From IMG/VR virus record IMGVR_UViG_3300027996_001566, positions 1 to 39,100 of that record: a stretch of DNA of 39,100 nucleotides; one strand, 5' to 3'. The position numbers and the translations under genes are program-made. Below the pieces are notes generated by a model. The model did not search any database, was not told where the DNA came from, and saw nothing but the letters and a program-made list of their open reading frames with translations. Shown piece by piece: positions 1 to 39,100 of the stretch. How positions within the stretch are numbered: the first letter of the stretch is position 1; the number at the start of each line of letters is the position of its first letter. This DNA comes from a virus.

Positions 1-28
1 ATAGTAAAAACTAAATAATAAATAACAT

Positions 29-406
29 ATGCCATTAATAAAGACAATACTCAAATCACAAATCGATGCAAAACTAGCCGCGGATCCAAAATTGAAAGCT
101 GGAATACTCGGAGTATCAACAAAAGCCATGAATGCATTTCAGCTATCTTGCGTGGCTTCATTAGCAAGTGGAGGTAATGTCGTAACTGCAGTCGCGTCAC
201 AAGCAGCTGCTTCTGCGGCTTTTGCAAATGAAATGAAAGCTTTACAACCGTTTATTGCTGCAGCAGTTGCAGCTGCGGTATCAGATGCTGTAGATAGTTA
301 TGTTAAAGGTGCTCAAGTAATAATAACACCACCGCTTACCAGTACTCCTGCTGCAATTGGAGCTCCTGTTCTAATCCCTGTAATTCCTCCAGGAAAGCTA
401 ATCTAA
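29..406 (+). CDS. Small Ala-rich hypothetical, probably virion-associated
   Basis: Function not recognised. The 125-aa product has a helical, strongly alanine-rich middle (about residues 45-90, including runs such as AAAVAAAVSDAV). A Pro/Ile-rich tail of about 30 residues follows and ends PPGKLI. There is no signal peptide or obvious membrane segment. Small proteins of this shape (helical body, then a 'YVKxAxV' strand and a Gly/Pro/Thr tail) occur among tail and baseplate genes of other phages, so a virion role is inferred from shape and position only. The start ATG follows an A-rich leader (actaaataataaataacat) without a Shine-Dalgarno sequence, as elsewhere in this window. The next gene begins about 40 nt downstream, after a TATATAAT-type motif. 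Confidence 0.6.
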   Translation: MPLIKTILKSQIDAKLAADPKLKAGILGVSTKAMNAFQLSCVASLASGGNVVTAVASQAAASAAFANEMKALQPFIAAAVAAAVSDAVDSYVKGAQVIITPPLTSTPAAIGAPVLIPVIPPGKLI

Positions 407-409
407 TGA

Positions 410-423
410 AGATATATAATAAG
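410..423 (+). promoter_or_regulatory. Candidate late-type promoter upstream of S1-like gene
   Basis: The sequence agatatataataag sits just after the stop of the first gene and 28 nt before the next ATG. It belongs to a recurrent TATATAAT/TATAAATA motif found between genes in this window and resembles the T4 late promoter box TATAAATA. AT-rich sequence makes chance matches easy, so confidence is low. Confidence 0.35.
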
Positions 424-447
424 TATTAACACCTAAACTAAAAATAA

Positions 448-1602
448 ATGCCTACAAACACAATTACCCCTGATCAGGATTTTGATTGGGAATCTCTCGA
501 AAGATCATGTCCAAAATATCGAAGGAAAAATAAAATTTTCAATACAAACGATATTGTCTATGACACAGACCCTCAAAAACAACAACAATATTTAGATTTA
601 ATTGAATCAACCGAAGCTTTGGTTAAACCTGTTGCAAATTCTATAGTCGAAGGAATTGTCACGGATGTTAATAGCCGATATGTATCTATGGATATTGGAT
701 GGCGAGAATCTGCTATATTAGATATTAATAAAGAACTACCTGAATATAGAGATAATTTTGTTGTTGGTGCAACGATGGAAGTAATTTTAAAAGTAGTCGA
801 CTTGAAATCTAATAATGGTTGCATTACCGCATCTTATACTGAAGTTGTTAAACATTTAAAACATAGAGAAATACATAGTTCAATTGGTAAACGTATGGCA
901 TATCCGGCTACAGTTAAAGAATTAATTCATGGTGGATATTTCTTAGATATTGATGGAGTTGAGGTATTTATGCCAGGTTCTTTAGGCGGTGTTAACAAGC
1001 TTATAAATTTTGATAAGCTTTTAGGAAAAGAAATTTATGTAGTTCCGATTAATTATGCCAAAGATAAAGATTATATAGTAGTTTCTCATCGAGATTATTT
1101 ACAATCCCTTATACCTGATGCCTTAGAGGATTTAAATCCTGGTGATGGAAAAACTGGATTTATAACTGGTACTACTAAATTTGGAATATTTTGTGAATTT
1201 GATAAGTGTTTAACCGGTCTTATTCATAAATCGGATTTAGATGGCGAAACTCAAGAAGCATTTAATGATCGATCATTAAAACCTGGTGATGAAATAGAAT
1301 TCGTAGTCAAAGAAGTTACACGGGATAGTAGAATAATATTGACACAAAAAGAATATATTCCAGAAATAGATCCATGGGATAATATCGATCATTATGTAAT
1401 ACCATCTCAAGTGCAAGGAACTATACGAAAGAAAACTAAATACGGTATGTTTATTGAATTAGAACCTAAAGTAGTTGGCCTTTTGCATATTTCTGATATA
1501 CCTGATTATATCGATTTAGCCGCAACAAAGGAAGGAGATCTGATCACCGTTGACCTAATAAAAATTGATATAGAAAGCAAAAAGATTTTCTTCAAAATTT
1601 AG
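448..1602 (+). CDS. Phage ribosomal protein S1-like protein, four S1 domains
   Basis: The 384-aa protein is built from four S1/OB-fold RNA-binding domains, at about residues 66-130, 150-214, 234-300 and 320-384. Domains 3 and 4 show the classic pattern: GFITGTTKFGIFCEF then GLIHKSDL, and GTIRKKTKYGMFIEL then GLLHISDI. Domain 2 carries VEVFMPGSL, like the 'GIEAFLPGS' stretch of bacterial S1, followed by a VVSHR strand. The N-terminus has DFDWESLE, resembling the FDW-x-x-(F/L)E start of Bacteroidota RpsA. Host S1 usually has about six domains and near 600 residues, so this is a shortened version ending after domain 4. S1 binds mRNA leaders at the ribosome; here it may steer translation to phage messages or act as an RNA chaperone, which is inference. 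The gene lies just upstream of structural genes and has its own candidate promoter. Confidence 0.85.
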   Translation: MPTNTITPDQDFDWESLERSCPKYRRKNKIFNTNDIVYDTDPQKQQQYLDLIESTEALVKPVANSIVEGIVTDVNSRYVSMDIGWRESAILDINKELPEYRDNFVVGATMEVILKVVDLKSNNGCITASYTEVVKHLKHREIHSSIGKRMAYPATVKELIHGGYFLDIDGVEVFMPGSLGGVNKLINFDKLLGKEIYVVPINYAKDKDYIVVSHRDYLQSLIPDALEDLNPGDGKTGFITGTTKFGIFCEFDKCLTGLIHKSDLDGETQEAFNDRSLKPGDEIEFVVKEVTRDSRIILTQKEYIPEIDPWDNIDHYVIPSQVQGTIRKKTKYGMFIELEPKVVGLLHISDIPDYIDLAATKEGDLITVDLIKIDIESKKIFFKI

Positions 1603-1604
1603 TG

Positions 1605-1627
1605 GGAATATATAATTAAAATATTCC
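1605..1627 (+). promoter_or_regulatory. Promoter-like motif inside a perfect 7-bp inverted repeat
   Basis: GGAATAT and ATATTCC are perfect inverted repeats separated by 9 nt, ending 5 nt before the ATG at 1633. The left arm and loop contain TATATAAT (1609-1616), the same motif seen upstream of other genes. It could be a late promoter or an RNA hairpin near the start codon. The AT-rich stem would be weak in RNA. Confidence 0.3.
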
Positions 1628-1632
1628 GCAAT

Positions 1633-2931
1633 ATGGACTTTAGTAGCTTTCAAGATAAAACAATACAAGCATCTACATATATTAGTTTAGATTTAGATTT
1701 CTATTGCAAGTTTAGTATTGAAAAGGTTGCCGAGAAATTTGGAACCATCCTAAAAGAGACTGTAGAAGTTGTTGATGAAGATAATTTTAAACCGAGTTCT
1801 GGCAGATTTTATATTATTCGAAGCTATGGGTTTGGTAAAGAACGATATCGATTCTATACAGATAAATTAACATACTCTCGAGCGCGTATAATTCTTATAT
1901 CTGCCTTCGGTGTAATAAAAGAATTTGGTTATACAGATTCTAGTTGTATTTGTAATGTTGATATATCATTAGATCCTAACATATCTGGATTGAATATCAA
2001 AAACTTAGGTATTCTTAAATTTATTCTAGAATTTAATGAAGATGTTCCATTTAGATTATTTCCATCTCAGAAGAATTCAATATATGTAAAGTCTATTAAG
2101 TCAATCACACCACAGAATAAATTTTATAGATCGGATAATGTTAATATAAATGACTTTAATTACATATTACCAGTGTTATCATATTTTGGTGTAATTTTCG
2201 ATGACGTAAAAGATGGAACAATTAACTTTCGATATATTGGAGGCGAAAAGTATGAATATAAAATAGTCGAAGCTTTAAATTTAATTGGGTTTTATATTGG
2301 CCAATTGGTTAAAGTTTTACACAATCCAACATACACCGATTCTAATAAGAAAACATTAAATAAAATAATAAAACAATCAGATAAACTATTAGATGCATAT
2401 GAATCTCCTGAAAAATTTAAAGAAACATATCCGGATATCAAACTTACAGTAGATTTAGATACCAATGATCAGATTGTGAAATCCAAATATGTGAAATTTC
2501 GAGATGATATATTTGATTTGCTATCAGGTTCTGATATTACTAAGGGCGAAATTAATTATGATAGTGAACTTTCTAAAATACAAGGCAAAGGTTTTAAAGG
2601 CCATGTGTATGAAATTGATAAATGGGAATTCTTAGAATGTGATTTAGAAATTGAATTAGCATCATATTGTAATTTCTTCGAATGCTCGTTATCAAACTCA
2701 ACTATTACGAGATCTAATATCTATAGATTTAGTAAAGTCAAAAAATCTAAGATACGGGATACATATATTAATAGAACGTGTGAGATAACTGATACTTTTG
2801 TAAATGGCGATCAATCAACCATTGATTGTTCTGTTGTTCGTGGAAAAATCATTGGTGGTAGAATTGGAAATCACGCAAAAATATCTAACGAAACTGAAAA
2901 ACTAGACTATTCAAAAGTCTATATGAAATAA
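1633..2931 (+). CDS. Amidoligase-like candidate with C-terminal beta-helix repeats
   Basis: The 432-aa product has two parts. The first ~250 residues recall the amidoligase (ATP-grasp/GCS-like) fold seen in some T4-like phages: a strand-rich opening (ISLDLDFYCKFSIEKVAEKF), then NVDISLDP followed by a helix, then a FNED and FP pattern near residues 130-145. The histidines expected in the H-x-H position are absent, so the assignment is weak and catalysis doubtful. The last ~115 residues (from about 317) form a pentapeptide-like beta-helix with repeating CDLEIE, CSLSNSTIT, KSKIRDT and CEITDTFV units, usual for assembly or binding surfaces. The gene ends 10 nt before the neck gene, suggesting expression with virion genes. 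It may be a non-enzymatic structural or assembly protein. Confidence 0.4.
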   Translation: MDFSSFQDKTIQASTYISLDLDFYCKFSIEKVAEKFGTILKETVEVVDEDNFKPSSGRFYIIRSYGFGKERYRFYTDKLTYSRARIILISAFGVIKEFGYTDSSCICNVDISLDPNISGLNIKNLGILKFILEFNEDVPFRLFPSQKNSIYVKSIKSITPQNKFYRSDNVNINDFNYILPVLSYFGVIFDDVKDGTINFRYIGGEKYEYKIVEALNLIGFYIGQLVKVLHNPTYTDSNKKTLNKIIKQSDKLLDAYESPEKFKETYPDIKLTVDLDTNDQIVKSKYVKFRDDIFDLLSGSDITKGEINYDSELSKIQGKGFKGHVYEIDKWEFLECDLEIELASYCNFFECSLSNSTITRSNIYRFSKVKKSKIRDTYINRTCEITDTFVNGDQSTIDCSVVRGKIIGGRIGNHAKISNETEKLDYSKVYMK

Positions 2932-2941
2932 ATGAAATAAT

Positions 2942-3763
2942 ATGTCTGAAAATCCTAACAATTCACAGTTTGCAAATGTTTATGGTGGTCTTATACCAAG
3001 TAATCAAATGCCACAGGATGAATTTATTGCAGAAGTACAGCAAGAATTAACTGTCGCTTGTGCATTACCATTTAGCGTTCCAGTTCCTGAATTATTGAGA
3101 TTAATAAAATATTCTGCGAAATGGTTCTATAAGAAATATGAGAACTCTGTTCAAGAAAGATATTATGTTATACCGAAACAAAACTTTAAAAATATCCCTA
3201 CATTTAAACAATTCGGAACTATTAAATTACCTGATTGTGTATTTTCAATAATGGGAGTTAGACAAGTAGATGATGGGTTTTCTTTATACAATCCTCTTAA
3301 AAGTATGCCGGATTTTTCTTTAGAGAAAGTTTTATTTAAAGATATTTACACTATCGATGGTTCTACCGAAGCATTAATGTATTCAACGGTTTATCAATAT
3401 TGGATTGATTTAGCAAGTCATGTATTATTTCATCCAATTAGTTATAACTTTAATACTAATTCTAAAGAACTTGTATTTTTAGGAGAAGTTCCACAGAATG
3501 ATGTAGTTCTAACGGTTTACGAAGAACTTCCTATAGGATACTTATATAAAGACGAAATATTTTTTAGATACGTTTGCGCAAAAGCAAAAACTCAATTATC
3601 TAGAATATTAGGAACTTTTGCATTTAATTTGCCTGGTGGTATCACGATCAATTATGACTTATTAAGAGATGAAGGCCAAACCGCATTAGAGAAAATTGAA
3701 GAAGAAATTAAGTCAGATGAGGGTATGGATTGGTTCTTCACCTCAGGTAACGATAATAAATAA
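2942..3763 (+). CDS. 13: Neck protein, T4 gp13-like
   Basis: The 273-aa protein matches the layout of T4 gp13 (309 aa), a component of the head-tail connector. The best match is the C-terminal helix-turn region, residues about 203-265: KDEIFFRYVCAKAKTQLS, then LPGGITIN (230-237), a DLLRDEG segment and a charged helix ending just before WFFTSG. T4 gp13 has the corresponding DYATALAKELNG, LPGGVTID and ILVG. The N-terminal part (residues 40-78, VPELLRLIKYSAKWFYKKY then YYVIPK) also parallels gp13 (QIYDCIQRALELYGEY then FYV). Both comparisons are from memory, not alignment. In T4 this gene sits with 14 and 15; here it is followed directly by gene 25- and 6-like baseplate genes, so the order is rearranged. 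Confidence 0.65.
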   Translation: MSENPNNSQFANVYGGLIPSNQMPQDEFIAEVQQELTVACALPFSVPVPELLRLIKYSAKWFYKKYENSVQERYYVIPKQNFKNIPTFKQFGTIKLPDCVFSIMGVRQVDDGFSLYNPLKSMPDFSLEKVLFKDIYTIDGSTEALMYSTVYQYWIDLASHVLFHPISYNFNTNSKELVFLGEVPQNDVVLTVYEELPIGYLYKDEIFFRYVCAKAKTQLSRILGTFAFNLPGGITINYDLLRDEGQTALEKIEEEIKSDEGMDWFFTSGNDNK

Positions 3764-3776
3764 GATAAATATAATA
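3763..3776 (+). promoter_or_regulatory. Candidate late-type promoter upstream of gene 25
   Basis: The sequence agataaatataata lies in the 30-nt gap between the neck gene and the gp25-like gene. An almost identical 14-mer (agataaatataata) occurs at 16924-16937, and TATAAATATAATA occurs at 28417-28429. It resembles the T4 late box TATAAATA. The downstream AAAATATTC is shared with the site at 1609. Confidence 0.4.
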
Positions 3777-3793
3777 AAATATTCTAATATTCA

Positions 3794-4156
3794 ATGCGTA
3801 ATGATATTTACAATAGAAGTGAAATCGATCCTAATTTTGTGTCTGATCAACTTGAATTAGATGACACTTTGGAACAATTTAAACAACAAATTGAAAGTTG
3901 TTTATTTACTACTAAAACCTCAGTTTTAGGTAGTATAGACATGGGTGCATCATTAGAAGAATTTATTTGGTCATATAGAACTTCGGCTGCAGAATTAAAT
4001 TATGTAATAAGCGAGCAAATATCCGAATTCTGTACTCTATCGAGAGACTATCCTTATAAAGTTGATACAACATTTTATGCTGGAAGTATCCGAGATATTG
4101 CAGAAATAAATATAGAAATAGATAACCGAGATAAATTCAATATTCTCATATCATAA
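3794..4156 (+). CDS. 25: Baseplate wedge protein, T4 gp25-like
   Basis: The 120-aa protein fits the GpW/gp25 lysozyme-like baseplate family (T4 gp25 is 132 aa), which joins the wedge to the inner tube and sheath initiation complex. Visible family features are the IDPNF opening, a central LGSIDMGASLEEFIW corresponding to the 'G-x-x-L-x-x-x-(L/I)F' stretch, two helices with ISEQISEF, and C-terminal strands ending in IAEINIEID. The usual E-P-R motif is replaced by RDYPYKV. Its place immediately before the gp6-like gene supports the call, because these two proteins share the wedge. Confidence 0.75.
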   Translation: MRNDIYNRSEIDPNFVSDQLELDDTLEQFKQQIESCLFTTKTSVLGSIDMGASLEEFIWSYRTSAAELNYVISEQISEFCTLSRDYPYKVDTTFYAGSIRDIAEINIEIDNRDKFNILIS

Positions 4157-4171
4157 AATATACATCAATGA

Positions 4172-5992
4172 ATGGCAACGAATAATAAAAATAATGAGTT
4201 TCTAGATAAAAGTAAGATAACCTATACTTCTTTAGTTCAGGGTGCACAAGAATATCTGGTTAAAACGTATAATAGAGCTAGAACTATATTTACACCGGCA
4301 TCACCCTTTGGTCAGATACTTCAGGTTGTACAAAATTTAACTCAGTTGGTATTCTTTTATATAGAGGATGCTTTAGTTGAATTAAATATTTACACGGCAT
4401 TTAAAGAAAAATCCATATATGGTTTAGCTAGATTAGCTGGCCATAATCCTACTAGAGCAATAAGTGCAAGAGGAACTTTATCACTTAATATAAAACCTGG
4501 AGCAGCTAATGAAGTAGGAACACCGTTTGTTTTTGTTTATAACAATACTAGGATTATAAATGTGAATACAGGATTAGAATATTTGATGAAAGTAGATAAT
4601 TCGACTGAACGAGTAAAGATAGATTTGACAACAAACGGAATATATAAATTTAGAACTATTCAAGGAGAAGCAGAAGAACAATCTGTGGTATCAACCGGAA
4701 AGAATCTCCAAAGTTATAATTTTGGTTCTAAGACTCAAGTAGAAAATGATACGGTTGAGGTTTTTGTTAATGGTGATCAATTTGGTATCGCGGATTCATT
4801 ATATGATATGACTAAAGGTGAAAGAAGCGCTATAGTCAAAACTGGAATTAACGGCGGTATTGATATCTATTTTGGTAATGATGATTTTGGATATGTTCCT
4901 AAATTAGGTGAACAGGTATTAGTTAGGTATATAAAAACCATGGGTGTTCGTGGTAATTTATTTGCAGCTTCTGATATTCTTAAATGGAAATTTGATGACA
5001 AGGGATTGAGCAATATTGGTGAAGAGGTTGATTTAAACGATGTATTTAACGTTGGTATAGATAAGCCTTTCATATTAGGTTCACCACAAGAAGATATAAA
5101 TTTCACACGATTAATTGCACCTCGTACATCAAGAGCGTTAGTTCTTGCAAATCCAGATAATTATGTTGCATTTTTATCTCGATTTGATTATTCATATGTA
5201 GATGCTTATACAACATACGATGATGAATATATCGATGATGATAATGTGGTCTATTTATTTTTGGTACCAAATGTTCAAAGCAGATTATCTAAAGATTCTG
5301 ATTATTTCACAACAGATGAATCTAATTTTTATTTAAGCTCTGATGAAAAAACTGCATTATATTCATACATTCAGCGAAGTGGTAGACAAGTCGTTTCAAC
5401 TGAATTAAGTGTTGTAGATCCTATAATTACTAGATACGCAGTGAATGTTATTCTTAGGATATTTGATGGTGTTGACCAAGCCACTATAAGTGCTGATATT
5501 ATTGCATTATTGTCTCAATATTTCTTAAAGGTTCAACGTCGAGATAAAATACCGAAATCTGATTTAATTGCATTAATCGAATCAGTAAGCGGTGTTGATA
5601 GTGTTAATTTGCAATTTGTCTCTCAGCTTAATGAAGAAGCTATGAGATATGGATATTACTATAAGACAACATATAAAATAGATTCAATACGGTCTATTAA
5701 AGAAGCTATTAGAACTAAAGTAACGTTAGAAACAAATTCAGCAGGAGATGTTATACAAGATCCGAATTTAGGATTAGATAAATTCGGTGATATTGTAATT
5801 GGCCTTAATGAGCTTCCAATTATTCGTGGAGGTTGGTCTGATCGAGAAGATGTTTTCTATAGTACAGATATTAAAAGCAATAATATATCATCAGTTAATG
5901 TAGTCATAGATGAAATAGTAGATGAGAATTTATCTATTCAGATTATGAATCAAAATAAAAATATATTAATTAACAATGAACGAAAATCCTAA
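4172..5992 (+). CDS. 6: Baseplate wedge protein, T4 gp6-like (Baseplate_J)
   Basis: The 606-aa protein corresponds in size and order to T4 gp6 (660 aa), the wedge dimer that closes the baseplate ring. The N-terminal third is helical (YLVKTYNRARTIFTPASPFG, then a coiled segment up to about residue 90). A beta-rich middle follows. The last third has the Baseplate_J pattern: TSRALVLANPDNYVAFLSRF, a strand with VYLFLVPN, the helix SSDEKTALYSYIQ, and IITRYAVNVILRIFDGVD before the VSGVDSVNL strand. The start at 4172 is preferred over an ATG four bases upstream, which opens a five-codon frame ending in TAA. The 3' end overlaps the next gene by 17 nt. Confidence 0.8.
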   Translation: MATNNKNNEFLDKSKITYTSLVQGAQEYLVKTYNRARTIFTPASPFGQILQVVQNLTQLVFFYIEDALVELNIYTAFKEKSIYGLARLAGHNPTRAISARGTLSLNIKPGAANEVGTPFVFVYNNTRIINVNTGLEYLMKVDNSTERVKIDLTTNGIYKFRTIQGEAEEQSVVSTGKNLQSYNFGSKTQVENDTVEVFVNGDQFGIADSLYDMTKGERSAIVKTGINGGIDIYFGNDDFGYVPKLGEQVLVRYIKTMGVRGNLFAASDILKWKFDDKGLSNIGEEVDLNDVFNVGIDKPFILGSPQEDINFTRLIAPRTSRALVLANPDNYVAFLSRFDYSYVDAYTTYDDEYIDDDNVVYLFLVPNVQSRLSKDSDYFTTDESNFYLSSDEKTALYSYIQRSGRQVVSTELSVVDPIITRYAVNVILRIFDGVDQATISADIIALLSQYFLKVQRRDKIPKSDLIALIESVSGVDSVNLQFVSQLNEEAMRYGYYYKTTYKIDSIRSIKEAIRTKVTLETNSAGDVIQDPNLGLDKFGDIVIGLNELPIIRGGWSDREDVFYSTDIKSNNISSVNVVIDEIVDENLSIQIMNQNKNILINNERKS

Positions 5993-6230
5993 AAACATAT
6001 ACGAGAATTCTTTAAAATTTGGAGAACAACGTAAGAATACCGGATTCAATTATCATGAAGAAGATATTTTGCTAAAGAAAACTATGATGCCTAGAATGTT
6101 TTTAAATAGAAACGTAGCTGGGTTTTTGACGAGGATAAATAATATAATGGTTAACAATATTGATGCAGTTAAAGTTATTAGAAATTTCTTTAATTACACA
6201 GTCCCTAAAAATGATTTGAACACAGACTAA
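5976..6230 (+). CDS. Small hypothetical between gp6- and gp7-like genes
   Basis: This 84-aa, basic, mainly helical protein is not recognised. It overlaps the end of the gp6-like gene and its TAA abuts the ATG of the next gene, so the three are probably translated together. It contains a Met-rich helix (KKTMMPRMFLNRNVAGF) and a second helix (INNIMVNNIDAVKVIRNFF), with no signal peptide or membrane segment. A small wedge-assembly or chaperone role is inferred from position alone. Confidence 0.65.
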   Translation: MNENPKNIYENSLKFGEQRKNTGFNYHEEDILLKKTMMPRMFLNRNVAGFLTRINNIMVNNIDAVKVIRNFFNYTVPKNDLNTD

Positions 6231-9200
6231 ATGAGCTTACGACAAAATTATTCATGGTTAAGGTTTTTTAACAGGGATGGTGAGGATTTAAATTTCAGCT
6301 ATGACGCTGAAAATGATAAATGGAATGGAACCATTTATATACCTAGAGTCTCGGCAGACCTTATTGGATATGAACCGGTTTATATATTAGAAGAGGTATG
6401 GGATGGTGTAAATAATCAATCGTTAGGATTAAGAAAACCTAGAAAAGCTAATCTTACTGCATTATGTCCTGGTGCAACATCAACAAATATTATTGCAAAT
6501 TGGAAGGATGAGACCCCAGGTTCAACTACAGATAATGTCACTCAGCTTTTTATGTGGGATATCACTGGATATCCTGGACCAGAACCAACAATTACAAAGT
6601 ATGATGAATTAGATATAGAACTTGGTGATTTTACTGGAGACTTAGTAGGTCCTAGTGGTGGTGGTGCAACCGGTCAATTAGTATATTCTGGAACTAGCGT
6701 TCAACCATTCCTCAATGAAGCTATTTCTCTGCGAGTTGGATTGCAATCCGATGTTGAAGATTCATATAATAGAACCCTTCAATTAATCGATCCGAATTAT
6801 TTAATTGAAGATCCTTATAATACATTTGTATGTACTGGCTCTACTCACGTTTTTTGCGAAATTCGATATTACGGTGAAACTGAAGGTGAAGATGAGCGAT
6901 TGGAAACAATGGTTGAGAATCTAGGTGCAGTTATACAAAATTCTGATAATAAAATATTTGACGATACTGATATTAATGAGCCATTACCAGATTACATAAA
7001 ATTAAATACCAAACGAAAGGAACTTTTATTAGAATTCGACAATATATTCCCATTCACTGGTGCATATAAAGCTTTAATTAATATTCTTAAATGGTTTGGA
7101 TACGATCAAATAACATTAAAGGAATATTGGTTAAATATAGCTGAATTGAATGGAGAAAATGCAGAAGGTGTTAAAAGACATCGATATAAGCAAACTCCAA
7201 TTGAAGATTTATTTAGTACAAATCCTAAAACTTCCAATACATCCACGGGTATTATTCCATCTAAACTTTATAAGAAAACTTCTAAGTTTGGATTGTTCTA
7301 TGATATCACTCGAGATAGTGGGCTATATGATGATGATGGATTGCCTATTGTTGAAGAAGCATTCTTATTTTCAAATGAGGAAGTTCTAATAAAATTATAT
7401 GCATTAAAACAAAAGCTAAAAAAATATTTCTTACCCTTAAATGCACAAATTGTTGATATCGTCGGTGAAGCAGTTTTTTATTCTTTATATGACATAAATA
7501 TATGGTCAGATCTATTAAGAGTTGATGATGTTGAATTAAATATCAATCCATGTGTGAAAATTACACCAGAAGATGGATGTAGTTTAGTTAAGGATTTGAC
7601 TGCAGAGAGTTTCTTAGGAGTTAAAGTTCCGCCAGACTTAAATATTGCTGGAATTAGTAATTTTGTTTCATATGCAATTGGAGTAACTCAAAGTAATACT
7701 TTAGTTCCTCCAGGACCTGGTGATGGATCTGGATTAGGTGATACTTATACAATAACCGATTCGGTTTCTGGTTTATCGATTGATTATACCACCCCGAGCT
7801 TTGGTCTTACATCTGGTCAAATACGAGATGGAATTATTGATGAATGGAATTCTCAAATAATAGAACCATGGTCACAATTTACACTAACTAAAGAATTAGG
7901 CCAAGATGCAACTACAGGACCAACATTCACATCCGGATATTCATGGTTTTATGCAATTCAAAATGATATAATTGGTCCAACTGGTGGAGTTGGGTTTATT
8001 CCAGGTATTACTGGTGCACCAGGTCCAACTGCTATATTATACAATACTATTGGAACTACTAGCATTTCGTATGATTATGGTTCTTCCGCAATATCCTATT
8101 ATGCAAGTGCATTTATGGGATATTTTGATGGATATGATAGAAATGCAGCGGATCTTAATGATTATCCATGTGCACCTATTGCTGCTCCATTCTTATTAGA
8201 AAATTGTTCGTTTGAATTAGATTGGAATGAAGCTTCTTCTATAAACTGGAATATATTAGATTACAAATCTCCAGGCGGAACCATTGGAATTAATTATTCT
8301 TATTTTGATTATTCATACACTGATGCATCATATCCATTAGGATCAACTAATCCATATACCGGACTTACTGGTATAACTTACTCAGGACCTAGTGGTGGAA
8401 CTACTTTTGCAGGTGCGACTCCAGGAATTGCATTGCATCCTCCAGGCCCAACCTATGTAACCGGTTTTACTGGCTCTACTGGACCAGGAATCAATCCTGT
8501 AACATACGATTGGGTAAATGTTGGATATCGTAATTTCTTTGAAATGGAATGGACTATCACATATGACCAAGATCCAACATGGAAAATAGAAAGTGGTTTA
8601 TTAAGTTTAGAAGATGGAAAGAATTTTCCAATATTGCTTCCATACGTTGGAACGTATTCAATTGATTTGAAATTATATGACCATTTTGGTAGTGTCTCTA
8701 GATATTATGAAACATCTAAATTATGCGTTGATACTAAGCAAATTGATTTCATAGGGCACTACAAATCTAGAGAGTGTAATTACACATGGGACGACAAAAC
8801 GATCCTTAGACAAAGCGAAATGTATCCAGCTCCATCTAAAGATACATATCCAGATTGGAACGTTTATAATAGCATTTGGGATTTACCTTTACAAGAGAAT
8901 GAAGAATTTAGAATGCAAGATCTAACATATAATGATCTCGATCGAATTGAATTTTACCAAACTCAAAACGATCCACAATTCCATGGATTCTGCGATGAGG
9001 TATCAACGTTACCATTGGTTCCGGGAGTTACAGGATCTTCAGGACTAAATGATTTAGATTCATATAAGTGGAATCTTATAGAAAACAATGCTATATGGGA
9101 TGATGTTTGGCATCTTTGGTGGGAAGGTATTGGTCCAAAAATAACACAAATACGAGTAGATTCGCCAACTATAGACGATTCAACTACGTCGTTTGGAGCA

Positions 9201-10571
9201 TTTGTAATTACTGAAGAACCTTTGCCTTTAAATTCTTCAAAACAATTTGCAATATATAATAGCTTAACTGAAATTACTGGACTTACAGCTGTTGAATACG
9301 GAGACATCGCGAAAAATATAGATCCTGGAGCAACTGGGACTAGTAATGTTTATCAATACTTCTATGGATCACCGAGCGACATTGGTGCAACTGGTGGAAC
9401 TTCCGGATTTCCTAATACATCTACCGGAGCAACTGGACCTGGTTGGATAGAACAGGATTATATAATAGATCATATTCTATTACCAAATCCAAATTCTTTT
9501 ACTGGAGCTACCGCATATAAAGAAATTGTGAGATTAATTAATGAAGGCTTGCAAGATACTCCAAATGACTATCCTATATTTAATGACCTTTTAGTTTATT
9601 ACAACGAAGAATATATCGGTGCAACAAACATGTTGGATCCATTTATTCAGTTTGTATCTAAAGATCCTAGTACAAATAAGAAATATCATCTAAGATATCA
9701 AGGACCTATAAATGCTAGTTATTATCCACAGTTGCCTATTTATACTGAAGGTGCTTCGGCTGATTATGCTGATACTTATCAAACAGTCAATTTTGGAGAT
9801 ATGGGAGATATTCCATATCATTTTGAAATATTTGCAACTGGTGCTAGCGGCGGAACTCTTTATTTACCAGGATCTACAACATCTATTGATCTTTATGGAA
9901 ATATTACAACGGGATCTACTCATTGGCCTTATCAAATCGGATCAACATCTTTACCTGACCTTTGGCAACAATTAACATATATGAGTCAAGGTCAAGCACC
10001 AACCGGTCCAAGTGCTGGAGCAAGTGCAACCGGTATTAATGGTCCTATATTAGATTTTGAATGGAATATTGTTTATGGAGCTTCTGGATATACTGGATCT
10101 ACTACATCGTTCCCACCTCCAGCGAGCTTAGTCCCTATAAAAATTCAAGGTTCTAAATCTTATTTTAGTAGCAATGATTATGACTGTGTAAAATTTGGAC
10201 CAATTGGTATTACTGGAGCAACGGATTCTGTACTAGGAGGAACTTCTGGATTTGCTGGAACTATGTGCGGAAGGTCAATAACACCTAATTCTAATTGGGA
10301 TACGTTACGAATACATAAATATACAAAAGAGTTCCCATTACTCACTCAAATTCAATTTAATTATAGTTTATCGACTATGTCTGGTAAGACATCGCCACAA
10401 TGGACGTTGATTAAAGAAAATGACAAAAATTGGGAGAATATATACTATAATAATCCTTACTTCAGTTATATGTTCACTCAGAAAGGTAGTTATACTTTAG
10501 AGTTGCAAATAACTGATAACCAAGGAAATATCAAAACGAAAACGAAAAAAGAATTTGTAAAAATTATTTAA
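6231..10571 (+). CDS. Very large baseplate wedge protein, gp7-like candidate
   Basis: The 1446-aa protein follows the gp6-like gene in the position where T4 has gene 7 (1032 aa), the wedge core scaffold. Around residues 255-300 it has a gp7/wedge-like helical block (KLNTKRKELLLEFDNIF, then ILKWFGYDQITLKEYWLN). The rest is beta-rich, with many aromatic strands and PKD/Ig-like texture near the C-terminus (YTLELQITDNQGNIK). Numerous Gly/Pro/Thr/Ala loops, such as GPTGG, GAPGPTA, TGSTGPG and GATGPG, interrupt the body. These look like short in-frame expansions and may account for the extra length. The homology to gp7 rests on order, size and one segment; another large baseplate protein is possible. 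Confidence 0.5.
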   Translation: MSLRQNYSWLRFFNRDGEDLNFSYDAENDKWNGTIYIPRVSADLIGYEPVYILEEVWDGVNNQSLGLRKPRKANLTALCPGATSTNIIANWKDETPGSTTDNVTQLFMWDITGYPGPEPTITKYDELDIELGDFTGDLVGPSGGGATGQLVYSGTSVQPFLNEAISLRVGLQSDVEDSYNRTLQLIDPNYLIEDPYNTFVCTGSTHVFCEIRYYGETEGEDERLETMVENLGAVIQNSDNKIFDDTDINEPLPDYIKLNTKRKELLLEFDNIFPFTGAYKALINILKWFGYDQITLKEYWLNIAELNGENAEGVKRHRYKQTPIEDLFSTNPKTSNTSTGIIPSKLYKKTSKFGLFYDITRDSGLYDDDGLPIVEEAFLFSNEEVLIKLYALKQKLKKYFLPLNAQIVDIVGEAVFYSLYDINIWSDLLRVDDVELNINPCVKITPEDGCSLVKDLTAESFLGVKVPPDLNIAGISNFVSYAIGVTQSNTLVPPGPGDGSGLGDTYTITDSVSGLSIDYTTPSFGLTSGQIRDGIIDEWNSQIIEPWSQFTLTKELGQDATTGPTFTSGYSWFYAIQNDIIGPTGGVGFIPGITGAPGPTAILYNTIGTTSISYDYGSSAISYYASAFMGYFDGYDRNAADLNDYPCAPIAAPFLLENCSFELDWNEASSINWNILDYKSPGGTIGINYSYFDYSYTDASYPLGSTNPYTGLTGITYSGPSGGTTFAGATPGIALHPPGPTYVTGFTGSTGPGINPVTYDWVNVGYRNFFEMEWTITYDQDPTWKIESGLLSLEDGKNFPILLPYVGTYSIDLKLYDHFGSVSRYYETSKLCVDTKQIDFIGHYKSRECNYTWDDKTILRQSEMYPAPSKDTYPDWNVYNSIWDLPLQENEEFRMQDLTYNDLDRIEFYQTQNDPQFHGFCDEVSTLPLVPGVTGSSGLNDLDSYKWNLIENNAIWDDVWHLWWEGIGPKITQIRVDSPTIDDSTTSFGAFVITEEPLPLNSSKQFAIYNSLTEITGLTAVEYGDIAKNIDPGATGTSNVYQYFYGSPSDIGATGGTSGFPNTSTGATGPGWIEQDYIIDHILLPNPNSFTGATAYKEIVRLINEGLQDTPNDYPIFNDLLVYYNEEYIGATNMLDPFIQFVSKDPSTNKKYHLRYQGPINASYYPQLPIYTEGASADYADTYQTVNFGDMGDIPYHFEIFATGASGGTLYLPGSTTSIDLYGNITTGSTHWPYQIGSTSLPDLWQQLTYMSQGQAPTGPSAGASATGINGPILDFEWNIVYGASGYTGSTTSFPPPASLVPIKIQGSKSYFSSNDYDCVKFGPIGITGATDSVLGGTSGFAGTMCGRSITPNSNWDTLRIHKYTKEFPLLTQIQFNYSLSTMSGKTSPQWTLIKENDKNWENIYYNNPYFSYMFTQKGSYTLELQITDNQGNIKTKTKKEFVKII

Positions 10572-10575
10572 AAAC

Positions 10576-11154
10576 ATGGCAGTAACAACAACAACGATCG
10601 CAGGAACTGATTCACTTAGTGGTTCTAGAATTACGATCAACGACAACTTCAAAACTTTAGAAGATGCGTTAAATTCAGTATTAAGTGCATTTGATATAGT
10701 CAGTGGACGCTTTGATAATTCATTATATGGTAGCGCTAATGACATTTTAACAAATGGAGTGGTAATCAATGGAACTGGTTTAACTAATGCTTTAACTCTC
10801 AATAGCGGAAACCTACAACTTTTATCTGGTAATATAACTTTACCGGTCGGTAATTCAATATTCATTGGACCTTTATTAGAATTAAATAATTTTGATGTTC
10901 CGGAAACTTCAGGCCCTGGATTTTATCCAACATGGGATTTAAGAGATCCTGGTGCAACTTCAGATACAGTTGGTGGTCTTATTTTACCTAATCTAACTGG
11001 AGCTGGATTCACAGCAATCGGACCAACTACTGGTATACCTGATGGAATGTTAGTATTTACTGATGAGGATGCTGCATCATTAACCCCATTAAGGTTATGG
11101 TGGGCTAACGGACCTGCTGGAGCAACATGGTATAAAGTAGCCGTAACAGTATAA
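10576..11154 (+). CDS. Short baseplate/fibre protein with NxNF-type N-terminus
   Basis: The 192-aa protein begins with a module (SRITINDNFKTLEDALN, about residues 16-32) like the N-terminal 'KINxNFxxL' segment of T4 gp9 and gp10, which attaches these proteins to the baseplate. A beta-rich repetitive middle (GTGLTNALTLNSGNLQLLS) suggests a trimeric fibre. A C-terminal domain ends LRLWWANGPAGATWYKVAV, a common closing strand of phage fibre proteins that report 'text/plain' style caps. It lies four bases after the giant wedge gene. A short tail fibre or fibre adaptor is the best reading; the exact homologue is unknown. Confidence 0.55.
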   Translation: MAVTTTTIAGTDSLSGSRITINDNFKTLEDALNSVLSAFDIVSGRFDNSLYGSANDILTNGVVINGTGLTNALTLNSGNLQLLSGNITLPVGNSIFIGPLLELNNFDVPETSGPGFYPTWDLRDPGATSDTVGGLILPNLTGAGFTAIGPTTGIPDGMLVFTDEDAASLTPLRLWWANGPAGATWYKVAVTV

Positions 11155-11173
11155 ATTAAAAACAAAAAATTAA

Positions 11174-13228
11174 ATGGCGACTCCATTTCTTAAACCGCTA
11201 AGAGTACAAGGAGGTACATTTTTTACCTTCGCCTCTTCTGCAAAAGATATATCAAAGACTTTTACTGATGACAACGCTAGATTTGTCTTTAGTAAATATG
11301 CTCTTTTAAAGCTTCCTAAAACTAGAACCCCGCAAAATGGTGATAATAGTGTTGTATGGGAAGCATTAGATGCATTAGGTGGAGGATCTTCTGCTGGTAG
11401 TGCAATTGCAATGGGATTTCAACCGCCAATAGATAATAATAGATATTTCTCACAAGCATTTCAATCGTATGCTTTAAATTTTGAACAACTTGTTTTAAAT
11501 AGCAATAATAATTTTGGTGATATTTATGATGAAACCGTTTTATCTACAACATCTGAAAGAATATTTTGGCATTTTTTAAAGAATATTAACGCGATTAGAT
11601 GGCAGGATGCTAATACAACAAATGAATCAGTTGTTACTAATCGGTATCGAGAAGAACCAGTTATGCCTGGTCCAACCGCGAATTATGAATCGGTAGTTAA
11701 GTATTTAGGAGATATAGAAGTAATAAATAATATCAGTAAAGGTGGCCAATCTTATTCTGAAATTTATATCCATGTACCGACAAGCCATGGTAACACGCCG
11801 CTCGTATTATTTAAAACTGAAGAGGATGCTAATTATAAACCTAATGAAACTTGGAATAATGCTAGTGATTACATATTTGGTAGAGAAGCTGGATCTGGTT
11901 CTGGTGGTTTATCTAACGATGCTTTTTATGATGATTTAGGAACAAACGAATATATTCTTAGTTCAACATTTGGTGATACCACTATTGTTGGAACCACCGC
12001 TTGGTCAGGTAGTGGACCTGGAGTAGAGATTCCAGTAAATATTTCTTCATTGGATGGCGTTCAATTAGATTTCAACCCAGAAGATTATTATCCAATTGCA
12101 AACGATGCAGCATTAACAACGATTGATAATTTCAATGCATCTGCTATGGCAAGTGATTTTGAATTTAACATTTGTTTATTATATTATGATACTTATGACG
12201 TTTCAAATCCTGATAATTTTGCTAGAAATCTTTATGGTGTACTAGTAATTGATGATTATGAAAATGGAGTTATTGAATCAAATCTTAAAAACTTTAAGAA
12301 ATTTAAACCTAATGCAGTTACTAAACTTAATGGTAATTCATATGGACTGAAGCTTAATTTAAAGTTTGATACTGAGAATGATAATGTCGGAGTGGAAACC
12401 GTTATTCGAGAAGATCTAACATTTGGAATGGATCTATTTGCAGATGCATCTGTTAGATTACAAGAGTCTGCGGATATGTTTCAAGATCAAAAAATTGAAT
12501 TAATAAATATTGAAAATAGATTAACATCATTAGAACAATATTATTTTAGTCAAGATACAATAGATTTACTTACCGCTAGAGTTGATGCACTTCAAAGTGG
12601 ATTGAATAATGCTCAATTAAATTATGAAGATGATACTACATTATTAGATTTAATTAGACAGAATTCAACAAACATCAATGACATACTTATTGGTAAGGTA
12701 AATGTTCAATTAACATACAATACTGATGTTATTCAACCTGGACCGGGTATTGCAATTGATAATTCAGTACCTAATCAAATATCTATAATCAATAAAAACC
12801 AAGGATACTATTCATTTGTACCATGTCTTAATGATTCTGGTCATCTGGAATATGGTATTGCAAATGGTGACACTCCAGGATCTACCGCAGATGGTAATGA
12901 TTTAGTGCTTGGAGAATATACAAATTATTTTAGAAATATTGGTGCTACTGTATCAACTATAAATGATAATCTAAATATCAATATTAATGATACTAATTAC
13001 AAATGGAAGCAAGGACAAACTTTTAGAATTGTATTTGCTGACGATATTGACTTAGATACATATACTATAAACTTAAAAACAGATTCGCAAAATGTAAAAG
13101 GTTTTGGAAATTATGGAGTCTTAATCGGTTCTTTAACTATTGCAGATCTTGTTACAACGAAACCTATAATAGAAATAACTTGTGTAAATGAAGTAGCATA
13201 TACATTTTATGTAGATGTAATCAAATAA
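11174..13228 (+). CDS. Large baseplate/tail structural protein with central coiled coil
   Basis: Not assigned to a named family. The 684-aa product has an N-terminal beta/aromatic domain (about 1-250), including a helix with SERIFWHFLKNINAIRW and the IYIHVPTSH strand. Residues about 420-505 form a likely coiled coil (DQKIELINIENRLTSLE, then heptads through DLIRQNSTNINDIL). A compact beta-domain at the C-terminus ends AYTFYVDVIK. Coiled coil followed by a terminal beta-domain is typical of trimeric fibre or spike subunits. Gly-rich loops (MPGPTAN, GSGSGG) recur here. It sits between two other structural genes, with short spacers and A-rich leaders. Confidence 0.6.
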   Translation: MATPFLKPLRVQGGTFFTFASSAKDISKTFTDDNARFVFSKYALLKLPKTRTPQNGDNSVVWEALDALGGGSSAGSAIAMGFQPPIDNNRYFSQAFQSYALNFEQLVLNSNNNFGDIYDETVLSTTSERIFWHFLKNINAIRWQDANTTNESVVTNRYREEPVMPGPTANYESVVKYLGDIEVINNISKGGQSYSEIYIHVPTSHGNTPLVLFKTEEDANYKPNETWNNASDYIFGREAGSGSGGLSNDAFYDDLGTNEYILSSTFGDTTIVGTTAWSGSGPGVEIPVNISSLDGVQLDFNPEDYYPIANDAALTTIDNFNASAMASDFEFNICLLYYDTYDVSNPDNFARNLYGVLVIDDYENGVIESNLKNFKKFKPNAVTKLNGNSYGLKLNLKFDTENDNVGVETVIREDLTFGMDLFADASVRLQESADMFQDQKIELINIENRLTSLEQYYFSQDTIDLLTARVDALQSGLNNAQLNYEDDTTLLDLIRQNSTNINDILIGKVNVQLTYNTDVIQPGPGIAIDNSVPNQISIINKNQGYYSFVPCLNDSGHLEYGIANGDTPGSTADGNDLVLGEYTNYFRNIGATVSTINDNLNININDTNYKWKQGQTFRIVFADDIDLDTYTINLKTDSQNVKGFGNYGVLIGSLTIADLVTTKPIIEITCVNEVAYTFYVDVIK

Positions 13229-13240
13229 AATTAATAACAA

Positions 13241-16200
13241 ATGGCAGACACAAACATAGATTTTAGTACAAAGTATTCTTTATCTTCTTTACTTAATAAC
13301 CTTTTAAGGGTTAATCAAAACAGTTTAGAGATAATGAATAAATTGTCTGATATTACAACTACAGATTCTGATGTGGTTGAGATAGATGTTATTGATGAAA
13401 ATAATCAAATAAGCAAAGTTTTCGTTCCTAGTTATGGACAGATTAAAGCAGATATTAATAGATTAGATACAAACATCCAACAATTATCTGGAATTGGTGA
13501 GTCTAATGCAAATGTCCAATTACAAGATGGAACATTTAGAAAATTGATCCTTTCAAATCTTAAGCTAGAAGGTAAAACCATTGCAAATATGGCTTCTCCT
13601 ACAACATTTGATTCTAAAGCGAATTGGTTTTTTGAATCTTTTCTTAATCCACTTTTATACATTTCGTTTAATTTTACTAATCAGATTCCTGCCGATACTG
13701 AAAGATGTAAAGTGCAACGATTTATATTGAACCTCGATACAACAAGTAAATTAAATATTTGGAATAATCAACTCAATAAAGCATCTAATTTAGATTATGT
13801 TACATTCTTTCAATTACTATTGAATAATAATATAACATACTTTTTGGATGAAGATGTAGTTGACATGCCTCCAAGAGATATTAGATATTTTGGAAATTTC
13901 ACAGTTCAAAGAATATTTGATGATATTGTTGATAGTGAAGTTGATGGTGTATCATTTCAAAAGAGACGATTTAGATTTCAACTAGATACTATCAATTATA
14001 ATGATGCAGTTTCAGAGTATACTAAGACTCAACAATTAAAAATCGGAGATTCTGTTCTATTAGTCGGAAATGGTACGAGTAATAATACTAGATTCCGAGT
14101 TATCAATATCGATGAAGATTCTGGAAATATAATTGAAATAGAATTAATGGAAGGTTTTGATACCATAGCTATTGGATCAAGTCTTTCATATTATAGTCCA
14201 GATAGTGCACCGGTACAATTAGATATTAATATAGGATTCAATGAATATAATGCAGTTTTTGTTAAACCAATCAATCCAGTATCTAAGATACCGGCATTAG
14301 AATGGTCTCCTGGAGTTGCTTTTTATACAAATGATTTAACAATCTTAGATGAGACTGGTAATAATATAAGTTTAGAAGAATACTATAAAGAACAAGTTGT
14401 TGATTTTGGTACATTTTTATATGGAATGGCTAAAGATGGATTGCCTCCAATTACTCTAGCTGAAACACCATATGTTCCTGGAGCTACATCAACAGACTTT
14501 CAAGTTCTTCAAATTAATAATCATATAACGGATGTTGCAAGAATTGATAAGATAAAAAATCTTCAATCAGAGCAACTAAGTATCAAATCTGAATTAGATC
14601 AATTAAATAAATCTATTAAGCAGAAAAAGGCAGATATTAATACTAAGCGTTACACGTCACAGGCGGCGAGAGATACCGATCAGTCAGAATTAACTGAATT
14701 AATTAACAAAAGTTCATCGGCTTCTACGTTATTAAAATCCGCAGTTGATGAAATAATTGCATTAGCAGAATCTGATAATCTTGAAGGAATAACACCGAAA
14801 TATCGAGTAAAAGGATTTTGGCCAGTTCCAGATCCAAAACCTTCAGCGGCTACAGAACCTCAACAAGTAATACAATTTAAAGTTAGATACCGATACCTTA
14901 CTCAAGGTGGTGGATCAAATCAACCGGATCAAATAGAATTTACTGATAATAATGGTGTTGTTAGACGTGGTACATTTAGTACTTGGCAAGAATTTTTGAC
15001 TCCGGTTAGAAAACGAGCTAAAGATGAGGCTGGTAATTATTATTGGGTTGCTGATGATGTTGAAAATGCAGATGAGGTAAATGCAAATCAATTAGAAATT
15101 CCTATTAAACAAGGTGAAGGTGTTGAATTTCAAATTAAATCAATATCTGAAGCAGGATGGCCAACCAATCCAGCAGAATCAGATTGGACTAGTGGTATTT
15201 CTGTTAATTTCCCAGATGAATTAGTTTCGACTAATGAAATAACAACAATCGTCGAACAAGCTAAATTGGCATCAGAAGCTTTAGAAATTACAGCAGCATT
15301 GGCAGATACCGGAGTTACTAAACATATATCTGAACAATTTACACAAAACGAAACTTTTTATGCTCATCCATCTAAAACAATTGCAAGTGGTTTTTTAACA
15401 GACGAACAAAATGTAATTAATTTGTTTGAGAAGCTTACAAATTTCGAAACTCGTATTAGATTAATCGAAGAAGCTATAACCGGAGAAAAGGGACTTTTAC
15501 AAGTTGTTATTGTGGATAACCAACAAAATGAAACAACTGTTAAGAAAGATACAATTGTATCACTATTTGCTGGTAATTATAAAGATGAGGTTGAATCGCT
15601 AGATATTAGTAAAGGTGTTATTGTAAGTAAGACATATTCTCTTAGACTTACAAATGTAAATGCATCGACTTTAGAATTATATGCTAGAGAATATGGTAAT
15701 TATACTCAACGAGTTAATGCATCAAATACGGGTGGTACTGGATATGATGTAAATGAAACTGATTATAATACAACACGAAGATATGATTCAGTTCCTTTAG
15801 GACCATCAAATATAAGTGATGATAATATATTAAATTACGATCAATTCGCAAGCTTGCCATTACAAACCGGTCAAGTTAAAGGACAATTTATAAATGCTCG
15901 ATATCAAAATATCACAGGAACCACTGCATATTATGAAGGTTTAGATGGAGCAAATGGAGAGCCATTAGCTTTTTTACCTATAGATCCTCTAAACGGTTTT
16001 CCGGCGATTGGAACAAATTTAGCTAATTATACTCAACATGAATATAATCTTTCTGGACAATATCCAATTGCTCCATCAGCTGGAGTAAACCAATTTATAT
16101 GGGATGGCCAAGGAGGATCAACCGCTGATACTGTTCCATTAGCTAGTATAACTGGAACTGATCCTGGAATGACAAATGGTATATATGTCCATAATTTACA

Positions 16201-16906
16201 TCCGCTTATTCCTGCATGGGGTGCAGTAACTGGTATTGGACCGAATCAAATTGGAGCTGGTGGACCTACTGGAGTTAGAAACTCAGGATTTGCACCATTG
16301 CAATCAAATGAATTGACAAGCGGTAGTCTTAAACAGGCTGCATATTATTATTGGTCAGGTATTGGTGCTGTTAAAGAAGCTAAGATAAGTAAAATGTCAT
16401 TTGAAGAAACCGATCAATACTTATTAGGCCGGAATTCATGTGGTGCATATTTATTCTTATCTCCTACTAATAATACTGGAGCAATTAATGTTGATGGATC
16501 AAATCAATTATCGGTTAAGTCATTGCAATTCGGTTCAACGAATTCTATAAATATACCATTGGTGTTTCAATATCGTATGACGGACTTCTTTGGAGAAGGT
16601 ATTACTGGTCTTGGAAATATCGGTGGAGATTTAACTGGAATTACGCAACAAGTGCAATATACTAAAGGTCTTGGTATTGATATTTACTCAAATCAAAATG
16701 AAAGATTTTCATTCGATGTTCAAATAACTGCTCGATATCGATCGAAATCACTTCAAATGACGGATGTTCCATCAAGGAGCTTAGAAAATGTAGTTGATGA
16801 TTTAACTAGAACTGTTAGAATAATGAATCCGCAATTATCTGGTGTTTCGGCTGAAAGTGTTGCTAGAAATTCAGGTAATAGCAGTAGTCTTGAGGGTTCT
16901 ATTTGA
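13241..16906 (+). CDS. Very large tail/baseplate protein with FnIII-like domain
   Basis: This 1221-aa structural protein has no sure T4 counterpart. Its N-terminal segment (SLSSLLNNLLRVNQNSLEIM) is helical. A charged coiled coil follows at about 433-475 (LQSEQLSIKSELDQLNKS). Residues about 517-650 look like a fibronectin type III domain: QFKVRYRYL as a central strand and VEFQIKSISEAGWP followed by SDWTS, the usual FnIII F/G-strand signature. The C-terminal 500 residues are beta-rich with Gly-rich loops (GAGGPTGV) and end in a Ser/Asn-rich tail. FnIII domains are common on tail and baseplate surfaces, where they bind polysaccharide or neighbouring subunits. The function is inferred from context. 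Confidence 0.6.
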   Translation: MADTNIDFSTKYSLSSLLNNLLRVNQNSLEIMNKLSDITTTDSDVVEIDVIDENNQISKVFVPSYGQIKADINRLDTNIQQLSGIGESNANVQLQDGTFRKLILSNLKLEGKTIANMASPTTFDSKANWFFESFLNPLLYISFNFTNQIPADTERCKVQRFILNLDTTSKLNIWNNQLNKASNLDYVTFFQLLLNNNITYFLDEDVVDMPPRDIRYFGNFTVQRIFDDIVDSEVDGVSFQKRRFRFQLDTINYNDAVSEYTKTQQLKIGDSVLLVGNGTSNNTRFRVINIDEDSGNIIEIELMEGFDTIAIGSSLSYYSPDSAPVQLDINIGFNEYNAVFVKPINPVSKIPALEWSPGVAFYTNDLTILDETGNNISLEEYYKEQVVDFGTFLYGMAKDGLPPITLAETPYVPGATSTDFQVLQINNHITDVARIDKIKNLQSEQLSIKSELDQLNKSIKQKKADINTKRYTSQAARDTDQSELTELINKSSSASTLLKSAVDEIIALAESDNLEGITPKYRVKGFWPVPDPKPSAATEPQQVIQFKVRYRYLTQGGGSNQPDQIEFTDNNGVVRRGTFSTWQEFLTPVRKRAKDEAGNYYWVADDVENADEVNANQLEIPIKQGEGVEFQIKSISEAGWPTNPAESDWTSGISVNFPDELVSTNEITTIVEQAKLASEALEITAALADTGVTKHISEQFTQNETFYAHPSKTIASGFLTDEQNVINLFEKLTNFETRIRLIEEAITGEKGLLQVVIVDNQQNETTVKKDTIVSLFAGNYKDEVESLDISKGVIVSKTYSLRLTNVNASTLELYAREYGNYTQRVNASNTGGTGYDVNETDYNTTRRYDSVPLGPSNISDDNILNYDQFASLPLQTGQVKGQFINARYQNITGTTAYYEGLDGANGEPLAFLPIDPLNGFPAIGTNLANYTQHEYNLSGQYPIAPSAGVNQFIWDGQGGSTADTVPLASITGTDPGMTNGIYVHNLHPLIPAWGAVTGIGPNQIGAGGPTGVRNSGFAPLQSNELTSGSLKQAAYYYWSGIGAVKEAKISKMSFEETDQYLLGRNSCGAYLFLSPTNNTGAINVDGSNQLSVKSLQFGSTNSINIPLVFQYRMTDFFGEGITGLGNIGGDLTGITQQVQYTKGLGIDIYSNQNERFSFDVQITARYRSKSLQMTDVPSRSLENVVDDLTRTVRIMNPQLSGVSAESVARNSGNSSSLEGSI

Positions 16907-16923
16907 TAATCATTTTAGAAATG

Positions 16924-16937
16924 AGATAAATATAATA
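16924..16937 (+). promoter_or_regulatory. AGATAAATATAATA motif abutting a start codon
   Basis: The same 14-base string as at 3763-3776, but here its last base is the A of the ATG. If it were a late promoter, the transcript would begin inside the gene. It may instead act as an A/U-rich ribosome-recruiting leader, so the shared motif could have a translational role. Confidence 0.25.
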
Positions 16938-19900
16938 TGAACAAACCTATTCTTCAAAAAACCTCTTTTGGTATATTACGTACTAACCCTAAGTTAACTT
17001 CAAATGTTAAGTTAATTGCGGATAGTAAAGATACAATATATCTAGAAAGCTTTAGTGCAAATTCAGAATTATCTAAATCTAAATATAAAGGGTTTAAGGT
17101 TTCGTCTGCAAGTGATTATTACTTTGATTTATATAGATTTTATAATCAAGGAAGTTCAGTGGCTAAAGAAACTTCATTCGATCTTTTTGAACGAAGTAAT
17201 AGTTTATCCATTAGTGATAGATACGGAGTTCAATTTGATATGAATTATGCTTATGGTGCAGAGCCTAAAAACTCTAAACTATATCCTGAAGAATTTAGCT
17301 TACTAGCGCCATTGTGGATAGAGCCATCAAATATACCTGATTATTTTATTATATGTCGAATTGAGGATCCTGTTTCAATAAATACAAAAACTGCTACAAA
17401 CGAAGCGGATCTATCGATAATTGAATCGATAACAGATTCTAATAATTTTACCGATAACATTTTAAAGAATAGTACAATCATTACTAAATTTGATTTAACA
17501 AATGAATCTAATTTAGGCCGATATATTAGAAGACATGCAGGTAACTCGGCATTTCCAGAAAGTGCAATGAATGCAAAATGGGAAAAGGATAAGTATTTTC
17601 AATATAATGGAATTGCTTTAGATAGGCCTGGTTTTGTTTCTCGTACAAAAAATATGTATTATGAATCTTGGCCGAACGATTCTACCATTATAGAATATGA
17701 AAATTCTTTAACTAATGGGTTTTCTGATTTAAATGTGGTTCATCCGAATATCATTAATTTGGAATTCTTATTTAATGATGATACTGTTGATGATTATAGA
17801 TTTCAAAGATATTTTGGTTTATATGTTAATAAAGCTGAGTATAATAAATTCTTTTTAGATGGTGATGCATTATTTCAAGATAGATTTAATCAAACATCAC
17901 AATTACCTATGCCTATACAAAATGAGATAGGATATGATAATAATATTAAAGATCAAATACAAACTAACGAAAACGGTATTGTCTTATATGCTGAACAACC
18001 GCCGATAAGTAGTATTAATGGAACTAGTTTCTTCCCAAATGAATTAGTATATGATACCGCTAGTATAGGTTATGTTGAAGATGCATCTGGTGAATTTCAT
18101 AAAATTAAAAATTCTAGTCAATTTGATTCTGGTACTATACGACTAAATGATACATCAATTAATTGGAAAAACTTTACAGGATTTCAAGATCCAGAAAATT
18201 ATGTTAGAGCAGAATTTAATAATGATGTAAAAGGTAGACCGGCTTGTGTAATTGAGTTTACATCAAAGCCTATAAATGATGATGAATTTAGAGTCTTTTT
18301 TACAGATCCAACTGATCCAAGTCAATTAGAATTTATAGATTCATTTACGCTTATAGCATCTGATACAATACCTCTGACTACCAGTGACTCAAATTTATAT
18401 AGCTCTAACGGAACTATGTCTAATATCGCAGTAGCTTTTGCAAAATGCTTTAATGACCGAAATGCATATTATCCTGATTTGATCACAGTCTCTGCAATTG
18501 CAATTGGAACAAAGGTTGTTATATTCTCTCGAATTCCTAGCGAGACATGGAATAAAATTAAAGTTACTTCATTCTCACAAGCTACAATAGAATCTGATAT
18601 TGCCATAAATTTTATATCTGGACAGAGTACCGATTATACAACTTCTTTATATGAATCTAGCCCACAACCGTTTACTGCGGTTCTCGGATTTTTGGCTACT
18701 GGTCAATTCGTTGGTGGTAATAATAATACTTTAGCGAAGATTAAGGTTGCATCTAGCACCACCGAGTTGTTTTCTACTGATAACTATTTGACTACAGATA
18801 AAGGTTTTTCTAAAATATTAAATGTGATTCCATATCTAGATCAGCCAATTAAAAATGAATTAGGTGAGATCATAGGATTCACAGATTTTGATGATTATAA
18901 TACAGTCAATATAAGTAATAATGAACAAAATATTCTATTAACATCATCTCAACAAGCAATAATAACTCCATTACGATTTAATAATTGTGGACTATTATCT
19001 GTATACCCGATGAAAGATTTTGATTTTGACTTTTACAATGAACAATACAATAAGGATGCCGATTCCGATACTTCAAAATTACGTGCATTTTATTTAGGTC
19101 AGACTGGACCTTATGGCCAGACATCATCATTCCCATTACCATTAGATGCTGGTTTAACCGGCTCAACTGGTTGGATTGATACAATCATAGGCCCATCATC
19201 ATCATTTATAGAAAATGGAGGTTTTCAAAACCTAATGGGTATATCTAATTTATTGGAAGATACCGATTCGACAGTGTACAATGAATATGATAGATTAAAA
19301 GAAAATGATGTTAAACAATTAGTATTAGATTCTAGAGTGGTCCCGTTTATTAACAAATGGGTATTTGATGATGGTAGTACGGATGTCAGACAAAATCCTT
19401 ATAGATTGAATGTTGATGCTTCATTTAGATATTCTAATTTTGGTCCATCGTTTAGAGAATTTCAAAATAATCCTAAATTCTATACACATGAATGGTATTA
19501 TCTTCAAAAATATCCACCATATATGGACTTCGAGGAACGTAAAGATTCTTGGTCATATTTTAATAATGCAATTAATATTGGATCCACTTATGCAGCTGGA
19601 ACTACATCACCAGATTTTGGTTTAGCTACGGTTGATGGACCTACTGACCAAGATTTAGATTACTTCTCTGAATATTTTACGAGAGAAACCATCGATATTC
19701 CTGGTTCTATATTACCATATCCGGTTAGTCAAGAAACTAAATATTCCACATTTGCATATGGAACCGATGTAAGATTCGCAGAAACTTTATTTAGAGGTGC
19801 AAAAGTAATTGTTAAAGAACGTTTCGAAGATTCTGATATTAATTACAATATCAATCAAAAGAAGTTAAAGAATAGTACAAAATATAATGACTATAAATTT

Positions 19901-21793
19901 GCATCTATTATAAGTCTTGTTGAAAATGGTATAACATACAAAATTATAGAAAACGAAAAATATAAAACAATAACATTAGTAATAGAAGCTGGGTTACAAG
20001 ATCCGTATTTTACTAAGTTTGGTGAAGCTGGAGCAACATCCACAGATCCAAATGATTATTTTATAGACAGAACTTTAATTTATACATTACGGGATAAAAT
20101 AGGACCTACTGCTGGAGTTTATATTCCAGCAAATAAAGATTTAAGCGGAGCTATATCACATTGGGCAGGGCCTAGCGGGAATGTTACAATATATGGTAAA
20201 ACTAATTTTACAACTGGAACTAGCCCAAATTTCTTATCAGAGCTACAAACTCAGGAAGATGGTTCTTATAATAATATTGTTATACAGCATCCTACTAATC
20301 CAGGATTAGTTTTTGTTATTGAAGATATTATATCAGCTTCTGCAACAAGTATCAATGCTTCAAATATTCAGTTATATCCATTTCCATATATTGGTGATGG
20401 CACCGATATTCCTACCGGTACAAATTTATTAACAGGCCTGTGGTACAATGGTGAAATTAACTTGCCGACTATATTTAATGATTTTGCATTATGGTCTGAA
20501 GTTCCAGAGTATCGTGGAGGTGGATACCGTGGATATGAAGGTATTATAGATGATTTGGCTTTTGCAAATATAGCGGATGCTTTTAATTCAGGAAACCCTA
20601 ATATAGAATACATAACATATAAAGAAGATGGCTCTATCGTAAATAATGATAAAATTATAGAATTATCATTGCCTATCGAAGCCATTAAAGCTAATTATTT
20701 AATACCTGTCGAAGATACTCAAGTACCAAATGAATTAGATTCTGTTTTATCCGGTAATGTTGCTGGATATCAAATGAGTGCATCAAATGAAGCTATTGTT
20801 AATGTTATGTCACGATATGATGGACGATATCAACCTAAATTTAATGATGTTTTATATTTCTTAGATTATGACGAAGCATACATACCTAATACATCTACTG
20901 GTATAACTGGTCCTAGACATTATGGATTCGATAATTATTTGAATTTAGAATTTAATACATACGAATCAAAGTTCGGATTTATCAATAATTACTTCTATAA
21001 TAAATGCAATCCTGAAAATTCCCAAGGAGTTTTGAGGTTATCTAATACTAATTTACCGAGTGTTTATCCGAAGATCGGTGAAATTGCTATAGACAAACGA
21101 GATTTTTATACATTCTTTAGTAATTGGGATATGGGTTATTATAAGAAAGCTGTTGATCGAACCACTGAAGAATCGATCATAGGATATCGTGGAGTCTTAG
21201 AAAACAAATCATTCTTTGGATCTAAAATCATAAGCATTCCTGATGAAATAAGATTAGAGAATTTTACGGTTATTGATATTGATGATTTAACTGGAGGTCT
21301 TGCTGATATAAGCAATGTTCCGGAAAGTGTTGTAAAAACTATAAATGATACATCTACACCAAAACCTAACAACCAAGTAACTTTAAAACAAGAATTGGTT
21401 TTAGATGTATTTACTACAAAATCACTAACAGATTTCTTACGAGCAGATGGTTTTGATAGTGAATTCAATAAATATATAAACCCATCATTCAGCTTCGGTG
21501 AGGCTGGATTAGATGATGATATTATAAAGTACATCCAAGATAACATATTTCAACGATATTCTATTAAACGTATTGTTTTCTATGAAAATAGATTTGCAAA
21601 TAATGTTAATCAATTAAATACCATCGAATTAGACCTATCTAATTTTGAATTATTGAAGAAAGGGTATAAGATAAGTGAGAATTTAAGTGTTAAATATTCT
21701 ACTGAATCTCCGCTCAATTTTACTTTGATATATAATATACCAAAGCTAGATAATTACTCGATATCATTTAAAGTAGATCTAGAGAAAAAATAA
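16937..21793 (+). CDS. Giant structural protein, longest gene in the window
   Basis: The 1618-aa product is not recognised. It starts with a distinctive segment (KTSFGILRTNPKLTSNVKLI, then IYLESFSANSEL) and is beta-rich throughout, with many aromatic residues and few cysteines. It has no long coiled coil or membrane segment. Gly/Pro/Thr loops (GQTGPYGQT near residue 721, GLTGSTGW, GPTAGVY) break the sequence as in its neighbours. Its position, directly before a collagen-like adhesin and after other baseplate-size proteins, suggests a peripheral baseplate or fibre-base component. The only plausible start is the ATG at 16937, 30 nt after the upstream stop. Confidence 0.6.
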   Translation: MNKPILQKTSFGILRTNPKLTSNVKLIADSKDTIYLESFSANSELSKSKYKGFKVSSASDYYFDLYRFYNQGSSVAKETSFDLFERSNSLSISDRYGVQFDMNYAYGAEPKNSKLYPEEFSLLAPLWIEPSNIPDYFIICRIEDPVSINTKTATNEADLSIIESITDSNNFTDNILKNSTIITKFDLTNESNLGRYIRRHAGNSAFPESAMNAKWEKDKYFQYNGIALDRPGFVSRTKNMYYESWPNDSTIIEYENSLTNGFSDLNVVHPNIINLEFLFNDDTVDDYRFQRYFGLYVNKAEYNKFFLDGDALFQDRFNQTSQLPMPIQNEIGYDNNIKDQIQTNENGIVLYAEQPPISSINGTSFFPNELVYDTASIGYVEDASGEFHKIKNSSQFDSGTIRLNDTSINWKNFTGFQDPENYVRAEFNNDVKGRPACVIEFTSKPINDDEFRVFFTDPTDPSQLEFIDSFTLIASDTIPLTTSDSNLYSSNGTMSNIAVAFAKCFNDRNAYYPDLITVSAIAIGTKVVIFSRIPSETWNKIKVTSFSQATIESDIAINFISGQSTDYTTSLYESSPQPFTAVLGFLATGQFVGGNNNTLAKIKVASSTTELFSTDNYLTTDKGFSKILNVIPYLDQPIKNELGEIIGFTDFDDYNTVNISNNEQNILLTSSQQAIITPLRFNNCGLLSVYPMKDFDFDFYNEQYNKDADSDTSKLRAFYLGQTGPYGQTSSFPLPLDAGLTGSTGWIDTIIGPSSSFIENGGFQNLMGISNLLEDTDSTVYNEYDRLKENDVKQLVLDSRVVPFINKWVFDDGSTDVRQNPYRLNVDASFRYSNFGPSFREFQNNPKFYTHEWYYLQKYPPYMDFEERKDSWSYFNNAINIGSTYAAGTTSPDFGLATVDGPTDQDLDYFSEYFTRETIDIPGSILPYPVSQETKYSTFAYGTDVRFAETLFRGAKVIVKERFEDSDINYNINQKKLKNSTKYNDYKFASIISLVENGITYKIIENEKYKTITLVIEAGLQDPYFTKFGEAGATSTDPNDYFIDRTLIYTLRDKIGPTAGVYIPANKDLSGAISHWAGPSGNVTIYGKTNFTTGTSPNFLSELQTQEDGSYNNIVIQHPTNPGLVFVIEDIISASATSINASNIQLYPFPYIGDGTDIPTGTNLLTGLWYNGEINLPTIFNDFALWSEVPEYRGGGYRGYEGIIDDLAFANIADAFNSGNPNIEYITYKEDGSIVNNDKIIELSLPIEAIKANYLIPVEDTQVPNELDSVLSGNVAGYQMSASNEAIVNVMSRYDGRYQPKFNDVLYFLDYDEAYIPNTSTGITGPRHYGFDNYLNLEFNTYESKFGFINNYFYNKCNPENSQGVLRLSNTNLPSVYPKIGEIAIDKRDFYTFFSNWDMGYYKKAVDRTTEESIIGYRGVLENKSFFGSKIISIPDEIRLENFTVIDIDDLTGGLADISNVPESVVKTINDTSTPKPNNQVTLKQELVLDVFTTKSLTDFLRADGFDSEFNKYINPSFSFGEAGLDDDIIKYIQDNIFQRYSIKRIVFYENRFANNVNQLNTIELDLSNFELLKKGYKISENLSVKYSTESPLNFTLIYNIPKLDNYSISFKVDLEKK

Positions 21794-21801
21794 ATTAGAT
21801 A

Positions 21802-24567
21802 ATGGCAATAGTAATCAAGGAAATAATTCTCAGTGATAATTTAGAGAAGTTTATGGAGAAGGTCAATTTCAACTTTGATCAACTTCTATTAGCTGGTGGT
21901 GGACCTCCTGGACCTATTGGACCTATAGGTCTTATTGGACCTGCTGGACCTAAAGGAGATCCCGGAAACAAATGGTATGTTGGTCCGTCTGCATATGAAC
22001 CTATTGGTGTTACTTATGAACAAGGTGATTTATTTTTAGCTTCTGGTGATGGTGGTAATATTGCTGGTATAACCGGTGAAGTTTATGAATGGGATAATAC
22101 TGGAAATCAATTTGATGATACTCTTCTTAATCTAATTGGACCAACTGGACCTTCTGGAATAGCTGGTTCTAATTTAGGATGGAATGCTTATGGCGGTGCA
22201 ACTCAAGGTGGAGTAGTGTATATTCCTAGTACACTCGGGGTTTTAGGTGCAACTGCAAACTTCCATTTTCTAAAAGGAGATACTTCGGATTTGCCTGGAA
22301 CAATCGGCATTTCATTAGATACTCTTTGGTTAGGTGGTCTTACTGATGCACAAGCATCATTATCATTATATCCATTAGGGAATTTACCTAAAATATTTAT
22401 TGCCCCTAGAACTACATTTGATTCAGAGGATGGATCTAATCAAGGCCTGGCCAATAGCGGTATTGCATTAGGGAAGGATTCTGGAAGTGGAAATCTTGAT
22501 AATGCATCACCTGATAGCTTCTCAAACATATTTATTGATACTAATATGAATTTGAGAATAACTAATTTTACGAATTTTACTGCAGCTGCTGGATTAGCTG
22601 CAGCGAATAATACATTTATTGAATCTATGAATAACATCACTTTAATCGGTGGTGGATATTACGGTGGAACTGTTAATGGAATATCTCCAAGTACTATTGC
22701 ATCAAGTCAAATTGGAGCTGGTCTTACTGGCATTACTGGGTGGAATGCTAATCCTGCAGGAATTATTAATATATCTGATGGCGGTGCACAACAAGTTATT
22801 CAAAATGAACTAGGATCTGATGATCTATTTAGAATCATTGGTGGTGGTGCTGGAACCCATACAACAGCAAATATGCAGGGTGGTGATCCTAGCGTTCAAT
22901 TATCAGCTGGTGGAATAAATAGAGCTGACGGGGCCGGATACTATTCTATATCTATTGCTGGTAGAGATGTTACCGATTTCACGGCTACTGGTGCAAGTTA
23001 TGGACGAATAATTGCTGGTTATAATACTGCTTATTATGGAGCTGCAAGAGATTGGATAGGATTAGCAACATATAGTGGTGTTGATAATAAAAATAAAGAA
23101 ACGTTGACCGCGATCGATACAAATATTCACATCGGTCCGTTATCAACTATAGCCAGATCGAATATAACTGGGCCAGGGTGGAATCTCAATGTTGATGGAC
23201 TAATACGAATGACCCTCACATCAGTCCCAGCGCCAAATACTCAAATTATTACGAATATTGGTAATGGAACAATGGCTTGGAGAACACCAGATATTGCTGG
23301 AATTCCAACTGGTACTGGTACTTCGAATCAATTAACGTATTGGTCTGGTTCAACAACTCAAGCCGGAGCTTCTGGTGCAACATTTAAAGCTGAATGGGAT
23401 CCAAATAACGATGGTACTATTGGATTACAATATCAAGATACTAATGAAGGAATCGGTAAGGTACTCGTAGATGATGGTGCTGGTAATGGTAATGTTGTTT
23501 GGGGAGATGCTGATGGAACAAAAGTAACGATATTTAATGCAAGCGGTCCTCACGTAATAGATGATAGAACAAAAAGTTGGGATTGTGTATGTATTGCTGG
23601 TGGCGGAGGTGGTGGAGGCGGTGCTTGGGCTGGTCAGGTTTTCTTTGGGCCCAAACCTTTTGGTATGGTTACTGGTGGCGGTGGTGGCCAAGGTGGCGGT
23701 ATGTCAAAAATGACAGTTACTGCTGCCAAAATAGGACCAGGTTCTGCTTTAGCTGTTACTGTCGGAACTGGTGGTGCTGGAGGTCTCGGTCGTCGAGGTC
23801 CTGGTTCGGTTCCCTACCGAGACATTGGCCCTGGAATTGCTGGAGCTGCTGGAACCAATTCATACATCTCAGATAAAGGAGATGAAATCATTATTGCATA
23901 TGGCGGGTATGCTGGCGATGGTGGTGTTGTGACTACAGCCCAGACGTCTATTCCAACGACTGGTGTGGAAACACTTCCTGGCCGGAATCTATATAATCAG
24001 AATCGAGAAATTGGCCTAGGAGGCCTTGGAACTGAAGTAAATCCAGTTGGAATACCATCTTATACTTCAGGTTCGGTATCCGGATTCTTTGCTGAAAACA
24101 TGGGTGGTGGATATGCTGGATATCAATATCCTGATGGTACTTATAACCTTCTACAAAGTCATGGTGCTGATACAATGAATGTTCCGACTGGAGGAGGCCT
24201 TGGAAGAACCTATAGTACTAGTAATAATGGTGCTCTATGGTCTGCATATACTGGAGGGGTTGGTGGAAAAATTATCGGCCATAATTTACTAGGTGGTTTA
24301 GTTGGTGCAATTGGTGCACCAGGTGGAGATGGACAATCAGCTGAAAACTATGTTGGAACCGGTGGTGGTGGTGGTGGAAGTCTGAATAATGTGGCGCTTT
24401 GTTATTCACCATCAGGTGGAGATGGTGGCCTTTATGGTGGTGGTGGTGGTGGTGGATCTGCAAGAACTGTTGTCTTCGATACAATGCTGAGTTGTATATT
24501 TGATCCTGGAGCAGGGACTGGTGGTAATGGTGCTGACGGAATAGTAGTAATTATAGAACATTTTTAA
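21802..24567 (+). CDS. Collagen-like, glycine-rich tail adhesin (receptor-binding candidate)
   Basis: The 921-aa protein has an N-terminal attachment module (KVNFNFDQL, residues 20-28). Seven Gly-X-Y triplets follow at 34-54 (GPPGPIGPIGL and onward), able to form a short collagen-like triple helix. A long beta-rich shaft precedes a C-terminal glycine-rich domain from W593, with an eight-Gly run at about 600-607 and more at 854-859 and 879-885. Such Gly-rich domains (polyglycine-II sandwiches in gp38-type adhesins, and Gly-rich tips of other fibres) form receptor-binding ends. The protein ends in an IVVIIEHF strand. It is the last gene of the tail block, as expected for a host-range determinant. 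Receptor and exact family are unknown. Confidence 0.7.
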   Translation: MAIVIKEIILSDNLEKFMEKVNFNFDQLLLAGGGPPGPIGPIGLIGPAGPKGDPGNKWYVGPSAYEPIGVTYEQGDLFLASGDGGNIAGITGEVYEWDNTGNQFDDTLLNLIGPTGPSGIAGSNLGWNAYGGATQGGVVYIPSTLGVLGATANFHFLKGDTSDLPGTIGISLDTLWLGGLTDAQASLSLYPLGNLPKIFIAPRTTFDSEDGSNQGLANSGIALGKDSGSGNLDNASPDSFSNIFIDTNMNLRITNFTNFTAAAGLAAANNTFIESMNNITLIGGGYYGGTVNGISPSTIASSQIGAGLTGITGWNANPAGIINISDGGAQQVIQNELGSDDLFRIIGGGAGTHTTANMQGGDPSVQLSAGGINRADGAGYYSISIAGRDVTDFTATGASYGRIIAGYNTAYYGAARDWIGLATYSGVDNKNKETLTAIDTNIHIGPLSTIARSNITGPGWNLNVDGLIRMTLTSVPAPNTQIITNIGNGTMAWRTPDIAGIPTGTGTSNQLTYWSGSTTQAGASGATFKAEWDPNNDGTIGLQYQDTNEGIGKVLVDDGAGNGNVVWGDADGTKVTIFNASGPHVIDDRTKSWDCVCIAGGGGGGGGAWAGQVFFGPKPFGMVTGGGGGQGGGMSKMTVTAAKIGPGSALAVTVGTGGAGGLGRRGPGSVPYRDIGPGIAGAAGTNSYISDKGDEIIIAYGGYAGDGGVVTTAQTSIPTTGVETLPGRNLYNQNREIGLGGLGTEVNPVGIPSYTSGSVSGFFAENMGGGYAGYQYPDGTYNLLQSHGADTMNVPTGGGLGRTYSTSNNGALWSAYTGGVGGKIIGHNLLGGLVGAIGAPGGDGQSAENYVGTGGGGGGSLNNVALCYSPSGGDGGLYGGGGGGGSARTVVFDTMLSCIFDPGAGTGGNGADGIVVIIEHF
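24361..24453 (+). repeat. In-frame (GGT)n glycine microsatellites in adhesin tip
   Basis: (GGT)5 at 24361-24375 and (GGT)6 at 24436-24453, each followed by GGA, encode glycine runs in the adhesin's terminal domain. A further run of eight mixed glycine codons lies at 23599-23622. The unit is three bases, so slippage would lengthen or shorten the loops without shifting frame. Confidence 0.7.
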
Positions 24568-24577
24568 TATAATATAA

Positions 24578-24820
24578 ATGACAAATTTAGAAAAACAAGA
24601 AGTTGAACAAATAATATCGCAATATAGCAGTTGTTATAATGATATTGAATTTTTAGAAAAACAGATTGTTAAATTATTAGATGATAAAAATACATTAGTC
24701 ACAAGACTTAATGATATTAGAGAATCTGAAACTCATCTCGTTGAATCTCTTAAATCTAAATACGGGGAAGATGCAGTATTAGATTTAGAAAAATTAGAAA
24801 TATTGAATGAAAAAACTTAA
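24578..24820 (+). CDS. Small coiled-coil hypothetical
   Basis: This 80-aa acidic protein is predicted to be almost wholly coiled coil, with heptads through IEFLEKQIVKLLDDKNTLVTR and a second helix (SETHLVESLKSKY). There is no signal peptide or membrane segment, so it should stay in the cytoplasm or in the virion. It is the first of three small, overlapping genes between the adhesin and the next structural gene. Its end overlaps the next start by 14 nt. The role is unknown; its place beside two envelope-type proteins makes a lysis-control or chaperone role possible. Confidence 0.65.
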   Translation: MTNLEKQEVEQIISQYSSCYNDIEFLEKQIVKLLDDKNTLVTRLNDIRESETHLVESLKSKYGEDAVLDLEKLEILNEKT

Positions 24821-25127
24821 GAAAATCTGGCTTTGGATATCCGGTGGAATTGCAATACTATTTGGATTGTTTGTTATTATTTTTAAATTCATAGTCCCAA
24901 ATCAACAAAGAAAGGGTGAATTCAAAAAGAAGAATAAAGAATTAGAAAAAGAAAAGAAAGATATTGATACTAAAATTGTAAGTACTGAATCAGAAAAAGC
25001 GAAAGTTGAAAGAGATATTAAGATATTAGAAGAAAAAATTGCAGATGAATATCATTTACTTTCAGATGATGATCGAAAGAATGCAATAAAAACGTTAAAT
25101 GATTTTAAAAGAAAATATGATAAGTAA
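24807..25127 (+). CDS. Membrane-anchored coiled-coil protein, i-spanin-like
   Basis: The 106-aa product has a basic start (MKKLKKIW), one transmembrane helix at about residues 8-31 (LWISGGIAILFGLFVIIFKF is its core), and then a highly charged coiled coil to the end. This N-in, C-out layout is that of an inner-membrane spanin (Rz type), which bridges the periplasm during lysis. It also fits a generic membrane-tethered coiled coil. It overlaps the preceding and following genes, forming a compact cassette with a secreted protein downstream. No sequence homology to a named spanin is claimed. Confidence 0.55.
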   Translation: MKKLKKIWLWISGGIAILFGLFVIIFKFIVPNQQRKGEFKKKNKELEKEKKDIDTKIVSTESEKAKVERDIKILEEKIADEYHLLSDDDRKNAIKTLNDFKRKYDK

Positions 25128-25515
25128 ATTACATACATTATTTTTTGCACTAATCTTTTTGATTAGCTTTAATTCGTACAGCCAAACCTCTGAGGATTCA
25201 GTGACGATTGCAAAATCGGAATTGACCGAAGTGTTTGCTGCAATAGATGAATTAGTATATCAAGATAGTATAAAAACTATTATAATTGAGGATATGTCTA
25301 TGCAAATAAAAAACTATCAATTTGTTCATATACAAGATAGTCTTTTGTATGGTTATCGTGGACGTCAAATAGATATACTAAATGAACAGATAAATATATA
25401 TAGCAAAGAATTAAAAGCTGTAGATAAATGGTATAAGAAGCCTTGGGTCGGATTCATCGGAGGATGCGCAACGATTACCTTAGCATCTTGGACATTAAAA
25501 AACATATTATTATAA
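25117..25515 (+). CDS. Secreted protein with C-terminal TM, unimolecular-spanin-like topology
   Basis: The start at 25117 is chosen because it places a clear signal peptide at the N-terminus: MISKLHTLFFALIFLISF then NSYSQ, with cleavage likely near SYSQ, a form common in flavobacteria. An in-frame ATG 18 nt upstream would add six residues ahead of it. The mature part (about 85 residues) is helical. A C-terminal hydrophobic segment (WVGFIGGCATITLASW) follows the basic KKPW. Signal sequence plus C-terminal TM is the topology of unimolecular spanins, but the lipobox cysteine is missing. It overlaps the upstream gene by 11 nt, and its stop shares TAATG with the next start. A lysis or envelope role is inferred. 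Confidence 0.55.
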   Translation: MISKLHTLFFALIFLISFNSYSQTSEDSVTIAKSELTEVFAAIDELVYQDSIKTIIIEDMSMQIKNYQFVHIQDSLLYGYRGRQIDILNEQINIYSKELKAVDKWYKKPWVGFIGGCATITLASWTLKNILL

Positions 25516-27725
25516 TGGCAACAAATTCATCATACATACAACTTAGTAGTTCGGTATTATTAGAATATGAATACAAAGATCAAAGTACAACGGTAAACGA
25601 TTATACAACAGTTGTTGCACCTTGGTATTTGATGGAGAATGAACATGATAATTCTATTGCAATTTTCAATGATGATAATTCAACTGCATTAACTGGTAAC
25701 GTTCGTACTAGAATGGGAACACCAACTGATGTTACTTTAGCTCAATATGGATATCTTCAATTATCTAATACAACATTACTCAACGATTATGATCCATTAT
25801 TAACTGATAGCGCAAGTCTTCCGGTAGGATTTACAGCAACACAGGTTGTTAGTTATGATGTGGTTAGATTACATTTAGTACAAGGATTTAATTATGAAAA
25901 TAATGATGGATTCCAATTCAGATTGGCTTTTGATAATAACAACGGCCAAAAGGTTAGATATCTAAATGTAGCATATCAAAAAGCTAATGACTATGCACAA
26001 ATCAATCCAGAACCATTTATATTCGGTGGAAAGTATTATGCATCATATATAGAAATTAAAGTTCCTGCATTATACAATTTGATTAATGAGTATATGGTAG
26101 CATTAAATGCCGGATCGCCAACAGCTGATTTGCCAGCGGTTAAGTTATCTGGAGGAAGTGGACCAGAACCACGATCGTTAATCAACGCAGATTTCTCATG
26201 GATCGTAAGCCAAAAGGTTATTAATAATCAAACTTATTTTTATTCATATGATTTCAAATCGGTAGATTTACCTACATTAGATCAGTTTGCAAATGTTGCA
26301 GCGGTTGTTCAAGAATCTACACAAGGTGATTACCTAGAATTATATGCATCATATAATGGTTCTATTATTGATAATTATATTAATCAACTAAATGATGCAC
26401 CAGGTAATGACTATATTATTCTACATGATTTGAATGTATACGAATATGTCTGGCCAAGTGGTGGAACTCAAGCTTGGATAAAAACCGGAGGTTTAGAATT
26501 TGTACAAGATAGTAATTATGAAGATCCTATACCATACAGACCGATTATACAAAATTCTTCGGCTTCTGCATATAGAATAGATTATACAGTTCGTCTATAT
26601 AATAGAGATGATTCGTCATCTATTTGGAAAAATGCAAGTGCACAATTCAATGATGCATTAAAATATGGAAAATATTTAAGACGAGTAAATTTAGGAATTA
26701 ATCCAATTCAGCCAAAGGTTTATAATCAAATCATAGACAAGAATTTGAATTTCTATGGGACTGTTGGAGAATCTTCAGCGGTTTCAAATAATGAAGGATA
26801 CTCGAAATACGTAACATCATTCTTACAATCAAATAATGTTGTTATATCTTCAGAAAACGCATTTATTCAAAGGAATCCTGTTACTGGCCAAGTAGAAATT
26901 ACAAGTGTTGGTAATAGTAATTCGCAGACAATCTGGGCACAAGGCCTTGCTAAAATCAATATGACTAGTAGTGATACATTTATAAAATTTGTGATTTATA
27001 AAGGAGATCCAACATCAACAGTGTCATTTATGGACTTAACTGGATTGGGCAGAGTATATTTAAATTTCTTTGCAGATAGTGGAGAAATAAATAAATTTGA
27101 AAAATATTCAACTCCAAGCATTTCAGAATCTAACGGGGAAATTCTATTTAAAATACCTGCAAAGGATTCTCAAAGAATTTCAGAATATGATAAAAAGCAA
27201 TTTACTATAACGAGTAATAATGGTGATGCCGAATCTCAATTATATGTTGGTAGTTTCATCGTTCCTGGTAAAGAAGTAGAAAATTTCCAAGAGCGTAAAA
27301 TCACAAATGTTGAAAAACAATTAGATGAAAGTGAACAAAAATACATATTAAAAACAGAATTATATGATGCTGAGGTTTTGACTAATGCATCATTACGTAG
27401 TGCAAATGAAATACAGAATGGAATAATTCAAGATTTACAAAAGGCATTAAACCAACAAGTAATAGAAAATAATGCATTAATTGCAGATGATGCAATTGAT
27501 GAAGCTGAAAAGGCAGCGTTACAAAAAGAAATTGCAGATTTAGAATTATCTTCAGCTGAAGCTTTAACATCATTACAAAATCAATTAAATTTCGTAAAGA
27601 ATTTTAATGGGTTACCTGGTTTATCTAAAGTAGATCCTGACTGCCCTCAACAATTTGTATCTGCCGGTAAAAATTCAGTGAGCATAAGAAAAACTTCTGC
27701 TGCTCCATTAACAAAACGAAATTAA
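25515..27725 (+). CDS. Structural protein with C-terminal coiled coil
   Basis: The 736-aa product starts MATNSSYIQL at 25515, inside the TAATG of the previous gene. A start 72 nt upstream is rejected because it would lie in the preceding gene and add a basic stretch unlike the body. The first ~590 residues are beta-rich and aromatic (YFYSYDFKSVDLPTLDQF, YRIDYTVRLYNRD). Residues about 594-695 form a long coiled coil with heptads of Leu, Ala and Glu. A short Pro/Ser-rich tail follows, ending basic (TKRN). No family was recognised. Position directly before a tail-tube-fold gene suggests a baseplate hub, tube-initiation or tape-like part. Confidence 0.6.
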   Translation: MATNSSYIQLSSSVLLEYEYKDQSTTVNDYTTVVAPWYLMENEHDNSIAIFNDDNSTALTGNVRTRMGTPTDVTLAQYGYLQLSNTTLLNDYDPLLTDSASLPVGFTATQVVSYDVVRLHLVQGFNYENNDGFQFRLAFDNNNGQKVRYLNVAYQKANDYAQINPEPFIFGGKYYASYIEIKVPALYNLINEYMVALNAGSPTADLPAVKLSGGSGPEPRSLINADFSWIVSQKVINNQTYFYSYDFKSVDLPTLDQFANVAAVVQESTQGDYLELYASYNGSIIDNYINQLNDAPGNDYIILHDLNVYEYVWPSGGTQAWIKTGGLEFVQDSNYEDPIPYRPIIQNSSASAYRIDYTVRLYNRDDSSSIWKNASAQFNDALKYGKYLRRVNLGINPIQPKVYNQIIDKNLNFYGTVGESSAVSNNEGYSKYVTSFLQSNNVVISSENAFIQRNPVTGQVEITSVGNSNSQTIWAQGLAKINMTSSDTFIKFVIYKGDPTSTVSFMDLTGLGRVYLNFFADSGEINKFEKYSTPSISESNGEILFKIPAKDSQRISEYDKKQFTITSNNGDAESQLYVGSFIVPGKEVENFQERKITNVEKQLDESEQKYILKTELYDAEVLTNASLRSANEIQNGIIQDLQKALNQQVIENNALIADDAIDEAEKAALQKEIADLELSSAEALTSLQNQLNFVKNFNGLPGLSKVDPDCPQQFVSAGKNSVSIRKTSAAPLTKRN

Positions 27726-27726
27726 T

Positions 27727-28389
27727 ATGTTTTTAAACGCAAGATCAGATTTATTTAAAGTAGAATTCCCGAGGACATTTATACCAAAATCCTTAAAGGA
27801 TAAGTATTCGCCGTATGTATTCAGAATGCCTACTATGATTAATGATGTTACGGATTTGATTAATTATACAATTCAAACAGTTACTATACCAACAATGAAC
27901 TATCAACCGGTTGAGCAAATGATTCCGGAAACTAAAAACAAATTTGCTTCAAATGAAATGTCGCCAAATTCTTTAGGGAATTCTTCGACTGAAGCTGGAA
28001 GAACGCATAAATGGAGAAGTTCTTCTAATATACAAGAAGTCTTTACAAAAGAGTTCACTGTGACCTTTCAATTAATTGATGGACATATAAATTATTGGAT
28101 TCTTTTAGATACCTTGCTTTATTTTTATGACTTTCAAAACAGAGAAAGATTTACACAAAATATTCCAGTTCGTATATTAGATGCTGAAGGTAATGTAATG
28201 TTTACCGCGCTATTTACGGATTGCTTATTTACTGGATTGACTGAATATCAATTATCATATTCGGATCTATCGCAAGAATTTAAAACCTTTGATGCAACGT
28301 TCCAATATAATACATTAGCTCTCGAATTACTACCTGATAATAACGTAGACAAAAGCAAATTTATTCCTGGGAGTACTATCACCACATAA
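27727..28389 (+). CDS. Tail-tube-fold protein (gp19/gp54-like)
   Basis: The 220-aa protein shows the tail-tube pattern. An N-terminal strand (DLFKVEFPRTF) leads to a long loop with NYTIQTVTIP. The core follows: FTVTFQLIDGHINYWILLD, a helix, the strand PVRILDAEGNVMF, LFTDCLFTGLTEYQLSYSD and the closing FDATFQYNTLALEL. The order 'strand, D-G-x-x-N-Y, ILD-x-x-GN, F-x-x-tF-x-x-N' is shared by T4-like tube and tube-initiator proteins. T4 gp19 has 163 residues and gp54 has 320, so size does not decide between them. It starts one base after the previous stop. No sheath gene lies in the window. Confidence 0.6.
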   Translation: MFLNARSDLFKVEFPRTFIPKSLKDKYSPYVFRMPTMINDVTDLINYTIQTVTIPTMNYQPVEQMIPETKNKFASNEMSPNSLGNSSTEAGRTHKWRSSSNIQEVFTKEFTVTFQLIDGHINYWILLDTLLYFYDFQNRERFTQNIPVRILDAEGNVMFTALFTDCLFTGLTEYQLSYSDLSQEFKTFDATFQYNTLALELLPDNNVDKSKFIPGSTITT

Positions 28390-28416
28390 ACTTTTATGCG
28401 GAGACACACAAATATA

Positions 28417-28430
28417 TATAAATATAATAA
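28417..28430 (+). promoter_or_regulatory. Exact TATAAATA late-promoter-like box
   Basis: TATAAATA at 28417-28424, followed by TAATAA, lies in the 98-nt gap after the tail-tube gene and 58 nt before the preferred start at 28488. It is an exact match to the T4 late promoter box. It is the strongest of the family of similar sites in this window and marks a likely transcript start for the glycine-zipper gene. Confidence 0.5.
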
Positions 28431-28487
28431 AAAAAAGCGGCAAATAAAAATTTTTTGATCAGTTTTTTAAAAAAGTTATTAACAATT

Positions 28488-28832
28488 ATGGAAAATCTTA
28501 CAAACTATACTACTTCAGACGAGATGATTACATTCAACGATTATATGAATGTCAAAGATGAATCATTAACAGAAGCGCAAGAAGCGCAATTAGATGATGC
28601 TATTGCACTATTCCTTGCTGAAGGATATGATGCAACTGATTTAGATAGAGAAATGTTAGAGGAAGGGATATTTGGGTCTATTCTCGGAGGTCTTACTGGG
28701 GCTGCATTAGGAAAAAGTGTTGGTAAAATGCTTGCAAAAGTATTGGGTGTTCAAAAGGGTGTTCTTTACGATTTATTAACTTCTCGATTAGTTGGAGCTG
28801 CTATAGGTTCTACCATTGGTAATCGATTCTAA
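28488..28832 (+). CDS. Glycine-zipper protein with capsid-targeting-like N-terminus
   Basis: The 114-aa protein starts at the ATG at 28488; a TTG 33 nt upstream is possible but poorer. Residues 14-20 (ITFNDYM) resemble the T4 capsid-targeting core TYQEFI. Two T4 gp21-type sites follow: L-T-E|A (27-30) and L-E-E|G (57-60). Cleavage at the second would release a ~55-residue C-terminal peptide (GIFGSILGGLTGAALGKSVG and onward). That peptide is rich in spaced glycines and hydrophobic residues, a glycine zipper suited to membrane insertion. The N-terminal half is acidic, like a pro-region. Function is not known; a packaged, possibly membrane-active internal protein is inferred. It precedes the RuvC-like gene by 11 nt. 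Confidence 0.5.
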   Translation: MENLTNYTTSDEMITFNDYMNVKDESLTEAQEAQLDDAIALFLAEGYDATDLDREMLEEGIFGSILGGLTGAALGKSVGKMLAKVLGVQKGVLYDLLTSRLVGAAIGSTIGNRF

Positions 28833-28843
28833 AAACAAAATAC

Positions 28844-29488
28844 ATGGCAATTATTGCAATTGACTTTTCAATTAACTCGACCGCTATTTGCGTTCAACAC
28901 AACAACAAACTAGATTGGTATAACATAGTCTCAAATTTAAACCTTGAGCGGAAGCCGTTTATAGTACATAAAGAATTATCGGAATCTTCAGATAATGTTC
29001 ATATTATTGGATATGATCGAAATAAACCAAAGGATCTTGATTATTCAGCTGAGCAGTCATTTAAGATTGCTAATGCTAATTTACATTCAGATATTATAAT
29101 TAGCGCGTTAGAGCCTTATATTCGTGGGTTTAGTACTATCATAACATTTGAAGGTTATAGTTATGGATCTAAAGGTAATTCATTCATCGATTTAATAGCT
29201 TACAATACATTTCTTAAAACTAAATTAATGATGGAGTGCCAAAATGGCATACAAGTGGTTGCACCAAAATCAGTTAAAAAGGATTTCACTGGAAACGGTA
29301 ATGCTGGTAAACCAATGATGGTAGAAACTTTTAGTAAAAGAACTGATATGATTTTAAAGAATGATCCAGTTCATAATTATGTTTCCAGCCAAAGCTTCGG
29401 AGATAACATTCCAAAACCGATCGATGATTTAGTAGATGCATATGCTATATTAAAATATACTGAATCTCGTATAGGTTCTAAAAGCTAG
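28844..29488 (+). CDS. RuvC-like Holliday junction resolvase / RNase H-fold nuclease
   Basis: The 214-aa protein shows the RuvC arrangement of acidic residues. D7 lies in AIDFSINSTAI (motif I, D-x-S-x-x-S/T). E103 lies in ITFEGYSYG at the end of the central strand. A PKSVKKDFTGNGNAGK segment (141-156) parallels RuvC 'P-x-x-VKK-x-x-TG-x-G-x-A-x-K'. The final IDDLVDAYAI (193-202) supplies D195 and D198. Such enzymes cut branched DNA made during recombination-dependent replication and packaging. T4 itself uses endonuclease VII (gp49) for this, which is unrelated; here a RuvC-type enzyme may take that job. It is followed by the only large non-coding gap in the window and then by the replication genes. 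Confidence 0.75.
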   Translation: MAIIAIDFSINSTAICVQHNNKLDWYNIVSNLNLERKPFIVHKELSESSDNVHIIGYDRNKPKDLDYSAEQSFKIANANLHSDIIISALEPYIRGFSTIITFEGYSYGSKGNSFIDLIAYNTFLKTKLMMECQNGIQVVAPKSVKKDFTGNGNAGKPMMVETFSKRTDMILKNDPVHNYVSSQSFGDNIPKPIDDLVDAYAILKYTESRIGSKS

Positions 29489-29844
29489 TCGGAGGATTTT
29501 ACCCAGAATAATCAAATTATATCATTTAGGAATTTTAATAACAGTCTTTGCTTCAGTACATAACGGGAGATAACTTAGACTGACAGCTCAATGGCTTAGA
29601 CTTTCAACTAGAAGATAGAAAATGGAGTAGAGAGATAGTAACTGTTCTTACTATATTATTTGACTGGAAATTAAAGATAATTATTATATGATCTATTTGA
29701 AGGACAGTTTCAACTTTGCTCACTTCTTTTGAAAATAATTTAAAAATAATTATATTGAAACTTTTCTATTGCAATTACATATAACTAATAACGGTTATAC
29801 CACAATGGATAATCTAGAAATAAAGTAAAATTAATAAAGTAATT
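29489..29844 (+). other. 356-nt non-coding region upstream of gene 32; possible ncRNA or control region
   Basis: This is the only stretch over 300 bases without a gene. I see no open frame over 14 codons starting with ATG on either strand. It contains a 6-bp inverted repeat (CAGTCT 29542-29547 with AGACTG 29577-29582), the 8-mer CTTAGACT twice (29574-29581 and 29595-29602), and an 8-bp inverted repeat with one G-U (AACTGTTC 29640-29647 with GGACAGTT 29702-29709). A purine-rich stretch lies near 29611-29639. The final ~130 nt are very AT-rich and probably hold the promoter and leader of the SSB gene. No tRNA is supported. Confidence 0.5.
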
Positions 29845-30801
29845 ATGAGTACAAACAACACAAACGGAGAATTTGATCTATTTAATCTTTCATTAGAGGA
29901 TTTTCAAAACAACGAACCGGTAGTCGAAAGAGGACCAGGGCTTTACAAAGCAAATCCGACCGAAGGGAAAGACAACGTCTACAGATCAGTGATCAGATTT
30001 CTACCTAACCCAAAAGATCCTAGAAACAGTATTATTAAAAAATATTCGTACTGGCTTGAGGACTCACAGGGTAATGCCGGTTATTTCGACTGTCCAACAA
30101 CAGTAGGAGAAAAATCAATTATTGGCGATACTTACTGGAAGCTTGCAAAAAGCTCTTCGGCATTCGACCAAAAACAAGCTGAAAAAATCAGAAGAAAGGA
30201 ATATTACTTCTCGGTTATTCAAATTGTTAAAGATCCGCAAAGACCGGAACTAGAAGGAACTCTTCAAGTATTTAGATTTCCAAAAACGCTTAAAAAATTC
30301 ATAGATGCTCAAACATCACCATCTGTTGAAGATATTGAATTGAGTAATGCAGAACCATGTAATGTTTTTGATCTTTTCGAAGGTAAAGACTTTTCATTAA
30401 AAGTAACGCTTAAAGGAGGCTATTGGAATTACGATGAATGTAAATTCTTAAAACTATCTCCAGTTCAAGTAGATAAAGTGGCTATGGAAAATAACAACGA
30501 GTGTAAAGCTCAGATTATGGACTATCTAAAAGGTTCTCCAGATTTGACGGTTTATTACTACAAACCATGGAGCGATGAACAAAGAACTAAATTACATACA
30601 ATATTGCAAGACCTTTCAGGTAATCCTGGATCATCTTATAATAATACATCTAATCCACCTTCTACAAAAACCGAACCAACTAATGATAAACCAAAATCTG
30701 CTATGCAACCTAATACAGATTTTGATACATCTAAAACCGATACCAAATCCGAATCAAGTAATGATGAAGATATGGAAAAATGGTTAAACGGAGTTTCGTA
30801 A
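29845..30801 (+). CDS. 32: Single-stranded DNA-binding protein, T4 gp32-like
   Basis: The 318-aa protein matches gp32 (301 aa) in plan. An N-terminal arm is followed by the core (VYRSVIRFLPNPKDP, then KKYSYWLED, YFDCP, and the conserved FSVIQIVKDPQRPELEGTLQVFRFP). Then come a linker rich in Asn, Pro, Ser and Thr, and an acidic C-terminal tail (SSNDEDMEKWLNGVS) that recruits replication and recombination proteins. The T4 zinc-binding set (one His, three Cys) is not present: only one Cys (in FDCP) lies in that region. gp32 coats single strands at the fork and during strand exchange. It is transcribed after a long non-coding leader region and followed by a strong hairpin, which suggests separate, tunable expression from the primase downstream. 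Confidence 0.85.
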   Translation: MSTNNTNGEFDLFNLSLEDFQNNEPVVERGPGLYKANPTEGKDNVYRSVIRFLPNPKDPRNSIIKKYSYWLEDSQGNAGYFDCPTTVGEKSIIGDTYWKLAKSSSAFDQKQAEKIRRKEYYFSVIQIVKDPQRPELEGTLQVFRFPKTLKKFIDAQTSPSVEDIELSNAEPCNVFDLFEGKDFSLKVTLKGGYWNYDECKFLKLSPVQVDKVAMENNNECKAQIMDYLKGSPDLTVYYYKPWSDEQRTKLHTILQDLSGNPGSSYNNTSNPPSTKTEPTNDKPKSAMQPNTDFDTSKTDTKSESSNDEDMEKWLNGVS

Positions 30802-30812
30802 ATAACTTTTTA

Positions 30813-30847
30813 AGTAGCCCTGATTTATTTGATAAGTCAGGGCTATT
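30813..30847 (+). terminator. Strong hairpin after the gp32 gene
   Basis: A 13-bp stem pairs TAGCCCTGATTTA (30815-30827) with TAAGTCAGGGCTA (30833-30845) across a 5-nt loop, with one G-U pair. It sits 13 nt after the SSB stop and 11 nt before the primase start. No good U-tract follows, so it may be a weak terminator or an mRNA-stabilising 3' hairpin that sets gp32 levels above those of the primase. Confidence 0.7.
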
Positions 30848-30856
30848 AGTTTAAAG

Positions 30857-31921
30857 ATGGAAGATAAAAATAACATATCAGCTAGCCTAAAGGAACGATT
30901 ATTAAGCAAGTTACAATATATTCTTAGTAACGAATTTCATGGTGAAAAGGCTAGAATAAAACAAGGATATGATAGAATTAATTTTGCATGTCCTTATTGT
31001 GGAGATTCTTCAGAAAATCAATATAAGAAGCGAGGTAATCTTTATTGGAAATCATTAATGTTTCATTGTTATAATTGTTCTCATCATACGAGTGTAGTTA
31101 ATTTACTAAAAGATCATAATAATGCATTGAATAGTGTTGAAGACGTTACAAGCGTTTTAGATTATATCGCAGAAAATAGAATTGATACAAAACCTATTGA
31201 ATATCTTCAAGTTGGAGTATTTAAAGGTCTATCTGATTTAGCAATAGATAGATCTGAACTTATGAAACTACTTAACTTAGTTGAAATACAAAAAGGTACA
31301 GTTGCATATACATTTGTTAAAAATAAGTTTTTATTGAATAGACACAAACATTTTGCATGGTCAGATAAAAAGAATCAATTATATGTATTCAATCTATCGA
31401 GAGATAACAAAGTAATAGGATACCAAGTAAGAAATTTTGATACTAATCGAGCTAAATATATTAGTTTCACTATTGAAAAAATTTACAACGAAATTAAACG
31501 AGAACTACCTAAAATCGAAGGTATGGAAAAAATCAATACCCTCTCGCTTTATTATAACATATTGATTGTTGATTTAACAAAAACCTTTACAATATTTGAA
31601 GGCCCTTCTGATGCATTATTATATCCAAGGCAATCAATTGCTCTTAGTGGTGTAAATAAAAATTCAGAAATGTTCGATGAAATTCCAGGTGCAAGATATC
31701 TATTTGATAATGATGCAATTGGTAGAAGAACCATGGAAGGAAAACTTAAACGAAAGAAAAGCGTTTTTATGTGGAGAAAATTCATAAAAGAAAATAAATT
31801 AGACAGAGACATTAAAGATTTTAATGACTTAATAAAGTTTTGTTATTTTGATAGAAATACTGCATATAAAAATATAGATAAATACTTTACAACCAGTCCT
31901 TATGACATTCTTAACATTTAA
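30857..31921 (+). CDS. 61: DNA primase, T4 gp61-like
   Basis: The 354-aa protein has an N-terminal zinc-binding domain with C45-P-Y-C48 and C71-Y-N-C74. A TOPRIM-type catalytic core follows: E248 in TIFEGPSDALL, D284 and D286 in YLFDNDAIGRR, then DIKDFNDLI (318-326). Length is close to T4 gp61 (342 aa), and no helicase domain is attached, so it is a stand-alone primase expected to work with a separate helicase (gp41 in T4). It makes RNA primers for lagging-strand synthesis. It starts shortly after the gp32 hairpin and overlaps the next small gene by 20 nt. Confidence 0.8.
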   Translation: MEDKNNISASLKERLLSKLQYILSNEFHGEKARIKQGYDRINFACPYCGDSSENQYKKRGNLYWKSLMFHCYNCSHHTSVVNLLKDHNNALNSVEDVTSVLDYIAENRIDTKPIEYLQVGVFKGLSDLAIDRSELMKLLNLVEIQKGTVAYTFVKNKFLLNRHKHFAWSDKKNQLYVFNLSRDNKVIGYQVRNFDTNRAKYISFTIEKIYNEIKRELPKIEGMEKINTLSLYYNILIVDLTKTFTIFEGPSDALLYPRQSIALSGVNKNSEMFDEIPGARYLFDNDAIGRRTMEGKLKRKKSVFMWRKFIKENKLDRDIKDFNDLIKFCYFDRNTAYKNIDKYFTTSPYDILNI

Positions 31922-32120
31922 TAAATTTGTGAACGAAGAAATAGACGAATTTTTCCAAGAGGCTGATAAACATGGCAACTTGAAACTACCTGTTGATATT
32001 AATTTCAAAAAAATTAATCATCAAAAGAATTCGTTTATGGTCGAGCCTAAAATGAAAACAACTAAAATAAAGCATAAGAAAACCTGGGAAGGTACTAACA
32101 AAGGCAAAAACTTATTTTAA
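31902..32120 (+). CDS. Small basic protein with capsid-targeting-like N-terminus
   Basis: This 72-aa protein begins MTFLTFNKFVNEE, which aligns with the T4 internal-protein targeting sequence MKTYQEFIAE: T-F-N-K-F-V-N-E against T-Y-Q-E-F-I-A-E. A possible protease site, F-Q-E|A, follows at residues 18-21. The remainder is basic (KTTKIKHKKTWEGTNKGK), as in the DNA-associated internal proteins of T4. It overlaps the primase end by 20 nt and its last base is the first base of the next gene. Function is unknown; a small packaged DNA-binding internal protein is inferred. Confidence 0.5.
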   Translation: MTFLTFNKFVNEEIDEFFQEADKHGNLKLPVDINFKKINHQKNSFMVEPKMKTTKIKHKKTWEGTNKGKNLF

Positions 32121-32557
32121 TGGAATTATCTGAAGACAAATTACAAAAAATAGAAACCTTACTTGAGAAGGATCGAAAGGAATGGTCTGATAATATACAA
32201 AAACTAATTAGAAATATTGGAATCGCTGACCGATTATCAGCTGCTCAAGTAGATATGTTATCTTATAGACATATGATAACTGATAAAATAATAGAATTCA
32301 ATATTATGCTTAACAAGAAGCGTTCTAACGATTCTAACTATACAAAAACTAGATATCAATATTATAAGACAAATCATGACGTTAGATTAGATCATAGAGA
32401 AATAATGGAATATATTAAGTCTGATATGTCATTGAGATCTAGAGAAACTGGTCTTATAGAAAACCAAATATCATATTACAAACAAGCGATAGAAACACTT
32501 GATAAAATGGGATTTGCGATTAAAAATAAAATAACAATAGCTACCAATGATATTTGA
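32120..32557 (+). CDS. uvsY: UvsY-like recombination mediator
   Basis: The 145-aa, helical, basic protein corresponds to T4 UvsY (137 aa), which loads the UvsX recombinase onto gp32-coated single strands. The C-terminal part shows the match: RYQYYKTNHD for UvsY RLDYYSGRGD, a helix, then ISYYKQAIETLDKMGFAIKN for UvsY LQYWGILLDF...IKSRGFAIKH. The shared GFAIK lies at residues 131-135. It directly precedes the uvsW-like helicase and overlaps it by 11 nt; uvsY and uvsW are also close in T4. The comparison is from memory, so an alignment would firm it up. Confidence 0.7.
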   Translation: MELSEDKLQKIETLLEKDRKEWSDNIQKLIRNIGIADRLSAAQVDMLSYRHMITDKIIEFNIMLNKKRSNDSNYTKTRYQYYKTNHDVRLDHREIMEYIKSDMSLRSRETGLIENQISYYKQAIETLDKMGFAIKNKITIATNDI

Positions 32558-34061
32558 TTTAACGCATAATGGTAAATTACTTACATTACGAGATGCCAGT
32601 GAGATCGAAATGGATCAACTTAAAATCACATTAACTCGCAAAATCGATAATTGGAGATGGGATCCTAGAGTTAAAAAGGGTTGGTGGAATGGTGAAATTT
32701 CATATTTTCATAGAGGCCAATATGTGCCTGCAGGACTATGGCAAGTGGTAAGAGATATGTGTAAAGACTATGGATACGAATTACAAATTAATGATCTTAA
32801 AGAAAAGTTTGATAGATCAATTAAATTTGAAGAATTTGAATCGTGGGTAAAAGAAAAATTTGAAGGCCACGAACTAACCCCAAGACCTTATCAAATAGAA
32901 ACGGCATATAATATCATTAAAAATAAATGTTGTTTAGCTGAACTGGCTACATCCGCAGGAAAATCACTGATATTATATATTGTGTTAGCTCATCTATTAG
33001 AAACTAAGAAAGCTGAAAAGATTTTAATGATCGTTCCTAATGTAAGCCTTGTGGTTCAAGCAACCGAAGATTTTTATGAATATAATCGAGGATCACTAGA
33101 TTTAGATATTGAGATTCAACAAATATTTGCAGGTTCTAAAATTAGAAAGGGCGCTAATATCGTTATTGGAACTTATCAATCGTTAGTTAAAAAGAAGGAA
33201 GAGTATTTTGATGAATACACAACAGTCATGGTTGATGAAACTCATAAAGCTAAAGCAGTTTCGATTAAAAATATCTTAGAAAAATGCACTAAAGCAGACC
33301 GAGTATTTGGTGTTAGTGGAACCATTCCTAAACCAGATTCATTAGATAGATTAACATTAATGTCTTATACCGGCCCAGTTATATCTAAAATAACAGCAGC
33401 TGAATTAATAAAGGATAATTACATATCTCCAGTTGAGGTTAAAGTAATTGAAATGAATTATGCCCCAGAGTCTGTTAGAGAATCCTTTAAATTTCTTACA
33501 AAAACCCAAGAAGATAGAAAACGACTTTTAAACTTAGAGCAAAACTATGTAATACAAGATAAAACTCGATTAGATTTTGTAACAGATACAGTTCTTAAAA
33601 TAAAGAAGAATCAATTAGTGTTATTCTTCAGAGTTGATTATGGAAGGCTTATGTATGATACTATTCGTAATAAGACAACTAGACGAGTTTTTTATATCGA
33701 TGGAGGCACAGATAAAAACCTAAGAGAAGAATATAAAGCACAGATGGAAGAAGGCGAAGATAAGATCTTAATTGCATCATTTGGAACATTCTCAACAGGA
33801 ATAAATGTAAAAAATCTTCATTATGTTTCGTTAACCGAGTCATTCAAATCTGATGTTATTATTAGACAATCTATTGGCCGTGGTTTAAGAAAGCATGAAA
33901 CTAAAGATAGACTTACTATATTAGATTTTGTAGATGATTTTCGCATACAAGGTTTTATCAATTATCTTTATAGACATTCCAAAGTTCGTCGAGAAATATA
34001 TGATGAACAAAAATTTCCGTATGAAATTAAAAGTATAGATTTGACTAAGATATATAATTAA
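32547..34061 (+). CDS. uvsW: UvsW-type SF2 DNA/RNA helicase
   Basis: The 504-aa protein matches T4 UvsW (503 aa) in length and motifs. RPYQ (113-116) is the Q-like motif. ATSAGKS (134-140) is the Walker A motif. VMVDETHK (228-234) is the DExH box and SGT (257-259) is motif III. GTFSTGINV and QSIGRGLRK (near 440-450) are motifs V and VI. The N-terminal ~100 residues form the UvsW DNA-binding domain (WDPRVKKGWWNG). UvsW unwinds R-loops and branched DNA and drives branch migration, shifting T4 from origin-dependent to recombination-dependent replication. It follows the UvsY-like gene and is the last replication gene here. Confidence 0.9.
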   Translation: MIFDLTHNGKLLTLRDASEIEMDQLKITLTRKIDNWRWDPRVKKGWWNGEISYFHRGQYVPAGLWQVVRDMCKDYGYELQINDLKEKFDRSIKFEEFESWVKEKFEGHELTPRPYQIETAYNIIKNKCCLAELATSAGKSLILYIVLAHLLETKKAEKILMIVPNVSLVVQATEDFYEYNRGSLDLDIEIQQIFAGSKIRKGANIVIGTYQSLVKKKEEYFDEYTTVMVDETHKAKAVSIKNILEKCTKADRVFGVSGTIPKPDSLDRLTLMSYTGPVISKITAAELIKDNYISPVEVKVIEMNYAPESVRESFKFLTKTQEDRKRLLNLEQNYVIQDKTRLDFVTDTVLKIKKNQLVLFFRVDYGRLMYDTIRNKTTRRVFYIDGGTDKNLREEYKAQMEEGEDKILIASFGTFSTGINVKNLHYVSLTESFKSDVIIRQSIGRGLRKHETKDRLTILDFVDDFRIQGFINYLYRHSKVRREIYDEQKFPYEIKSIDLTKIYN

Positions 34062-34079
34062 ACAAAAAATATCTTTACT

Positions 34080-34622
34080 ATGTCTAAAACCACAGGTAAA
34101 TTAAAATACGATTTAGCTTTATCGACTACCACAGTATATGATGCATCTTCAGTTTATATCAATAAATCTGCAGAATTATCTATAAATGGTAATGCTAATC
34201 TAGAGTATAAGACAATCGGTCCATCATATTCATCTAACCTAAACTTAATTCCAACATCTTCACAATCTGCTGGACCTTCTACATATAAAGGTAAAGCATA
34301 TTTATATGTTAGGAATTTAGGACCTTCTACTGCTGCATCTGTTAGAATATCAACATCAACTATCGTAGATAATTCAGATACAACTGGACCAACTGGTGCA
34401 ACACCAGCTGATGGAATTCCTGATAATTATGATCCAAATCAATTTGCAGATTTATCAGTTAATGAATTTGCATTCTTTCCAGTAGCTATTGGTGCATCAA
34501 ATGCAAACCTTCATGTAAGATCAGCATTTGTACCAGGATCTACATTTTGGACAGGAGCAACACATAACGATATTGAATATATGTTATGTTTTACTGATCA
34601 CAATATTGGACCAACATTTTAA
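34080..34622 (+). CDS. Small beta-rich structural hypothetical
   Basis: The 180-aa product is beta-rich and Ser/Thr/Asn-heavy, with an N-terminal repeat-like part (VYINKSAELSINGNANLEY) and a central KAYLYVRNLGPSTAASVRIS. A collagen-like loop (TGPTGATP, encoded at 34383-34406) matches loops in the baseplate proteins. It has no signal peptide or membrane segment. The composition and the loop suggest a virion surface protein, perhaps a head decoration or fibre part. It separates the replication genes from the cluster of putative capsid-targeted proteins. Homology is unknown. Confidence 0.55.
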   Translation: MSKTTGKLKYDLALSTTTVYDASSVYINKSAELSINGNANLEYKTIGPSYSSNLNLIPTSSQSAGPSTYKGKAYLYVRNLGPSTAASVRISTSTIVDNSDTTGPTGATPADGIPDNYDPNQFADLSVNEFAFFPVAIGASNANLHVRSAFVPGSTFWTGATHNDIEYMLCFTDHNIGPTF

Positions 34623-34633
34623 GAATATATAAA
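34623..34633 (+). promoter_or_regulatory. Candidate late-type promoter before the internal-protein cluster
   Basis: GAATATATAAA begins just after the stop codon (TAA at 34620-34622) and ends 19 nt before the next ATG. It matches the GAATATATAA form also found at 1606 and 38185, each just downstream of a gene end and upstream of a new gene. Confidence 0.4.
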
Positions 34634-34652
34634 CTAAACTAAATAATACAAA

Positions 34653-35567
34653 ATGGCACTAGCAAAATTTTCAAAATTTAAAAAAGAAAGATCTGTTATA
34701 AAAGAAGCACGATCTAAAGAGAAAAAAATCAAATCGTTTCAAAAGCTCTTCAATGAGAAGTTAGGTGAACTTGGGTTATCTTCAACAGCAGATTTATCAG
34801 AAGATCAAATTAATAAAGTACTAGCTTCACTAGCAACGGTTAATGAAGATCGTATGAGAGAGATCGAAAAAGATGGAATCATTGCTGGAACTCCTAAACC
34901 TGCAGGAACTGAAGGTGAGGTTGCAAAGAAACATACATTCGATTCACCACAAGTCGTTGATGCTGAATCTGAATCTGATGCTGAAGGTATGAAAGCAGAA
35001 GAATCAGTTAAAGAATCTAAGAAATCAGTTAAAGAAAATGGTACTGAGGGTGAAGATGACGAAGAAAAGGCAGCTCATTATAAAGATGCTGCTAAAGATG
35101 ATTATTCTCAAATAGCTAAACTTAAAAAAGATGCACATGACGATAAAGAATCTGAAGACCATGAAGAGGAAGAGGAAGCTAATGAAGGTACAGTTGAAGA
35201 TATACGAACTAATCTAATTGATAAACCTATAGCAAAAATAAAAGACCTATATAAAAAATATATAGGAAATGACCCTGCAAAAAATATTGCAGGAAATGCT
35301 AAAGCTATGGTTACTATGATTGCAACAATGGCTGCAGAAAATAAAGAACTTGCAAGCAAATTATTAAGTGAATCATCTATAGTTGAAGCCGCGGATATTA
35401 AATCTGATGCTGATTTTGATAAATATGCAGATGACCTTTTAAAGAAGGCACATCCAGATGATTTCGATGAAGCTACTGCTAAAAAAGTTAAAGATGGTCT
35501 TAAGAAAAAGTACAAAGATGATTATGGTGCTATGGTTGGTGCTTTAACATCAGGATTCGGCGGATAA
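34653..35567 (+). CDS. Highly charged putative internal head/core protein
   Basis: The 304-aa protein begins MALAKFSKFKKERS and has a T4 gp21-like cleavage site I-K-E|A at residues 16-19. The first part resembles the T4 capsid-targeting sequence in the spacing of its aromatic residues (KFSKFKKE against TYQEFIAE). A long acidic, Glu/Ser/Lys-rich middle (about 97-180) follows. A second site, I-V-E|A (243-246), precedes a compact C-terminal domain (ADFDKYADDLLKKAHPDDF, then GAMVGALTSGFGG). Charged bodies with multiple I/L-x-E sites are typical of prohead core and internal proteins. The function is inferred; a scaffold-core component or packaged protein is likely. Confidence 0.5.
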   Translation: MALAKFSKFKKERSVIKEARSKEKKIKSFQKLFNEKLGELGLSSTADLSEDQINKVLASLATVNEDRMREIEKDGIIAGTPKPAGTEGEVAKKHTFDSPQVVDAESESDAEGMKAEESVKESKKSVKENGTEGEDDEEKAAHYKDAAKDDYSQIAKLKKDAHDDKESEDHEEEEEANEGTVEDIRTNLIDKPIAKIKDLYKKYIGNDPAKNIAGNAKAMVTMIATMAAENKELASKLLSESSIVEAADIKSDADFDKYADDLLKKAHPDDFDEATAKKVKDGLKKKYKDDYGAMVGALTSGFGG

Positions 35568-35592
35568 ACATTAACAAATTAAATATTATATT

Positions 35593-36750
35593 ATGGCACA
35601 AAAAATGATGAGATTCGATACATTCCATGAATGGCAAAGAATCATGGAAGATTCTGATTCCAATATAGAATTGCTATCACTTAATGAAGCATTTTCTTCA
35701 GATTATTTAAGAAAGTTCAGCGGCCAAGAAAGCGGTAATAGATGGGCAAATAAATTTGCAAAAGATTTCTATAAGTTTTCGAGTGTTCCTTTAGATAAAA
35801 TTACAAACGAAGACTTTATTATACTTTCAAATCCAACTGAATGGTGGACTCAGGGATATGCAAAAAATAATAGTGCAATTGGATTCTTTGTGGATGATTC
35901 TCCAGAATTGTTTAAAGCCCTGAAGGATAGGAAAAAGGAAAAAAATGCAGCAGGGGTAGGTATAATTCTTACTATCATGCGAGGAAACCGCGGAATGTGG
36001 TACGGATTTGCTCAAGATCCAGGAGTTTCATACAGACATAAAAAGAGCCCAACCGAAAGATATGGTATTCTTGCAGATGAATATAAAACTGCCGGTGTTT
36101 ATGGTTGGGATGGCGCTAAACAAAAAGCAAAAATCACTAAACCTAATCTTATTGAAATGGCTACTAAGGTGTATGTTTTAGATATGGCTATTTTGAGAGA
36201 GAAATATGGGACTATTAAAGATCTACAACATAAAAGAGCAGAAGCTAAATCTGGTGCAGTTGCAATGGAAACCGCTGAAAGTTTTAGAAGACAACAAGCA
36301 TCGAGATACGATCAAATTCTTAAAGACAAGTTAGATCCGAATATAATGCTTAAAGATGTTAAAGGTGCTTTAGCTGATTATACTACTTGGATGTCTAAGC
36401 AGATATCAGATCTTAAATTTGATCCAAAGGCCAAAGCATCTGACAATTTCTATAAAGAAATGCAAGTTAATTGGAGTGGATGGGAGTCTGATTGGTCTAG
36501 ACCTCTTAATCATATGTTAGATGTTCTTAATAAATTTATGAGATCATGGAACGATTATTTAAGAGATCAAGCAAAAGTTGAAGATCTCATTAAAAAGATG
36601 GAATCTGAGGATGATGATCAAAAAGTTATCAGACTTAAAAGCGAAATATCTTATTATGAAGGTGGTTACAAAAGATTTGTAGCAGAAACCGTTAAATATA
36701 GAGATGATTTAAGAACATATGTAAATAATGTTAAAAAGATAACCTCATAA
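35593..36750 (+). CDS. Unknown protein with capsid-targeting-like N-terminus
   Basis: The 385-aa product begins MAQKMMRFDTFHEWQ, where TFHEWQ aligns with the T4 targeting core TYQEFI. A candidate cleavage site L-N-E|A follows at residues 30-33. Residues about 40-200 form an alpha/beta domain with WWTQGYAKNNSAIGFFVDD and GIILTIMRGNRGMWYGFAQD. The C-terminal half is helical (HMLDVLNKFMRSWNDYLRD and a charged coiled coil near 320-385). I do not recognise the domain; no catalytic motif is clear. Its stop is followed directly by the ATG of the ligase-like gene, so the two are probably co-translated. It may be a packaged effector. Confidence 0.5.
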   Translation: MAQKMMRFDTFHEWQRIMEDSDSNIELLSLNEAFSSDYLRKFSGQESGNRWANKFAKDFYKFSSVPLDKITNEDFIILSNPTEWWTQGYAKNNSAIGFFVDDSPELFKALKDRKKEKNAAGVGIILTIMRGNRGMWYGFAQDPGVSYRHKKSPTERYGILADEYKTAGVYGWDGAKQKAKITKPNLIEMATKVYVLDMAILREKYGTIKDLQHKRAEAKSGAVAMETAESFRRQQASRYDQILKDKLDPNIMLKDVKGALADYTTWMSKQISDLKFDPKAKASDNFYKEMQVNWSGWESDWSRPLNHMLDVLNKFMRSWNDYLRDQAKVEDLIKKMESEDDDQKVIRLKSEISYYEGGYKRFVAETVKYRDDLRTYVNNVKKITS

Positions 36751-38055
36751 ATGTTTCTAAAATTCAGTCAATATATAAATGAATCCATCCAAATCGAGCT
36801 ATCTGAGATTTTATTCGAAGGTGGCTCTTTTGGACATATGGCACATCCATACGATGATATAGATCTTACATTCTCTGAAATAAAAAATCTCATCTCAGCT
36901 GCGTTACAAGGTGGTTTAGATAAAGAAGTTATACCAACCGAAAAATTAGATGGCCAAGCGATTGCTGTTTCATGGCGAAATGGAGAATTAATTGCATCTA
37001 GAAATCAAGGTGATCGTAAAAATGCTGGTGCATCTTCAATGACAGTACAACAAGTTATAGATAAATTTGCTGGTCGCGGAGAAATTAGTGATGCATTTTC
37101 ATTTGCAATTCAAGATCTTTCTAAAGCTATTTCAAAAATCAATCCTAAAAAACGAGAGAAGATATTCAATAATGGAAAATCTTTTATGCATTTAGAATTG
37201 ATATATCCGCCAACTACGAATGTTGTTAATTATGATGCATATAAATTAATCTTTCATAATACATCTGATTATGATATGGATGGTAAAGAAATTGGCCAAG
37301 ATAAAAAAGCTGCTGCAGTTCTTACAAAATTAATTAAAGAAGTTAATGCAGATATTCAAAATACTTATCAAATAGATCCACCAAAAGCTATACAGTTTTC
37401 TAAGAATATAAATTATGAGGCAGATCGTGAGAAATTTTTTAAAGAGCTAGCACAAGTCCAAAAAAACGCCGGAATGACAGATAATCAAACAATCCAAGAT
37501 TATATAAAAAGAGAATTTACTCGATTATTCCAACAACAAGCGGCTAGAGACGGTTATGATTTAGAAGATAATATATTAGATGGAATGATTAAAAGATTTG
37601 CATTTTTAGATAATTCATTTTCTATTAGACATATCAAACGAGAAATATCAAACGAAGATTATAAAGAGTGGGTATTAGACTTTGCAGCAAATAAAGGAAA
37701 AAAAGCTGCAGCATATTACAAAAAGGTAATTGGACCTATAGAAGTATTGTTTTTAAAATTAGGCACAACTGTAATAAAAAATGCTACAGGATTCTTAGCG
37801 GTAAACCCAGACAAAGAAACCGAACGAATAAAACAGGAACTTGAATCTGCGATTAAAAAAGTCAGAGCATCTGGAAGTGAAGCTGAGGTAAATAAACTTG
37901 AGCAGAACTTTAGAAAGTTAGAAGCCATTGGTGGATTTGACTCAGTAGTTCCAACGGAGGGATTTGTATTCCAACACAAAGGCAAGACATATAAAATGAC
38001 TGGTTCATTTGCACCGGTAAACCAAATACTTGGCGTAATCAAATACATGAAATAA
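36751..38055 (+). CDS. Nucleotidyltransferase (DNA/RNA ligase-like) with capsid-targeting-like N-terminus
   Basis: The 434-aa protein carries the covalent nucleotidyltransferase motifs. K65 lies in TEKLDGQAI (motif I, K-x-D-G) and R84 in SRNQG. E149 lies in FMHLELIYPP (motif III). E403-G404 lie in TEGFVF (motif IV) and K415 in YKMTGSF (motif V). A helical insertion of about 200 residues separates III and IV. A GGSFGHMAHPYDD segment just before the domain recalls ligase-like proteins of other T4-type marine phages. It starts MFLKFSQYINES, a close match to MKTYQEFIAEA, with a possible cleavage site L-F-E|G at 21-24. It would seal or end-modify nucleic acid; delivery in the capsid is inference. 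A stand-alone C-terminal OB domain is not evident. Confidence 0.65.
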   Translation: MFLKFSQYINESIQIELSEILFEGGSFGHMAHPYDDIDLTFSEIKNLISAALQGGLDKEVIPTEKLDGQAIAVSWRNGELIASRNQGDRKNAGASSMTVQQVIDKFAGRGEISDAFSFAIQDLSKAISKINPKKREKIFNNGKSFMHLELIYPPTTNVVNYDAYKLIFHNTSDYDMDGKEIGQDKKAAAVLTKLIKEVNADIQNTYQIDPPKAIQFSKNINYEADREKFFKELAQVQKNAGMTDNQTIQDYIKREFTRLFQQQAARDGYDLEDNILDGMIKRFAFLDNSFSIRHIKREISNEDYKEWVLDFAANKGKKAAAYYKKVIGPIEVLFLKLGTTVIKNATGFLAVNPDKETERIKQELESAIKKVRASGSEAEVNKLEQNFRKLEAIGGFDSVVPTEGFVFQHKGKTYKMTGSFAPVNQILGVIKYMK

Positions 38056-38180
38056 TGTCATATAATTATAAAGCACATACACGAAACAGACATATGTCAG
38101 AAGCTCAGCTCCAGATTCAACAAAAGGAAGCAGAGAATAAAAAGAAAACTGATAAAGAAAAGAAAGGTAAAACCGCTTGA
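38055..38180 (+). CDS. Very small basic hypothetical
   Basis: This 41-aa frame starts within TAATG, overlapping the stop of the ligase-like gene, and ends at TGA. The product is polar and very basic (ENKKKTDKEKKGKTA at the end), with an M-S-E-A near residue 14. The exact start/stop coupling and same-strand position support translation. The role is unknown; a small DNA-binding or head-associated peptide is possible. Confidence 0.5.
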   Translation: MSYNYKAHTRNRHMSEAQLQIQQKEAENKKKTDKEKKGKTA

Positions 38181-38184
38181 AACT

Positions 38185-38196
38185 GAATATATAATA
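38185..38196 (+). promoter_or_regulatory. Candidate late-type promoter before the coiled-coil gene
   Basis: GAATATATAATA lies four bases after the preceding stop, with the TATATAAT core 17 nt from the ATG at 38213. It is the fourth instance of the (A)GA(A)TATATAA form in the window. Confidence 0.4.
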
Positions 38197-38212
38197 AAAC
38201 AAATTCTAAAAT

Positions 38213-39100
38213 ATGAGATTTAAAAACTTCCACAAAAGCAAACCTATAGTACAGAATGTAAAAACTAATTCTGTTAATGAAGGTATTGCACCGAAAACCC
38301 TAACAATGGCCAATGATATTAGTGAATGGAATCCTGGAATATCTCATGACCAATTAAATGAAGCTGGTGAAAAGGGTAAAGGTAAGGGAAATGCCTCTGC
38401 ATCTGCTCCAACAAGTTATTCAGAAGAATCAGAAACTCGAATCGTAATAGCAGATTCGAAACGAGCTATAAAAAAATCTTTGGACAAGATCAAAGATTTA
38501 AAACAAAGAGTTCAAGCCAATCAAGAAAAATTTGATAATCAAGATGATATGATATCAGATATGGAAACAAAGGTAAATCAGATAAAGGATGCCGTGAATA
38601 CTCTCGATGACAAAATCAGTAATTCAAAAAATGAAATATCAGCTACTCAGAGGGATATTAATGCAGCTAAAGATAAAGGCGATGAAATGACACAAAAAGA
38701 TCTTGAGAAGCAAATGGCTCATCTTAAAGATGAAGTTAAACATAATGAAACTATACGGACAGAAAAAGCTAATGAGTTAACTAATCAAACTAAAGCTCTT
38801 GCTTCTCAAGAATCTGAGAAATCTTCATTAAAGAGGCAAATTGCTTCTACAGAAAAGGAAATAGACTCTAACTCTAAAATTATTCAAAAAGCAAATGACG
38901 CTATAGAAAGAATGGAAGCTCGTTCAAAGAGCAAAGAAGATCCAAAGAAAGAAGAGCCAAAAGACGATCCTAAGGAAGATCCAAAAGAGGAGCCAAAAGA
39001 CGATCCTAAGGAAGATCCAAAAGAGGAGCCTAAAGACGATCCTAAGGAAGATCCAAAAGAGGAGCCTAAAGACGATCCTAAGGAAGATCCAAAAGAGGAG
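38213..39100 (+). CDS. Coiled-coil head/core-like protein with tandem acidic repeats (partial, 3' end cut)
   Basis: The frame is open to the window end (296 codons seen, no stop), so the C-terminus is missing. The N-terminus MRFKNFHKSK resembles the aromatic start of the neighbouring putative internal proteins. Candidate gp21-type sites are V-N-E|G (21-24) and L-N-E|A (48-51). Residues about 75-240 are a long, highly charged coiled coil. From residue 247 a 12-residue unit (EEPKDDPKEDPK) repeats at least four times. A charged coiled coil with cleavage sites is expected for a prohead scaffold such as T4 gp22 or a core protein, though no direct homology is visible. It has its own candidate promoter. 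Confidence 0.55.
   Translation, partial: MRFKNFHKSKPIVQNVKTNSVNEGIAPKTLTMANDISEWNPGISHDQLNEAGEKGKGKGNASASAPTSYSEESETRIVIADSKRAIKKSLDKIKDLKQRVQANQEKFDNQDDMISDMETKVNQIKDAVNTLDDKISNSKNEISATQRDINAAKDKGDEMTQKDLEKQMAHLKDEVKHNETIRTEKANELTNQTKALASQESEKSSLKRQIASTEKEIDSNSKIIQKANDAIERMEARSKSKEDPKKEEPKDDPKEDPKEEPKDDPKEDPKEEPKDDPKEDPKEEPKDDPKEDPKEE
38951..39100 (+). repeat. 36-bp in-frame tandem repeat encoding acidic Pro/Lys units
   Basis: Four nearly identical 36-base copies (38951-38986, 38987-39022, 39023-39058, 39059-39094) and the first six bases of a fifth. Copies 3 and 4 are identical; copies 1 and 2 differ by one or two bases. Each encodes (E/K)EPKDDPKEDPK-type residues. Near-identity at DNA level points to recent expansion, and the array may continue beyond the window. 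Confidence 0.9.

Follow-up and report, generated by a model that had tools for sequence, protein, structure and literature searches.

A bS1-like Gene Ahead of the Neck and Baseplate Genes

Ribosomal protein bS1 is a main suspect in the choice of translation start sites by Bacteroidota, which is made without Shine-Dalgarno (SD) pairing. The window, i.e., the whole stretch of 39,100 nt of DNA analyzed here, comes from a virus of Bacteroidota-type bacteria and carries a gene resembling that of bS1. The gene product is a four-domain bS1-like protein whose domain plan is family-wide; it is encoded at a conserved position, retains docking and RNA-binding residues, and is frequently co-encoded with bS21.

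The open reading frame starts with the ATG at 448 and stops with the TAG at 1602 on the plus strand, and the opposite strand is closed by numerous stop codons. The 384-residue protein was matched by the Pfam S1 family (PF00575; E-value 6.1 × 10−22, 78.2 bits). Its closest solved relative was 9zcd_A, a 591-residue Bacteroidota bS1 of Flavobacterium type, aligned over residues 40–381 with an E-value of 2.7 × 10−30; because a uS2 search also finds uS2 in 9zcd, this entry is a ribosome structure. AlphaFold2, run with a 32-row alignment, modeled four OB folds at residues 66–129, 152–213, 234–299, and 320–383 (mean pLDDT 80, pTM 0.56, low over the first 60 residues). With this model, Foldseek returned E. 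coli bS1 as the top match (2.0 × 10−24), the first matches coming from 30S mRNA-delivery complexes. A preliminary description made from the DNA letters had proposed a phage-encoded protein of bS1 type, and this is confirmed by the reading frame, the Pfam and 9zcd_A matches, the four OB folds, and the phage gene context. The curated bS1 equivalog cut-offs were also tested and missed (NF000907, 159 of 624 bits; TIGR00717, 132 of 577; NF004953, 154 of 720), so the name bS1-like was chosen.

The same description had equated the four domains with RpsA domains 1–4. This is firm for the first two domains: phage D1 scored 65 against host D1 and at most 43 against the other host domains in hhalign, the corresponding values for D2 being 78 and at most 44, and D1–D2 are orthologous to those of bS1. 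The assignment is weaker for D4, which scored 114 against host D4, narrowly above the 104 against D5, and for D3 it is not carried by the scores (71 with host D5, 59 with D4, and 41 with D3). The GVEVFMPGS sequence pointed out earlier corresponds to residues 170–178.

Table 1. Features of the bS1-like gene and its surroundings in the window.
Feature	Position	Strand	Evidence
A/T-rich leader without SD core	418..447	+	Sequence
Phage bS1-like protein of 384 aa with four S1/OB domains	448..1602	+	ORF, Pfam, PDB match, AlphaFold2, Foldseek
F12-D13-W14 (FDW) motif	481..489	+	Outside phages seen only in Bacteroidia bS1 N-termini
Predicted helix 42–55 before D1, corresponding to the helix by which bS1 docks on uS2	571..612	+	AlphaFold2, low to moderate pLDDT; aligned with E. 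coli residues 5–13
S1/OB domain 1 (D1), residues 62–136	631..855	+	hhalign best to host D1
S1/OB domain 2 (D2), residues 150–216, FMPGSLGGVNKL motif; host OB2 lysine replaced	895..1095	+	hhalign best to host D2
S1/OB domain 3 (D3), residues 230–302, TGTTKFGIF..CLTGLIH	1135..1353	+	OB aromatic and His conservation
S1/OB domain 4 (D4), residues 316–384, YGMF..GLLHISD	1393..1599	+	Conserved residues; hhalign best to host D4
Amidoligase-like protein, 432 aa, usually next downstream of S1	1633..2931	+	Homologs in 78 loci; PF12224 in 10/21 members; GS-like fold
Neck/head-tail adaptor protein	2942..3763	+	phrog_211, 1.4 × 10−9; homolog annotated as neck protein in Tenacibaculum phage PTm1
Small protein encoded in the conserved tail cluster, 120 aa	3794..4156	+	Homologs in 77 loci
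Baseplate wedge subunit	4172..5992	+	phrog_219, 9.4 × 10−17; homologs in 75 loci

The gene heads a neck/baseplate cluster of a T4-like phage, just upstream of the amidoligase-like gene (Table 1). The downstream neighbors are present in 75–78 of 87 loci, and in 50 loci they follow in identical order with nothing in between. T4-like genes of the window encode a gp32-type SSB, a UvsW helicase, a UvsY-like protein, a RuvC-like resolvase, and tail tube, neck, and baseplate wedge proteins. The neck/baseplate context and its conservation rule out that the S1 gene of the window is contamination or a host gene in a phage bin. Other phage-labeled matches proved to be host rpsA. MT835643 and CAKLQH020000011, both host contaminants of a phage collection, carry a six-domain rpsA among host genes, and the contigs of Acinetobacter phage MD-2021a matching S1 likewise hold host rpsA.

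The Phage S1 Family

A scan of viral contigs with the single sequence found no relatives; an alignment-based search with five rows then matched at least 570 IMG/VR contigs, the largest being 294 kb. The best 80 of these matches were kept and, together with five huge phages (records of up to 735 kb), yielded 66 different proteins, of which 64 are full length. The huge-phage records LR756500, LR745206, LR756502, LR756504, and LR756501, which are named ‘uncultured phage’, are presumably those of the 2020 study of Al-Shayeb et al. All 64 full-length proteins in this set end right after D4. The word ‘truncated’ in the preliminary description therefore holds only relative to the six-domain host bS1 and is misleading, because the four-domain layout is shared by a large phage family and is not an individual truncation. 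Further matches came from the Prevotella phages Lak-A2, whose protein is without D4, and Lak-B5. The pairwise dN/dS of S1 had a median of 0.13 and a maximum of 0.25; phage S1 is under purifying selection.

A profile scan of bacterial assemblies found no phage-type S1, and no matching family was found in PHROGs. The gene is optional, since the Tenacibaculum phages pT24 and PTm1 manage without a detectable S1. A gene for bS21 was co-encoded in 8 of the 22 related phage records tested, many of which are fragments, and often lay about 20–30 kb from S1; examples in S1-bearing genomes are LR756504 (473834–473989) and LR745206 (296654–296806). No bS21 was found in the 39,100 nt of the window.

Docking and RNA-binding Residues

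The bS1 of E. coli docks on uS2 via Phe5 and Phe9 of the N-terminal helix and Lys43 in the zinc pocket, and bS21 bridges OB1 and the 16S rRNA (PMC10123108). The corresponding residues were counted in 38 dereplicated phage S1 proteins and 24 hosts. The Lys43 position is basic in 36 of the 38 phage proteins (Arg in 30, Lys in 6), the window having Arg86 (703–705). At the Phe9 position, where Tyr predominates in Bacteroidota hosts, 19 of the 38 have Tyr and the rest an aliphatic residue, which in the window is Leu51. The helix preceding D1 was also modeled by AlphaFold2, with a pLDDT of 33–65 over the helix and the FDW region. At the sequence level, the uS2-docking helix and the Lys43-type residue thus appear to be kept in phage S1.

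The OB aromatic Phe248 of D3 is present in all 38 phage proteins and His260 in 31; in D4, Tyr332 was found in 32, Phe335 in 33, and His347 in 35. At the OB2 lysine column (E. coli Lys117), on the other hand, Lys occurs in 23 of the 24 hosts and in one of the 38 phages, most of which have His, Gly, Asn, Pro, or Ser. Judged by these alignments, the mRNA-facing lysine of OB2 is lost in the phage family.

An FDW or FNW motif before D1 was present in 12 of 12 Bacteroidia bS1 proteins, 0 of 12 from other Bacteroidota, 0 of 9 from other phyla, and 27 of 38 phage proteins, ‘Bacteroidia’ being our reading of the 12-row clade from its Bacteroidales and Flavobacterium-type members. The N-terminal leader, taken earlier as a Bacteroidota trait, is more specifically of Bacteroidia type, as none of the 21 other bacterial references has it. 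Trp14 is invariant among the 32 aligned IMG/VR rows, and FDW was not found in the huge phages L002–L006. This short motif could have been inherited from Bacteroidia bS1 or have arisen by convergence on a Bacteroidia-specific ribosomal surface; under either explanation it would point to ribosome docking.

Origin of the Phage Proteins

A tree was built from the D1–D4 columns of 71 sequences, among which bacteria outside Bacteroidota made up nine rows only. The phage proteins grouped together as a single clade (100/100), with 2.63 substitutions per site along its stem, and the sampled Bacteroidota bS1 proteins formed one clade without phages. In AU tests with the phages constrained to different groups, no tested placement was rejected: the p-value was 0.64 for Bacteroidota, with a likelihood better than that of the free tree, 0.465 for Bacteroidia, 0.329 for Chlamydia, 0.309 for Proteobacteria, and 0.107 for the Bacillota/Actinomycetota group, an origin from four-domain Bacillota S1 thus being the least favored placement. 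Long branches meet in this tree, and sampling outside Bacteroidota is thin. The Bacteroidota host origin suggested in the preliminary description is favored by the FDW motif, while the phylogeny speaks neither for nor against it, given the long stem and the survival of all placements. Recent acquisition from a host is ruled out by the deep phage-only clade.

Leaders and Shine-Dalgarno Sequences

None of the 26 genes of the window has an SD core (GGAG, GAGG, or AGGA) at positions −18 to −4, against 2.4% expected from shuffles. Observed and expected frequencies were 4.2% and 3.2% in the relatives, 4.8% and 5.6% in Bacteroidales flanks, and 36% and 14% in Proteobacteria, the last from 11 genes only. 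In the cultured Tenacibaculum phage pT24, 0 of 67 genes have an SD core, and the A content is equal. This phage, in which no S1 was found, is thus also without SD. The absence of SD therefore goes with the host, which confounds the correlation published for phage S1 and SD absence (PMC7162821). The A/U-rich, SD-less leaders emphasized in the preliminary description are thus real in the window, but they give no specific support to S1 function, for which SD absence was discarded as an argument given pT24 and the Bacteroidales flanks; SD absence alone cannot imply S1 function.

The A content of the relatives' leaders peaks at −13 to −11 and at −3 and is host-like. In F. johnsoniae, A at these positions goes with efficient translation, and S1 is predicted to be close to −12 and −13 (PMC6847099); the host bS1 doubles initiation on SD-less mRNA in this species (PMC9976891).

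Proposed Role and Alternatives

With moderate confidence, we regard the protein as a putative, late-expressed bS1 substitute that docks on the host 30S subunit and favors phage mRNAs. Its position among the neck/baseplate genes suggests that it is made late, alongside the virion proteins. Through the FDW segment, the helix, and D1, the protein would attach to the host 30S subunit where bS1 sits on uS2, and the docked protein would compete with or supplement the six-domain host bS1. Domains 2–4 would bind A-rich, SD-less phage leaders and direct them to the mRNA channel, and the rewired D2 could tilt the mRNA preference toward phage messages. Four domains suffice in principle, since E. coli S1 domains 1–3 retain all 30S activities (PMC3858243). 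This substitute role is favored by the homology to bS1 in sequence, profile, and fold, the docking residues, the kept OB aromatics and His, the FDW motif, the dN/dS values, the conserved virion-cluster position, the co-encoding of bS21, the late expression of phage bS21 (PMC9723584), the effect of host bS1 on SD-less mRNA in F. johnsoniae (PMC9976891), and the A peak at −13 to −11 in the part of the leader predicted to lie near S1. It is weakened by the commonness of S1 domains in non-ribosomal RNA-binding proteins, scores far below the bS1 cut-offs, the low-confidence model of the helix and FDW region, the absence of FDW in L002–L006, and the optional nature of S1. A preference for phage mRNAs is left unexplained, because host mRNAs are also SD-less and A-rich.

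The protein could also work off the ribosome, as an RNA chaperone or mRNA stabilizer that coats or unfolds A/U-rich phage mRNAs without replacing bS1. Al-Shayeb et al. leave action on or off the ribosome open (PMC7162821), and the RNA-binding aromatic and His residues that D3 and D4 still have, the diverged OB2, and the distance to the equivalog cut-offs would fit such a function. However, D1, which does not bind RNA in bS1, the docking helix, the basic residue at the Lys43 position, and FDW are all kept and would be unnecessary off the ribosome, and we consider this function unlikely. The loss of the OB2 lysine and the presence of four domains instead of six could alternatively mean that phage S1 is a dominant-negative decoy, displacing host bS1 and shutting off host messages that need domains 5–6 or the host OB2; viral bS21 put into E. 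coli ribosomes did cut translation to about 5% (PMC6375957). Such a decoy is distinctly unlikely, as the virion-cluster location suggests expression late, when phage translation must be high, and E. coli domains 1–3 are enough for initiation (PMC3858243).

Host S1 also serves T4 RegB, Q-beta replicase, and lambda Beta (precedents in PMC13157829), and phage S1 might likewise be a cofactor of another phage or host process such as RNase action, transcription/antitermination, or recombination. We hold this to be very unlikely, given that virion and amidoligase-like genes adjoin S1 and no conserved RNase or polymerase neighbor is present. The strict confinement of the gene to a neighborhood of neck, baseplate, and tail genes would in turn suit a minor virion or assembly protein reusing S1 domains, but the RNA-binding and docking residues are retained and no structural family was matched, making this the kind of explanation to which we attach hardly any probability.

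Beyond the bS1 substitute itself, it is possible, if rather doubtful, that widespread Bacteroidota phages install an initiation platform of their own, built from the four-domain S1 with its rewired OB2 and often also from a bS21 encoded by the phage. Docked via the Bacteroidia-specific FDW, it might create specialized ribosomes with a preference for late phage mRNAs among equally SD-less mRNAs of the host.

Relation to Known Proteins

Possible rpS1 proteins with up to six domains were reported in a few huge phages in 2020 (Al-Shayeb et al., PMC7162821). These fall into one phage clade (100/100) with the family of the window, LR756500 and LR756502 grouping inside it; the LR756500 protein is 42% identical over its full length, and the genomes are SD-poor. 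In contrast to that report, the family described here comprises hundreds of contigs and has four domains, usually an FDW leader, and a fixed site upstream of the neck/baseplate genes. Cyanophage PhiMa05 also encodes bS1, its ribosomal proteins tracing to Vampirovibrio-like hosts (PMC13157829, 2026). The large phage S1, presented earlier as standing out from the small viral ribosomal proteins, is thus not the first of its kind.

Bacteroidota bS1 (rpsA, e.g., 9zcd) shares with the phage protein the orthology of D1–D2, the docking and OB residues, and, in Bacteroidia, FDW/FNW. It differs in having six domains instead of four and about 25% identity in D1–D4, and the phage protein has FDW and D1 spaced further apart, has lost the OB2 lysine, and belongs to a phage-only clade. 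In Bacteroidota phages, phage-encoded bS21 is a late product, expressed together with structural genes (PMC9723584). Like S1, it is an initiation-site ribosomal protein encoded among virion genes that keeps its ribosome-binding residues while its mRNA-binding part has diverged; it is a different protein, however, located on the reverse strand near terminase/capsid genes, whereas S1 lies in line with the neck/baseplate genes. The closest viral structures include A0A7S9STL2 (S1 motif protein of Virus NIOZ-UU157; 37% identity) and A0A8D9CG03 (‘30S ribosomal protein S1’ of an uncultured marine phage; 30%), both similar over nearly the whole length. Their names are automatic UniProt names, and no study of either protein was found in the literature.

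Apparently new against the literature searched are the size of the family, its uniform four-domain plan and fixed position, the Bacteroidia-type motif, the rewired OB2, the pairing with bS21, and the pT24 control. The 2019 census of viral ribosomal proteins omitted the S1 domain as functionally ambiguous (PMC6375957), and censuses that exclude S1 have missed one of the larger examples. A phage family with natural changes in an mRNA-facing domain and retained docking residues offers a ready comparison for studying the role of S1.

Other Observations in the Window and Related Loci

No tRNAs were found in the window, and scans for promoters and terminators yielded no more than shuffled sequences did. 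At 27727–34061, after the tail tube gene, the genes for the SSB, UvsW, UvsY-like, and RuvC-like proteins form, together with a primase gene, a T4-like replication/recombination set. The amidoligase-like family has a glutamine-synthetase-like fold, and the protein ends in a pentapeptide-repeat-like part; the copy in the window seems to have lost the family motifs GxEFEFYS and LELVT and may be a pseudoenzyme. In the huge phages L003, L004, and L005, the gene preceding S1 encodes a protein of 129–138 residues that is conserved among the three and ends in a UVR-like motif (EEAAxLRDYM). The gene at 29–406 of the window and the genes preceding S1 at other loci encode small proteins, several of which start with MPL and have proline/alanine-rich tails, and in ten related loci these proteins cluster together.

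What the first reader, a model, noticed from the sequence alone, without database searches (positions are those of the whole stretch)
36751..38055. A ligase-like nucleotidyltransferase that may be packaged in the capsid
KLDG, LEL, TEGFVF and YKMTG motifs indicate a covalent nucleotidyltransferase, yet it is far from the replication genes, inside the putative internal-protein cluster, and begins with the best targeting-sequence match. A ligase delivered with the genome could seal nicks or ends immediately after entry, or modify host RNA. The ~200-residue insertion between motifs III and IV is unusual.
Basis: partly seen in the sequence, partly recalled or inferred. Interest (0 to 1): 0.7.

Follow-up and report, generated by a model that had tools for sequence, protein, structure and literature searches.

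The report
Capsid-tagged RNA-ligase-like phage enzyme
This phage gene encodes a very divergent relative of RNA ligases that carries what looks like a capsid-packaging tag and whose relatives are almost always joined to a second nucleotide-transferring enzyme, suggesting that many T4-like phages inject a two-enzyme kit with their DNA.

Summary
ORF 36751-38055 (434 aa) is a covalent-nucleotidyltransferase-type protein: EKxDG stands in 75 of 75 family members and the predicted fold matches RNA ligases best, although Pfam, PHROGs and NCBIfam know no such family.

In relatives the domain is usually fused to a HIGH-type, NMNAT/PPAT-like adenylyltransferase (52 of 75), just upstream of the terminase (45 of 50 loci).

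Packaging gains support. F5..Y8-I9-x-E11 matches the T4 capsid-targeting determinants; the pattern picks exactly IPII and IPIII among 61 T4 ORFs. It also marks SSM1_190, a cyanophage cytidylyltransferase reported in purified S-SM1 virions (PMC3037559). A gp21-type L/I-x-E site precedes the domain in 72 of 74 members. The gene upstream of that virion protein (GC71, unknown function) has the same predicted fold.

The target itself is not shown to be in a virion, and its substrate is unknown. 'Far from the replication genes' is wrong.

The parts
36751..38055 (+). ORF of the RNA-ligase-like nucleotidyltransferase, 434 aa
   Evidence: conserved in 71 viral loci and 3 phage records
36751..36783 (+). 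T4-type capsid-targeting-like tag, residues 1-11 (F5, Y8, I9, E11 = T4 CTS positions 4, 7, 8, 10)
   Evidence: T4 determinants from PMC9026906 passages
36811..36819 (+). L21-F22-E23, putative prohead-protease site directly before G24-G25, where the conserved domain starts
   Evidence: [LI]xE-GG in 72 of 74 members; -3 L/I 43/43, -1 E 42/43 unique contexts; residues 1-28 pLDDT < 50
36835..36858 (+). H29-M-A-H-P-Y-D-D36 family signature; also seen by eye as HLEHPED in cyanophage GC71
36940..36954 (+). motif I E64-K65-L-D-G68; K65 is the expected nucleotide-bearing lysine
   Evidence: 75 of 75 members
37000..37005 (+). R84-N85, motif Ia-like
   Evidence: R84 invariant
37183..37212 (+). motif III FMHLELIYPP (E149)
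   Evidence: invariant E149
37255..37272 (+). motif IIIa-like H169..Y174
   Evidence: Y174 invariant, H169 nearly so
37414..37926 (+). all-helical insertion, residues 222-392
   Evidence: AlphaFold2 model DSSP
37957..37971 (+). motif IV E403-G-F-V-F407
37990..38004 (+). motif V Y414-K-M-T-G418
35593..36750 (+). upstream neighbour, 385 aa, looser tag-like N-terminus with LNE-AF site; similar gene at the same place in G001 and G002
   Evidence: inference
34653..35567 (+). neighbour, 304 aa, N-terminus MALAKFSKFKKERSVIKEA, similar gene at the same place in G001 and G002
   Evidence: inference
31902..32120 (+). 72-aa ORF, the other window protein matching the tag pattern (FNKFVNE)
38213..39100 (+). 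downstream ORF running off the window end, MRFKNFHKSK..., tag-like start; in W01, G002 and G001 a second nucleotidyltransferase-like + HIGH gene follows the target after 31 bp, about 1 kb and 2.5 kb; this window ends about 1 kb after the target

Best explanation
It is a divergent covalent nucleotidyltransferase with an RNA-ligase-type fold, one half of a conserved two-enzyme module of T4-like phages; the other half is a HIGH-type adenylyltransferase resembling NMNAT/PPAT. [quoted passage not shown] There K65 would take up a nucleotide (most likely AMP) and transfer it to nucleic-acid ends, most likely RNA, to repair RNA cut by host defences. Shown here: motifs, predicted fold, tag, protease-type site, pairing with the HIGH enzyme. 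Shown in a relative by published mass spectrometry: the tagged HIGH partner is in virions. Inferred: packaging of this protein, cleavage, activity, substrate.
For: Fold: model pLDDT 80.9; Foldseek's best PDB rows are T4 Rnl1, Trl1 and archaeal RNA ligases; the 20 best VIA rows are RNA ligases, Z up to 8.4, and 49 of 50 rows are ligases or capping enzymes. Catalytic residues invariant. Tag: 11/128 proteins in G001 (1.6 expected), 28/585 in LR756500 (5.5 expected, 0/200 shuffles); the pattern finds only IPII and IPIII in 61 T4 ORFs, and only SSM1_190 in 51 S-SM1 ORFs, the protein reported in purified S-SM1 virions (PMC3037559 section 26). All four distinct full-length standalone members start with the tag. 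S77 prohead protease in 8 of 9 records. Site [LI]xE-GG in 72/74. HIGH partner fused in 52/75, fused in reverse order in L096 and L097, or encoded downstream. TerL next to 45/50. Canonical DNA or RNA ligases coexist in W01, W03 and G004, so this is an extra enzyme.
Against: No virion data for this protein or its orthologues. Many fused relatives begin directly with the HIGH domain and have no N-terminal tag. Tag enrichment is not significant in G002 or Mel-JY01 and only marginal in the window. The motif V second lysine is absent. No PDB match at E <= 1e-3 and no Pfam hit. RNA repair is inferred from the fold only; I did not search for kinase or phosphatase partners. The S-SM1 virion protein is the HIGH enzyme, not the ligase-like one; whether GC71 was detected is unknown to me (supplement not readable).
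Confidence: 0.55

Rival explanations
1. It is an ordinary intracellular late RNA or DNA ligase-like enzyme; the N-terminal pattern is a protein-docking or structural helix and it is not packaged.
For: Fused relatives of the L009 type have no N-terminal tag. Replication genes are close by. No virion data.
Against: The tag matches T4 determinants position by position, is found at the start of proteins far above chance in G001 and LR756500, and is on an MS-detected virion protein. L/I-x-E before the domain in 72/74.
Confidence: 0.25
2. It acts on DNA: it seals nicks or protects ends of the incoming genome right after injection.
For: Ligase-type fold and motifs; delivery with DNA is plausible.
Against: Closest folds are RNA ligases. 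The ORF ends 16 residues after motif V, so there is no OB domain or motif VI of the kind DNA ligases carry (from the sequence; requirement recalled). W01 and G004 carry separate canonical DNA ligases.
Confidence: 0.12
3. It modifies a small molecule or protein (NAD+ economy or AMPylation): the covalent nucleotidyltransferase and the NMNAT-like enzyme work on a shared nucleotide metabolite rather than on nucleic-acid ends.
For: Frequent pairing with an NMNAT/PPAT-like enzyme; phage NAD+ rebuilding is documented (PMC9503650 passages).
Against: The fold is that of polynucleotide ligases; specificity of the HIGH domain is not settled.
Confidence: 0.2

Closest known systems
T4 RNA ligase 1 / RNA ligase 2 / Naegleria RNA ligase (Rnl families)
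   Same: Predicted nucleotidyltransferase core, motifs I, III, IV and V in order
   Different: No sequence-level match to PDB or Pfam RNA_ligase; helical insertion of about 170 residues before motif IV; no domain after motif V; capsid-type tag; one motif V lysine
Cyanophage T4-GC71 / GC190 pair (phrog_455, phrog_395; S-SM1 SSM1_189 and SSM1_190)
   Same: RNA-ligase-like fold next to or fused with a HIGH enzyme; GC190 carries the same tag and is a virion protein; Foldseek links the two families
   Different: Profile comparison does not join them; KWDG instead of K[LT]DG; the tag sits on the HIGH protein, not on GC71
T4 internal proteins IPII, IPIII (capsid targeting sequence)
   Same: Tag residues at positions 4, 7, 8 and 10 and a glutamate-directed cleavage site
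   Different: IPs are small proteins without this domain; here the tag is on a predicted enzyme
Polyvalent / injected phage proteins (PMC5512222 passages)
   Same: Multi-domain enzymes predicted to be packaged and injected; L003 also carries a ParB-like domain
   Different: In the passages I saw, RNA ligase plus HIGH enzyme is not described

Membership tests
Covalent nucleotidyltransferase superfamily (ligases, capping enzymes) | Motif I K-x-D-G with invariant lysine | tested here: met
   EKxDG in 75 of 75 members
Covalent nucleotidyltransferase superfamily (ligases, capping enzymes) | Motif III and IV acidic residues in order | tested here: met
   E149, E403 and G404 invariant in 18 rows
Covalent nucleotidyltransferase superfamily (ligases, capping enzymes) | Motif V with two lysines (K-x-K, recalled) | tested here: not met
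   Only K415; position 417 is T in all 18 rows
Covalent nucleotidyltransferase superfamily (ligases, capping enzymes) | Nucleotidyltransferase fold | tested here: met
   Predicted model only; VIA Z 8.4, 49 of 50 rows ligases or capping enzymes
Covalent nucleotidyltransferase superfamily (ligases, capping enzymes) | Enzyme-nucleotide adduct | not testable with these tools
   Needs a labelling assay
Pfam RNA_ligase PF09414 | Score above the curated cut-off | tested here: not met
   No hit for the window protein; L004 14.0 bits against a cut-off of 27
ATP-dependent DNA ligase | OB domain with motif VI after motif V (recalled) | tested here: not met
   ORF ends 16 residues after motif V; no PF01068 match in the window record
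T4-type capsid-targeted internal protein | N-terminal tag with aromatic 4 and 7, aliphatic 8, acidic 10 | tested here: met
   F5, Y8, I9, E11
T4-type capsid-targeted internal protein | L/I-x-E protease site | tested here: met
   INE11, LSE19, LFE23; [LI]xE-GG in 72/74 relatives; cleavage itself not tested
T4-type capsid-targeted internal protein | Presence in the virion | not testable with these tools
   Only the tagged partner GC190 of S-SM1 is reported in virions
T4-type capsid-targeted internal protein | gp21-like (S77) prohead protease in the same phage | tested here: inconclusive
   Found in 8 of 9 records; the window, a fragment, has none

The most novel reading that the evidence does not exclude
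T4-like phages carry in the head a two-enzyme cassette in which an NMNAT-like enzyme rebuilds NAD+ from NMN and an RNA-ligase-fold enzyme uses that NAD+ (not ATP) as adenylate donor, through its family-specific HxxHPxD element, to mend or cap RNA at the moment of entry: a self-recycling, NAD+-driven, virion-delivered RNA-end enzyme. In the fused members the two enzymes would be made as one chain and cut apart by the prohead protease inside the head.
Probability: 0.1. Interest if true: 0.92.

Novelty: new variant of a known kind. Interest (0 to 1): 0.7.

Why it matters
A core gene of marine cyanophages (GC71, 469 phage records; PHROG 'unknown function') and this jumbo-phage-type gene would both become ligase-fold enzymes linked to a virion-associated adenylyltransferase. 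If the pair is injected, phages act on host RNA or nucleotides before any phage gene is expressed. The tag pattern also gives a simple way to list candidate injected proteins in T4-like jumbo phages: 28 of 585 ORFs in LR756500 alone match it.

Tried and rejected
Tried without result: Pfam, PHROGs and NCBIfam scans of the protein; phmmer and profile search of PDB sequences (hits such as designed repeat proteins, SMC3 and DarA do not cover the motif set and I take them as chance). Profile-profile comparison did not link the family to the second gene of the standalone clade, to GC71, or GC71 to that second gene. A nucleotide search of the region against phages found nothing. P0002, the second gene, has few close relatives.

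Rejected: replicative ligase (canonical ligases coexist); chance motif (75/75 conservation); DNA ligase (no OB domain). Considered and kept as a rival: tag as mere docking helix. The second gene in G001, G002 and W01 looks like a degenerate nucleotidyltransferase (motif I KLNG, KNNG, NLDG) fused to a HIGH domain; by-eye reading only.

Weak points of my counts: the tag pattern was set after I had seen the N-termini of the window protein, L002, L004 and L007, and with the T4 CTS recalled; T4, S-SM1, LR756500 and Mel-JY01 were tested after it was fixed, but LR756500 holds L002 itself. The 80 of 80 GC190 N-termini come from the best 80 of 126 loci, all at least 74% identical, so they are not independent (13 distinct 14-mers). 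ORFs cut by the borders of the 20-kb pieces of G001, G002, W01 and W02 were lost. W01 was read to base 460000 of 462018. T4 IPI does not match the pattern. The 75 proteins include near-identical and contig-end-cut sequences.

Full report
What is there. The window is a 39.1-kb virus record. ORF 36751-38055 encodes 434 aa with KLDG (K65), E149, TEGFVF and YKMTG. It has no match in Pfam, PHROGs or NCBIfam, but 71 IMG/VR loci and 3 phage records (LR756500, Microcystis phage Mel-JY01, LR756508) encode relatives. Over 18 diverse members the catalytic-type residues are invariant; EKxDG stands in 75 of 75 extracted proteins and the motif IV-V block in 71 of 75, the set including sequences cut at contig ends.

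Fold. AlphaFold2 with an alignment of 20 sequences gives pLDDT 80.9, with residues 1-28 below 50. Foldseek's best PDB rows are T4 Rnl1, fungal Trl1 and archaeal RNA ligases, the best at E 3.5e-3 and none at 1e-3 or better. VIA-align gives Naegleria RNA ligase Z 8.4, rmsd 4.0, 184 aligned; the first 20 rows are RNA ligases and 49 of 50 are ligases or capping enzymes, the exception being DnaK. Helices 222-392 form an insertion before motif IV. Nothing follows motif V but 16 residues, so the domain that other ligases have after motif V is missing; the inserted helices may replace it (inference).

Partner enzyme. In 52 of 75 extracted proteins a HIGH-type nucleotidyltransferase motif precedes the domain; most of the rest are cut at contig ends or belong to the standalone clade. 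In L096 and L097 the order is reversed. In the standalone clade (L002, L004, L007 examined) the HIGH domain is encoded in a gene downstream, at once in LR756500 and within about 2.5 kb in G002 and G001; the window ends about 1 kb after the target and shows no such gene. A profile of the HIGH domains finds the archaeal NMNAT MJ0541 best (E 5e-8), then PPAT and other NMNAT structures: an adenylyltransferase, specificity open. Fused members lie just upstream of TerL: it is found in 45 of 50 loci with at least 4.5 kb downstream, and the five without are standalone members. Canonical ligases are present as well in LR756500, LR756508 and G004.

Packaging. T4's capsid targeting sequence is the first 10 residues of IPIII; positions 4 and 7 drive targeting, 8 and 10 processing, and gp21 cuts after L/I-x-E (PMC9026906, passages). 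The window protein has F5, Y8, I9 and E11 in that register. The pattern [FYW]..[FYW][LIVM].[ED] within the first 24 residues occurs in 11 of 128 ORFs of G001 (1.6 expected from internal windows, 0.6 from shuffles; binomial 8e-7) and 28 of 585 of LR756500 (5.5 and 4.4 expected; 0 of 200 shuffles; 7e-12). It is not significant in G002 (3/68) or Mel-JY01 (3/224) and marginal in the window (2/29, p 0.04). Control: in T4 60-109 kb it picks 2 of 61 ORFs, which are IPII and IPIII.

Published virion evidence. Sullivan et al. (PMC3037559; section 26 read whole, other passages) found 41 proteins in purified S-SM1 virions, including a putative citidylyltransferase, T4-GC190. In the S-SM1 record GC190 is SSM1_190, which begins MKKFSAFLNEA, i.e. 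the same tag, and is a HIGH enzyme. It is the only match among 51 S-SM1 ORFs sampled. S-PM2's GC190 has no tag (0 of 190 S-PM2 ORFs sampled match), and the paper says it had not been detected in the S-PM2 virion. Of 80 GC190 relatives 80 carry the tag, the residue before E being the most variable (not independent, 74% or more identical). Directly upstream lies GC71 (KWDG motif upstream in 67 of 70 loci with enough upstream DNA); phrog_455 spans both as one chain. GC71's model (pLDDT 73.1) also matches RNA ligases first (Z 7.2, all 50 rows ligases), and in the viral library it hits A0A6J5MBE6 and A0A6J5MCV5, the target's own closest fold matches, at E about 6e-6, although profile comparison does not link the families.

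Processing site. In 72 of 74 members with the family signature, L/I-x-E stands directly before the G-G that opens the conserved domain. In 43 unique contexts position -3 is L or I 43 times, -1 is E 42 times and -2 is free; only 10 of 942 G-G pairs in proteins of five records are so preceded. L097, in a 2.8-Mb WOR-3 chromosome record with cellular-looking flanks, starts MGG, exactly where the mature form would. Eight of 9 records carry an S77 prohead protease; the window fragment does not. Reading: the tag or the HIGH partner is cut off in the prohead. This is inference.

Literature. I found no paper joining a phage cytidyl(yl)transferase with an RNA ligase and only the T4 review holding both 'capsid targeting' and 'cyanophage'. 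Reviews on NAD+ systems, jumbo phages and polyvalent proteins were seen as passages only and do not describe this pair there.

Verdict. Fold assignment about 0.93, capsid packaging of this clade about 0.7, RNA-end substrate about 0.4 (judgements). New variant of a known kind.

Noticed in passing
L101-L123 (LR756500): About two dozen ORFs start with closely similar MKYI.EYE.FL.E tags, several followed by leucine-rich-looking repeats: a large putative injected-protein set.
   Followed up: partly
L077:18084-19823, L083:7736-9442, L002:11292-13253: Second gene downstream of the target in the standalone clade: degenerate-looking nucleotidyltransferase (KLNG / KNNG / NLDG) fused to a C-terminal HIGH domain.
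   Followed up: partly
L097:8007-10418: Ligase-like + HIGH fusion in a 2.8-Mb WOR-3 chromosome record with apparently cellular flanking genes (coaBC-, purN-, surE-, def-like by eye); phage remnant, assembly join or cellular use is open.
   Followed up: no
L065:2908-7203 and L092:835-6558: 1431- and 1907-aa multi-domain proteins holding this domain, upstream of TerL, in the style of polyvalent injected proteins.
   Followed up: no
L138:11025-12804 (S-PM2): GC71 and GC190 lie in different frames in AJ630128, whereas a 591-aa S-PM2 protein is listed in the viral fold library, so the older record may hold a sequencing slip or a real split.
   Followed up: no
L070:5212-7227: The HIGH domain is replaced by an N-terminal region with zinc-finger and HNH-like look; its pre-domain site reads LTC-GG instead of LTE-GG.
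   Followed up: no
window 38900-39100: The downstream ORF ends in a tandem repeat of acidic/lysine-rich units (EDPKEEPKDDPK), running off the window.
   Followed up: no
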